From positions 14,898,001 to 14,962,000 of the forward strand of contig NC_060246.1 of the NCBI RefSeq assembly GCF_921293095.1: 64,000 nucleotides of DNA. The letters run 5' to 3'. Positions 1 through 64,000 of this stretch are shown piece by piece. Position numbers and translations under genes: made by a program. This stretch comes from Ischnura elegans (lineage: Eukaryota > Arthropoda > Insecta > Odonata > Coenagrionidae). Under the pieces are notes generated by a model. The model searched no databases. It saw nothing but the letters and a program-made list of their open reading frames with translations, and was not told the origin of the DNA. Every line of letters starts with the position of its first letter. Within the stretch, counting starts at the first letter, position 1.

Positions 1-1103
1 CAGTAAACTCTTGAATTGCAGAAAGTAATGTGCGGCAGTTTATTTGCCGCTTATAGGTCATTTACACAAAAACAAGGAATCTTTCTGCACCCGCTTGCTG
101 TCTTTGAGAAATTGCTGTCTTTACAGATTTTTGTTCGTTGTTTACCGAGGAAAAACTTTACGCGCAACATAATGAAGGGTGGATGAATTTTTGATGGACG
201 ATAGTTTAAAAAGACGATGTTTCTAGAAACATTCATTGACATAAGTAAAAATTTATTAGTTGAAATATTTAATGGAATACATCATTGAGCTCACGGTTTG
301 CTATTAATTATAAACGTCGCGTTCAATAAGCCACCCCCACCATATCTCTTCAGGATCATGAGATACGGATGTTATAAAGGCAGTAAATAGTGTAAAATCT
401 GAATATATAATCTAAAATAAATACATTTCCACCACGTTTGAAGGTTATGTAGTTAATCATATTTCTCACTTCAAATTTGAAATTCTTTACACACATTTTG
501 AAGGTAAAGCGCCATTCACGGATTAACCGCCCAAAATATATACGAAACAATTATCAGAAACCATGTACATGACCATCGTTGGCATGTTGCACCTATAAAG
601 TAGAAACAACGTATTTTTCGGAGAAATCACCAAATTCCAAATGACACAGTCAAACTGCAGGCAAATGTAACATTTTCACTGGGTTATGTTGAAAAGATGA
701 TTTTTTTAGGCCAAGTGATCTACCCACGAAGCAGAAACATTTTCCATGCACAAAGACGCAACACGACCCTTAAGGATGCAAAACTTAATTTGTTAGAGTC
801 GATTAAATGGCTTGGAGTTTTCTCAACTCATTGGGATGATTCTCCTAAGCCTGCGATCCGAATAATGGAGAGAAAGAATGTTTTAATCCAGGTATTCTTT
901 GAGGATAAGAAATCACACCATGCAGCCCTTAGCGATAAAGCCCTCCCTTCTCCCGTTCAAAACGTCATCACCTTCATCATCAGTCAGCAATCCTAAGATT
1001 GGTTTGACAACACTCTCCATTCCTCTCTCCTATCCGCTAACATATCCATGGCGACGTATTTCTTCTCTTTTACATCCTTTATAACCTGTCCTACGTAACT
1101 CCC
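1..1103. other. Intergenic DNA, no gene recognised
   Basis: I see no recognisable gene or repeat family. A 99-codon + strand ORF at 697-996 has no motif I know and no clear splice context, so I do not call it. Confidence 0.5.
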
Positions 1104-1691
1104 CTGATAAAAATAAACTCTTCCACTGTGGGGAGGTCTACACTAATGAGGGTAAGGGAATGATAGGACTACTCTTCCTATACCCTTAAGCAACGGTAGA
1201 CGGAGCGTATTTTAGAACATTGGTGGGTAGGCCCTATCCTTCCTGAAGTTTAGGGGAATGGTAGAGGAAGGGTTGGGCCGGCCTCAATGAAGGGTAGAGG
1301 AAGAAGGATAGGACTACTCTTCCTATACCCTTAATAGATGTTGGACGAAGGATAGAGGAATGGTAAGCGAAGGAGTGCCAAGGAAGGGTAGATGAAGTAT
1401 AGGCATGACCTTCTCTTAACCTTAATAGATGTTGGACGAAGGATAGAAGAACGGTAAGCGAATGAGTGCCAAGGAAGGGTAAATGAAGTATAGGCCTACC
1501 CTTCCCTCACCCTTAATGCAGTGTAGATGGATGGTAAACGAAAGAGTTTTCAGGAAGTGTAAACTAAGGTTTGTCCTTCCCCTCCTTGGAGAGTAGGACG
1601 TGGGTTGAACAAGGGTAACTACCCACCATGGTGGCTACTACCCTTCATTTGCCTTTCTTTTACCTACCATGGGGGAGTTTATTTTTATCAG
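1104..1691. mobile_element. MITE-like element with 17-bp inverted ends
   Basis: The left end CTGATAAAAATAAACTC at 1104 is matched in inverted orientation at 1675-1691. The 588-bp interior has no coding potential and consists of purine-rich, tandemly duplicated sequence. No clear target duplication is visible, so the superfamily is undetermined. It is probably a non-autonomous DNA transposon. Confidence 0.6.
1240..1600 (+). repeat. Degenerate ~91-bp tandem repeat inside the MITE
   Basis: The phrase CTTAATAGATGTTGGACG occurs near 1330 and again near 1421, and a diverged version begins near 1512, giving a period of 91 bp. Each unit also carries GGAAGGGTA and GAAGTATAGGC words. About three units are discernible, with shorter echoes on either side. 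Confidence 0.6.
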
Positions 1692-2018
1692 CGTAATTCG
1701 GGGCCGTCACTTGCCCTTCTCTATTCCACCTGTTCTACGATTGCAAAGTTCTAGGATTGATTCAAAAAGTAATTTGCAATAAATTGAATACGGGCACACA
1801 TGTCCACGACCACCCACGCGGGGGATGATACACTCTAGCTGTGGCATGGGAATCGGAGGGTGTGAAAAAGATGCAATACAGATAATAATTATTGTTTTCG
1901 GGGAAAGCCGCGACTCGATTTGGGGGGATACCCCTAAAAATTACAACACAATCACATTTAATTAGATTCTATATTTCCTTAGTCCCAGCTGGTCAGCGGA
2001 GGATTAAGGCCGATGCTG

Positions 2019-2225
2019 CAGTGGTCCGCGGTGTACCCAGGAATTTCGTTCGGGGGGTCCAAAACCAAGGGAAAATTTTTGAAAAACAGGGTACTAAGTA
2101 ATAGGTTTTGAACTAATGTTAACACTTTTCATAACAAAAAAAATTATTTTACGAAGGAAAATAATCGTGTCTTTATATTTCGGGGGGAAAGGGTCTGGAC
2201 CCTCCCCCCCAATACAACGCCACTG
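2019..2225. mobile_element. Degenerate hAT-like MITE, CAGTGG...CCACTG ends
   Basis: It shares a core (TCCAAAACCA, AAAACAGGGTACTAAGTAAT, TGTTAACACTTTTCA) with the longer copy at 17463-17756. It begins CAGTGG and ends CGCCACTG. It is shorter and more diverged than that copy, and no target duplication is evident. Confidence 0.5.
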
Positions 2226-2653
2226 GTTTTGGGGTGGGTTGAAACCTTCCCGTGGCCTCTCGGTGGTATGCAAAATCTATTTCCAACATTGCGTCTGAAT
2301 GATTCTCTGTGATATGCGTATACAAGTGGCTTTTAGATATTCAGCAATTAATTATTTATTAAACATCGTTTTTCAATCTGGTGAAATGAAAAGTGTCATT
2401 AATGAGCCGACCCTACCGGAAATCACGGAGGGCGCTCCTCCCCCTCAACCCGCCACTGCGTTTGGCCCAATCAACTTCATTCCAAAGGACTTGGGGACTG
2501 ATAAGGAGATACAACATCTATATAGTACACCTAAATTCATATAATGAACTAAATAGAGAGATCCAGAGACGAAATTACTAACTCCGGCTCCAGAGTACAA
2601 TACGTACAAGCGATGAATTAGGGAGGCTTTAGTGCGGGAGAGATCTTTGAGGG

Positions 2654-2886
2654 CAGGGGCGCAGCTAGGAATTAAGGCTAGGGGGGATTTTAGGTTCAAT
2701 TTTTTAAGATAAATGGTTCAAAATGGTGAGTTTTATGGCTTTCTGAGGGATAATTTAATTAATGCTTACACTTTTCTATGAGTATATTAATCAAATGAAG
2801 TAAAATGGATTAAACTGTAAAGTTTCCCTGAGCTCTGGAGGGGGTTTTATCCCCCAAACCCCCCCCCCCCCCTCGCTGCACCACTG
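2654..2886. mobile_element. hAT-type MITE, family CAGGGGCGCAGCTAGG, copy 1
   Basis: The ends are CAGGGGCGCAGCTAGG and CGCTGCACCACTG. The flanking octamers TTTGAGGG (2646-2653) and TTTGAGAG (2887-2894) differ at one base, as expected for the 8-bp target duplication of hAT elements. The interior has G-rich and C-rich tracts and no ORF. The same family recurs at 3363-3819 and 25116-25734. Confidence 0.75.
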
Positions 2887-3362
2887 TTTGAGAGAGACTT
2901 CAAATTAAAACGTATGCAGACGCTGCTTTGTGGCGAAGACTATCGTAGAAAGACCATGTGAAATTACAGATTGAATTCTTCACACGCTGAAACCTAAGTT
3001 TTGATAGTGCAACGCACATATTTTCAACATTAAACTAGCGGAAATTATCGTCATTCATCCACTCAACTTAAAGGCGCAACTAGCAGAGAGACAGGGGTCA
3101 TGGGATCCCGCCTCAACCTCCCTCTCCCCCTCCCCCCCCCCGACATTTTTGGGAATAAAGCGCACTCCCTCCAAATGAACCCCCTTCCCCACCGTAATTT
3201 TTCCCCGCTATAAGGCCTTGCTTCAACTATACCAAAGCAATCGATATTAATTAAACAAGTCAAACATTGAGACCGATTGAAACTCTCTAACTTGCCGTTG
3301 TAAGACAGACGCGAAGAGATATCTCTAAGCGTAAGGTTCGATTTGCCGAGAGTGTATGGGAA

Positions 3363-3819
3363 CAGGGGCGCAGCTAGGAATTAAGGTTGGGGGGGGGGGG
3401 GGGGGTTTAGATGCAACTAATACCGGGGTGTGTTGAGGGTATGGTATACCCACCAGGATAATCGGTAGGTGCGAGATTAATAAATTGCGGAATTTTAAAG
3501 ATAAATGGTTCTAAATGGTGAATTTTACGGCTTTCTGAGGGATATTTTATTCATCCGTACACTATTAGTAATACCAATCCCATTACCGTATATGTCTGAA
3601 TATAGTCCCCCCCTTTTTTTCCAAAAATGCCCAAGGTAAAGGGGGGGACTATATTCAAACGCATTTTTTTAACTTTTCCCGAAACTGAAGGCTCAAAATT
3701 AGGGGGGGGACTATATTCAGAGGGGGACCATATTCGGAGAAATACGGTAAGTAAAATGGGTTAAACTTGAAAATTTCTCTGAGCTCTGGGGGGTTTTATC
3801 CCCCCTCGCTGCGCCACTG
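3363..3819. mobile_element. hAT-type MITE, family CAGGGGCGCAGCTAGG, copy 2
   Basis: Same ends as copy 1, with flanking octamers TATGGGAA (3355-3362) and TATGGGAG (3820-3827) that match at 7 of 8 positions. It is longer than copy 1 largely because a 162-bp mariner-type MITE sits inside it at 3586-3747. A long poly-G run follows the left end. Confidence 0.75.
3586..3747. mobile_element. Mariner-type MITE nested in a hAT MITE
   Basis: The ends are CCGTATATGTCTGAATATAG and its inverted match ending CTCCGAATA-type sequence plus TACGG, with TA on both sides (3584-3585, 3748-3749). The interior is nearly palindromic, with repeated blocks of GGGGGACTATATTC. A second copy lies at 11287-11437. A TA target and foldback form fit non-autonomous Tc1/mariner elements. 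Confidence 0.7.
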
Positions 3820-4369
3820 TATGGGAGATAAGGTCTTACGCGTATGTACCCCACCAAATGAACTCCACACAGAAGTGTGCGCTCACTCCAAATGAACTGC
3901 CCGCGATAATTTCGCCCCGGTTTCGCCTCTCACAGTCCCAAACAATTTCACTTTGGCAAGAAACGGGACAAATGGAGCTTGCGATGGATTGAAGAGGCGG
4001 GAGGGTTGACGACTCCCGGCGTCCATTCATGAAAGTGAGAAGGGGAGACTACGGGATACACACAAGGTCAATTCCTGTAGATGTATGCATCACGGCAGTG
4101 ACGTTAAAATAGGAATTCGCCCGCGAAGCCTTCAAGAGGCGATCAAAAACGCTTCATATAATTCACTTTCTCATGCGTCACACATTATTCAATCCTGAAA
4201 TTTAATTTGTCCGTATATCCATTCACAACGCCATGAGTAATCTAAATATAAATCAATATTAAATCACATAAGAGGTTGAAAAATGAACGGAGAAGAGAAA
4301 ATGAACTAGGAAAACGGTGAAGAGGCTGACAGTATAGATTCCCGAAATCAGAGAATTAAAATACAGCCT

Positions 4370-4445
4370 TACTGGGTCTCGAACCCAGAACCTACCGGTT
4401 AGAAATGTATTCTTATATGAATGATCAAACGAGCGATGTAACAGT
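4370..4445 (-). repeat. tRNA-like fragment (box B only)
   Basis: On the - strand there is a good box B, GGGTTCGAGACCC (complement of 4374-4386). The upstream box A is weak and no paired acceptor stem is seen. This is more likely a decayed tRNA-derived SINE head than a functional tRNA gene. Confidence 0.3.
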
Positions 4446-5068
4446 CGACAGATTATCGTGTAATTAATCAGCACCTGAATAAAATTATGAGGCGCTGCAG
4501 ACAATTTTGAATTATCGGACCAACAACACAGGATTAGTTAATTGAAGTAAACTATAACAATTCTGCAAAGTTAATCATACCAGTCCACACAGGAGTAATT
4601 ACTTAAAACTGCGAAATTTCATAAGGAATTAAAATCGCATATTATGTTCTGTATCCATAAAAGAGATTGAAAAGATAACTCGGAAACACACGTAGATTGT
4701 CATTAATAATTAATTAAAAATAGAATGCGCGCGAACAACTAAAACGTCAAGGCAGTAATAAAATCTATTCTGTTGAAGCATATCACTAGAATGAGTGTGC
4801 CATATAAAAATGAAAAGAAAATAGGAATATATACCCGTAACAAATTTTGATGGCCTTTATTAGATATTATCATTCGACCATAACAAAGACCGCCACGGAG
4901 AAGCTTTCGTCATTTTCCGGCGTAAACAGTGCTCCAGTTACGATACATTTAAGGTATGATCTAATTTGAAATGTTTTGACCACATTCACTCTACACTACG
5001 TAGCAAGACCGTAAAATCAAGGAGTGAAAATAAATAGCCAAGTTAAGAGACAAATTAGTATATCTTAC

Positions 5069-5117
5069 CTGATTGCAAAGTTTCACCGGTCCAGGTGTCC
5101 AGAATTCTGCCAGGCAT
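5069..5117 (-). CDS. Possible first coding exon of a gene divergent from GET4
   Basis: On the - strand an ATG at 5117 opens a 16-codon reading frame (MPGRILDTWTGETLQS) that runs into an excellent splice donor, CAG|GTAAGATA, at 5069/5068. It faces away from GET4, with about 690 bp between the two starts, a common arrangement for a shared promoter. I do not recognise the peptide and found no convincing second exon in 1-5060, so it could be chance. If real, the rest of the gene lies to the left, partly or wholly outside the window. Confidence 0.25.
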
Positions 5118-5802
5118 ATTTATCCACTATCGCCTCCTCACATGAATTTGGTTGAATATAATTGCTGAATACTAACTAAATCAGCCCACAAACGCACACA
5201 CGTTAAATTGTCTACTGAACGCTTGATGCACCATCGCACCACCAATACATCACACACTCACGACAGCCACTTTGTGATTAATCAATTAAAACGCACATCC
5301 ATCCATCCTGATGCCATATCCTCTTTCAAGAAGTCTTCTCCTCTCTTCCCACCACTGAGATGAGACCTAAGATCTTTCTCACCACGTTCGTCTGGGAGAC
5401 TGCGAGTGCGCCCTAAGACCGGAGTGCGCGCCCATCGAGAGACTGATGTTGATTGGCGGATATCATCCTCAACCTGCACCCACTTCGAAAATACATGCCA
5501 TTCCCGACGACCACGCAACCGAATAATACGGCAGGATAGAGAACTATTGCTGGATGGCAAACGCTGGGTACTCCTCCTGGCAGTGAATTGACGAACTAAT
5601 AGTAATTGTAACACTTGTAGTATTTTTAATGTTGTTGTTTGCGACTCAATGAATTCTGAGATCGAACTGAGGGTATTACCGAAAATTTTACTATCTTTTA
5701 AGCTTCAGATTTCTTGGTTATGAACCTGCGACAGTTAGTATTGAGTTGTATGTAAATTAGTTGTTTCGCTGACAATAACGAAGTATTGTGCGAATTGTAA
5801 AC
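5118..5802. promoter_or_regulatory. GET4 upstream region, possible bidirectional promoter
   Basis: This gap lies between the GET4 start codon and the possible divergent exon. It has no recognised repeat family and no obvious TATA box. A 110-codon - strand ORF at 5282-5614 is arginine-rich and unlike any family I know, so I treat it as chance. GET4 transcription presumably starts here. Confidence 0.35.
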
Positions 5803-8800
5803 ATGGCAGCCGGCAGATTACAGGGTGTCCAGAGAGTTTTAGGAAAGTTACAAGCATCTGTAAATGCTGGAAATTACTATGAAGCGCATCAGATGTATAG
5901 GACATTATATTTCAGGTAAGCCCAGAAATTGCGTGAATTTCAACTTATGGGTGTCTACATTCATGCACAGATATGCAATATTCAACCATGCTCTTGTTTC
6001 TATTATTTATATCCCTTTAAATTCCAAGATTTTCGATTCACAATATTGTCGCCGCCGATGCATTTGCTAATGGCATTTCTAGTGCGCCCAATTTGTGGCA
6101 ATTAAGGCCCTTCCTATTTTCCTAATGTTGTTCTCTAAAATCTTGATTTCAGATATTGTGCGCAGAAAAAGTACGATGAATTACTAGAACTTTTATACGA
6201 CGGTGCGATGTTGTTTTTTAGGCATGATCAGGTAAGCGTTAAAATAAGTAACATTAAAAGTGTACTTAGAGGCACCTTTAAGTTTACAATCAAAGCAACA
6301 ACTTATTAATAATCTGACAATAAATTGCGTTTTGTTACGTTATTTCGTTGTAGCTAGCTAGTGGGGCTGATGTTTCATTACTCTACGTAGATGTACTCAG
6401 CAAAGCAGAGAAACAGCCTTCCGAAGTTTACATTAACAAATTGTGTGGGTGAGTTAGGCGTGGCTTTACATTTATAGCTGCGTTCGCTTGATAAATATCT
6501 ATGTCCCCTAACAAGTAATAACTTCAAGTCTTTATAAAACTAAACCTGTTAATTATTATGACAATGAGTGCCGAAGTATGACAATTCTAACAGTACCGAT
6601 TACTGCTGTTGCTCTTCTGTCTGTCGCAGAATTAAACATTTTGTTATCGCATTCATTTTATTGTCTACAGGTCTATGCCATACCAACTGGTCATTAACAT
6701 CATGGGAATAATCATTTGCTTTGATGTAATGTGTTATTAACGTCAATGTATTTTTCATTATTGTTTTGTTTGGGCAAAGTATTTTCCTGTTGCGGGCTTT
6801 AAATTACTTCAAAGCATCTTTACTCCGTTCCATTAAGTTCAAGTTAAAGTTCAATTGAATGCCATAATTTCAGGCTCTTTGCTATGATGAAGCCGGACGA
6901 AGTAGCTGAGAGAGATGTATTCTTAGCGTCTGCCCTAAGGTGGTCAGCCTCTTGTCGCTCGTCTGGTAATCAGCATTTTAAAACCGGACATCCTCTCCTG
7001 CATAGAAGCATTGCACAAATATATTGGCAAGGTGAGAAATATGTACCGAAAGGAAAGGTAACGCCACCAGAGAGCACACTACATGTAGACTATAATACAT
7101 GTGCCATATCTAAGTAATGTATGATTTTGGGATCTGCATCACTCTGTAATGCTCTTGCGTTTATTTCACTTTAAATGTTTTTCAAATGGAGAGTTCTTAT
7201 ACATTTTTATCGCGATATAATTCACGGTGTTTATACTACGTATCTATCAAGGAAATAACAGCATTACTCCTCCTTTTTTTCCTATGATTTGGGTCACATT
7301 TTCTTCATAAGTGGAGAGTGCGCGAGTTTTTTTGTATGGAAATCTTTTTTCTCTTCTATTAGTTGTATATTTCCTTCAAATTTTGTGTTATGTTGGTTAT
7401 TTTTTTATTGCAGAAACGAGTGTATTGTTATGTTTGTCAACTTCAGTAGTGCTTAAGATATCTTTTACTTATATTGATGAGTTCTAACTCATCTTCATGG
7501 CAATGGGGGCCATCAGGGGAATTAAAAAAAGCAAAATAATCACATTGTAACGACTCTAATTAGTTGTCTATCTACTATTAATTTTTCAAATGATATCAAA
7601 AATCAAATCTATGAAAATAATGATGTTCTCCAACAATATTTTACTTTTCATGGGTGTGATGTGTGATTTGTTTAGTGAGGTTGGGTTCAAGGGAGTTTTT
7701 TTTCTGCATACATCTCTGGAATTCCGAAACTGAGGATTTGAAAGAATCTGTCATGTCATTAAAACATTTGTAGTTCTCTGACTGGGGCATCCCTCAATAC
7801 GTTATTGTTGTACGATTGCGATTTCAATAATATCTGTACCTGCTGTACATAAATAATATTGTAAATTAAAATTTTCTGTGGGACCACTGGTGTGGCGTGG
7901 TGTCATCCTTTACTGACTATCAAATAGAAAGTAATTTGCTGTTCTGCTTCTACATTAAGAGTCTCTAATTATAATTTTAATTTCTCCTTTTTTCAGAAAA
8001 GAACTACAGCATGGCAAGGTATCACTTCCTTCATTCTACTGATGGACCTGGCTGTGCCAAAATGCTTGTTGAGCTTCACACTCAGCAGGGTTATGCTAGT
8101 GAGATAGATCTTTTCATTGCACAGGCTGTCCTACAGTAAGTAAAAGCTCTGATGCATTTGAAAAAGAATCTCGTTTAAAAAACAGAAGTTTAGTGTAAGA
8201 AAAAGAGTTGTCAGTGACTATGTTATGTTTTATTATTTTGAGGGATGTCTCTTAAGAAGTAGTCCATTGTCTATTTTTTCCAGGAAATCACTTGGCGCCT
8301 ATTGTTGTCAAGTGTCAGTGGCTGTTACAGGGTCTTAACCCTGTTTGGGTGGTCACCTGGTTAAATTTTCTTGATACTAATCCGATATTAACAAATGATA
8401 GTCCTGGCCAGTGGTGGGTCCAGACCTTTCTGGAGCTAGGGAGCGTAAGCCCCCTCCACCCACTTAGGCTATGCAATTAATGCTAGCTGAAATGGTAATT
8501 GCTAATGCTGAAAGTTTTTGCTTCCACTTTCCCATTTATGAGGTTATTTTTCATGTCCTTGCACATGTTCATCATCCACATTTCTCTAGCTTTCCTTGCT
8601 TAGCCATATATGTATATATTTATGTATGTGAGGATCCTAATAACTTTGTTTAGCCTTAATGAGAGTATATATAACATTGAAGATGGCCATGATTGTGTCT
8701 GGCTGAAACTCCCTGACTTCTTTCACAGTATTTCAGGCCATTTGATGCCATAGTAATAAATTTTTTTTGGTGATACTAACATTATTAATTACAGTTGAGT

Positions 8801-10208
8801 ATTGTATTAACCTTGAAACGTATTATGTAGAATTAAATCAAAATTATTTTTTACAAATTTATTGCATTATCTGAATGACATGTTTAGAAAGCAATAGTTA
8901 AATATCATATACCTATATAACTTTGAGTACCATAATGATTAATAATTACCATTTCACTTGTATTGCAAAGTTCAAGTTTTCAAAAACCTTTGTATACTCA
9001 AATTTTCAGGATTTCCAGATGAGTTGTCATCCCTGATGGCCGTTCATGGTTCAGCATTTATGTTTAAATGATTATCTCCCCTACGTCTTCTGCTATTTTC
9101 CCCACCCATGAGTAAATCTGATAAATAAACCCAACCGATAAGATGATTCACCCTCTCTCAAAACTCAGTATGCATTTTGTATTACTCAAAGTTTTTTTGT
9201 AGAAGCTGCCAAGCTTCATCATTCTTTCTGGTACTTTTAGTGAATTATTATTCTTATTATTTTATTATGTAACACTCCCAAATCTAATTTTGCTAGCATC
9301 ATATTATTCCCCTCCCTCAAAATTTCTGCTCTGCCATTCATAAATGACTATGCAGTTTGGTTGCAGGCCAGGCAAAATATATTCTTAAATTCACTTGAAT
9401 CAATCCATGAATCAATTATACTTGTAGTAACATTGGATGTTGATAATTTTTGATGCTCTAGTTTTAATATTATTAGTAAGTACATGGTTATTGATTAAAA
9501 AACAAACTTTGCATAAATTGTTGTCATGTGCTTGAAATGACTCACTTGTTTTTTTTTTTATCCTCTCACTGCAGGTATCTCTGCCTCAGAAACAAATCAA
9601 CGGCCAATGAAGCTTTTAAGAGCTACACATCTCAGCACCCAAACATAAAAAGGGGACCACCATATTTATTGCCACTTCTAAACTTCATTTGGTTTTTGCT
9701 GCAAGCTGTGGAGAGGTGAGTTCTGTGTTGGAGGTTTATTAACTCCTGGTAATAATTTTTAAAAATTACTTTAGATTAAATGAAGCTCTTGTATATGCTG
9801 GTTTAGACACAAAGTTTTAAAATATAGTACATTTTTGTTTTAGTGGAAAACTTGCAGTATTTAAGGTTCTTTGTGAAGAATATCAACTAAGCATAAAAAG
9901 GGATCCATCCTATAGAGACTACTTGGACAAGATTGGCCAGATATTTTTTGGAGCCGTGCCTCCTCAAAAGCCACAAGGACTCTTCAGTAAGTTACTTTTT
10001 TTGTTCCTACTTTGAGTTCAATAATTAGTATTTATGACCAATTTTTTGATCCACGTACTTTTAAATCACTTGCTGTGATTGTTTTTTCCTCTCAGGCAAT
10101 TTCCTGGGTTCTATAATGAGTGCTATGGAAAATTCAGATTCGGAGGAAGACAGAGGGCCTTCGACGTCAGGTAGTCAAAAAAGAATGGAAACTGATGAAT
10201 TGGATTGA
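5803..10208 (+). CDS. GET4: GET4 (TRC35), Golgi-to-ER traffic protein 4
   Basis: Cytosolic alpha-solenoid protein of the TRC/GET pathway. With UBL4A (Get5) and, in animals, BAG6, it passes newly made tail-anchored membrane proteins to the TRC40/Get3 ATPase for insertion into the ER. Eight exons join in one frame: 5803-5915, 6153-6231, 6354-6448, 6874-7031, 7997-8135, 9575-9715, 9844-9986 and 10096-10208. All introns are GT-AG. They encode 326 residues plus TGA, close to the usual ~327. The start [16 protein letters not shown], the helical repeats ([32 protein letters not shown]) and the acidic, Ser-rich C-terminus ([14 protein letters not shown]) fit metazoan GET4. No disabling change is seen. 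The first and last exons are the same length (113 bp) by chance. Confidence 0.95.
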
Positions 10209-10589
10209 TGTGCATGTGTCAACATTCTGTTATGAAATTTGAAAGTGTGTGCAGAAATTTCTAGGGTTTGGATTGTCTTGATCAGAAATCTCCCTGTGGT
10301 TGTGTGCAAATGGTTTTATGGGACTATCCATTGTATAGGTTCATTTTCAAATTGGGATACGATGATACGAAGATGCCAGTGATGTGCAGTGCTACCCCAT
10401 CTTGATTGAGTCCATTAGGTTATGAGAAAATGAACGTGAAGTGATAGGTAAACTTTGTGTGGAGATGCATTGAGTGAATGGAAATAACAAATAAGCCCAT
10501 CATTTTGGTATTTTGGGATATTGTACTATCCTTTCTATCAATTATTTGATGTGTGGGTATGTACATACAATGTATAGATATAACTATTT

Positions 10590-10595
10590 AATAAA
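10590..10595 (+). promoter_or_regulatory. GET4 polyadenylation signal AATAAA
   Basis: A canonical AATAAA lies 382 bp after the GET4 stop codon in AT-rich 3' UTR sequence (10209 to about 10615). It is the first canonical signal downstream of the stop. Confidence 0.6.
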
Positions 10596-10619
10596 ATAGA
10601 TCGAAGTGTTGTCCTGTTA

Positions 10620-11760
10620 TATCTGACTCAGGATTTAAGAAAGTTTGTCATTACCTTCTGTTGTGGATATTGAGAAAATAATAGGTATCACTAGAAGTAT
10701 TCAAAACTTTTTGAAGCAAGTAGAAATTTGTTTTACAAATCAATGTTCCTTAATAATTTTTCTTCATTTTTGAATTGTCTAGCGGTTGTCAGTAGATACC
10801 ATCCAGTTGAACTGGATGTCTAATTAATCAAGGCACCCAATTTTCACGAACTGCTATAACTACGACAGTTGTGATGGTGGAGCGACATTTACTCGGTTTT
10901 GCAAAATCCTTGATTAGGTGATGTGTTGACGAGATCCCGAGAAAAACCATGAAATTCATCATCGTCATAAGTCAACAATCCTGAGGCACATTTCACTTGC
11001 ATGCGGACGGTCTGCGCTACGCGTGCGGGTATGTTTCCATTGGCGTTAATGGAAGCTTACACATGAGTGCGCACGAGGAGGAGCCACCTGCGTGGCCCCT
11101 CCGTGGATCATCCGTGAGCGCACGGGCCACTGGCAATGAGACAGGTATGTGCTTACACATGAACGTGGATTGCTGATGTGGACCAAGTAGATTTGTCAGT
11201 AGAATTGAGCAAGCTTGGAGATAACAGTGTGTGTCTTTTTGCTATTGATAGTGAAATCGACACTGAGAAAATAATTGAAAAAATTACCATATATCTCCGA
11301 ATATAGTCCCCCCCCCTAATTTTGAGGCTACAGTTTTGGGAAAAGTTAAAAAAATGCGTTTGAATATAGTCCATCCCTAATACTTTAACTTGGGCATTTT
11401 TGGAAAAAAAGGGGGGACTATATTCAGACATATACAGTATATCCATTAGCGCATAGTTCGGTAAATATTGTAAATATGATTACTTGAGCAGCTTTGAATT
11501 TTCTTCATGCCACAATAGGGTGCACCCAAAACCTCCTTTGACGGGCACCTTTCTCCCATTTTTTCTAACCTGTCCAAAAGCAATTGCTTAAATTGCATTT
11601 GGTAATGTGACGTTCTTCTACCTTGACAAGCTACACACAGCTGACATTGTGCTGGATGCAGACGGATTTCGTCGTGCCTATGTGAACAACAACGACCGCG
11701 GGTGTAGCGAGGACTGTACACGTCCACGCTAAATGTAAAACGGGCCTAAGGTTGGTTTGA
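10620..11760. repeat. GC/CpG-rich repeat debris downstream of GET4
   Basis: AT-rich DNA gives way at about 10980-11150 and 11640-11745 to CpG-rich sequence of transposon type (for example ACACATGAGTGCGCACGAG and TGTAAAACGGGCCTAAG). Clear element ends were not resolved. A mariner-type MITE sits in the middle at 11287-11437. No gene is recognised. Confidence 0.4.
11287..11437. mobile_element. Mariner-type MITE, second copy
   Basis: A 151-bp relative of 3586-3747. It has TA at both sides (11285-11286, 11438-11439), ends CCATATATCTCCGAATATAG and CAGACATATACAG, and internal GGGGGGACTATATTC blocks in inverted orientation. Confidence 0.7.
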
Positions 11761-13400
11761 TGCAGCTATACATTCTGATCTCCTATCTATTACTACTCTC
11801 CTAAGTATTACATCTCATTAACATCCTTGCTAACTGGTCACATTTAACTGTTTCGGGGCTATCCCTTGTCTTTCTTCACGTCCACCTGTCCTCATACCAT
11901 TGTTTTCATCAGGCCTCATGATGTGGCCAACTATGCTGTCCCACCTTCTTAGATTTTTAGACAACCTCTATTTTCTCCCACTCTTCTCAGCACTTCCTCC
12001 TTGCATATTTGGTGGATCCATTTTATCTTCATCATTTTTCGGTAGCACCACATTTCAAATGCTCCCACTCTTGACTTTTCTGGTGCAGCCAAAATCCAGC
12101 TGTTGCCTCCGTACATTTTATCATATGCTCCATGTATAGTATCTGATAAATCGTTCCCTTTGTTCTCTGCTTGTATTTCCAGCCATGAGTACATTCTTAT
12201 TTTGCAGAATGCCCTCTTTGCCTGCGACTACTTCTTTCTTCGTCCATCAGAAGTTTTTGGCTTCCTAGGTGGTGGAACTCTTTCACCTCTTTAAGCAAGC
12301 TTACCCAATTCAATGTTAGATCCTTTCTCCTATTTTTTCTGAAGACTGATATCTAAATTTTCTCTTTTCGATTCTCAACTGATATCTGCCCATTGTCTTT
12401 CCCATATTAATCCGATTTTTGCGAGTCATTCTGGCTCTCTGTTCAAGGCATTCTGTCTTGGCTATGACAACAGTGTACTACATAATTCTTTCTCCATGGA
12501 TATTGTCACCTGGAGCTTTGTCTTTGATTTCATTGATGGCTTTCTTGATGTGAACATTAAAGATGATAGAGCACATCCTTGTCTCACTGGTTTGCTATTC
12601 TAGTCATCTAGTTTGCTGCATACTAATATCTTAGTATTCTTTTTGTTGATTTTCCACTGGTATCTGGCCATTTTCTTTTTTATATTTGTCAAAGTATTCT
12701 TCTAATCCTTCTCTGTCTCGGCTAAGACTGCCATGTCATCAGCAAATCGCTGCATACTTATTTTTTCTCCATGGATACTGACACCCAAAGCCTTATGCTT
12801 GATTTCATTGATGACTTTCTCTACATAAACATTCAAAATTATGAGGGACAATGCACATCCTTGTCCTACCCCTTTTCTTATTCTTGCTTCTGCACTGTTG
12901 GTTCCAGATTTTATCACAGCTACTTGGTTTTTATATAAACTGTGTACAAATCTTCAGTCATTGTAGTTAAATTTCTTTCAGAATTCTAAGCATTGAATTG
13001 CATTCCACATTGTCAAATACCTTCTCAATATTAACAGATGCTACTAAGGTCCATATTTTCTTTTTTAATCTCTTCCTCATGAGCAGCCTAAAGGCCAAAT
13101 GTACTTTCCTTGTGCCCTTGCTTTTCTTGAATGTGAATTTTTCCTACTCCAGGAATTCATCTGCTCTTTGATTTATTTGTCTGTAAATGATCCTTATCAG
13201 TATCATAGATGCATGTGTCGTCAAGTTTATGGTCATAAAATCTTCTCACTTCTCTGCTAAAGTCCTCCAGTCCACCAGAAAGATCATGGCCATGGTTTTC
13301 TGGGACCAAAAATGATTTCCCCTGGTTAATTTTTTGCGTCATGGATAAAAAGTTAAAGCCTCCTGGTATTATGATACCCAGAAGAAGCTTCATTGGGCTA
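11750..13400 (-). mobile_element. LINE remnants: reverse transcriptase and C-terminal pieces
   Basis: Non-LTR retrotransposon sequence on the - strand. The RT piece at 12917-12702 contains KGVGQGCALSLIILNVYVEK and the catalytic-site variant FADD (QRFADDMAVLAE). The C-terminal piece at 12194-11949 contains GAFEMWCYRKMMKIKWIHQI and EEVLRRVGENR, typical of LINE tails. At 12470-12570 a second, diverged copy of the RT segment repeats what lies at 12740-12870, so the locus is a mosaic or holds two overlapping copies. Upstream RT text continues to about 13390. Frames are interrupted throughout, so this is a dead copy. Confidence 0.8.
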
Positions 13401-13412
13401 TCTAGAATGAGG

Positions 13413-14050
13413 AATAGGGTGGTTTCTTATTATTTTTTTATTGCCTAAATCGAAAGATTATTACTCCTGAAGTACGCATGTCATGCTCTTAGATTTTTTA
13501 ATGATATCTATTTTTTGTGATTAAATGAAAAGTGAAAAATTTCAAGCGCGCGACAATGTGACGGCTTAGTATGAATGCTGGAAAAAGTCCGTGTGATGTA
13601 TTTCTGGTACCTGTTGCCACCGTGTGAGGTGACATTGGGGCGAGGCTTTGAGCGCTGATACGACGGAGGATGGTAGCAGGTAGCGCTTGGCTTAAATAAA
13701 GATTATTAATACCCTATCAAAGAAGGAAACTTTCCGACCTTAACCAGTTTTAATAGGTGATTATTAAGACATGTTTCCCTGAGCTCTGTGCCTCATGCAT
13801 GCATTGGTGATCTCAGACGATGTATAACTCCTATCTACTCCTATAGAAACTAGGTCCCTGTGACGTCACGTGGAGTGGCATCGCATGGGCGCCAATCTGG
13901 CCTTTTTCAAATGAGGATAAAATTGACCCTTGCCATTCGTCTAAACCGGTATTTCTAAAACCAAAAAATTTGTATATGAATACACTAATGGTGAGTAACG
14001 AATCACAATCAATGCCTTTCGTTTTCTTTGATGAAGGAAACTACCCTATT
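13413..14050. mobile_element. MITE family AATAGGGTGGTTTCC, copy 1
   Basis: A 638-bp element bounded by AATAGGGTGGTTTC and its inverse (GGAAACTACCCTATT). It is inverted relative to the copies at 18134-18802 and 44842-45507, with which it shares CACGTGACGTCACAGGGAC-type and GGCGCCCATGCGAT-type blocks. It is flanked by GAGG on both sides (13409-13412, 14051-14054). There is no ORF. The superfamily is uncertain because the apparent target duplications of the three copies differ in length. Confidence 0.75.
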
Positions 14051-14135
14051 GAGGAACCTGGATAGCATAGTGGCATGCTCGGTGGACCGGAAAGCCAAAG
14101 GTCCTTGGTTCAATTCCCAGTCAAGGGAAGGTAAT
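14051..14135 (+). repeat. tRNA-derived SINE head (family B)
   Basis: It reads AACCTGGATAGCATAGTGG (box A-like) followed by box B TTGGTTCAATTCCC. The same sequence occurs in inverse at 63885-63955. It begins within a few bases of the MITE that ends at 14050. Weak acceptor pairing and multiple copies argue for a SINE rather than a tRNA gene. Confidence 0.6.
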
Positions 14136-15185
14136 AGCCAGATCATGTTTGAAAATTTACGAGGAAACGAAAGAATCAGTCACCAACTAAGGAGGTGGCA
14201 GGAAGCCAATATGAGGGGATTTCAAAGCTTACTTCTTGGTATATGAAGTTTGTTGAGGTCGCTGAAACATATCTTGTTTACAAAAAGATTTTCAATTTTT
14301 TCTGTTGAAAACTTAATTTCTGGATGGCCCTTGTGTAACTCTCCCAGGCATTTTTTCTATCTCTTCACTAAGTCTTCGTTTTCAGGCAATATATTTCCAC
14401 ACAAGTCCCTAATGCAATTACATGGTTCCTTAATACTCTGTATGCAGCTTCCACTTTCCCCGGTCTTACTCAAAAAATTTTTCATCACGAATTTCACGCT
14501 TATTCCTGGCATTTTTCATTTGTATCTTCTTCATACTTGATTCTTAACATGTTGCGCACCAGGGTATTTTTGTAGAAGAAATACATGCCTGGGTAGAGGT
14601 GTGGAGATTAAAAACTTAAATTCAATCGATTCGGCTTTTACTTTTTGAAAATCCATGTTGAAATGAAAGTACACAGCCCTGGTAACTTTTCACTGGAAAA
14701 TTATTTATTGGTACGACGTGTTTCAATGCTGAGGCATCAATCTCAAGTAAACTTTTATTATATCGACAATCTAATAAATACCCTAATTCTGGCAGGGGGG
14801 GGAGGGAGAAGGGATATACAGGGGTGGAAATTTGGGGTGGAGTGGGAGGGTTGGTGAGGGAATGGTTGGGATGCGTGACTAAGCCCACGCTAGATTAAAA
14901 ATTAGTGCTAATTTTAGGCAAACAGCCTTTGAATTTAACATGTTAAAAGTTTATGTTGAAAATATAACTGTACCTATTAAAAAATTACGATATGTCAATT
15001 CATAATAGCCAATGAACAACAACTGAAAACATACTACCAAATACTTGTAGTATGCTTTGAAATTGTTTAAGTTGATGTGCCTATGTGACAAGAATAATCC
15101 ATCATCTGTCCGGATTACTACAGAAACAAATGACTAGAATTATCACCATCCATACAAAATTGTGTCAGCGACCACTAACTCGTGC
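14136..15185. other. Repeat-rich intergenic DNA without a gene
   Basis: No gene is recognised. 14610-14885 carries a block (TACGACGTGTTTCAATGCTG, then G-rich GGGTGGGAG words) that resembles 25185-25380, so it is probably part of a repeat family. The rest is AT-rich and featureless to my reading. Confidence 0.4.
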
Positions 15186-15189
15186 TCTA

Positions 15190-15780
15190 AGCTGATTTCT
15201 TGGAGCCTTTCTCCTCTTTTATTTCAATTTCCTAATAAAATTTGTTCACTAATACTTCCCTTCCCTAATGCTGATGAAGGCATTCCAATCACCTAAAAAG
15301 GTAAGGTTTTCTTCACCTCTTACCTGTTCAATTACTTCACTTATGGCATTGTAGGCATCTACAACTTCATCATCCATCTTTAGTCTGTTGTAGGCATGTA
15401 CACCTGTACTACTATGGTATCTACACCATAGTAGTACAGGTGTACATTTTAGTCCAACTTCAGCATAAATATTCTTTCATTGTCCTGCAGTAAGCTTTTC
15501 ACATGCATTCCAGTACCTAACCTCAGCATTACCATTTAGAGATCTTACGTGTTTAATCCTGTAGCTTCAACTCTTCAGGCTACTTCATGTCACTGAGAGG
15601 TGAGAATATTTTTAGGACCATAAGCTTGACGACAGATGGATTGAAGATACTGACAAGAATGATTTATAGAAAAATATAACGAAAAGCAAACAAATTTCTG
15701 GATGAGAACAAATTCTCATTTAGGAAAAGCAAGGGTACAAGAAATGTCCTTGGTCTCATGGTTTCATGAAGTAATTGATT
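15190..15780. mobile_element. LINE fragments: endonuclease (-) beside RT (+)
   Basis: On the - strand, about 15395-15255 reads like an APE-type endonuclease region (VVDAYNAISEVIEQVRGEEN, then FLGDWNAFI). On the + strand, about 15615-15770 reads like an RT finger region (LTRMIYRK, then FSFRKSKGTRNVLGL). The opposite orientations show rearrangement or two insertions. A perfect hairpin lies at 15397-15446. Confidence 0.65.
15397..15446. repeat. Perfect 22-bp inverted repeat with 6-bp loop
   Basis: 15397-15418 (starting TGTACACCTGTACTACTATG) is the exact reverse complement of 15425-15446, with a 6-bp loop. It lies in the LINE endonuclease remnant, where one arm matches the expected strand and the other looks like a local inverted copy. 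Confidence 0.9.
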
Positions 15781-15784
15781 ACTT

Positions 15785-16845
15785 ATTTCCCTAGAGCTCC
15801 GCCTCGTCACCCCCTAATTTGTATTTGAAGCCCATTAATAATAATAATTTTTATTCACTGTAGGCAAGAATAGTTGCATAGTTTCGTCAAATTGAATAAA
15901 ATTAAATTTACAGAAAATCAATAAAGGGCCTCTGCCCATATCACACAATACATTCACAACACATTATATGTGCATAGAATGGTACAGTTGTATTATATGT
16001 ATAGACTTTGCCTTACTGAGGATTTTCCTTGCAAAGTAAAAAAACTTCTTCTGATGTATAAAGTGGTTTTTTTGAGCACAAAATTTTTCAGTTCAGTTTT
16101 GAATTTATTTAGAGAGCTTATACCCTTTATATTGGGAGGGAGTGAGTTATGCAGCTTGGCCCCTTTGTGATAGGGTCCATCTGAATTTTATCTAGAAGAT
16201 CTTTGCTCAACATGTATATCCGTCTTAAATCTCGTGTTATATTGGTGAATGTCACAATTTAACTCATACATACTTATTCCTTTTCACAAACAATATAGTT
16301 TCATACATGTACAGAGCAGGAAGAGGCATGATTTGAGATTTACAGAAATAAGGTCTACAAGACTCTCTTTAAGGCAGGTTAAAAAGAATCCCTATGGCTT
16401 GTTTTTGCAACAGAAACATTTTTGAACAATGATTTGATCCTCCATTATAAAAGACCATTAGTTAATATTGAATGGAAATCAGAAAAAATAAGACCATTTA
16501 AAGAATGTTAAAACTAGTACTAAGACGAAGATGCGACTTTAACATGGCATCCGATGGCATTTGACAACAATGATCGTAATTGCACTGATTTTGCGACACT
16601 GGTGTCCAAAACATTGTGCATAGGTGCAAATGTCTCGTTGTTATAGGGGTGGCTCCATATAGTTGGCAGGGAGAGCAGGGCTTGCTTTGCATCAAGTGTT
16701 TGCATAGTGATTGGTTTACTGTCATTCACAAATAATTTGATTTCTTACATCGAGATCATACTTTAATTTTTGTCAAGTAAGCATCGGTTTTTTAGAGAGT
16801 TGGAACCAAGTGAACAACAAATTACCGAAAATGTGGACCATAATT
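15785..16845. other. AT-rich intergenic DNA without a gene
   Basis: I recognise no gene. The ORFs at 15970-16170 (+) and near 16500-16729 (-) have no known motif. Part of 15840-16200 may be a repeat, but I could not find a second copy in the window. Confidence 0.4.
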
Positions 16846-16849
16846 TGGA

Positions 16850-17215
16850 ATAATTTAAGAATACCGAGACTAGCCACGGTGATATCTTTACGGAGTTACC
16901 CACAATGTACGAATTGTACGAAAAATCCACTAGGAAATAATCATTAGCCTTGACCAGGATTCAAACCTCGATCCCCCGATTTCCAGTCACGTGCTGTAGC
17001 CAGTTAAGCTGCTGGGTGCTGTTGGTAAGCATCACATACTCCGCAGTCCATACCACCTTGCCCACTGTAGTCCTCAAATTTCCACAGGGGAGAATAACAC
17101 CTTGGTAGCTTAACTCGACCGGAAAGCAGGTGGATCCGGGTTCGAATCCTGGTCAAGGCGAATGATTTTTTTCTCTGTGGATTTTTCGCACCATAATTTG
17201 GAAGGCAAATGTGAT
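16850..17215. repeat. Inverted pair of tRNA-derived SINEs (family A)
   Basis: 16850-17030 carries the SINE in - orientation (box B complement GGATTCAAACC, box A complement CCAGTTAAGC). 17085-17200 carries it in + orientation (TAGCTTAACTCG, then GGGTTCGAATCCTGGTCAAG). The two are partly complementary. The same family occurs at 32610-32730, 40740-41000, 49699-50047 and 50060-50310. Confidence 0.7.
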
Positions 17216-17462
17216 CACAGGCCTTCTGCCTATTATTTCTGAAGATGAAAAATGTGCTCTGGAGCTAGTAATATGCCAAGTGCATCATAGACTAAGGGAA
17301 TTTCAGGAATAGAGCCTAGGCCTTCTGAAGACGTACCAAAGGTGCAGTATCTTTAATCCTTATCTTTATTATAATTGTGCTAATGCATTTACTCTCTGCT
17401 CTAACTGTTTGGTTACATATTCTAAGTTCTTCTTCTCCTTCTTATTGGCACTAGAGCCCAGT

Positions 17463-17756
17463 CAGTGGCGTAGCCAGAAATTTCGTTTGGGGGGGGGGGG
17501 GGGGGGGGGGGGAGGAGGCGGGGTCCAAAACCAGGGGGAGAAATTTTTGAAAAACAGGATACTAAGTAATGGGTTTTAAACTAATGTTAACACTTTTCAC
17601 AATCGAAAAAATTTCATAAGTTAAAGAAATATTCTTTAAATTCATGATTTTTCAATACATATTTTGTTTTCTTTTATGAATGAAAATGATTGTTTTTTAT
17701 ATTTTGGGGGGGGGGGGTCTGGACCCCCCAGAACATCCCCCCTGGCTACGCCACTG
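17463..17756. mobile_element. hAT-like MITE, CAGTGGCGTAGCCAG ends
   Basis: The ends CAGTGGCGTAGCCAG and CTGGCTACGCCACTG are perfect inverse matches of 15 bp. The interior starts with a long poly-G tract and shares its core with 2019-2225. The flanking octamers do not match, so the superfamily call rests on end sequence alone. It is inserted in the LINE remnant. Confidence 0.75.
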
Positions 17757-18133
17757 AGCTGCACTACTGCTCCCCATTCAGTCCTATTGGCATTTTTCTC
17801 CTGCCAACCTCTCACTCCCATCTTGCCCAGGTCACACTACACTTGGTCCATCTATAGGTATCCATCAAGGCATTTCTGCTCTTGGGTCTTCTTCCATTAA
17901 ATAGACTCCCTTTAACCATCTGTTTTGGTATCTCATCTCCCGACATTCTCTCAACGTGTCCCATCCATCGTATCCTCTGTGCCTTGATGAACTTTACTGG
18001 GTTCTTTCCTTTGATCAGCTGTTCTATTTCCTCATTACATCTTATCCTCCAATCCCCAGTCGTATACTGGGCCATATATTCTACGAAGGATATGTCTTTT
18101 GAAGGTTCTGAGTCTTTCTTCATCCGACACAGT

Positions 18134-18802
18134 AATAGGGTGGTTTCCTTCATCAAAGAAAACGAAAGGCATTGATTGCGATTCGTTACCCACCATTAGT
18201 GTATTCATAATATACAAATTATTTTGTTTTAGAAATACCGGGTTAGACGAATGGCAATGGTCCATTTTTATCCTCATTTGAAAAGGGCCAGATTGGCGCC
18301 CATGCGATGCCACTCCACGTGACGTCACAGGGACCTAGTTTCTATAGGAGAAGATAGGAGTTATACATCGTCTGAGGTTACCAATGCATGCATGAGGCGC
18401 AGAGCTCAGGGAAACATGTCTTAACAATCACTTATTAAAACTGGCTAAGGTCGGAAAGTTTTCCTTGTTTGATAAGTTATTAATAATCCTTATTTAAGCC
18501 AAGCGCTACCAGCCAGCAGGGTACTAGGCTACCCACTAGCAGCCTGCGTTGTATCAGCGCTAAGCCTCGCCTCAAGGTCACCTCGCAGGGCAGCAACGGG
18601 AACCAGAAACACGTCACGCGGAGAGATTTCCTGGCATTCATACTTACGCGTCGCGTTTTCGCGTGCTTGAAAATTTTCACTTTTCATTTAATCGCGAAAA
18701 ATAGATATAGTCATTTAAAAATCTAAAAGCGTGAAATACGTACTCCAGGAGTAATAATCTTTCGATTTAGGCAATAAATAAATAATAGGAAACCACCCTA
18801 TT
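18134..18802. mobile_element. MITE family AATAGGGTGGTTTCC, copy 2
   Basis: A 669-bp element with ends AATAGGGTGGTTTCCTT and its inverse (GGAAACCACCCTATT). It interrupts LINE coding text between the GTGTCGGATGAAGAA and CAGGTCTCTGAG blocks, which dates it after the LINE. It is collinear with copy 3 at 44842-45507 and inverted relative to copy 1. No ORF of note. Confidence 0.85.
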
Positions 18803-19080
18803 GTCCAGGTCTCTGAGCAATATGTCAGCACTGGCCGTACTAATGTCATGTAAAGTTTCATTTTCAGAGATCTCCTATTAATCTATTCCTAAATAATTAT
18901 AAATTGCCCTATTTCCGGCTTCAATTCGTTCTCGCATGCACCTCCTGAGGTTATTATCACTAGTTATTAATGCTCCAAGGTAAGTGAAGCTGCTTAAACC
19001 CTGAAAGGTGTCACCATCAATGGGTCATGGGTCTCTCTTCGGTTCTGTACTGTTGACATCACCATATAACACATTTGAAG

Positions 19081-20260
19081 TGTTGAGACATTACTAGAGA
19101 TCCATTCATTGGCATTGTCCCATTGGAAGTGTTCAAAACACATCAATTTTCATTCATCTCTTAATTCTTACACTATTACCATCAATGTTCCTCATCATGT
19201 TTTCCTTTTTAAATCAGACAAGTGTTCAGAAGAGAAAATGCACTGGAGGATGGGTGCATGCATTGTTATAAAGCATGGCCCAGAGTTAGCCATATTTGAC
19301 TTGATGCTCGCGAGTAGTTACAACTCTACTCAATATAAAAAAGTGGTACTCACGCATCCCTAGATCTTGCTAGTATTGAGAAGGAAGAGGTAGGTAAGAT
19401 GTGAATTCTAAGACGACCAAAAATATGCACATAAGTAACAGGTCATGAGAATGACTTTCTTTCGAGGTGACACAACGTACATGTAAGTTTGAAGGAGATG
19501 TTGAATTGCAATTACACCATCACATGAAAATATTGCCACCTTTGAAAAAGGCAAGTTAAGGCTCTTTGCTTGGGACATAATGATCATCCACATCATTACC
19601 TCTACAATAGCACCACCAGTACCACTAAAAATATCATTTGATCTCTAAATACATGCTTATACTACCAGTAATCACTTTTGGAAAACACTGCCATAAGAAT
19701 TTTTATCCTAGAAAAATTTCTCAGAGCTTGGAATTCTGGGCACGTATTACATCCATAACAAATGAAATATTTTTTTAGGCTTCATTATAGGAATTACGTC
19801 CATCTAGAATCATTGAGTAATTTAAAAAGAATTTTTCATTAACCTCAATTTCAGCTGCTTAAAGGCTAAATGTGAAGTGATGCCATGCACATCCGGGCAT
19901 CTTGGGTCGTATGATGGTTGCCTACCCTCGAAATATGCACTTTATTCGCATATAGAATTCTCACGCATCGCAAAGCCATTAAATTCTTTAGATAAACTTC
20001 ATATATATAATCCAAATTCTGCCAAATACGTAATTGCAACATTTAAAACTTGGGGACTTGAGTGGAAGGGCTTACAGATTATGGATAATGGATAAAAAAC
20101 ATTTTTCAGCTTACCTTTAGGCATAACCATAACACAGGACACCATTTATTTAGGAAACAAAGGAAAGTATACAACTTGTACAGAAAGTCCATTATGTAAA
20201 GGTAAAAAAATCAAAGGAACTTGAAACAAGAAAGTTACCCTGCACAATACTAAATAACCA
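19081..20260. other. AT-rich intergenic DNA without a gene
   Basis: No recognised gene or repeat. Small ORFs at 19109-19363 and 19877-20095 have no known motif. Confidence 0.4.
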
Positions 20261-20268
20261 AGAAATTA

Positions 20269-20965
20269 ATGCGAGCTGCAAAGCAAAAGCTTGAGAAAAA
20301 AGTACTCTGTGAATTACTCCAAGAAAATCCAAAATCCTTTTGGTCATATCCCAGAGAGTTTCAGGGAAAAACTGTTGGTTGGTTATTTGATAATAATGAT
20401 AAACTTGTCACCAAAAATATTGAAAAAGCTAACACGTTAAATTCCCACTTCAAAAGCGTTTACACCACAGATGATACTGAATTTAATTTAGACATCCCTT
20501 GTACACAGAAATCAATGGAAGAAATCTCTATACAGCGTGATGGGATAACTAAACAGCAACAATCGATAAAGAACAGTAAATCTCCAGGTCTGGAGGGAAT
20601 ACCTGCCCGTGTCCTCAAGGAGTTACCTCCACCGATTGCACCTTACTTAGAGATAATATTCAAGAAGTCACTATCTGAAGGAAAGTTACCGCTAAACTGG
20701 AAAATTGCAAGTGTTACACCCATATTCAAAAAGGAAAACAGACACGACCCATGCGGCTATCGTCTAATTTCATTAACATCGATTGTAGGCAATATACTTC
20801 AGCATATTGCCGTTAGAAATAAGATGACTTTCTTGGATAGTCATAACTTCCTCCATGGCTGTCAGCACAGATTCTGAAAAGGTAGATCATGCGAAACGCA
20901 GCTCGTGCTCTTCGTTCACTAAGCACTCAAATCTGGCGTATCATAAAGACAAGTTGACGCTTAGA
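20269..20965 (+). mobile_element. Jockey/CR1-like LINE reverse transcriptase fragment
   Basis: A 202-codon open stretch reads as the region before and at the start of a non-LTR RT: LLQENPKSFWSYPREFQG, IKNSKSPGLEGIPARVLKEL, LPLNWKIASVTPIFKKENR, CGYRLISLTSIVGNILQHI. These match NPKxFWxY, SPGxDGIPxxxLK, WKxAxVxPIxKK and YRPISLTS of Jockey/CR1-type elements. After the stop at 20875 the homology continues in another frame (GRSCETQLVLFVH) to about 20965. The catalytic YADD box is absent. It is a 5'- and 3'-truncated dead copy with two visible breaks. Confidence 0.85.
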
Positions 20966-21389
20966 TTGCTTGAACGATTGAAAATGGATGTATTTAAATG
21001 AAACAGAGAATATAATATTAGAGCCCAACTATATTTTCAGGTCTGACAGAAGCGATAAATTAAGAGACATGTTTTGCCGAACAGATAGATATGGGAATTC
21101 GTTTTTCTCTCGACCATGAAAGACTTAATCCCATCAGTCATAACGTCCTTTAAAACGGATATGACCTTTAAGGGACTATAATCTTCCACTATGCGCACCT
21201 ATCCATAATTATGGGTATAGACCACAAAATTTATTACGCAAAAAATAGCCAAACCTTTTAGCATAAGTGTTCATCCGACCGGAATTAAGGTTGAATAGCA
21301 AATAAAACGATGTTTAGGGAAATAAATAATCAACTACGGAGTGAAACTAAGATGGCAAGGGAGTCTTGTCGGAAAAGACAGTAGATATG

Positions 21390-21800
21390 TGTACTATGCC
21401 ACTCACTTGGTCAACCTTAAAAACCTTTGGTTGGGGACATTATTATCCCTGATATTTCAAAACATACTTCTACGACCTTTGACCCACGTTATGAGTCTCA
21501 GTGGTAAATAAAATTTACAATATGGATCCATGAACTGCAAAACTGACTTTGGCACCCATCAAAACCTATGGTTCCACACATTGGTTGTCACTATGGCCCG
21601 ACGGTTAACTCTATGACCTTTGACCCCCATTATGACCTTCGGAGGAAGATCAACAATACGGATCTATGAAATACAAAACCAACTTTCGCATCCTTTAAAA
21701 CCTATAGTTTGACACCTCTGTTGGCATGCTATTCCTTTTGCAACACCTATGACCTTGACTGTGACCTTACTGGGTCAACAGTTGAATTTTCATAAATAAA
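21390..21800 (+). repeat. Degenerate ~138-bp tandem repeat
   Basis: The word ACCTTTGACCC recurs near 21476 and 21616, and a variant (CTATGACCTTGACTGTGACC) near 21750. Each is followed by an AAAACCTATRGTTYNACAC-type word. About three diverged units are visible. It could be LINE 3' UTR or an independent minisatellite. Confidence 0.5.
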
Positions 21801-22550
21801 AAGAGTTATTTTCGGTTTCCTCGTGTTTGAAAACCTTAGAATTGACATCTTGGTCAATGAAATTCAGACTTTTTTATATCTCGATTTTTTAACGTTGAAA
21901 CCCCATTAGGCAAATTCAAATTTTTGCTTTGGACCCACATTGGGAGGCCAACAGGTCAAAATTGCAAAATTTTGCTTGCACTCAACAAAACTTAGGATCT
22001 TTCCCCGTAAGTGTGCCAATTTTCATGAATATTGCTCGATGAGAAGTTACTAAAATTAGAGGTCAAAAATGACACACAACCTGTGGGACAGTCTGTATAC
22101 CCTGTACGCAGTGAAATCAGCAACAATTTCCGTACCATGAGAAGTTTAGTTTCTCTGATCACCCTTCCACCTATTTCTCAGATTTTCTGTAACGTTTTGT
22201 TTCGTTTGAGCGTCATAATGCATGGGAGGGGCTAAACTGCACCTTTAGGAGTACAGAAATAAGTACATGTGCATTAATAACAGCAAAGAAAATATATCCC
22301 AATAATTTAAGAGAAAAATATCATTTAATTACAAATAATACAATAATAAAGAGCACGAGGCAATTTTATAAAGTTTTAATTAAAAAACTAGACCATCAAA
22401 TGGTTTTAAAATCAGATCCAACAATACAAAACTATGAAAACCAAGCAAATATGAAGTGCTCATCACCTTTTCATCTTACAAAATACACATTTGATGAGAC
22501 CTTTTGATCGTTGTTTGCATCACTCTATCACACATCAACAAAACATTAGC

Positions 22551-25500
22551 CTAATAATCCGGTAAGCCTGGAATGGGGAATTTTTCGGAAAAGTTTTCCA
22601 CTTCTGTTCTGAGTTGGCTCGCCTTGGCGTGAAATGTTGGATCTTCAGCCAGTACTTTTTTGAAGTCTACAAGCTTAGGTCCAGAGACTTTCTGAATCTC
22701 CTTAGCAAGCATAAGACCTGGAAAGCACACCATAAAAGATAAGTTGACATCATTTATTAAAATTCTGAATTAATAAATCTTGCACAGCATCATCAGCAAA
22801 CCCAGGGAATTAGGCTGGTGGGGGAACCACCGACCCCCCCAGCATTCTGGGGGGTACCCCCCACTTAAAGACCGGTACTTCCTCCCACAAAAATGCTTCA
22901 AAATTTCATACTTCTATGTAACACAGAAAAGGGTTACCAGAGCTTAGTGTAAGAATGGCAGCCACTATTTTGATTCGATAATATTTGCAATTTTAACACA
23001 TTTCAGAGTTACAAATATATGAGGGTATGCATTTATGAAAATTAATTGAAATATTTTTGTCCACAGTACAGTTACTGCTTTTGATGCAAATAGTGGGTAG
23101 GTAGTGACCCTTTTGACATTAATACGCAATATGTAGAGGTCCGTGAATTTCGCGAGACGCGATACCGCGAAATAAAACGAAATAACGCGAAATCGGTGAA
23201 TAAAAACGAAATTTCGCGTTTTGTGCGATTTTAGGTGGATTAGCGAAAAAAATCACATCTAATGAGTCACAATCTATTAAAGCCTAAGCCTTCATTGTTT
23301 AACGCTGCTGACGTTCATTTGCTTTATCTCATTACGATTCCAAGGTCAATTGGCTCGTTTAGTCTCGCGCATAACGCACCCGCGTAATATCGCGCACTGT
23401 AGTGACTTCTGCGCCAGTATTTGCCGTTAAATTTATCACAGCCTCTCTCTTCGATTCCCATGTATCAATCCTGAAATATTTAGAAACAGGCGCTTTCTCA
23501 CCTGAAGAATTAGATATCATGAATTAAAAATGTGCGGAAGAAATTTAACGCGGCCGCGGAAGAGCGGAAATACAAGCTCACGCGCCCGGGACGCGTCAAT
23601 GCCGAGTAGTAATTCCGGTGACTCTCCGCGACGCATTAGACAGCGTTATTGGATAACTCGTTGCAGGAAAACCTTGAGTGTGGGTCTAATGTAACAATTC
23701 GTTGACTTAAACACGGCCGCTGGCTGGGACCGGGCCGCCGTTCACTGCACGCCCCACAGCGTAGCAGAGAGCAGTCTCGTCTGAAAGCGGCCTGAATTTC
23801 ACGGCGTCATGACGTGAACGGCGACCGGCGAAAAGTCGTTTCGTCTGAAAGCGGCCTCAATGTAGCACTGCTTGTATATCACGCCGTAGACGGCGCACCG
23901 CCGGGCCGGATTGAAATGGGCGCCTGCGCCGTGGTGATCACGGCGGCCGTCAACGCCGCCATGCCGTCAACTGCGCGATTTGATTCGTTTAAAGACATCC
24001 ATAGACACGTATGGTTATTTGAAAGCACGAAGCGCTAGCAGGAGAGGAAGGGAAGGAAGGAACAGAAAGGATAGGAGGAGAGGGGGTTCTCCTTATTAGC
24101 AGACGGATCATCAGATATTCGGCTCTCCACTGAGCTACAATGCAAAAAAAAAATCATTTTAACATTGGCCAAATCTGATATCTATTTTTTCAAGTGAGAA
24201 AGCTTCTCATTCTAGATGCTTCGTTAAAGCACATCAGTAGGAATACACAAACCTGCGAAAGAAAGGGGACCCGCTAAATGACAGCTATCATTTGAACACA
24301 CAGTCTCTTAAGTCAAAGAAAACAAAGGAGGAGCTTGTTGCTGCTACTATAGAAATTTTTAAAGGCTTTATTTAGTGTTGAGAAACTTGACAATCCAAAA
24401 ATTCTGGAATGGCTCTTATACACACACATAAGTAAACACATATGAGGTAGCGGGAATATGCCGTTTGCCGATCGTATTCACCAAGACTAAATACTTGAAC
24501 AAGTCACATACCTTGAACGAATGTAAGTAGAACCATTTCTTTCATTTAGTTTTATCAGAAATTTTGAACAATCGAAATTGTGTTAACTGTTATGTAAAAT
24601 GCTTAATATAAGCATAAGTATTCATGAAATGTGAACCATAAAATAATAAAATTCCTATAAACGTGGGAAATTGTAGCATTATAATAACACCGCCAAGATT
24701 TTCTATAACACCGAAATCACATGATTTTAAAACGAATTTTAGCAAAAAATAAAACCACTTTCACGGACCTCTAGCAATATGCAATTTTTCCCGTTTTTAG
24801 AGCCGAATGCCACAAATGCAATCGTATATGTGTACATAAATACATATATGTTTAAAGGCTTTCTATGATATATTTTCAGCATATCTATGTTTCCTTGCAA
24901 CATAGACTCAAGTTGTAATTTTCACATTCACTCTTACCTTTTCATTTAGTTTGAATGTCTAACTAACAAAAGCCTCATTTGCATGATACAAGTTAGATGT
25001 ATTCTGATTTTGTACCTAAAATCAAACTTCATTGCCAGAAGGTAGTCCTTCTGACGGTAGCCTAGATAATAGAGATGGTGGAACAAGATGACAATCAATT
25101 TCCTCTTATCTGGTGCAGGGGCACAGCTAGGAATTAAAGCTAGGGGGAGTTATAAATGAAAGTGAAAAAACTTTGTGAATGTCCACAGTAGTCAAGTACG
25201 ACGCGTTTCAGCGATTCATCGCTATCATCAGGTACAAATGCATGGTTTACGTCAAGTCGTTTAAGTCTTATATATGTACATGTATGGTTATGAGTTGGTG
25301 GAAGTGGGAGAGGGGTTGGGGGGTAAAAGATGGGGGAATGGAGTGGGGAGGCGGTTGGGATACATAAGGAATTGGGGTTCGGTTGAAGGTTTTAGCGGGG
25401 GCAGGGCTAACAGCGGGGAATGACTAAGGAACTCAATGTTGTTCATGAGATTTAGGGGGGGTTTTAGGAGCAACTAATACTTACAGGTGTGATGCATACC

Positions 25501-28500
25501 CACCAGGGTAAGCAGGAGTTGCGGGGGCCCTCCTCCCAATTTTTTTTAAGAATAATGGTTCAAAATGGCTCGTTTCACGGCCTTCTGATGGATATTTGAT
25601 TGATCCTTACACTATTCTATAAGTAATACTGATCCAAATAAGTAAAATGGATTAAACTTAAAAATTTCTCTGAGCTCTGGGGGGGGGAAGGGTTTTATCC
25701 CCCAAAACCCCCCCCCCCACTCGCTGCGCCACTCATCTGGAGCACATATTTTTATCACTGGTCCAGACTACGATGGTTACTGCTGAGGACTGTGAGGACG
25801 AAGAATGAAATAACCCTGACAGTTTCAATCTGAGCCAACTTTAGGTGCATGTGGAGCTAATCACTGCAGATCTGAATATGTAATGGTATTAGCTGCGATT
25901 GAAATGAAGGGGATACCAATGAATGGGGTGATCCTAATTTAACGACGGGATGCCGTACAAGATTCAAGCCAATGGTGAGGAAATGGAGACCTGTCCTCTG
26001 ATACTTTCCCAAATGCTCATATAGTTGTCACAAACATGCTACCACTATCACAAACAGTGACTATTCGCTCAATTTCCACCAAATTTTTCTTAAAAGACAG
26101 GTTATAGATATATGTAATTGTTACATTAAACATCAATTACGCAGCTCAGAATAAAAATGAGTCGCTACAATCCTCTGGAGAAATAAATGATTTTATTCAT
26201 CGGAATTCTGCTCCTTATTGGTTAAGTCCAATTCCCGCGCAGTCGAATATTTTGTCGAATGGCCTCAGACTCAGGGGCGCAGGAATATTGTGCTCACAGC
26301 GCACTTGACTTGTGACAATGAAAACTTACCGATTGGTGATAGAAGGGCTAAAGTTAGACTGCTGCTAGATAAGCTAAATTCAAACTTTATGCTTCACGAC
26401 CCCTTATTATATATATATATTTTTTTAGATCACGAGATGTGGGTCAATGTCGTGAAGCATAAAGTTTGAATTATACAAGGAAGAGAAGATTGACCCACAT
26501 CTCGTGATCTAAAAAAAATATAGATAAGCTAAATGAGATATTCATAAGTAATTCACCAAATGAAACAAATGTTTCCATTGACGAATCGATGATCCTTTAT
26601 TTCAGCCTACATGGATGCAATCAGTTCATCTGAGGTAAGACGATCGTCTTCGTACAGATTTATATCATGGTTGCTGATGCAAGGGGCCTTCCAAGATGCC
26701 TCTTGGCATAGGTCTGAGTGAATAAAAGGTATACCAGTTGCAAATGTACATATTACAGAAAAACTTCCCAGGGATATCATTTCTTTCTTTTTTGACAATT
26801 TCTTAACAAGCTCTAAGATAATGTCAGAAATGCGACGGAGAGGTATAGAAGCAACAGGAATAGTTAGGGTAAACAGAATGAATGAGGTAGAAGAACCATG
26901 ATGAAAAGATCAAGGGGAAGGATAACAATGCCTTCTACATGCTGTCGTACGACATGGGGGTTTTCTCTCTTCAGCACGCTCAATGTTTCTCGTTTCAGTG
27001 TAAAGAAAAATAAAAATTGACCAGCCATTGCTTATTTTGCACTGTAATAAGAATATGGGAGGTGTTTAATATTTCAATAATTGTATATTTCTAGTGATAA
27101 TTAAAGTTTTTTAGTACATATGTCAGTTCAGTTTTTTCACAAGGGCATTTTTACACCATTGACAGCTGATAACTGTCAAAAGGGTAGTAAACAACCCATC
27201 CCACTTTATATAAGGAGGGAGTCATAGAATATTTTAAGTATTTTTCTGATGATCTGGATGAGGAGATGATAAAGAAACAGCTGATATTAATACACTTTAG
27301 CAAAAAAAAAAGTTTTCGGCATAATTGGGTTAAGAGCGCATGCAATCTGCCTCCTTCAACAAGTCCTTATTCGATCACTGGGTGCGAGTTATCCGATTCA
27401 GGTAATTAAAAATTGAGGAAGATTATTATATAATTATAAATATTGTGAACAAAACACTCACCTCTGTGAATAAAATCTACAACTTTGTCAATGTCTTCTT
27501 CTTTAAACCCACGTGTGGTGAGAGCTGGAGTTCCAAGCCTTATGCCACTGGGATTCAGTGCACTTTTGTCTCCAGGTACTACAAAAAGAAAGCACATTAT
27601 GAAATACAAATACATGATATCAATCAATTAGAAGCAAAAATAGCATACTACGTCAGTGATGCCAACTATAAATGATGAAGCTTTTATGACGATTTAAGAA
27701 TATGTATAAAAAGTGCAATGGGAAGTTTTTGTAAGCTTATCCTTTAAAGTTTTAGAAAGTGCTTTTGTAATAGTACACTAATAAATAATGAGGTAAAATA
27801 ACATTACCAATATCAACCAGACAACTATTTCAAATTTAATAATTTGAAAGTTCTGTTTTCAACTTTCATCACTTAAGTGGCTAATGCATCTTTCACAGCA
27901 AAAATAGCTCTAAAGCAAGACATTTGTTTTATCAAGTCCTATGCTTGCAGTTTTATAGCTCTTCTCTAGTGTAGCAAATATTAACACAATAACATCCGTA
28001 ATTAAACTCTTGAGAGTGTTATTTATAGCAATTTCCATAAACTTAAGCTGTGCCGGAAATCTCCCACACACCATCACTTTCTCCTAACTACAAACTACGT
28101 GCTGTTGCACGTGAAATACTGTATGAACGAGTGTAAGACACGCACTCCTATTTTCCACTACACAGCATTACACACCTATATTACACTGCACAGCATTCCA
28201 ACCTTCTGTTTTTGCAAGTCTTCAAATGAAAAATTCCACCATTTAACTATGAAATCTCCATAATTTAATTATTAAATTTCGGGTCATTCCATGTCAAATC
28301 AACCAATATTTTGACCAAATGACACCCACCGACTCGGATTTTCATGAAACTTGCCATAGTCATGCATTCTGGTATAATTAGAAATTGTGTACAATTTTAG
28401 CCTCCAATTGTCAATTGTTAATGAAATATGAGCAATTGAAATTTGGGCGTGACCCCTAAAGTGCCGCAACGTGCAACATACGCTCCGACGCTCTTTTTAG

Positions 28501-31500
28501 TTAAAAAAAAAAAAAAAAAACTCATTCATGGTCAAGGGAAAAAAATGGCTCTTTTTCAAGGCACATAGATATTACACAATTTAGAGGAGATACAAGCTTA
28601 TACTCATGATTATACAATATTGGAGCATGCATTATCTCACTATAGCATATGCTACTGGCTCTTAGAGTATGAAACACATATGCAATCATGTGAATGTACT
28701 CCCCCACGTACTGCTAATTTCGTGCTATCTGAACTATTCAAGCATAGGGAGTTTTGATTTAAAAAACTACATGATCCACGGTACACTACTACATCTTACA
28801 TTCATTTTAATCTGTATCCAAAGACCGGATACATTTCATATCCAGATGTATTGACATCACAGGAATTAGGGGTCACGTCCAAATTTCAATTGCTCATATG
28901 TCATTAACAATTGACAATTGGAGGCTAAAATTGTACACAATTTCTAATTATACCAGAATGCATGACTATGGCAAGTTTCATGAAAATCCAAGTCGGTGGG
29001 TGTCATTTGGTCAAAATATTGGTTGATTTGAAATGGAATGACCCTTTCCTAAGTTTCATCAATTTAAACTATAAATATGGGTTTTAAAAAATGACCCCTG
29101 AGCAACTCTTAAAAAAACAGTACACATTTTTTAAATTAATTCAGCTTCATCTGCTAAGAGAGTACATTACATGCTAGGTATTACATTTGTGAGCTCATAG
29201 AGGAATAAGTTAAAAAGAATCACCCAATAAAGTGGCACAGACGATGCCACTACACCAATAAGCTCAGATTTAAGTGCTAGCTAGCCTTTGACTGTCACTA
29301 GCTGCAATCTCAAACTATAAATCATGATTGAGTTCAATAAAAGAGAAAGTATTGGGTAATATCGCATTAAAATATTTTACGTATACCAATGATAAGATGA
29401 CCCACACTTCCCAGCTCAATGGCATTACCAACATCAATCAATTCATGAAGGAGGGGCTGAGAGGACCAAAGAAAGAAAAATGCTGAATACTCAAATACAT
29501 GTCCAGCGAGCAAGTGCTCTGACTTTCAAGGCTCCAGAGATTTCTTCCATACTTCAAAATGTAAGTTCTGATTTATTGTTTCCTCATTTCCATGCTTAAT
29601 TTTCTTCTTATGAGTAGATATTTCTATTGGTGGAATATTCTCGTTGCCTGAGCTATTCTGCTGATAATTTCATTCTTGCATCTCCCATTGCTAGTTTTCC
29701 TGCTTCCCAAATAACTGAATTCATTTACCACTTCCAGTATATGTTTCCCTATTGTAATGCTGCTCCTGACTCTTCTAATCTTACTTTTCCTCGTGCTTTT
29801 TTTCCTGCTGATATCTACCCATCAACTCATAATGAATTGAACCTTTTTCAAATCCTTCTCTCAAAATCAATTCCCTTGTAAAAAGCTATAGCTTGCAGTC
29901 AAAGATTGATAATTTGGAATGCTTGGACCTGACACATTCCAGATTAATGATATTTCTAGTGAATAGATCAGTTCCCTGAATGTAGGTTTCACTGCAACAT
30001 GGATTTTTTTTCATAACGTACATTGCTATCAGCAAAAATGACGATTGCTTGTTGAGTGAAAGGTCAAAAAATGAGAAAAAACATCACATTCATAAAATTT
30101 ATGATTTACAATATGATTAAAATAGATTCAGTACATTTGCCATTCTTTAATATTATTCCTCTGTAAATCGCAAATGTAAGTAATAAAAGTGATCTTGATG
30201 AGACCACTGGTGAATGGAGGAACTAGAACATTTCTCCCCCCCATATTCTTCAATGAGCACCTGGTGCAAATTCATGCAATTTTCACAGCTACTACCATAA
30301 GCTTATCAGCAATTATCAAATCCTCGGATCGCATGCAATCCCAATCCAAAAAACAGCAATCTCCTGGGATAGATTTTAGGGCTTGATAGATTGGGCTTGC
30401 GGAGCTCATAATGTAAACTTCAACCCAATTCTATTCCTCTCATGGTTAAGTCCAGATAGTTCTAGGAAAAGACACCATACATTCATGCCGTGAATTCTGT
30501 TGTGCGAAATCACCACATCTAGGCATCCGAAGGCACTTTTAATGACATATTTTGCATAAGAAAACAGCAAACTAGTTGACAAGACTCTCGCAAGATTAGC
30601 ATAAACACAGCCAGTCACTGAGGCGGCAATTAAGCCACTGCGATAGTCATATTTTCAGTTATACAGCTTTAAAAATGGAAATTTCGAGAAACTCAGGAAA
30701 ACCTGTCGGTTTTCTACCATATACCATTTAACCCTTTCACTGCTGTTCAATCTCGGAAAACCTTCTCCTCACATGCGGCAAATATGTTAAAATGCGTTTC
30801 GCTGGGCCATGGAGCAGGTACTTTTAGAATGGGCATGGTACACCCCCATAGGGTCGCAAATCCGGAACCCTTTCCTCGACGAGCCCACCCTTGCTAGCCC
30901 ATCTCTTGGACCCTCCGAGCGGGGGGCCTCCCTCCCGAAAAGTGATCGCTCTGACTGCAATTTGGAAATCAACCAATCTATCTGATCTTCAAAAAATGAT
31001 TGTTTGCATCGCACTTCAGGCAATCAAGTACATCTTTGTACCGTGTTTCTGCGATGAAAAATAACGATTTTTATTAACTTTGCCAAAAATGTGGCTGCGG
31101 ACCACCGTAAATTGGCCATTTTAGCAAAGTTAACAAAATCGTTATTTCTCATCACAGAAACACTGTTCAAAGACGTACTTGATTGCCTGATTGGCAAGAG
31201 TGTGATGTAAACAATAATTTTTTGATGATCGAATTGATTGAAAGATTTTCTTTCAAAATGCAGTTAGAGCATTCACTTTTGGGGAGGGAGGCCCCCCGCT
31301 CCGAGGGTCCAGCGAGGGTGAGCTCGTCGAGGAAAGGCTCCCGGATCAGGGACCCTTCGAAGTGCTTTGCACGGCAGTTAGGAAGAAAAAGTATGTTCAC
31401 AGCAGCGTGCCGTGCAAATGTACCAGGAACGTTCACCGCAGTGAAAGGGTTAAAGAGGGAAAAACAATTTCAACATAATGTAATGGCATGATATTATTAG

Positions 31501-34500
31501 ATATGTATAATTACCTGTATTTTTGTTGCATGCAATGGAAATTTCTTCAAGTATCTTTTCTGCCCTAGCACCAGTTAATCCTGCTGACCTCAAGTCAACC
31601 AATATCAAATGAACATCAGTGCCTCCAGTGGCAATGTCGTAACCATGTTTCTGCAGACCGCTGCAAAGCCTCTTAGCGTTTCGGACAACCTGTTTTGGTT
31701 ATGAAAAAAGAAAAACCATTGATAAACGAGGGCCATTCCATTCAAACTCTCGCAGGAGGTGTAGGATAACCATTGTGGATATTTACAAAAATTGTGCAGA
31801 CTTATATCTTCACAAAATCAGCCAATTTTAATTTTCTCAGTTAATTTTTCAGAAAATTAGTGGCCAATTAAACAAAAAACATTTAAAAAGCCACTATGGT
31901 AGACCTGGAGGGTGTTTCAGAGTCTCCCTTTCCGATCGGATCGGGAGACTTGATGCCGATTCTACGTCACTTGCTATCAGCCAGGCAATCCGTGCGTTTC
32001 AGACTTGCTTCCTATCGACTCAAGGCCGGCTTTCCGATAGGATAGAAGTCGATTGGGCTTGAGGTGCTGGAAAGTCATTCCGTTTGTGAATGGTGAAATG
32101 TTATAATGCTGTTTTTTAATAATTATTTGGCTCTAATAAAATAATACCACTTTATTTCATGAGTGCTGATATATGTGGATGTTCTGATAGAGTAATATAC
32201 GTGTAAGTGACTTTAATTCTCATGTAAATTAGACAATAAATGCGCAGACTATCATTCTCAGCGCACGTTCGTTTGCATGTTATTTGGACGAGTAATTTGG
32301 CAAAAATAACGTGAAACAAGTTGGAATACATGGCGTAATGACTTACAAATATGTAGGTAGCATAATGCATTGGAAACGTCTCCGTGGGTTTGGAAGTATA
32401 ACAATTTGTCTAGTTTGATATGATTGTGTGCGTGACTTTGCATCGTAGTTACATCGAAATTAGACGTGGTTATGTACCTAATACAGTTGATTCCATAGTG
32501 TACATCCTAAACATTTGTTTTAATATGAAATATTAGTTCAAGCATAACGGGAATAGCGACGGTAAAAACTATATGGAAATTATATATATCCACAAATTTC
32601 ATAGGAGCTGTAAAAAGTGATGGCGGTGCAATTGATTAGAGCTCTCGCCTGCATACTAAGAGTCACGTGTTCCAATCTCAATCAAGGCGATTAATTTTTT
32701 TTCTCTGTTGAATTTTCGCACGATGACACGTAATTAGTATATATATTTAAAGGAGCAACAATAGTAACTGTTGGTCATTTTCGTACCAAATAAAATAGTG
32801 TTATAAAAATAACCCAAGCATGTATGTGCAAAACAGATAATAAATCTAACCACATTATTTCAATCTACATATCTGGAGCCATTGATAATAATGGACACCA
32901 TTCTACCTAATTTAATCACTGTATTTCCTTCCAGCATACCTTCACTTTTACGGGAAATTTGTAATATGTTTACGGCATATCAGGAAGGGCATAACATCAT
33001 TTATGATGGTCAATATTCATAGTGAAATGAGATACACAATGAAAATATGACAATTTAGTTAAACAATTGAGTAATTAAACCATATGTTGTCAGAAAAAAG
33101 GATGGATTTCCCGACTATCTGTAGTTTAGTTCTTATGATACACGAACTCAACAATCAACTATGCTCTCACGAGAAAGAAAGAACAAACTCCTTTAAAATT
33201 TACATTCATTCCCATAATTTGCTCAAAACAATAGGTGATTACATAAAAAAAACTACAGACGGACAATTTTAAAATTATTTTACCCCCCAACAACGTCAAT
33301 TATGTGATAATCCTATCTATCAGCACTTATGTATGCCCGTATATACCTCTCGCCTCCCTAGAGAAGTGTCAGACCTGGCGGAAGGTTGTTTTCGCTGCTC
33401 ACTTGTCTCTTGAAAACCGTGACGTTTTATCGTTTCCTGTTTAGGATGACTATTAATGTCATACCAAAAGCGGAACGCTTTCCAATAGTACGTATGAAAC
33501 GCACAGAAGACGAGCATAGGATACGTTCCAAATCGACTCGGACTGAATCCGTTTCCGATGCTGCCAATCCTATGAGACTCTGAAACACCCTCCTAGGGGT
33601 GAAAAGTCAAATTTCAAATGCCTACCATCTGGACAATCATAAGACTATAAAGAAGAAAATTTCTTTAATATGGAGAAATTATGTATTCATTATTTTCATT
33701 AATTAGTAAGAAATTAGCTTTAAGTCCAATGCGAAGCACAATGTAATTTCATTATTGTTAAAAACACAGACATGGTAACTTTGACAACTTTTTAGCCATG
33801 GAAAGTGCTGCAAGAATGAAAATGAGCTCGATATGCCATGCCTACACACATAGTAATGGCATTGCATTTTTGAGTAACAACAATATTCTAGCCTTTTTAT
33901 CAAATAGGCGAAAAAATAAAATTTTGCAAAAAAAAAGAAGAAGCCAAATGTCATTGAAGCCATTTTTGAATTTTCCAAGTGAGGCTGAATTACATCGGAA
34001 GCCTTACGTTAAAAATTTTCTTGGAATTCCACGTGGGCAAGATTTTGTAAAAATCTTACCCGCACAGAATCCCGAGAAAAGTATAAATATGCATTCTGTT
34101 CTCCGGGAAAGTGTTAAATCTTACATAGTGGAAGCCTTGTTTAGCAAGTACGCCATATTGAGAGAATCGCACTACTTGATGATTCGCATATTCAGAAAAT
34201 TTCAGTACATTCAACTTAGTACAGTGGTACCTCGAGATACGAGTTTGATTTGTTCCGTAACCTTGCTTGTTCATCAATTTTCTGGTATCTCAAAGTAATT
34301 TTCCTGATTGAAATGCCATTAATCTGTTCTGGCCTCAAAAAGGCTACCCCAATTGTTATTGCTTAGTGTTTTTCAATAAGAAAAATGTATTCATAAATAA
34401 CGAATATGGTAGTAAACATAGTAAAGAGAATGTAAAGAGAAAAAAAACTGATTTAATGGTAGATTTTCATTTTGGTCACATGCAACTCACACGAAACTTA

Positions 34501-37500
34501 AATGCTACAGTAGGTGCAGGTGCAGGGCCGTGTGCAGCACCACTGCCAACCGTTCCTCATATCTCAAATTTTGCAAATTCTGGGTTCCCACTCCAACTAC
34601 ATTATAAAATTCACTGTTTTTTTTCAGGTTTTCATGGTCTAAATGTCATTAAATTCACGGTTTGTAGATAAGGCATTTTAGGCAGAAATATTGATCACGT
34701 AACATTCATCGGCCGATTGGGGTAGCCTTTTTGAGGCCAGAACAGATTAATGGCATTTCAATCAGGAAAATTGCTTTGAGATACCAGAAAATTGATGAAC
34801 AAGCAAGGTTACAGAACAAATCAAACTCGTATCTCGAGGTACCACTGTACTAAGTTGAATGTACTGAAATTTTCTGAATATGCGAATCATCAAGTAGTGC
34901 GATTCTCTCAATATGGCGTACTTGCTAAACAAGGCTTCCACTATGTAAGATTTAACACTTTCCCGGAGAACAGAATGCATATTTATACTTTTCTCGGGAC
35001 TCTGTGCGGGTGGAATTCCGAGAAAATTTTTAACGTAAGGCTTCCGATGTAATTCAGCCTCACTTGGAAAATTCAAAAATGGCTTCAATGACATTTGGCT
35101 TTCAAAAGTTTTATGAAGAAATTCACGGCTATTTCCAGGTTTTTTCATGATAGACGAAACTCACGGCTTATTCACGGTTTTAAGGTTTTCACGGCTGAGT
35201 GGGAGTCCTGAAATTGCATTTCAAAGCACAACTTCCCTCGTATGTTAGGGCACTTGTATCTCGAGGTACCACAGCAGGTTCCACTACATGCACAGACATT
35301 ACATCCATGATACCATGACTAGAGAATGCAAGACATCTTTTAGCATTTAACAAAGATGAATGATATGATAATTTTGTATTACCTGCAACTGATACTCCTT
35401 AAATTCGGGGGTTTTTGCCTGTTTCATGGCTGTAGCAATGGCACCAATTGCATGGTTGTGGGGTCCACCCTGGAGGCCAGGGAACACTGCTTGATTTATC
35501 TTACTTTCCAAGTCATACATAATCTTCACACCATTCTTATCAACAGACTTAACACCTGTAAATTAAAAGAATAATTACTTTGTAGTTATTCATAACATCA
35601 ATAGCTTATTGGACCATATTTGTGAGGAAAAATGTAATAGTATGCTGAAATGACCAAAATATAGTAAAGACATTACAAAAACAAACAAAATAATGGTAGA
35701 ATGGTTGGAGAGTAAAATTAAGGAGATGAAAAATATAAGAAGAGGAGCAAGACAGGGCTAATGCACAGAATGGGAGAAACCTCCACTAAGGAACCACAAT
35801 ATATAAAAAAACTGGAGAAAACATCTGTATTAAGGCTGGTTTACAGAAATAATTAACGCGGACTGCACACAATCAATTTCCGCATAACCACAGCAACACA
35901 TTTCCGCACATAAGGCATTGAAATTGAGTCAGGTTGTTTCTTCACTTCATCGATGAGTTTTCTGCAGTTTACTTCTCTATTCCATACATTATTTTTTACT
36001 CTGCAGTATCTTATGCCACCATTTACGACTAGCTCTAGCAAAGCATGGTTGCAAATCACACAACACTGTGATACCAAGTTTCACGCTACTTTCACTGTTT
36101 TTCCAAAATTGGCCAAACTTCATGCTAATTTCACAAGTTCTGCGTTATTTTTTTCCATGAATGCCACCACTGATACAAGGATACTGGAATCTCACTCAAA
36201 GTGCTTCGCACCGATGGTTCATTGCAAACTTTCTCCATAAATCACCATTTACAAAGAAACCCAGTCCAGCATGAAGAAAAATACTGAACTGAACCTTCCC
36301 TCAGGAGGTAGAAGTTCAGGCATTGGTTCCAGCCACGCAAATGACATCACTCTAACAAATGTTACACTTAGAAACATGTAATTATACCACTTCATATACA
36401 GCACACTCCCAATTGTTCGGGCTAATGATGGGAAGAGACAGCACGAATCATCGGAAAACACGGACAAACCAAACTTTCACTTTAATGTCTTGTTATGTTC
36501 ATAATTTACTTAAAGAAAACAATATATTATAATTTATGCAGTCATTCTGTTATTTTAGAGTGCTTGCCAGATTAATTGAGAGCTTTCTTTGCATGTCCGC
36601 GATCTTTTTAGTGGCAGTAACATGGTTGCACTCGTATTATTACTGCTCCACATAAGACCTCGTTTCACAAACCACGTGATCACGAATACTGAATAGTGGT
36701 TTTTGCATGAATGCTTCAAAACACTGCGCGACGTCGGAAACTACTCTTTCAGGCACCATGCCCTGAAGTCGCTTCTCGCACAATTTGCCCGTTTGCAACT
36801 GCTGCGGGACGTGTATCCGTGATCACGGAGAGCGGTCGCACACTACGAGTCTAGGAAAACAGGAACATGGAGCTCCTGTGAATGCAACTAGCATGCGATT
36901 GCTTCCGTTTCACGAAGGGGATTCTAATTGAAATAATAAATACGGTGTATCCTAGCATTAAATGGAGTAATTCCGGTGATTTTGCGTTTGGTTTTATTTT
37001 TCATAAAGATCGTGGAAATATTGAGTGAGAGTGAAAATTATGCACGGATAATCCGCAACCGGATAATCGGGAGTCTGCTGTACATGAAAATTTTATTTTA
37101 GAATTCTAAATTATGTTTGGAGTTCCCCTTCATACTGACCTAGAATTTTTTTTCTCAAGTATCTGATTGGGCACTGCCACAAACTGATTGGCTCATCAGA
37201 ACAAGAATGCCAACATGCCCAAAAATTTTCAATCTATCAACTTAACACAGTTATCGAAACCAGGAATAGGTTAAAAGTATGCTCCCAGACATTAACTCAC
37301 GTGTAATCATGCATTATTCATTATTTAGGAGATGAACTAGTAAACAGATGAGGTAAATCGCTTATACTCCAGTTTGAAAACAGGATCAGTGGGCATAAAT
37401 AAGCAAGGAAATAGGATGAATCGTAAGTATCATATAATGTCTGACAAATTTGTTGTTGTTGTTGTTTCTTGTTACACTTCATTATTTAATCATTTGTTCA

Positions 37501-40500
37501 CAAATCCCATGTAAAAGGTCTTATGTACTGTTTTGGATTTTAATGCAAATAAATAAAAAAAGTAGTGAGTAGACTCCAAGTAATGATGATTCTGAATCGG
37601 TGTTAATTCAATGCTACTGTCCTATGGCTGCCATCTTCAAAATCTTGCATTTTCCCATCAAATGTAAAGGAAATAGATAAGTTGTACGATCAAGACGTGA
37701 TTGACAATAACTTCCTCATCACAAACAAGCATTACAATGGCTCCATTAAAACGAAATTTACCAGTTATTGTTTTTTTTTAATTTTGGAAGCTGGAATACT
37801 GGGAATCAATCTCGAAATAAAGCCGGGGGTGTAAGGGCTGGAGGCCCTTGAGTTGAGCTGGGTCCCAAATCAGAGGAACAAGAATGATTGAGCAATTCCA
37901 CCACAAAAAACGAGCTCCGTACAGAGAAGTTTAAAATACGCATCCTTATTCTACTCTTAACCCTTTTGCGCCAGGCTCCTTCATGGAAATGTAGGCTGCA
38001 TTTTCCGGGTTTCACCGCGTCGTGGTTGCGTTGGTGACAACAGTTTCTCCTGCATTCCAGCAGGCGTCTCCAGGTCGAAGTTAAATCATTCCAGCAGGAG
38101 AAACTGTTGTCACCAACACAACCACGACGCGGTGAAGCCTTCGCGCCAACTCCTTTATGGAAAGTTGGTTTTTGAGTAGAAGGCTTTGAGCATTTCTTTT
38201 TCGCCCTGTACGGAGTTATTTCTCGGCAAAGAATTGTCCAGGTAGTTGCTTCCTCCAATTAATGACCTTGCCTAGCGGGATGCCGGACCCTTTCCTCAGC
38301 AACTGGGCAAATATAATCCTTGACCCTTTTCCCGAAGGCAGCCCATCATGGCATACTTTTGCGGTCAGTTTATTGTTACTAGGGCGATTTCAATTTTTTT
38401 AAAATTGTTACTATTGCAGCAAATGCCAGTTCATCAATGTATACCTTTCATTTTGCAATGACTCTAGAAGTTTAAAACGAAGTTCTACAGTTATTTTTAG
38501 GGTTTTCAGCAAAAGGGCATTACATCAACTAGGTGATGATGAACTCCGTTAATATGAATGCTAGAATTCTGTTTGAAATTTCGAACCGTTTGAAGTTTGG
38601 AATTTCGATCAACAGAACATCCAGAATGTAATTCTTGGCTTTGATTTTCAATAAATGCAACACGTACGTTTTTCGTTATTCTAACTTATAAACAACTAAG
38701 TGACCAGGAGCACCTTCCTTGAGTGGGACATTAAGTGCCAGAATGGGCCAAGATAATCCCCACATGGACAATAAGAAAGGGTCGGACCTCTCGCGCCTAG
38801 GGACCCACTTGGCATGCTTGACCGCAAAGCCGTGAAAACACAGCCTTCGACCTTTAGCATCGAAAAATTCAAGCCGAGAAAACACGGCCTTTGGCATTTA
38901 GCATCTGAAAATTCAAGCCGTGGAAACATGACCTTCGTAGGGAAAGGGTTAAGATAGAAAAGGTTTTTCCTCTTGTAGGCACCAGCAGTAAAGGGTTAGT
39001 GAGCTAAACTGTAGGCATCATCACAGGAGTGAAGACATCGTGAGCTCATGAAAAGTGGGGAGCAAGTTAAGGGATAATGGCTGATTGAAGAAGACTTTTT
39101 TCTCCCTATTTCATCTTTCCCTCCCATCAACCTAATTCTTTCAATGAAGAGTAATTAATGAATAGTAAACAAACCCATTATTCTTTCAGCATAACTACAG
39201 TTCTTCAACACAATAATTACCTTTCCGGAAAAAGATGACTCCAGCTCGTGGACCTCGTAAGGTTTTGTGTGTGGTCGTGCTGACTACATCACTGTATTCA
39301 AATGGGGATGGAATAATACCAGCAGCAACTAAGCCACTAACATGAGCCATATCAGAAAATAAATATGCACCGTTCTGGTCAGCTACCTCTCTGAATTTCT
39401 TGTAGTCCAGAGCTCTTGAATAACAACTGATTCCTTAAAATTAATAAAAAGAAATACTATCAGTTTTTTGCATTCCAAAGACAAAATGAAACATTCCAAC
39501 TTTTACGTTAACTAACCAGCAACAATCACTCTGGGTTTGAAGAGTTTGGCAGTTTCAGCAAGTTTATCATAATCTATGAGTCCCGTTTCGGGGTTTACTT
39601 TGTATGGCATAGATTCGAAGAAAATTGAGGTAGCAGAAATTCTTTTTGTGGCTGTCATGAATCCGTGAGTCAGGTGACCGCCATCTGGAAGATCCAAGCC
39701 TGTAAATGGAAAATAACATTTTTAATACTCCAAAACAGTTGAACTCATGGTCACACGGGAGCCTTAAGGATTTCTTTGCATGAGTTACAAGAAGGCTTGC
39801 ATATACATTTAGCCTATTATTAGTTAATATAAATCTCATGAAGAAACTGTCCCGATAGATATGTATACTATAAAAATTTCATACATTTTTTTTTGTCTTA
39901 ACAGGTAAAGATAACAAGTTAAAATGTTTTCATGTCTTTGGTGGTTGTAATAGAAAGTATTTAATATTGTTAATCTAGAGAAATCGAACGCATAACAGTG
40001 GACTATTGACGATTTGCTGTTACAGCTTTTGACTATTTCTTATCTAGGGATAAAAGTTTAGATTTCATATTACATATCAATGGCTAAGTTCTAAGAACAA
40101 GTATCTCAATATTTGGTCGGTTTGACAGGTATCTTAAACAAAGTGTAATAAGTAAAAAATAAAATTCAAGCAAAAAACAACTCTTTGTTCGCAAATAAAT
40201 GCTTCTTTTTCAGTTTTATGAATTTTTTTATTTTAATTTTGGAGCACAATTAGAAAAATTTAATAATTTTAAATGCTCTCCTGAAAATTTGCTATTTTTG
40301 AGATACCTGTTGTTTGAACTTGGCCATCGATATATTATTTTGGTTTTTACAGCTACTTTTGTGCCCCTTGGGCATTATGTCATGGCACTCATTATAGACA
40401 TACCCTTGCAAGTGCCTACATGTTTCATAAAGTACATAGTAACAAAAGAACTTATGATAAAGAGCAAAACAGAAACATGAATTTCCATGCATCTCAACAG

Positions 40501-43500
40501 CTAGTGCCAAAATTACTTACCCATAATTCTTCCATGAGGTTCCACAATGGCAGTATAAACAGCGAAATTGGCAGGTGATCCAGAGTATGGCTGCACGTTA
40601 ACACCCCATTCTTCAGGGTTCAAATTATATGCTTCTAAACAACGCTTCTGGCAAAGCAATTCAATTTCATCTATGTACTCATTGCCACCATAATACCTGA
40701 AAAAATTAACACACTATGTAATAAGTTACTAGAATATATAAAGTAAAGCGGTACTAGCTACGGCAATAACTTAACGGAGTCATTAGCCATGCACAAAGCC
40801 TGCAAAAATTCCACAGAGAAAAAAATCATTCGCCTTGACGGATTTCAACCATGATTTGATGTCGAGTTCTCAGCCAGTTAAGCAATAAGGCATCATTCCC
40901 AACCATGTAAATTTGTGGGCTATACTGGACAAGATGGTCTGGACTGCTGAGAATATAACGTGATTATGTAGCAGTCCAAGTCATTTGCACTGTACCACAG
41001 CCCGAGAGCAAAGCCTAAACTTTGAACAAAAGTATGTGTCAGCTCTTGACTAATTTAAGTATTGTAAGGGTGTCGCTTGCTGTCTTGTGTCAGCTCGGTT
41101 TCGCTCTCGGGGTAATGGAAGAATCGCAGAGTCACGTTCGAGTGATGGGTCCAGTATCTGAAACTCATAACACGTTGCAACCTCTCGCGTGGGATCCATC
41201 CTCGTGCATGCCTCTAACACCCTATCCCGATTAACACCTTGCAACCTCTCGCGTGGGAATTGGTCTCCACGTATTTCTCCAACACTTTATGCTGCTTAAC
41301 ACGTTGCAGTATCTTGACGTTGGAAGGCGTAGGAAATGCATAATCATGCGGCCTTTTCCTGCCAATAGGAAGAAGTCGAGAGGGTCACGAGACAGAAGCC
41401 ACACGGGAGGCAGCCTCTTGAAGAGAATAGGCAAGAGGAGTCTTACGCTGTATGTCGGAGGGGGAAAATGTACCTGTACTTGGTGAATTAAATGTGTGGA
41501 ACCAGACGTCTGACTTGTCATCTCACTCCGCCTTCTACGGACCTGGCCCTTCCTATTAAGCTTAGCGCTTACAGTATACAGGGTGATAGCATAGTCACCC
41601 ATAATGCACAAATTCTATGAAAACTTAACTATCCAAAGTACGTGACCGTAAATGGGGAATCCATATTCAAACTCCATTAGTTATCACCATAAGTTTCCTA
41701 GGCCAATGCTTTTATATAATGGAAGACAACAGAAACTGACTGTTGTGACTGATTATGATCCCAATGCAACGAGACACTTTAAAAATCAGCGTCACTCAAA
41801 TACGATAAGTTTCTATTCAAAAATCTCTAAGAATTCTCAATGAGCCTTCCTTCATGTCCAGAAGCATCACAATGCTGGCTTAAAATAATATTTCTAGAAA
41901 GCTCCATTCCTTCATCCTAGCCTTTGCATGCTAAACATGGAATGGAGCCAGCCTAAGGCTCAGAACAGTGATCCTGGGATGCTTAATTTAGAGAGACATG
42001 CATTCATTTTATGATGAATCATGACTGTATTGATTCTTCTTTATTGCCGTGAGAATGGATGATGGCATCAGCAGAGAAATCAAGTTTGAAAGCTTTCAAA
42101 ATATAGTGCCACAGAAGCATGATGATGGTCAAGTAATGGATAAATCATGTGAGGATTGCGGAGGTCCGAAGACCAATAGGAGACAGGAGGAGGTGAAATT
42201 CATTTCAGTTCATCCACATCCACCAACTAAGATATTGATGAAAATTGAATGTAGTCATGAAACTGAAAAATTCTTCTCCGCTATTGCTACCAGTTAATTC
42301 TCCTACCCCATTTGAAGTTTGAGTGAAAAAGCAAAGTTTGCAAAAGTGTTTCAAAGATTGTGGCCACTGAAAAATATTCGTACACCCAGAGGAATATAAA
42401 TTGTCTCAGTCTTGCTTTACATCCAATTCTCATAAAACTTTGCATGTTTACCATAGAAATCATGAGGATTCCAAATACTAATTGAAAAATATCCTCAGAT
42501 TTTGAAAATTCTCTAAATCCTCATGCCTCAAATTTTTTTTCCCAAACAACCCTTTTAACCTCTTCAGTGGTACGCCCGGAAAAGTTCCGGGCCTTGCCCC
42601 ACTGCCCAAAACGTTCTACCCCGGAAGATTTCCGTGGTAAACTTAGAATCTAGTTCGTTCACTCCCGAAACCTTTCCGGGGCAATGGTACTATTATGCTA
42701 GTAGTTTATATGTTGCCCATTAGATGTCTCACTCTTATTAGGAAGCTTATACCACCTAGCGGTGTTTTTGGGTATTGTTTAGTGATATGTATAGTATGGT
42801 GTGCACTGTGCAGTGTAACCCTGAACGATGGCAAAAAGCAAAGAAAAGAAACTTCGCCTTGATGAAATTTGTTCTTCCTTAGAAAGAGAAGATGACTCAG
42901 AAAGTGAATATAGCCCATCTGAAAGTCAATCTGACCTAGAGTGTAGTAGCAGCGATGATTACGAGTCATATGAGGAACTATCTGACGCGGAGAGTCCAGA
43001 CATTTTGCCGCAAAATGTTTCCCCAGGTACACAAGAACGTCATTTCCAGTGGACTCAATATGACATTGACCAAGCAGAAGATGGGTATGGGAAACCAATA
43101 TTTGCTGGTGTTGCAGGTGTGTGTGTTCCACTTAGTTCAGATGTTTCTCCTCTGCAATGCTTCGAACTTTTCTTCACTGATGAGTTCGTGCACCATGTTG
43201 TAGTCGAGACAAATAGATATGCCAATAAGTGCCGCGAGGATGCTCTAAATTCAGACGTTGGTTCCAATGCGAGGATAAGGTTGTGGAATGATACATGTGA
43301 GAATGAAATTAGACTTTTTATTGCATTGATTTTGGCAATGGGTATTATTAGCAATCCCGAATTGAAGCTATATTGGACCAGAGACTACATACTTCAGACT
43401 CCTATTTTTTACGAAACGTTTTCTCTGAAAAGGTTTCAGTTGATTCTGCGTTACCTGCACTTTATCAATGATGAAGATGCGGGCAACACTGATCGCCTCA

Positions 43501-46500
43501 GGAAAATTAGGCCACTGCTGGAAATGCTTCGATTATCTTTTAGAAAAACCTATTTGCCGGAACAAAATATTTCGGTAGATGAAAGCCTTATGCTATTCAA
43601 AGGAAGGTCACTGATGAAACAATATATTCCTCTAAAGAGATCAAGGTTTGGTATAAAAATATTTTTCATTTGTGAATCTCAATCAGGATATGCCTGGGAC
43701 TTTTTCATTTACACTGGTCAAGGGGAGGAAAGGCGGGGTGATGAAAGTGCTTCGCGGAAACTAATAAACCATGCTTCTGTTACTAAACTTGTGATGTGTC
43801 CCCAACTTGTTGCGAAAGGATATGTTATATTCATGGACCGGTGGTTCTCAAGTCCAAATCTATTCCAAGAGCTGCAATCTCATGGTTTCGGAGCCTGTGG
43901 AACAGTTGACTTGCGAAGAAAGGAAATGCCGAAAGAACTGCAGACAGCAAAATTGAAGAAAGGTGACGTACTATGTTACACATCAGGAGTTTATTCTGCA
44001 ATAAAATGGCGTGACAAAAAAGATGTGACAATGTTATCCACGTATCACAGGGGAAAAATATGTGAGACAGGAAAAGTAGACAGGAAAACCAAAGAAGCAG
44101 TGAAGAAACCAGACGCCGTGATAGAGTATAATGCTAATATGGGAGGAGTGGATCGATTGGACCAAAAAATAAAACCGTACGAGTGCCTCAGAAAAAGTCT
44201 CCGATGGTATAGGAAGCTATTCTTTCATTTGATGGACATTAGTATTGTAAATGCTCATATTGTGCATGGAAAAAGTGGCAGAGAAAAATGCACTCTCCTA
44301 CAGTTTAGGCATAAAGTCATTCATGGACTTTTAGAAAAGTATGCCATGGAAAGAAAAGTGGCCAAAGGAGGAAGACCCTCGAAAACTGACCCACCTATTC
44401 GTCTTACTGAAAGACATTTCCCAACGCATATACCAGCCTCAGAAAAGAAGAAGTTTCCCAGTAGAGTATGCCGAGTTTGTCCCGGAAGGAAAGAAACTAG
44501 GTGGGAATGCAAACAGTGCGGGAATATTCCATTGCATCCCGAAAACTGCTTTGAAATGTATCACACGAAGAGAAAGTATTAGATTTGGTTTGTAATAGCA
44601 ATAACATTATTTATTTAAATTGGGTATGCTTATATTAATTTACATCATGGGGCACAGTATGATCATACTTTAAATACCTGTAATGTGCTTAATACTATAT
44701 TAAATATATTTTTGTAAGACGTATTTACTTTTTCAATCCATTTTTAAGCTAAACATTATAAAAACCCGCCCTGGGGGTATAACTTGGGGAAAATTTAGAC
44801 ACCACTGAAGGGGTTAACCCTAAAAGATGCCAAACTTTGATAATAGGGTAGTTTCCTTCATCAAAGAAAACGAAATACATTGATTGCGATTCCTTACCCA
44901 CCATTAGTGTATTCATAATGTACAAATTAATTGGTTTTACAAATCCCAATTTAGACGAATGGCAATGGTCAATTTTAACCTCATTTGAAAAAGGCCAGAT
45001 TGGCGCCCATGCGATTCCGCTCCACGTGACGTAACAGGGACCTAGTTTCTACACGAGTATATAGGAGTTTTTCATCGTCAGAGATTACCAATGCATGCAT
45101 GAGGCACAAAGCTCAGGGAAACATGTCTTAATAATCACCTATTAAAACTGCCTAAGGTCAGAAAGTTTCCTTCGTTTGATAAGGTATTAATAATCCTTAT
45201 TTAAGCCAAGCGCTACCAGCTAGCAGGGTACTCTGCTAACTGCTAGCATCCTGCGTCATATCAGCGCACAAAGCCTCGCCCCAAGGTCACCTCACTTGCG
45301 GCAGCGGGAACCAGAACGACGTCACATGGAGTTTTCCCAGCATTCATACTTAGCCGTTGCGTTTTCGCGCAATTGAAAATTTTCACTTTTCATTTAATCG
45401 CGAAAAATAGATATCGTCATTTAAAAATCTAGAAACGTTAAATACATACTCCAGGAGCAATAATCTTTTGATTTAGGCAATAAAAAATAATGGGAAACCA
45501 CCCTATTGATTACAAGATTTATGGAAGAGTTTCTCAATCATATTCCAGCCAGCACAGGCCACAAAACCTCTCCTACACATACACAGACCCTCTACATGTA
45601 ACAATAAGAGTGGATCCTTTTGAGAGAAACCTCAGAACGCATTGTCGAAGTAAAGCCTATGGTAAAAAGTGCACAAGTTTTTTTATGATCTCATTTGCTT
45701 TCTAATTAGCTGAATTATGCATGAAAGCCTGTCGTTGTTGCCAGGCATCAACCTTCTGAACAGAAAATGTTGGAGAATTAACCATCATTCTCAGTTCACC
45801 TAGGGCTACTTTACTACAGACGAGCCCTAAGTTCAATTCTTGAGTTGATTTAACACAATAATACACAATGATTAATTTCTAGGGGAGAGCTCATGGGTGG
45901 ATAATGGAATTTATTAAATGCTATTATCACACATAATAAATCCACTACAAGCATATTCTCCGCCTAATGAAATAGGTCCTTATAATTACATGAAAAAATT
46001 AAAGGGTGTATTAGAAGAGAATTTGCTTTACACATATGCACAGAGCAAAAACTGTAGCATTTGAAATTTTCATAGCAAATGAAATTTTCTTGGCGGACCA
46101 TATTGCTTCAAACCACACCAGAAGTTACCCACTTCAATAAATTCACTTATTCATAATTAAATCTGTTTCTGAGATGTTTAAGCAGTTTTTCAGTTAATTT
46201 GTACATCATTTAAATACGTGATAGCGTCAGGCCTAGAAAATGAAGTGAAACAGCAAAAGTATGAAGTGATATTTGAAATCGGCATTGGCATTGCAGGCGG
46301 AAGGGAAAATTGCAACAGTGCTTCCACTAGGCCTTATATGAAGGTCGTGTGGGATAAGATACTATCGAATCACTCTGAGATATGAAATGCATATTTGGGA
46401 AATTAAGATCATGGGGAGAGGTAGACGAAATTAATAGTTATTCCTCCCTCAACAAAGATAATTCGAGCATTACTAAGGCTTTCAAGGTCTCTTTAAACAG

Positions 46501-46855
46501 TACAATGACGATCTTAAGTACACTAGGTAACGATTGCACATGTACTTACATGAGGAATATTTAATTTCTGAGCATCCATTCGGATGGCAGAAAATGCTTT
46601 AAAAATGCATCGTGTGAAAATATGCTATTCTGACGAAATGGCAATTGATAATTACCTCTGTCCTGGTAATCCTTCAGAATACTTATTGTGCAGACATGAG
46701 CTGAGGCATTGCAGAACGGGCAGCGACGTGAAATTCTCTGAAGCTATCATTTCAAGGCCCCTTTGTTGCCTTCTTCTCTCTTTCTTGATGATGTCGAACA
46801 ATTCTGGATCAGATTCCCAAATATTTTGGGAAAGCATCCCCATGTTTCCACTCAT
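22551..46855 (-). CDS. SHMT: Serine hydroxymethyltransferase (cytosolic form)
   Basis: PLP enzyme that interconverts serine plus tetrahydrofolate with glycine plus 5,10-methylene-tetrahydrofolate, the main source of one-carbon units. Eight coding exons on the - strand, in transcript order: 46855-46656, 40696-40521, 39699-39517, 39433-39221, 35555-35383, 31689-31515, 27578-27462 and 22717-22551 (stop TAG). All introns are GT-AG and all phases agree. The product is 467 residues, against ~480 in animals. Motifs seen: [68 protein letters not shown] and [12 protein letters not shown], where Lys243 forms the PLP Schiff base; then [24 protein letters not shown] and a C-terminal PGLPDY. The start ATG lies 8 bases inside an exon with a good acceptor, so the true first exon is upstream. 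Introns hold many transposons, including an intact piggyBac. Confidence 0.95.
22718..23133. other. Start of SHMT last intron: repeat fragment
   Basis: Contains a short transposon-like piece near 22795-22870 (CCCAGGGAATTAGGCTGG, then CCCCCCAGCATTCTGGGGGG). The rest is AT-rich intron with no gene. Confidence 0.4.
23134..24773. mobile_element. Non-autonomous hAT transposon with perfect 8-bp TSD
   Basis: The ends TAGAGGTCCGTGA and TCACGGACCTCTA are perfect inverse matches. The element is flanked on both sides by the identical octamer GCAATATG (23126-23133, 24774-24781), the hallmark of hAT insertion. The 1640-bp body is AT-rich at both ends (the left end has repeated CGCGAAAT words) but very GC/CpG-rich at about 23540-24010. 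No hAT transposase is visible. It sits in the last SHMT intron. Confidence 0.88.
23700..24010. repeat. GC-rich insert with an internal duplication inside the hAT
   Basis: CGTCTGAAAGCGGCCT occurs twice, near 23779 and 23842, followed by diverging CpG-rich text. A 74-codon ORF (23814-24038) spans it but has no motif I know. Base composition differs sharply from both sides, suggesting a nested element or captured DNA. Confidence 0.5.
25116..25734. mobile_element. hAT-type MITE, family CAGGGGCGCAGCTAGG, copy 3
   Basis: The left end CAGGGGCACAGCTAGG and right end CGCTGCGCCACT match copies at 2654 and 3363. The flanking octamers ATCTGGTG (25108-25115) and ATCTGGAG (25735-25742) match at 7 of 8 positions. 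About 300 bp of unrelated sequence (about 25155-25450) similar to 14610-14885 is nested in it. It lies in the last SHMT intron. Confidence 0.75.
26230..26960 (+). mobile_element. Dead piggyBac-family transposase copy
   Basis: The + strand reads as a decayed piggyBac (DDE_Tnp_1_7) transposase in broken frames: [20 protein letters not shown], then (after a 141-bp insert) [20 protein letters not shown] and [15 protein letters not shown]. Later come [33 protein letters not shown] and [20 protein letters not shown]. The first catalytic Asp (IDES) and second (FFFDNF) are recognisable. In-frame stops and missing segments show it is inactive. Outer ends were not found. It is far more decayed than the piggyBac at 42559-44813 and from a different lineage (IDESMIPYF type). 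Confidence 0.8.
26380..26520 (+). mobile_element. 141-bp self-complementary insert with 14-bp TSD
   Basis: TAGATAAGCTAAAT stands on both sides (26366-26379 and 26521-26534). The insert ends in an A-rich run (AAAAAAAATA). It contains two interlocked inverted repeats: 26377-26400 with 26449-26472 (24 bp) and 26419-26446 with 26490-26519 (about 28-30 bp). A long target duplication plus an A-tail fits LINE-driven retroposition of a small structured RNA. It splits the dead piggyBac reading frame exactly at the duplicated site. Confidence 0.7.
27579..28280. other. SHMT intron, AT-rich, nothing recognised
   Basis: Intronic DNA between the 27462-27578 exon and the foldback element at 28281. No gene or repeat recognised. 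Confidence 0.4.
28281..29044. mobile_element. Foldback MITE, GGGTCATTCCATGTCAAATC-type ends
   Basis: Arms 28281-28459 and 28867-29044 are inverse copies of about 178 bp with few mismatches, around a 407-bp centre that includes a poly-A tract. TTTC occurs on both sides and may be a target duplication. No transposase is seen. The superfamily was not determined. Confidence 0.8.
29620..29870 (-). mobile_element. LINE RT C-terminal fragment
   Basis: On the - strand it reads [20 protein letters not shown] then [16 protein letters not shown] and a stop. This matches the FxYLGSxIxxxGxCxxEIxxRIxxA segment found after the RT core in many LINEs. The + strand ORF over the same bases is its shadow. The fragment is short and dead. 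Confidence 0.65.
29871..30727. other. SHMT intron, nothing firm recognised
   Basis: AT-rich intronic DNA. A scrap near 30200-30250 (GGAACTAGAACATTTCTCCC) may be a MITE end. No gene is recognised. Confidence 0.35.
30732..31449. mobile_element. Non-autonomous piggyBac-type foldback element
   Basis: Bounded by TTAA at 30728-30731 and 31450-31453. The ends CCCTTTCACTGC and GCAGTGAAAGGG are perfect inverse matches. The whole 718 bp folds: the GGACCCTCCGAGCGGGGGGC block (about 30909) pairs with its inverse near 31290, and the centre is a tight hairpin (ATAACGATTTT...AAAATCGTTAT). TTAA target and CCC ends fit piggyBac. There is no ORF that I recognise. The ends differ from those of the intact piggyBac at 42559. 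Confidence 0.8.
31907..33593. mobile_element. TIR element, GGAGGGTGTTTCAGAGTCTC ends
   Basis: The 20-bp left end GGAGGGTGTTTCAGAGTCTC is matched perfectly in inverse at 33574-33593. CpG-rich subterminal blocks (CCGATCGGATCGGGAGAC on the left, AATCGACTCGGACTGAATCC on the right) flank an AT-rich middle that also carries a SINE at 32610-32730. No transposase ORF and no clear target duplication, so the superfamily is open. Confidence 0.7.
32610..32735 (+). repeat. tRNA-derived SINE (family A), diverged
   Basis: GATTAGAGCTCTCGCCTGCA (box A region), GTGTTCCAATCTC (box B), then CAAGGCGATTAATTTTTTTT and TGAATTTTCGCACGATG, matching the tail of the other family A copies. Confidence 0.6.
33943..35105. 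repeat. 1.16-kb palindrome around a Tigger-type MITE
   Basis: 33943-34346 and 34717-35105 are inverse copies with very few differences; the left arm carries about 26 extra bases near 34035-34060 that themselves fold back. The inner part is a TA-flanked MITE (34222-34847), but the complementarity goes on for about 270 bp outside it on each side. ORFs of 166 and 128 codons read from the two arms give the same peptide ([20 protein letters not shown]) and have no family I know. Confidence 0.8.
34222..34847. mobile_element. Pogo/Tigger-type foldback MITE
   Basis: The ends CAGTGGTACCTCGAGATACG and its inverse lie between TA dinucleotides (34220-34221, 34848-34849). The inverted arms are about 125 bp. 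CAGTGGTACCTCG-type ends and TA targets are typical of pogo/Tigger elements of the Tc1/mariner superfamily. A third end of the same family (GTATCTCGAGGTACCAC) lies near 35250-35272, so an older copy flanks it. Confidence 0.75.
35575..36398. other. SHMT intron, no gene recognised
   Basis: A - strand ORF at 35853-36077 ([20 protein letters not shown]) looks faintly protein-like but has no family I can name. It may be a transposon scrap. Otherwise nothing. Confidence 0.3.
36399..37080. mobile_element. Tigger/pogo-type MITE
   Basis: The left end CAGCACACTCCCAATTGTTC and the inverse of the right end, CAGCAGACTCCCGATTATCC, match apart from a few changes, and TA flanks both sides (36397-36398, 37081-37082). 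The 682-bp body has no ORF. CAGYAGACTCCCGATTATCC-like ends are typical of Tigger elements. Confidence 0.75.
37962..38948. mobile_element. TTAA-bounded MITE debris with a hairpin
   Basis: TTAA followed by CCCTTTTGCGCC stands at 37958. An inverted CCCTTTCCCTACG before TTAA stands at 38949-38952. Only the first six end bases agree, so this may be pieces of two piggyBac-type MITEs. A strong hairpin pairs 38011-38053 with about 38092-38138 (TTCACCGCGTCGTGGTTG arm). A direct repeat, GCCTTCGACCTTTAGCATC-type with a related GGCCTTTGGCATTTAGC copy, lies at 38850-38900. Confidence 0.45.
40740..41000 (-). repeat. tRNA-derived SINE (family A), full-length type
   Basis: In - orientation: box B and box A complements near 40840-40885, the CGCCTTGAC...AATGATTTTTTT tail sequence at 40820-40835, and the 5' arm (GACTGCTACATAATC, CGGGCTGTGGTACAG) at 40950-41005. 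It matches 50060-50310 along its length. It is intronic in SHMT. Confidence 0.65.
41050..41310. repeat. Diverged tandem duplication, CGTTGCAACCTCTCGCGTGG
   Basis: ACACGTTGCAACCTCTCGCG at about 41171 recurs as ACACCTTGCAACCTCTCGCG at about 41235 and partly as ACACGTTGCAG at 41299, a spacing of about 64 bp. The family is unknown. Confidence 0.5.
41311..42558. other. SHMT first intron, no gene recognised
   Basis: The ORFs at 41253-41486 (+) and 42049-42297 (+) have no motif I know. No repeat family was identified apart from the tandem block just before. Confidence 0.35.
42575..42681. promoter_or_regulatory. Three spaced palindromes at the piggyBac left end
   Basis: CCCGGAAAAGTTCCGGG (42575-42591), CCCCGGAAGATTTCCGTGG (42619-42637) and CCCGAAACCTTTCCGGGG (42664-42681) are imperfect dyads starting 44-45 bp apart, 16-123 bp from the element's left end. 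They are probably transposase binding sites or part of the promoter. That role is inference. Confidence 0.55.
42828..44582 (+). CDS. piggyBac-like transposase (DDE_Tnp_1_7), 584 aa
   Basis: Cut-and-paste transposase that excises and inserts the surrounding element at TTAA. The acidic, Ser-rich N-terminus (residues ~18-60: [15 protein letters not shown]) is typical of the family. The catalytic core shows the three conserved Asp: D251 in [13 protein letters not shown]337 in [10 protein letters not shown] and D442 in MGGVDRLDQ. The Cys/His-rich C-terminal domain ([18 protein letters not shown], then [10 protein letters not shown]) binds element ends in piggyBac relatives. The length (584 codons including the first Met) is normal, and no intron or break is seen. 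The ATG at 42828 is the first in frame and has CCCTGAACG before it. Codon use resembles neither host exon set strongly. Confidence 0.95.
   Translation: MAKSKEKKLRLDEICSSLEREDDSESEYSPSESQSDLECSSSDDYESYEELSDAESPDILPQNVSPGTQERHFQWTQYDIDQAEDGYGKPIFAGVAGVCVPLSSDVSPLQCFELFFTDEFVHHVVVETNRYANKCREDALNSDVGSNARIRLWNDTCENEIRLFIALILAMGIISNPELKLYWTRDYILQTPIFYETFSLKRFQLILRYLHFINDEDAGNTDRLRKIRPLLEMLRLSFRKTYLPEQNISVDESLMLFKGRSLMKQYIPLKRSRFGIKIFFICESQSGYAWDFFIYTGQGEERRGDESASRKLINHASVTKLVMCPQLVAKGYVIFMDRWFSSPNLFQELQSHGFGACGTVDLRRKEMPKELQTAKLKKGDVLCYTSGVYSAIKWRDKKDVTMLSTYHRGKICETGKVDRKTKEAVKKPDAVIEYNANMGGVDRLDQKIKPYECLRKSLRWYRKLFFHLMDISIVNAHIVHGKSGREKCTLLQFRHKVIHGLLEKYAMERKVAKGGRPSKTDPPIRLTERHFPTHIPASEKKKFPSRVCRVCPGRKETRWECKQCGNIPLHPENCFEMYHTKRKY
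44842..45507. mobile_element. MITE family AATAGGGTGGTTTCC, copy 3
   Basis: The ends AATAGGGTAGTTTCCTTC and (inverse) AATAGGGTGGTTTCCCA bound 666 bp collinear with 18134-18802. GAT occurs on both sides (44839-44841, 45508-45510). It lies 28 bp from the piggyBac right end, in the SHMT first intron. Confidence 0.85.
45508..46655. other. SHMT first intron, nothing recognised
   Basis: AT-rich intron next to the first coding exon. No gene or repeat recognised. Confidence 0.4.
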
Positions 46856-46863
46856 TGTTCTAC

Positions 46864-48120
46864 CTGTAATGGAATACGATTCTTTAGCTGAGAAGATGGA
46901 TACTATTGCAGTCTAGCTCCAGAAGTAGTGGCTTAGGCATTCGTAGATGATGTGACGCTGGAGAGCACTAAGTATTTCAATATAGGGCAGAAGTCGTCAT
47001 GTATGCAAGTGACATAGATAACCTCGTAATCAATGTAAACATCACTTGCATCACCGATATCCTTCAACCAACTACGTACCAGAAAAGAATGAATCAAAAT
47101 CTTGACGCAAGTTTTCAGCAGAAGGCGCATGAGATTTTTAACTGCGTTACGTAAGAGCTTACGGCATGTGACAGCCAAAAATTTAGATTGAGACCACTAA
47201 AAATACAATGAATGAAATGTAATGAAAATAAGCTAAAGACAAAATATGACGAACCTTGCAGACAAATCACAGCTTCAGGGAAGAAATTCCGCGATAATCT
47301 CTCACCACCGGTTCCACCAAGCTGAAATTCACTTACCACCTGTTACTTACGTAGTTGTGATTGGTCTAATGACATAGCGCGCCAGACTGCTCAACCAATC
47401 AAATCCGCTTCGCAGGTACCCGCGAGATGCGGCTGTCGCCGCGGTAGTGGCCTTGTCGTCGTGAGCATAGATACGGGGTGGATAACGTTGTCATGTGAGC
47501 GAAATCATATTTGCTAGAGATTAAATATTGGCGCTAATGAAAATGCGAAGTCCCTCGGAATGGCCGAAGGGAAAATGTCGGTCCCTTTGCAAACTTATGG
47601 TTTCCCCACGGGTTGGTCGCGAATCTTCGTCAATTTTACCCTCCCTCTATACTCTTGTTGATTAATGAAGAGCACCCCGTTTATTGCAGTTGCTGCATTT
47701 CTTTCCTTGCTTAAATTATATGGAAAGGGCAATTACAAAGAAATGAGATCCTTCCCCTCCATAACCGCAGACGAGAACGCGGTCAAGGTTTCGGAAATGC
47801 AGATCTGCTGACCGATTCGTAACGATGATTGCGTAATACTCAACCCTCATCTTGCCCAGACGTAATGAGATAAATTGAAAAACATAAGAATAACCGCAAC
47901 ATTTCCTTATGACGCATATACGTTGAATATTTACCTATCATCATACGCAGAAACCACAAGGCAGCCCATGGTGAGGGGACCTCAGCTAATCGCCTTAAGG
48001 TGAGAATTGGGATGAGGATGAACAGCCCTAAAGAGAACACTGCCTCAGGTGGTAAATTACAAATGTTTGCCAAGTGAAGATGCTCATTACCCGATCATTA
48101 CAGAAGAACTAGATGGATAG
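46864..48120 (-). promoter_or_regulatory. SHMT upstream region with possible 5' exon
   Basis: An acceptor (TTACAG) at 46864-46869 shows that at least one SHMT exon lies upstream. 47380-47490 is CpG-rich and may hold the promoter. A candidate exon ends in ATGATGATAG|GTAAAT (donor near 47934). Its frame (RRLAEVPSPWAALWFLRMMI) would join the SHMT frame through GRTMSGN without a stop. Whether this gives an organelle-targeted form, as some animals make, is conjecture. Confidence 0.35.
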
Positions 48121-49245
48121 TTCTGTAGGTTTTTTTTGCAGAAACTTACATATTATTTGATGGCTATATTACTAATAAAAACGAATATATTTGGATCTAT
48201 AAAAATTTTCCTGCAAAAGTAATTTATCCCGATAATAAAGGCTTATTCTAGATATCTTCTTAGGTGGGAAAGAAAATTTTGGCCCCCCTCCATCCTAACC
48301 CTATAACCACATTTGGGTTTTTTGAGTGCATCTTACACATTTGTCAATTTTCAATCAAGGCTTTGCAAGAAATTAAAGCTTGCTTCTTTCAGTGTAAGTA
48401 AGTACGAGTTAGCCGTGGAAAATGATTCTATAGTGAGACCTTCATTACCATACACTCCAACGTGTGAATTGTAGGGTCGTTACCATTGTTAAGGCATTAT
48501 AAGGTCTCGTTAATAAAGGGGGAGAGGAGAGGAAGTGAGAGGTGGTATGGGGGTGGGGGGATGATGGAATGAGGAGAATACAGAGTGAGATTAAAGTCAA
48601 GAAGACGAAAGAGGTCTGAGCAAGGATGCTGACTTACAAAAAATATTGGGGGGGGCCCAAACCGGGGATCTTGCCCCAGGAAATTTTATAAGTAGTGAGT
48701 TTTAAGTTTTTTAAGCATTTTAGAAGAGTCATATGATCAAAATTACAACCCTGATAACTTGAATCTCGATATCAGGACACTCCAGGAAAAATCGACCAGC
48801 CTGACATATTTTTTCCTCACACCCATAATGAATTTTTGAGGGGGCTCGGGCCCCCTCAGGCCCCAGGGAGTCGGCGCCACTGGGTCTGAGCAAACTATTT
48901 CAATGGAATCCTTCCCTAGTTTTTCAGTTTAATTGAAATTTATTGATCTTTCTAACAAGTTATCATTAAGGAACATAATCTGAGATACTTCATTACTAGA
49001 AAGTATATTCTGCCTCTTGGTGATACTTTGGCAAGCTTGGGAAAAAATGCATTCTCTAGGAACTGCCTACAACACTAAGTATGTACCAGAGGAGTGGTGC
49101 ACTCAGGAGAGGCTTCTTAAATGTGACTTGCAAGTTGCCCTGCTCTGTTTGAGGAGTCATATTAGTGTGCTAACCTGCTCACACTGAGCCTATCACTAGT
49201 TTGGATGCTTGTGGAACAATCATTACAAATTTGAGAAACGTGAGA
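48121..49245. other. Intergenic DNA with transposon scraps
   Basis: Contains a G-rich block (48530-48580) and a hAT-like end near 48835-48893 (GGCTCGGGCCCCCTCAGG, then CGGCGCCACTG). No gene recognised. Confidence 0.4.
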
Positions 49246-49249
49246 TACA

Positions 49250-49458
49250 TGATTAAAAAAGAGTGACATATGGGTGTATGCCACGTGTCGTAGTGGAGAT
49301 TTCCCCAACGTTTCGCGACCAACTGCTGGTCACTTTTTCAAGGGAAAGATTCATCCATCATTCCCTTGAAAAAGTGACCAGCAGTCGGTCGCGAAACGTC
49401 GGGGCAATCTGCCCTATGACACACGGCATACACCCGTATGTCACTCTTTCTTAATCAG
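49250..49458. repeat. ~210-bp palindrome (foldback MITE)
   Basis: Arms of about 95 bp pair: GAGTGACATATGGGTGTATG at 49261 with its inverse ending near 49446, and CGTTTCGCGACCAACTGCTG with CAGCAGTCGGTCGCGAAACG. Pairing runs on into the flanking TGATTAA/TTAATCA. The loop is about 25 bases around 49350-49375. Confidence 0.8.
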
Positions 49459-49698
49459 CATGAGCCGCGAAAGCTTCAATCGTGAGATATATGCCGAAAA
49501 ACCAATGCACTTCAGGACTGCTACAGAGGTGCTCATCAGAGAAAGCAGAAATTCCCACCGTTCGTCAATCAGGAACCTCCTCAGCTGAGATCATGCTAAA
49601 TGTGCCTTCCCGGCTTCAAGGTGTGCCTTTTCAAGACTACTGTCCACCTTCTATCAAACTTTGAGTGCTGTGGCACACTCTCTTGTACAAAAAAGAGA

Positions 49699-50047
49699 TA
49701 TTTAAGTATACCGGGACTAACCACGGTGATAACTTTTACAGAGTCACCCGCAATGCACTAATTGTGCAAAAAATCCACTAGGAAAAAATCATTCGCCTTG
49801 ACCGGGATTCGGACCCGGATCCCTCCATTTCTGGCCAAGTGCTTCAGCCACAGTCCACAAATTTCCACAGGGGAGAATGATGCCGCGGTAGCTTAACTGG
49901 CTGAAGCACTCGACCGGAAATCGAGGGATCCGAGTTCGAATCCCGGTCAAGGCGAATGATTTTTCCTCGGTGGATTTTTTGCACAGTATGTGCATTGCGG
50001 GTGACTCTGTAAAAGTTATCACCATGGCTAGTCCTGGTATACTTAAA
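49699..50047. repeat. Head-to-head SINE palindrome (family A)
   Basis: 49699-49851 (SINE in - orientation) and 49898-50047 (+ orientation) are inverse copies of about 150 bp, from TAAGTATACCGGGACTAACC at one outer end to GGTTCGAATCCCGG-type box B and TAGCTTAACTGG box A toward the centre. A transcript of this locus would form a long hairpin. Confidence 0.8.
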
Positions 50048-50059
50048 TAAGTCTAGAGT

Positions 50060-50310
50060 GAACACCTCTTCATGTTCAAAGTTCGGGCTATACTCTCCGG
50101 CTGTGGCGCCGTGCGCACGACTTGGACTGCTAGTCGTATAATATGCTCAGCAGTTCATACCACCTTGTCCGGTATAGTCCACAAATTTCCACAGGAGAGA
50201 ATGATGCCTCGGTAGCTTAACTGGCTAAAGCACTCGGCCGGAAATCTAGGGATCCGGGTTCAAATACCAGTCAAGGGGAATGATTTTTCATCTGTGGTTT
50301 TTTCGCACAA
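50060..50310 (+). repeat. tRNA-derived SINE (family A)
   Basis: Starts near GTGAACACCTCTTCATGTTC, with GGGCTATACTCTCCGGCTGT, then box A GGTAGCTTAACTGGCTAA and box B GGGTTCAAATACC at 50211-50270, and the AATGATTTTT...TTTTTTCGCAC tail. It is the best single full-length example of the family on the + strand. Confidence 0.7.
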
Positions 50311-52740
50311 AAAAGAAATGTTTGATGGCTTTCTATTGATCAACCCCAGTGCATGGAGACACAAGGCAACAGTACTAGTCAGGACAAACTGGAAATATGT
50401 ATTCATCAAATATAGTGAAGTAACTACACGTTTGTCCCAATCTCTCTCTCACTTACAATTAGCCAAGCAGAGAGAGCCCCTGGCAAACTTTGCACGCCTC
50501 CACTGCCCTCCTTGGAAGAAAGTAATGGGTACACAAATGGAGTCACAGGTATGCTCAATTTCTCTTTTACTTATCTCTAGGACACCGGCACGAGTTGTAA
50601 TCAACATAGTGGATTGAGAAAGGTAATTCCATGAAGTGGATGGCCATTGCTAGGTCATAAGAGTTCACAAGGTCAACAAATCTTGGTACTTAATTTATGA
50701 TGCTTTTGCATAGGTTCGTTTTATTCATCATCAACAAGATTGATCACTTGTTTGATTAATTTTTAATTCAATCTCTTCTCTACCATTCTTTGATTTTCCA
50801 CCAACAACAACATCACTGTGTCAACATGCATAGTTTTACTTGAAATATGCACAGATTTACGAGTTTCACATAATGCATCTCATGGACCCTAGGCAGATAT
50901 GCCATTCCCACCACAAATCCAGTCCATTTGGAACCTGGATGTGATGCGATCTTCAGCGATGGATGATCCATTAATGTCAATACATGGCTATGTATTTGAT
51001 GTCCTTAAATCAGGATTCTAAATGATAATTTAGAAATCAAAGTTTGGTAAACTTTTAGACTGGAGTTTGCATTTACATAAATACTTTCCATATTGGAAAC
51101 ACAGCCATTGCAGCAACTCAACATAAATAACTAGATTAATTACTCAATGGCTGAATAAAACATCTCAAAATTTTTTATAGAGGTCAGCTAAAACTCTAGG
51201 GAGTAATAAAGCACGGATCCTGAGTTTTATATTAAGCACTTCTGGACAAACTCCTCTCAGTGGCCTTCCTAGTAATGAAGTTGATTCTATTGTAAGGAAA
51301 AGAGCTCATAAAAATGACACGAAAAAAAGTGACAGTGGCATCATCTACAGTTGAGATTGTGTCATAAATTACATGAGGATGGTACCACCTAGCAAAGTAA
51401 TAAAAATTAATCAGAGGGGCGTGCATACGGTTAATTTAGGGGAACAGAATAACCCTAGAGTTGAGTACTGATAACTCTTCAAACAAACTTGGACCATCAT
51501 CAGCATTTAGAGACAGAGGTTGCTGATGCACAGCATTAAAAATATGTAGTGGATAGACAAATATTTGTAGAGGAAGCAGTTAACCAAATGGGAAAGTAGT
51601 AAAGCAAAGGGAGGGCTGAATATCCAATGATAACGTATTTTAGGGACATAAATCCAATATGTACATATATTCTATAGCCGTACCGTAGATTAATGTCGCG
51701 GAGTGGCCTGTGGTTTTTCTATTGCTTACCACAATGCATCATCATACGCTTTGCTTTAACTTATGTTAGTTTCAGCTCAGCTAGGAATTATGGTTTGCAA
51801 TTGCATCATCACATTTTTATTTTCACAATCAGCATTTTATTCAAGAAAGCCGCATGATTTACAGCTAACCCACAACTATACAAAACAGTTTTTCCTTCCA
51901 CTGATCAGGATTCTGAGGATTAAGCTGTTGAGTTTCCACAAATTATGTATAAGAGATCATTTTAGAATAGAGTGCCTTAAGATACCATGTCCAAACAGAA
52001 TCGCATCCCATCGAATGCCTTTCCGAGCTGGCAATATCAGAATTCAAGGCATGCAAATGAAGGTCATAAATAAGGAAATTCAAGCCTAAAGTTTGAGCCA
52101 CAATTTGCATGAATTTTATCCATATGCTGTTAATTTGCAGTTGCCTTCCCAAATAGTAATAACTTTGCACCCAAGCACAACAGTAATAGAGAGTATGATT
52201 ATCATTGAATATTTATTTCTCCTTTTTTTTCAAGCATCACCATTAGTATCTATATACAGTAAAAATGATGGCTTCTGGCATAAAATAAACTTTGTACACT
52301 TCAAAAGGAAATTGTGAAATTAAAGAATCCAGTGGAAATTTATGACCCTTTTCTAGTTGGCTCATCACAAGACATTATGATTGGGCAGTAATAACTAAAT
52401 TCAAGGTTAAAAAAAACATGGATTTCACAAATAAAGCCTATCACAAAGACAGGGCTAGAAGTAAAGAAAAAATGGAGTAGACTCCTTTTTACGATGATTA
52501 TCTACACAATTGACCATTTGTTATTAGAATAATGCTATTAAGTGAAGAAGCATCTTCAAATTTCCCAACGATGCAAGAGCATTGATGGTAAACAAACATG
52601 GGAAATGAAACAAGAATGGTGGGCCAAAATATTAAAAATGTTATCCATGGATAGGATTTTACGTTGCGTAACAATTCAACAGCCTTAAAATGGCCAGCAG
52701 ATCCCATCGTAAAGTGGTAGTCTACTGGCTATTTTCATTG
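50311..52740. other. Intergenic DNA between SHMT and AIMP3, no gene recognised
   Basis: AT-rich. The ORF at 50294-50617 (DGFLLINPSAWRHKATVLVR) has no family I know. No other feature can be supported. Confidence 0.4.
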
Positions 52741-52748
52741 CAATATCA

Positions 52749-52754
52749 TTTATT
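52749..52754 (-). promoter_or_regulatory. AIMP3 polyadenylation signal AATAAA
   Basis: AATAAA on the - strand, about 145 bp after the AIMP3 stop codon, in AT-rich sequence. Confidence 0.6.
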
Positions 52755-52898
52755 TTCAATAATATGGATTTGATGTTTTCTGACAAGTGATGCCACCATA
52801 ATGTGTAGACATAAATGAAAGACTTTCTGGGATGTAGGAAATTATTTAAAAACAAAGAGAAATAATAGATAGAGAAATTTGTTTGAAGTACATTAAAG

Positions 52899-55800
52899 CT
52901 AGAATAGTGGCCTCCCAACATGTACCAATTTGTTCCCTTGCCTGACCATTTCGTCGTTTTGAATGAAATTGAACCACCGTCCCAAATGCAGGAGTTGCTC
53001 CTTCTCTGCATAATTCATTTCCACCTGAAAAAAAAATCAGAGTAAATATTTTTATGAAAAAATGAGCAAGAAGCAAACTTAGGCAAAATATGTATGCCAA
53101 AAAATATGCAACAGCTATATACTTTGATGCATTGACATGGACTATTTTAAAGATATTGAAATGGAAGATTTCTATTTCCAAAAAATATGCATAAATGAGT
53201 TGTTGTGTGATGTCTGAGAACAGCCAAACTATGCTTCCAGAACTGTACCTTTCACTTTCGAGAATGTTTAACCCACCTCATTGTCAATAACGCCCTAGTT
53301 TCACGTGAAATCTTCTTGGTTTTTCCACTGGGTGAGTTGATGGTAGGCAAACGTTTTCAATGGCTGCCTCTGCCATTCTCCTCAGGGCACAATGACAGAC
53401 ACAGCCATCCGCACACGTCATCGAAACGTCGGCCCACACGTAGCAACTCACCCAGCGGAATACCTGAGAAGATTTCACCACCATTAATTACACACTGAGA
53501 AAGAACAAAATCATATCCTAGTTTCACCTTCCCTATATAATGGCACGGTGGAGATGCTATTGTCACTGGTCATCAGCCAGTCATCACTCAACAATGGTCA
53601 CTCTTCTCTCGTCACTCATCCGTCATAATGTGGCCATCAGTGGAAGTCGCAAAGTGGGCCATATGGCTTGTGCTACCAAAGCGCCTTGCCATCCACCCGT
53701 GCCATCACCAGCGGCTCCTTTCCTTCTTAAACTTTGTCTATACTAGATGCGCAAATTCATTATTTAACCTTTGTGGTCCAACGTTGAGGCTGGCACGACA
53801 AGTTTAGTGCTACAAGTACTTGGCTTGGCGTAGCATCAGGTTTTACTTCCAGTTGAGCTCGACATCAAGGCGAAGCAATTTATACAAGGGCAATGTTTCA
53901 AGAGATTACCTGATTTGCCGTCAACTCGAAGTTAGACCTGATGCTACGACAAGCATAAATTTTTCATTGAATTGATTTTCAATTTGGATTTTAAATGAAT
54001 ATAAACTTTTCGTAAAGATTTCAAATAATTGTGTGTGATTATGTACTTGCTTCCTGACAGGCTGGGCAAGAACCCACTTTAAAATACGATACGCAACTTA
54101 GGTTCGGGGACAATTCATTATCATTGTATGATAAGTAGTGAAGAATTTATATATCATGCACTGAAAAAGGTTTACATTGCAAGTGTACTTCACTAATTTT
54201 TACTGAGTGAAATTATATTCCATACATTCCTCCTCTAAAACCCATCAGGAGAACTGCATGCTGTGTCTTAAATCTTCTGCTTTCAATCAGCCTTAAAATT
54301 ATGATTTTACATTTAACTAGCAAATGATTGCATTCCAAATCAACATCTGCTTCTGGCAAGTTTTTGTTCTCTCAACTATGTCCTCACCATGATGTCATCT
54401 GTCAGGACTCATCTGGTCACTTCCTGTAACACTTCCTTGGATTGTACAGTGGCGGAAAAAATTAACGCAAAGCTCATTGGCGTCTGAGAGCGGCCAGTTC
54501 AGGAACTACTTGTCTTTCAAAATTTTGCCCTCGTAATACTCTCATACAACCAGGAGTTGTAAAAGCAATATATCCCTTATACCGGGGAAATAATTATACC
54601 CGTCGCATTATGACAAGGCGCAAAAGATCCAGCTACGAATTCTTCGCCATATTCTCCGAAGCATGATTCGCCCTCGACTCACCTACAATGGAATCTACTC
54701 TCGTCCGGACATCATTGGACACAGCCGAGATATTGGGCATTGAGACTGCCTAAAAACCCAATCGTTCCGGTGGTGTAGTGGGTAAAGCATCATGCTTCGA
54801 ATCAGAGGTTCCATGGATCAAGTCCCAGTGACGGATGACTTGATGCTGCACACATACACTGTAAACGTTTTTCTGATCTTAAAACGCAATAAGCTATCAA
54901 TAGGTCCATAGGACGTTGCATGGCTATTGAATTCTTACGCGCTTATTTATTGTTGAAATTCAACCACCATATTGCATAGCCATTTGGGCAGTTGACTGAG
55001 GAGTGAATTTTGACTACCATTTCCTCGTCGTCCAGCACCGCTTCAATGCCCCTAACCATTAGCTGCATGTGCGATGTGTCACGGCCTATGCTTCTTCTCC
55101 CCTTCAAGGGAGAACTCCTATAGAGTCCTCCAAGCAGAATGAAATTACTTTTTTGAGCCACCTCCGAGAAATCAGTTGTTTGATTTCAGTTCAGTATTGC
55201 AATGCTTTGCTCAATATTCTCCACCCAATAATAGTTTCCCGAGGATTATATTGGAACAACATGTAGCATACTGCAATTGAAAAGAAATGCGAAGCCGTAT
55301 TAATTTAGGTAACGGAATATTTTATGGCCATCTTTCATGTAGTTATCTGAAGAAATTGATTAATTTGGTCAGTAAACGATTTCTTTCATAGTGAAATGAG
55401 TGGAGTAAATAGAGGTTTTTGAACTTCATAATGTCTGTAAAACTTGATTTTTAATCACAAAGATGATCCATATGAAAGCATATTTGATTAACAACATCAA
55501 TTAAAAATTAGATCTTTATTAAAAAAAGATGTATCCTAACTAAGCGTTAAATGTTTTTCAATTTTATAAACTGACATAAAATGAGGATCAGAAAAGTATT
55601 ATAATTTTCACTCATCGAAAAGTTATTTAGGAAACTGAAAAGATTACGGAAATTTGAATGGGTGGAAAGAAACTTCATGGAATTCGACTCTATTTTTGAG
55701 TTAATAGAACGGAATGAATGTTATCTAGAATTTGTTTCCTTGGCTTACTGGAAATATATTTTTTGCTAAGACAATGGGAAAATTCGACCACACACTATAA

Positions 55801-58671
55801 TTCACGGGATGGTCAAAAAAAAACTCTATCGCTCCTCTTCATTGAATAGAGAATATTGTAAATTCGGCCAGAAAATGAAGATGCGTAATAAATGGTAATT
55901 CATGTGATTAGAAGAATAATATTTCTTCATTGATAGGTAAAGGTAATGAGAAATGATTTTTATTTTTTTATAAGTTAGTTTATAAATTAACATAAATGTC
56001 TTACAACCGCATTTCTGACGCGAAATTACCTCGAATAATTGATTGTGAGATTTATGCAATACTTTAATCTATTTTGAGTGCTAAAAGTAATCAAAAGTTC
56101 GAAGTAGGGATTAAATAAATAGCGGAAAACGCGAACAGTCCAATATTTCTATGACTTCGAAATAACATAAGTTCCATAATAATGATGAAATATTTTTATA
56201 ATGTATGCGTAATGCTCATTTTGTTGGGAAATTTAAGGGTAAGTCTAACCTCTGTTAACTTAACCATTTGCTCAATGTTTCTGATGAAATACATACGCAG
56301 ACGCCCAAAATTACCCGATTGAGAACTACTGAGGTTGGGTGGCTCGATTTTCTGCCTTCGCTCAGCTCTGCAAAACTTCTGAGGAATTTTCCCTTGAAAT
56401 GAGGGAGGAGTAGTAGGCCGTGACACATTGCACATACAGCTAATGTTAGGGGCATTGAAGCTGGGTTGGACGACGCGGAAATGGTAGTCAAAATTCACTC
56501 CTCAGTCAACTGCCCAAATAGCTATGCAATATGGTGGTTGAATTTCAACAATAAATAAGCGCGTAAGAATTCAATAGCCATGCAACGTCCTATGGACCTA
56601 TTGATAGCTATAGCGTTTTAAGATCAGAAAAATGTTTACAGTGTGTGTGTGCAGCATCAAGTCATCCGTCACTGGGACTTGATCCATGGAACCTCTGATT
56701 CGAAGCATGATACTTTACCCACTACACCACCGGAACGATTGGGTTCTAAGGCAGTCTCAATGCCCAATATCTTGGCTCTGTCCACGATGTCCCGACGAGA
56801 GTAGATTCCATTGTAGGTGAGTCGAGGGCGAAGCATACTTCGGAAAAAATGGCGAAGAATTCGTAACTGGATCTTTTGCGCCTTGTCATAATTCGACGGG
56901 TATGATTATTTCCCCGGTAAGAGGATATATTGCTTTTAAAACTCCCGGTTGTATGAGAGCATTACGAGGGCAAAATTTTGGAAGACAAGTAGTTCCTGAA
57001 CTGGCCGCTCTCAGACGCCAACGAGCTTTGCGTTAATTTTTTCCGCCACTGTACATCACAGCTCTCTTTCTCACGCATACATGGGTGATGTATGCATTTT
57101 TAAGGTCTGAATCACATGATTCTTGACTGTGTATACAAGCATGTAGCATTAAGCTTGGTCAACGATAGTGTGATTCAGGGCTTCATACAAGGCACAAATG
57201 AAATATCGCACCATCGCTATCACCCTAACTGAAGAGCTTTTTATTGTCATTTATTAACCCTAGTTTCATTCTTGGTCCAATCAGGGCCTAATAGCTCAAA
57301 AATAACTATAAAACTACCCCAAAAAATCTTGTCCAATGATATCGGGTTATTCAAGCAACGAGGGTTACAAAAATACAAAGTCTGGTCCTGAAAATTCTGT
57401 ACACACTCACAAGCATCCTTGGAGAGTGATCAGTACTGAACTGAAACAGAAGTATTCAACAAATTTTCTTTAAACCTATGAAAAATGATATGTATTAGTG
57501 TAAGATTTGTAACTAAAATAAAAATCTTTTTTCAATGAAATAATCTCATAAACTAATATAGCGCTGTTATAATTTTCTAAAAATGTTAGTTTCATTCACC
57601 TTTTCCATGCTAAAATTACACAACTTGGCTTGGCCCCTCTTCCCCCCATAGTTATGATCCTGGGTACGCCCTTGAGCCACTAGTCACGGCTGCACAACTC
57701 GCCTTTCCGAAAATGATTCCAACGTTATTTTCCTCGCTAGTCAGCCAGAGAAGTACTGTATTATAGAAGTTCCCTTAGAACCTTATCTTTTAGAAAATAA
57801 CTTGAACAATCAACTATCATAAGAGTGTTGGTACCTCAAATGACGTTAAAAACGCAACATACCCCACTTTAGTTTTTTTTTATTGTACTGTTTCGATTAC
57901 ATGATACAATTATTACAGCTATGTTTACCCTATCGAATAATCCCATTTAGCGAGAGAAAAAAAACATTCAGAAGAGGATACATTTGATCGCCTATGATTG
58001 TTAAGTACAATCGGACCGATATCATGCTCGAGGTGGTCATAAATCCAGTGGTAACATACTGAAGAGGGTAAGTATGTAAATACATATTGACCACTCTACC
58101 AAACAGCTCCAATGGTACTCACCATGCAAGAAAATAGTACTTGATACATTAAGACGTCAGCAACTGTCATTCTGTTACCCACTAAAAAGGTTCTTGAAGA
58201 TATGAACTCATTCAATGTCTGAAAAATACAAAACATTGGCAACAATAAAGGCACATATAAATGATGGATGATTCTATTTTTAACTAAAAAAACACACAAC
58301 ATAACCTACTTTAAGCATACTACGACGAATGAGGTTGTTAGTACATTGACTAATCAGCAACCCAAACTCAAGCCACTGCCTAATTTCTGCCTCCTCATCT
58401 GGACTCAATCCTGTAACTTTGGAGCGGGAGGATTGTCGTGCTAAATAAAGAATGGAGGACATAGGTCCATTCACCGAGTTTCCACTATTGAAGCATTTTA
58501 TTTTCACCTGAAAAAATATTACATTTAAATGAGAGGAGAAAATAATTGGAAAAAAACAGTCGAGAGAAAATTGAAGTGCCCACTGACATCGCTGCTTGTG
58601 CCAGAAATATTCTCGCAGTTAACGTCTAGCCATTTTCCCACACTTATGATTACAGATGAATCAAAAACCAT
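52899..58671 (-). CDS. EEF1E1: AIMP3 / EEF1E1, multisynthetase complex factor
   Basis: GST-like scaffold protein of the cytosolic multi-tRNA-synthetase complex. In mammals it also binds methionyl-tRNA synthetase and takes part in DNA-damage signalling. Four - strand exons in one frame: 58671-58588, 58507-58310, 58218-58123 and 53024-52899 (stop TAG). They give 167 residues, against 174 in human. Seen: N-terminal MVFDSSVIISVGKWLDVNC, PMSSILYLARQSSRSK, EIRQWLEFGLLIS (matching VQQWLEYR of the human protein), FLVGNRMTVADVLMYQ (the GST-C TGYNFTLADILLYY motif) and EKEQLLHLGRWFNFIQND (matching EKYLNVSRWFCHIQ). All junctions are phase 0. The first donor is GTCAGT rather than the usual GTRAGT; the AIMP3 frame needs it. 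Intron 3 is 5.1 kb and carries a 2.6-kb foldback transposon. Confidence 0.88.
53300..53490. repeat. Imperfect inverted repeat in AIMP3 intron 3
   Basis: CCACTGGGTGAGTTGATGG near 53326 pairs imperfectly with GCAACTCACCCAGCGG near 53444. The outer AAATCTTCT/AGAAGATTT also pair. It resembles the ends of the palindrome at 62238-62352 (CTCAGG...CACTGGGTGAG), so the two may belong to one family. Confidence 0.5.
53491..54446. other. AIMP3 intron 3, minor inverted repeat only
   Basis: GGCGTAGCATCAGGTTTTAC near 53828 pairs with GACCTGATGCTACGAC near 53935. No gene recognised. Confidence 0.4.
54447..57051. mobile_element. Foldback transposon with ~650-bp inverted repeats
   Basis: The ends CAGTGGCGGAAAAAATTAAC and its inverse lie between TA dinucleotides (54445-54446, 57052-57053), as in Tc1/mariner elements. 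The arms (54447 to about 55105, and about 56391 to 57051) are inverse copies with only scattered differences. Both arms include a tRNA-like segment (GGTGGTGTAGTGGGTAAAGC with a box-B-like GGTTCCATGGATCAAGTCCC). The 1.28-kb centre is AT-rich with no transposase I recognise. It lies in AIMP3 intron 3. Confidence 0.85.
57052..58122. other. AIMP3 intron 3, right part
   Basis: Contains a hAT-like MITE end near 57640-57680 (ATGATCCTGGGTACGCCCTTG). The rest is AT-rich intron. A - strand ORF at 57930-58112 runs through the exon 3 donor and is not coding. Confidence 0.4.
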
Positions 58672-59782
58672 TTTTACTGATATTGCTTAGCTGATTTATT
58701 ATAATGTTAGAAAATAACGGTAATAACAATACTCCGGACGAATAAGATCACTATTTGCTCACGACGAACCCGTTTCAAATCAAAACATTTGCGGGTGGCG
58801 TTCTTCATACCGGATATCCGCTGATATCAAAGGATTGCGGGAAATTTAACACGCCAAGTAAATATTGGTTGAGTTTATCCGATACTCTCTGTCAGTGGCA
58901 ATTCTTTATCACAGCATATCGTAAATAATTAAAAAGAAATAAAAAAGACCCATCAGCTCTGTCATCATGCATTAAGCTGGCATTTCACCATTTATACGTT
59001 CTTTTACTTAAAACAATTTGGCGCCTAGTTGATTTCCCACATAGCCTACTGGATTCTACCCTGCACACCTTCTTGAACTAAATACCAGAACCGTACAACA
59101 ATCTTACAGAGTTCTTAATAGAATACATACTGTATGAGCTGAAATTTGAGACTGTCATATTCCAAACACTGCATATGGTCATACTGGTTAATAAACCCGC
59201 ACTTGCTATTTAAATATGATACAGTCAAAATCAAGAGTGATATAAATATGTTGAACAATGATTTTTCGATATTCATAATTGATGACAAAAGCATGAACCT
59301 ATAACTTAATAAGAACAGAAAGAATTATTCTTAATATTTGCTCAAAGTAAATTAACTGTCAATGTCACCTACACAAGAATAAAGGAATCTTATCAATTCA
59401 AATGATTGCTTGTTGCATAGTTGCAATTGTAAAAATGAACCACTTGGGCATGGTAAACCCTGATTTACACTTCTCGACTCTACCTCATCCTTTGGAGAAG
59501 GAGTCTCACAACTGCCTTCTCACTCCCTAAGTGGATGCATAGATCGATATGCCACGAACAAGCTAGTTGAAAAGTTGCAGGATCACCCTTTCCTCACAGG
59601 GAAACCTACACAACTTTTTTCACCACAAGGGTTAGGTGAGAGTTCCACTACAAGACTAATTTGCCATTTAGAAATAAAATGTATCACATATGATTCATCT
59701 ATGCTTTTCCATTGGACACCCTAGGGTTTTAACTTTAAAACAAATTCGGCCTCTAACAAGTAAAACCTGTATTATGCAGTGA
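58672..59782. promoter_or_regulatory. AIMP3 upstream region
   Basis: DNA between the AIMP3 start codon and the DUF4806 element. It must hold the AIMP3 promoter. No TATA box or repeat was recognised, and the region is AT-rich. Confidence 0.3.
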
Positions 59783-59896
59783 CCCAGTAAACACAAAATG
59801 CTGCAGATGCGCATCAGATGCGCTTCGCGGCAGCGCTGCAGCTGCGGCGAAGGCGCTGCTGCAGCGCGTCTAGCACTCCCAAACTTCCCTTTTTTG

Positions 59897-60050
59897 CATG
59901 TCATAAGCGCTGCACAAGCATGTCATACGCGCTGCACAAGCATGTCATAAGCGCTGCACAAGCATGTCATAAGCGCTGCACAAGCATGCCAGGAGCGCTG
60001 CGCTAATGTGCCACGATCGCTTCAAACGCATGTCCGAATCGCTGAAAATA
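59897..60050 (+). repeat. 22-bp tandem array, seven units
   Basis: The unit begins CATGTCATAAGCGCTGCACA. Units start at 59897, 59919, 59941, 59963, 59985, 60007 and 60029. The first four are nearly identical and the last three decay progressively. The array is subterminal in the DUF4806 element. Confidence 0.9.
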
Positions 60051-60088
60051 CATTCCTAATGTGCCACTATACTATCGCCGCAAAAAAA

Positions 60089-60275
60089 GGTAGAACGCTG
60101 AACTTTAGGCATTTGTATGAAATTCTGCCGAAGCTCCACAGGGTCGTTTCAGATATCGTTGTACTAATGATCCATTGTTGTAGTCAAATAAACAATGAGT
60201 TGAACGATATCTGACACGACTGTCGAGCTTCGGCAGAATTTATACAAATGCTTAACGTTCAGCATTCTACCATTT
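60089..60275. repeat. Strong hairpin inside the DUF4806 element
   Basis: GGTAGAACGCTGAACTTTAG at 60090 and ATTCTGCCGAAGCTCCACAG near 60121 pair with inverse copies ending near 60272, with arms of about 85 bp and a short loop near 60175-60190. It is non-coding. Confidence 0.8.
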
Positions 60276-60375
60276 TTGCGCCGATAATAGCAATCTTCAA
60301 GTACTACTTAAGTATGTGAGGGGCAGCAAGAATTAATTGAAAACACAGGTTTGCAATAAATGATTTTATTAATGA

Positions 60376-61520
60376 TTACTCTGTTTTAAGTATACATTAG
60401 AGTACTGATTAATGATAGACATAATACACGAAGACACTCACCCATAATGACACTGCATATTTTCGTTCCCATAAACTTTTTCTTCTTCATCCCCTCAACT
60501 CCAGACTTTCCGGTGAGGCAGAAGTGCTTCGCTGCTTCGTCAGTGAATACAAAATATAAAATTTTGTATACTGAGGGCTGCTCCTCATCACCACAAATGC
60601 GAGCAATTTGAGTAACCTGTAAAGAAAAATATTATGTAATCAATGGAATTCTGGTTGAAATTATCATAAAAGAATTAAACACAAATGATTGAGGCCTTAC
60701 CAAATTATTGTGGAGAGATACATCCTCTGACAGTTCCCTCTCAAACTCCTCTACATCATCCAAAGTTTTAAGAGGGAATTTCCGGTTGACGGAAATGCTC
60801 TCTTCATTCACTACAGGCTTGGACTTTAGCTCTTTCTTTAATTCTGTGAGCATGCTTAAAGCCATGCTCACCTTCCCATCTAATCTCCTGTATCTCTTTT
60901 CCCATATCTTCTCCTGAGCTTGCATGAACCCTAAAATTTTAAATGTGGAAAGGTAAGTGACCTTTATGTCAGTACTTATATAAATAAATACATGATAAAA
61001 ATACTACCATACAACTCTTCTGCTGTTGCCGGCCGCTTAGTCTCTCTTTCTTTCCCACCAGGTGCTTGCGGATCTAGTTGTTTTCCTGCTATGAGAAATG
61101 TCCATTAATTTTAACTCGTGTACTGCATAATACATCATCGCGTCAGACCATCTCGTTAGACAATCTTTTTAATATTTTACTAAAAAGGTTGGCTAACTAA
61201 AAAATTTTGAGCTGCGAACTTTTCCTGTGACATGCGTTACACATTTCCTATTTCACTATTAATGGAAACCTATATAATCAATATTTAAAAGCTTATATCC
61301 AATGGTTCCGAACATAACTACGACCACGTATGTAAACAAAAACACAAAGTCTTAAAATGTGTTTATATTCACCATGCTAGAATGCCAATTCTACCTAATT
61401 TCAAGGAGAATTGAATTTAAATTAACTAAAATTATACATTTTAAAAGAAGATGATAAATTCTTACCTATTAAGAATCCCCAAGGACGATCAACAGTTCCA
61501 CAACGTTGGCCGCCATAGAC
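60376..61520 (-). CDS. DUF4806-domain protein, spliced, carried by TIR element
   Basis: Protein of unknown function with a DUF4806 domain. In-frame exons on the - strand: about 61520-61466, 61085-61008, 60930-60701, 60616-60442 and perhaps a final 60380-60376 adding Glu and a TAA stop, with AATAAA at 60370-60365. All clear donors and acceptors are GT-AG. Text in order: VYGGQRCGTVDRPWGFLI; a charged linker (GGKERETKRPATAEELYG); a coiled-coil-like helix (AQEKIWEKRYRRLDGKVSMA); then the DUF4806 region FPLKTLDDVEEFERELSE, ICGDEEQPSVYKILYFVFTD and KKKKFMGTKICSVIM. No ATG is found in frame before the first listed exon, where a stop (61523-61521) closes it, so the true 5' end is unknown. Family members occur in many copies in some invertebrate genomes. 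The function is not known to me. Confidence 0.65.
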
Positions 61521-61787
61521 TCAGTAAACTTCCCAAGCACCCTGGTAAACAATCGCGTAGCGGAGGATTGTTGCATTGTTGCACAAACTCGCATTAGCAG
61601 CGTTCCAGCAGCGTGCTGCAGGCATGCTTTGCGCATGCGCTGTTGATGCGCTGCAATTGCATGTTTCGCCAGCACGCTGCGAAAGAGCGCTGCACAAGCG
61701 CTGTTACCGCGCTTCATTGAAACGGAAACGAACTTGCAGCTGTGAAACCCCTGTGCAGCGCTGCTGCAGCTATTCGTGTTTACTGGG

Positions 61788-62464
61788 GAGGTAAGGAATA
61801 AGGGAGTAAACTGAAAATAAATGAATGCATGATTGAGAGGAAGGGAAATTAAGATATGTACATGAAAGTTACTGAGGACTAGGTAGTCCTATATGTAAAT
61901 GTCCAGTGTTTTGTAAATGTACATTTACAAAAATCATCCCAACGAGCATTTCAAAATGTATTCTTAATTACATGTTGCCCATTTTATGATAAAAACTACA
62001 AAATATGTCCTGAAGTGAAAAAGCAAACATATAAAGCTAGAAACAAGTACTAAATACGTATACTTTCATTACACTAAATTATTTACTTATTCATAGTACA
62101 TATATTTTTCTTAAAAAAAAAAACAGCATTCAGGGCATTGGCATTTTATGAAAGCAGTAGAGTAATTCAATAGTTAACAACATTAAAAAAAGGTCGTAAA
62201 CTTTCCTGGCAAATACTATGCATTAATAAAATATTCTCAGGTTTTGCACTGGGTGAGGCTGTTTTAGGCCATATTAAAATTAATTATGGTCTTATGAATG
62301 CAATGTAAAAATTGGCCTTAAACAGCCTTATCCAGTGCCAAACCTGAGAAGATTTTATCATCATAAAAAATCTAGGCATACTAAGCCAGAATTGAAATCT
62401 TACGCTTTTGTGAATTTACGTTAATTTTTTTACACACACAAAATCATAGGAATTGCTATTACAC
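61788..62464. other. Intergenic DNA with one short palindrome
   Basis: AT-rich. 62238-62352 is a palindrome (arms about 45 bp: CTCAGGTTTTGCACTGGGTG with CAGTGCCAAACCTGAG, and GGCTGTTTTAGGCCA with TGGCCTTAAACAGCC). Otherwise nothing is recognised. Confidence 0.5.
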
Positions 62465-62643
62465 TCATAGAAGGTGGCAGACATGTTCTGGAGCTCGGAC
62501 TTTATCTTCTCTCACCCATTGACTCAGTTTCATCTGCATAAACTTATGTCTGTGCGCTTGGATTGAGTGAATCTTGGAGAGAAATTCTTGCAGTGGAAGA
62601 GGTGGTATGAACCCAGCAGAAGAAATTATGCTGTTGTGTTCCT
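62465..62643 (-). CDS. Possible terminal exon of an unrecognised gene
   Basis: On the - strand an acceptor (TTTTCTTGCGCAG) is followed by a 59-codon open stretch to TGA at 62467-62465: EHNSIISSAGFIPPLPLQEF, LSKIHSIQAHRHKF, KLSQWVREDKVRAPEHVCHL. It looks like real protein, but I do not recognise the family. Just upstream, in another frame, 62780-62645 also looks protein-like (GFIFRSLYVPIKLSSESKVI, NFEKYLISALHALVFL). The two could be one coding sequence broken by a frameshift (a pseudogene) or two unrelated stretches. Confidence 0.35.
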
Positions 62644-62813
62644 CTGCGCAAGAAAACAAGAGCATGCAAGGCACTGATAAGATATTTTTCAAAGTTCTGA
62701 ATAACCTTGCTCTCAGAAGAAAGTTTTATTGGCACATAGAGGGATCTGAAGATGAATCCACTATCACCTTCATCACTTCTATGCCAGGGGATTGTGTCGC
62801 GACGTGAGGACAA

Positions 62814-63420
62814 CAGCTACCAAAATGTCGTGACGGGAAGACTTCTACCTACTTAGTACTTCGGGGATAAGGTTGCCGAAGGGAGAGCGAGTCAAATACT
62901 CTTTAAGAGTTACTATACTCAGCCATTATTGGTGTTTGCTCTTCAGTCCTTACACTTTCCCGGGGAGGGGGGATTTGAGGCTTGCACGCACGGAGGTGGG
63001 AGTCTGAGGTATCAAACTTACGTGGCGGCGAGTAGGGAGAGGCGATGCTGATGGTCAGGGTCCTGGTCGTACCCGGTTCGAGTTCCATACGAGTCGTCCT
63101 TCGAGATCTACCGCAGCTCCCGCATCAAGGTCCCGAAGAGTCCTCGGAGGAGAATCGCAGAAGTCCCCGAACGACGAACTCATTCTGCCATAGCACACCG
63201 CACTCACTGTACTCCCTAAAAACTCTCCCTGGGACCGAATTTCTGCCCTATATATCTAGTTCCTGGGGGTGCGGGTGGCAGGAAGGGGGTAGGAGTGGGA
63301 GGGGGGTAGTTAATCCTAGTGCATGGTCCGAATTCTCCGAAATGCTCCTTTGACCCACGCACCCCAGGGTGGGAAAAGTAGCGTCACGCCTCCTTTCCTG
63401 CCACGCAGAATATCTTCCGA
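62814..63420. other. GC-rich block, nature unknown
   Basis: Base composition rises sharply at about 62820-63370 (for example GGCGGCGAGTAGGGAGAGGC). ORFs on both strands are composition artefacts with no motif. It may be a CpG-rich promoter or a transposon. Confidence 0.3.
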
Positions 63421-63424
63421 TCAC

Positions 63425-63725
63425 CACAATTGGTTGGTGTGATGGCTAGAGTGTTGGCTTCCCAACCAGTGGGCTCGGGTTCAAATCCAAGCAGAGGTAG
63501 AGAATTCTCAGAGATTGCCCGATCCCTACTTGAATGCTGTGTGGAGGACATTTCAAGCACAACACTCCGTCCGTTGGATAGGATGTAAAACCATGGTCCC
63601 CTGGGCACCTTTCCTTAAGAGCAGGCTTATGCCAACACCGGGTTTCTCTCCACCCTTCCTTCCACACCCTTCCCTAATGGCGCAAATGACCTCAGCTCTC
63701 CAATGCCTACTCCAAATACCTACCA
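63425..63725 (+). repeat. tRNA-derived SINE (family C)
   Basis: Head: GTTGGTGTGATGGCTAGAGT (box A region) with box B GGGTTCAAATCC at about 63478-63489. Body: GTAAAACCATGGTCCCCTGG and AGCAGGCTTATGCCAACACC, ending near CTTCCACACCCTTCCC. The head differs from families A and B, so it is a separate SINE family. Confidence 0.65.
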
Positions 63726-63879
63726 TACTTCTAAGCTGTTTTTCTGATCATCTTCATATAATTGCAATGAATGTATATGTGACCAAGTATTGATGTAGGT
63801 GTCCAAGTTAAGTGTAATATTTCAAATCCTGCCGCGTGAATGGCGGTGCAAAAAAAAAAGAATTGCCATGAGAAAAAGT

Positions 63880-63960
63880 TTCCCTGGACTGGGAATCGAA
63901 CCACGAACCTTTCGCTTTCCGGTCCACTGAGCATGCCACTATGCTATCCAGGTTCCTTAG
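63880..63960 (-). repeat. tRNA-derived SINE head (family B), inverted copy
   Basis: In - orientation it reads GGATAGCATAGTGGCATGCT, then CCGGAAAGCGAAAGGTTCGT and box B GGTTCGATTCCC, matching 14051-14135. The box B is better preserved here. The element may continue past the window end. Confidence 0.65.
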
Positions 63961-64000
63961 TTCCTTTGGCAATTGTACCGAGGCTTATGGTACTAGATGT

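What the first reader, a model, noticed from the sequence alone, without database searches (positions are those of the whole stretch)
59783..61787. A spliced DUF4806 gene enclosed by inverted ends of an unnamed element
Perfect 12-bp inverted ends (CCCAGTAAACAC) with matching CAGCGCTGC-rich subterminal zones enclose a - strand gene with at least four exons and a DUF4806 domain, but no transposase. Either DUF4806 is the working protein of an undescribed transposon family, or a host gene has been captured and is carried as cargo. DUF4806 proteins are known to be multicopy in some invertebrates, which would fit mobility. Seen: ends, exons, domain text. Inferred: mobility and the gene-element link.
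Basis: partly seen in the sequence, partly recalled or inferred. Interest (0 to 1): 0.8.

Follow-up and report, generated by a model that had tools for sequence, protein, structure and literature searches.

The report
Crippled transposon carrying its helper gene
The feature is a recently mobile 2-kb piece of "jumping DNA" that has lost its cutting enzyme but kept part of a second gene; complete relatives in the same genome carry both coding units side by side, which suggests that this little-understood protein family (DUF4806) is a helper protein of a RAG/CACTA-like group of transposons.

Summary
In detail: 59783-61787 is a discrete mobile element. At least 29 copies exist. Of 26 copies with both ends, 25 have a 2-bp and one a 3-bp target-site duplication; three insertions have empty counterparts; four copies are identical, nested inserts aside. 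The minus-strand gene is a spliced DUF4806 fragment (E 1.2e-11).

DUF4806 is neither the transposase nor a captured host gene. It is the second coding unit of complete relatives: C4:50721238-50726798 has the same ends, an interrupted transposase and the fuller DUF4806 gene, 96% identical to the window over the shared exons. In capped lists, 20 of 52 other DUF4806 loci have a transposase within 10 kb, all same-strand (0.07 expected). The transposase has D, D, C(2)C, H(3)H, E motifs and a RAG1/HzTransib-like fold. The window element is a transposase-deleted derivative, presumably moved in trans; its truncated DUF4806 frame evolves about neutrally. Inferred: full-length DUF4806, a BEN-type domain, binds the subterminal GCGCTGC arrays, as TNPA does in En/Spm.

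The parts
59781..59782 (.). left target-site duplication GA
   Evidence: matches GA at 61788-61789; 2-bp duplications in 25 of 26 copies with both ends
59783..59794 (+). left terminal inverted repeat CCCAGTAAACAC (3' end of the element relative to its genes)
   Evidence: perfect inverse of 61776-61787; duplications flush with the ends in 26 of 26 two-ended copies (copies were picked by having the end motif)
59800..60042 (.). left subterminal repeat zone rich in GCGCTGC/AGCGCT
59896..60001 (.). 22-bp tandem array (4.8 units), variable between copies by 22/44/66 bp
60070..60290 (.). 220-bp imperfect palindrome (hairpin), also present in the C4:50.72 Mb relative
60376..60380 (-). last coding exon (completes the GAG codon, then TAA); AATAAA at 60365-60370
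   Evidence: splice acceptor and frame; predicted, no RNA
60442..60616 (-). DUF4806 exon, second half of the domain
   Evidence: PF16064 profile 33-87; GT-AG borders
60701..60930 (-). helical stretch plus first half of DUF4806; first in-frame ATG at 60925
   Evidence: PF16064 profile 6-33; GT-AG borders
61008..61088 (-). upstream exon, frame open into DUF4806, no in-frame ATG
   Evidence: predicted
61135..61139 (.). junction of the internal deletion/chimaera, with a 4-nt filler
   Evidence: left side 96% identical to the C4 relative up to here, right side 93-94% identical to the CCCTGTAAACAC subfamily from here
61466..61466 (-). splice donor of a 5' leader exon (start of transcript unknown)
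   Evidence: predicted
61590..61775 (.). right subterminal repeat zone rich in GCGCTGC
61776..61787 (-). right terminal inverted repeat (5' end of the element relative to its genes)
61788..61789 (.). right target-site duplication GA

Best explanation
59783-61787 is a young, non-autonomous DNA transposon. It is an internal-deletion (chimaeric) derivative of a cut-and-paste element that encodes, in one direction, a RAG1/Transib/CACTA-related DDE transposase and a spliced DUF4806 protein. The derivative keeps both ends and the last DUF4806 exons but lacks the transposase, so it must be moved in trans by the transposase of a relative with matching ends. In intact elements DUF4806, a BEN-type DNA-binding domain, most likely binds the family-specific subterminal repeat arrays and helps the transposase assemble the ends, as TNPA does in En/Spm. 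Shown: mobility, ends, 2-bp duplications, empty sites, relatives with both coding units, same-strand linkage, transposase motifs and predicted fold. Inferred: trans-mobilisation, the splicing pattern, whether the two proteins come from two promoters or from alternative splicing of one, and the DNA-binding role of DUF4806.
For: Copies: 29 places, of which 23 span 1-2005. Target-site duplications: 25 of 26 are 2 bp and one is 3 bp; TA 7, AT 5, TT 4, AA 4 and five others once each. Empty sites at three insertions: L012 inside a 3-kb element versus L039/L032, L019 versus L033, L010 versus the window near 25.55 kb. Youth: L004, L005, L027 and L028 do not differ in the aligned columns (insertions against the window copy left out); median divergence 1.0%, largest 1.8%. 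Complete relative C4:50721238-50726798: 5561 bp, same 12-bp ends, TA duplication, minus-strand transposase in two overlapping frames (513 and 179 aa), then DUF4806 N-terminal exons, then the exons shared with the window (96% over 723 columns). A second relative at C4:123.23 Mb has a 653-aa transposase frame, a DUF4806 first-half exon (20.7 bits, E 5e-4) and a CCCTGTAAACAT end. C3:79.11 Mb has a 716-aa frame followed by DUF4806 (spliced stretch 27.6 bits, cut-off 25; second-half exon alone 16.0 bits), and its transposase stands at three places with 100% identity. L048 has a DUF4806 second-half exon (24.4 bits) just upstream of a 717-aa transposase frame. Linkage: 20 of 52 non-window DUF4806 loci within 10 kb, 20 of 20 same strand, 0.07 expected under uniform placement; one more locus. 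Transposase: D192, D270, C289xxC292, H487xxxH491, E511 in L080 numbering; Foldseek top 10 in PDB all RAG1 or HzTransib, E 1.6e-6 to 7.2e-5, next hit 0.089; sub-threshold DUF1258 and DUF4218 matches. DUF4806 as BEN subtype: stated in PMC11075544 (passage read); the 7 Foldseek matches with E up to 10, from 4 PDB entries, are all BEND3 BEN domains, each weak; PF10523 BEN E 0.027 on L048.
Against: No RNA, protein or transposition data. No intact transposase with exactly CCCAGTAAACAC ends was found: the C4:50.72 Mb copy has an interrupted frame. 32 of the 52 other DUF4806 loci showed no transposase within 10 kb (the transposase lists were capped, but some loci may be solo or host genes). The 20 linked loci are not independent: several are near copies of each other, and the 0.07 assumes uniform placement. 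Some DUF4806 exons beside transposases are not matched by Pfam alone (L061:1655-1954, L048:1051-1314 and L082:3720-4034 gave no DUF4806 hit) and were assigned by alignment or by splicing. BEN similarity is weak here: a second profile search (A3) against PDB sequences found no BEN domain among its 3 matches, and the first ranked BEND6 (E 0.95) below designed proteins. The transposase model is of middling quality (pTM 0.60, mean pLDDT 64.2; TM-scores by query length 0.24-0.38).
Confidence: 0.86

Rival explanations
1. The truncated DUF4806 protein of the 2-kb element is itself functional, for example a repressor or a helper made by the non-autonomous copies, and is kept by selection.
For: None of the 26 copies has a stop codon made by substitution in the open exons; synonymous changes are somewhat in excess (14 of 37 against 9.6 expected, P 0.057).
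Against: Total exon variants equal the neutral expectation (37 against 38.7); absence of stops has P 0.20. Three of 26 copies (L013, L016, L022) have frame-shifting indels in the DUF4806 exons, L010 one in the upstream exon, L024 a 39-nt and L017 a 6-nt deletion. The N-terminal exons are missing.
Confidence: 0.15
2. A host DUF4806 gene was captured as cargo by an unrelated transposon.
For: DUF4806 genes also occur without a transposase found nearby (32 of 52 non-window loci, capped lists).
Against: Four families of differing sequence carry transposase plus DUF4806 on the same strand; 20 of 20 linked loci are same-strand. The window gene matches the C4:50.72 Mb element at 96% including introns.
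Confidence: 0.04
3. DUF4806 is itself the recombinase and no other protein is needed.
For: It is the only recognised coding sequence in the 2-kb copies.
Against: The half domain that was modelled is short and mainly helical, with only BEN domains among its weak matches, while complete relatives encode another protein with a DDE motif set and RAG1/Transib-like fold. A 3-kb subfamily with related ends has also spread although none of its 5 two-ended copies gave a tblastn match to the window's DUF4806 protein.
Confidence: 0.02

Closest known systems
En/Spm-type CACTA transposons (EnSpm)
   Same: Transposase of the C(2)C, H(3-4)H type (PMC12730594, passages); dense subterminal repeats that differ between families; two proteins, one of them (TNPA in En/Spm) a binder of subterminal repeats; deletion derivatives moved in trans (PMC2613891, passages read).
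   Different: Ends CCC[A/T]GTAAACAC...GGG rather than CACTA; 2-bp instead of 3-bp duplications; the partner protein has a DUF4806/BEN-type domain and its own downstream (or, in the L048 family, upstream) exons. Whether it is a separate transcript or an alternative splice form, as tnpA is, is not known.
[quoted passage not shown] 2-5 bp duplications (passages read; motifs).
   Different: Termini are not CA..TG; the position within the clade was not tested by a tree because reference transposases were not available here.
RAG1 / HzTransib
   Same: Best structural matches of the predicted transposase (10 of the top 10).
   Different: Transib makes 5-bp duplications (recalled); sequence identity only 9-13%.
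DUF4806 proteins (PF16064) of animals, a BEN subtype
   Same: Same domain, split across an intron in the exon pairs read here.
   Different: The four held papers that name it list it as a host protein or an expanded domain: Hydra table (PMC7642931), beetle enrichment (PMC13270666), zebrafish Chr4 genes (PMC11075544), a mosquito gene list (PMC11445403); none of the passages read links it to a transposon.

Membership tests
Non-autonomous internal-deletion derivative of a DNA transposon | Shares ends and inner sequence with a complete element, lacks the transposase, multiple copies with duplications | tested here: met
CMCT clade of DDE transposons | D, D, C(2)C, H(3-4)H, E in the transposase | tested here: met
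   the L048 row of A1 ends before the H and E, which are visible in its full frame
CMCT clade of DDE transposons | RAG1/Transib-type fold | tested here: met
   predicted model with pTM 0.60
CMCT clade of DDE transposons | 2-5 bp target-site duplications | tested here: met
CMCT clade of DDE transposons | 5'-CA..TG-3' termini (in most cases, PMC12730594) | tested here: not met
   ends are CCC...GGG
EnSpm/CACTA | CACTA-type termini and 3-bp duplications | tested here: not met
   (one copy of 26 has 3 bp)
Transib | 5-bp duplications (recalled) | tested here: not met
Mirage | 2-bp duplications (recalled) | tested here: met
Mirage | Transposase groups with Mirage reference sequences | not testable with these tools
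   no Repbase or reference transposases at hand
DUF4806 (PF16064) | Score over the curated cut-off | tested here: met
   45.2 bits against 25 for the spliced window protein; each exon alone is below it
BEN domain | Sequence or fold match to BEN | tested here: inconclusive
   only BEND3 BEN domains among 7 Foldseek matches, each weak; PF10523 E 0.027; BEND6 at E 0.95 among 12 profile matches; no BEN among 3 matches of a second profile; published statement in PMC11075544
TNPA-like accessory protein | Binds the element's subterminal repeats and is needed for transposition | not testable with these tools
   needs a binding and a transposition assay

The most novel reading that the evidence does not exclude
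DUF4806 proteins, widespread and multicopy in animals, are at root the second coding unit of a large RAG/CACTA-related transposon group with CCC...GGG ends and 2-bp duplications: the animal counterpart of TNPA, a BEN-type protein that recognises rapidly changing subterminal repeats. Many 'host' DUF4806 genes would then be live, dead or domesticated transposon genes.
Probability: 0.45. Interest if true: 0.75.

Novelty: new variant of a known kind. Interest (0 to 1): 0.6.

Why it matters
It gives a domain of unknown function a concrete setting: a gene carried next to a DDE transposase by several families of one genome. It makes the role testable (does DUF4806 bind the GCGCTGC arrays?), it could explain why DUF4806 counts swing so widely between animals (in the PMC7642931 table, 69 and 54 in two Hydra species against 0-6 in five other cnidarians), and it adds a RAG/Transib-related element group with a likely DNA-binding partner protein.

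Tried and rejected
Captured host gene: rejected because relatives with both coding units exist in several families. DUF4806 as recombinase: rejected because a DDE transposase is present in complete relatives. Selection on the truncated DUF4806 in the 2-kb copies: tested, not supported. Pfam names for the transposase: only sub-threshold DUF1258 (E 0.024 for L048; E 0.00017 for the C4 copy) and DUF4218 (E 0.17); PDB sequence search gave only TET2 entries at E 0.19, taken as chance. Viral structure library: no match at E 0.001 or below. The far (5') end of the L048 family and of the C4:123.23 Mb and C3:79.11 Mb elements was not found in the DNA fetched. An empty site for the window's own copy was not looked for.

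Papers: searches. DUF4806 is named in 4 of 5.39 million held papers; I read one passage on it in each and none ties it to a transposon. 'BEN domain' with 'DNA transposon' gives 2 papers: PMC11075544 (passages) and PMC5704228, where the phrase stands only in the reference list. 'BEN domain' with 'transposon' and 'transposase' gives 5; beyond PMC5704228 I saw only the listing. PMC12730594 and PMC2613891: passages. Pan et al. 2023 is not held; its content is taken from the sentence in PMC11075544. Repbase could not be searched, so a consensus of this family may already be deposited there.

Full report
WHAT IS THERE. The two 12-bp ends are perfect and are the only exact matches in the window; the first 52 bases of each end are 73% complementary. 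GCGCTGC is confined to the ends: 13 occurrences in two 260-bp end zones, none in the 1485 bp between. On the minus strand PF16064 (DUF4806) matches two separate exons (profile 6-33 and 33-87, each alone below the cut-off). Reading canonical splice sites gives a leader exon ending at 61466 and exons 61088-61008, 60930-60701, 60616-60442 and 60380 to the stop, with AATAAA right behind. The first in-frame ATG is at 60925, giving 134 aa; that frame scores 45.2 bits for DUF4806 (cut-off 25). The exon pattern is a prediction; no RNA was available.

IT IS MOBILE. A search of the window's own genome (1.72 Gb, 110 contigs, unnamed) found 29 places with at least 1.4 kb of match, 23 of them over 1-2005 at 94-100% identity; only 40 of 1823 candidates were scored, so this is a lower bound. 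I fetched these 29 (L001-L029) and one relative (L030). Twenty-six have both ends by motif; the four dropped are L023 (left end interrupted), L026 and L029 (right end not in the stretch, an insertion lies there), and L030. Of the 26, 25 have a 2-bp duplication (TA 7, AT 5, TT 4, AA 4, and GA, CA, TC, AC, CT once each) and L005 has a 3-bp one (TAC); the window copy has GA. Three insertions have an empty counterpart: L012 sits in a 3-kb element whose other copies L039 and L032 read straight through; L019 has an empty site in L033; L010 has a more diverged one in the window itself near 25.55 kb. L004, L005, L027 and L028, at four places, do not differ in the aligned columns (nested inserts left out); the median pairwise divergence is 1.0% and the largest 1.8%. 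So it moved recently.

COMPLETE RELATIVES HAVE TWO CODING UNITS. PF16064 has 81 exon hits (E up to 10) in the genome, merging to 78 loci, 26 of them window-type copies. Beside one DUF4806 locus (L048) lies a long frame with transposase motifs (full frame 717 aa). Searching with it gave 96 scored places out of 466 candidates, and a second transposase gave 68 of 723. Of the 52 DUF4806 loci that are not window-type copies, 20 have a transposase within 10 kb in these lists; all 20 are on the same strand (16 transposase first, 4 DUF4806 first); uniform placement predicts 0.07. Several of the 20 are near copies of each other, so they are fewer independent cases, and 32 of the 52 have none in these capped lists. 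A third transposase query adds C8:47.51 Mb. None of the 26 window-type copies has a listed transposase within 10 kb.

THE NEAREST COMPLETE RELATIVE. C4:50721238-50726798 is 5561 bp with CCCAGTAAACAC ends and a TA duplication. On its minus strand come the transposase (two overlapping frames of 513 and 179 aa, so it is interrupted), DUF4806 N-terminal exons, and then the exons shared with the window, 96% identical over 723 columns. The window element follows it up to window position 61135. From 61139 on it follows another subfamily (ends CCCTGTAAACAC; five two-ended copies of 3029-3286 bp; 93-94% identical over 649 bases; no tblastn match to the window's DUF4806 protein in the five), with a 4-nt filler between. 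It is thus a chimaeric internal-deletion derivative that lost the transposase and the DUF4806 N-terminus. A further relative at C4:123229500-123237593 has a 653-aa transposase frame, then DUF4806 exons (first half 20.7 bits, E 5e-4; the second-half exon has no Pfam hit by itself and was assigned by alignment), then an end of the CCCTGTAAACAT type; its other end was not reached. At C3:79.11 Mb a 716-aa frame is followed by DUF4806 (spliced by eye 27.6 bits, cut-off 25; exons alone 16.0 bits and no hit); the same transposase stands at C3, C6 and C9 with 100% identity. The window's leader exon lies at the element's 5' end, so in complete elements one promoter with alternative splicing could serve both proteins; this was not tested.

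THE TRANSPOSASE. Seven transposases from this genome were aligned, the other six 30-44% identical to L080, with D192, D270, C289-x2-C292, H487-x3-H491 and E511 (the L048 row of A1 ends before the last three, which are seen in its full frame). The AlphaFold2 model (pTM 0.60, mean pLDDT 64.2) finds RAG1 or HzTransib in each of its first ten PDB matches (E 1.6e-6 to 7.2e-5; next hit E 0.089), with low TM-scores by query length of 0.24-0.38. Pfam gives only sub-threshold DUF1258 and DUF4218. PMC12730594 (passages) defines the CMCT clade by C(2)C and H(3-4)H motifs, mostly CA..TG termini and 2-5 bp duplications. The motifs and duplications fit, the termini do not, so I file it as related to that clade and not as EnSpm or Transib.

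WHAT DUF4806 DOES. [quoted passage not shown] 2023, which is not held. Here the model of the second half of the domain (pTM 0.53) has seven PDB matches up to E 10, from four entries, and all seven are BEN domains of BEND3, each weak (E 2.2-7.6). Pfam BEN matches the L048 exon at E 0.027. One profile search of PDB sequences lists BEND6 at E 0.95 among 12 matches, below designed proteins; a second one, with the half domain, found no BEN domain among 3 matches. The subterminal motif differs between families: GCGCTGC in the window type, GGGCCAAC (7 in the last 450 bases, 0 before) at the one end examined of the L048 element. In En/Spm, TNPA binds the subterminal repeats and is needed with TNPD for transposition, and such repeats vary between families (PMC2613891, passages). 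By analogy DUF4806 most likely binds its element's subterminal repeats. This is inference.

IS THE WINDOW'S DUF4806 KEPT BY SELECTION? Among 26 copies the three open exons (61083-61009, 60928-60698 and 60613-60443 as counted) carry 37 distinct changes against 38.7 expected from the non-coding spectrum: 14 synonymous (9.6 expected, P 0.057) and no stops (P 0.20). Frame-shifting indels in the DUF4806 exons occur in 3 of 26 copies (L013, L016, L022), one in the upstream exon in L010, and L024 and L017 have 39-nt and 6-nt deletions. The test has little power, but the simplest reading is a neutral remnant.

VERDICT. The correction is that DUF4806 is the second coding unit of a transposon group and that the window copy is a transposase-less derivative. 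As a kind, a deletion derivative of a CMC/RAG-related element is known; a DUF4806/BEN partner in such elements was not found described in the held papers by the searches, and Repbase could not be checked.

Noticed in passing
L051, L054-L059 (C5:0.73, C1:1.66, C8:116.9, C7:117.2, C19:120.1 and 122.1, C9:115.3 Mb): Seven DUF4806 loci at least 99.5% identical over about 3.1 kb, all within about 4 Mb of a contig end, without a listed transposase within 10 kb: perhaps a subtelomeric duplicated block.
   Followed up: no
L027 and L028, about 1846-2380 in L027 coordinates: About 0.54 kb of nested element with CCCACATAGC...GCTGTGTGGG ends, CA duplication (by eye) and repeated CTCAGAGACGTCTC-like motifs inside two window-type copies: another CCC...GGG, 2-bp-duplication element.
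   Followed up: partly
window 60070-60290: 220-bp imperfect palindrome present in window-type copies and the C4 relative; the 3-kb subfamily has a different large palindrome (by eye). Possible terminator or source of small RNA.
   Followed up: no
window 59896-60001: 22-bp tandem array whose unit number changes between copies (22-, 44- and 66-bp indels).
   Followed up: partly
L031-L040 (CCCTGTAAACAC subfamily): Subfamily that shares the right 649 bases with the window element; five two-ended copies gave no tblastn match to the window's DUF4806 protein; one search counts 142 places of the shared end type, 0 in the reversed control.
   Followed up: partly
C14 (18.8 Mb contig): Many transposase and DUF4806 copies on one small contig (by eye, not tested); might be a repeat-rich or sex-linked chromosome.
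   Followed up: no
L026 and L029: Window-type copies interrupted by other insertions, one with a GGCCGTATTAATA-type start and one that looks LTR-like by eye.
   Followed up: no
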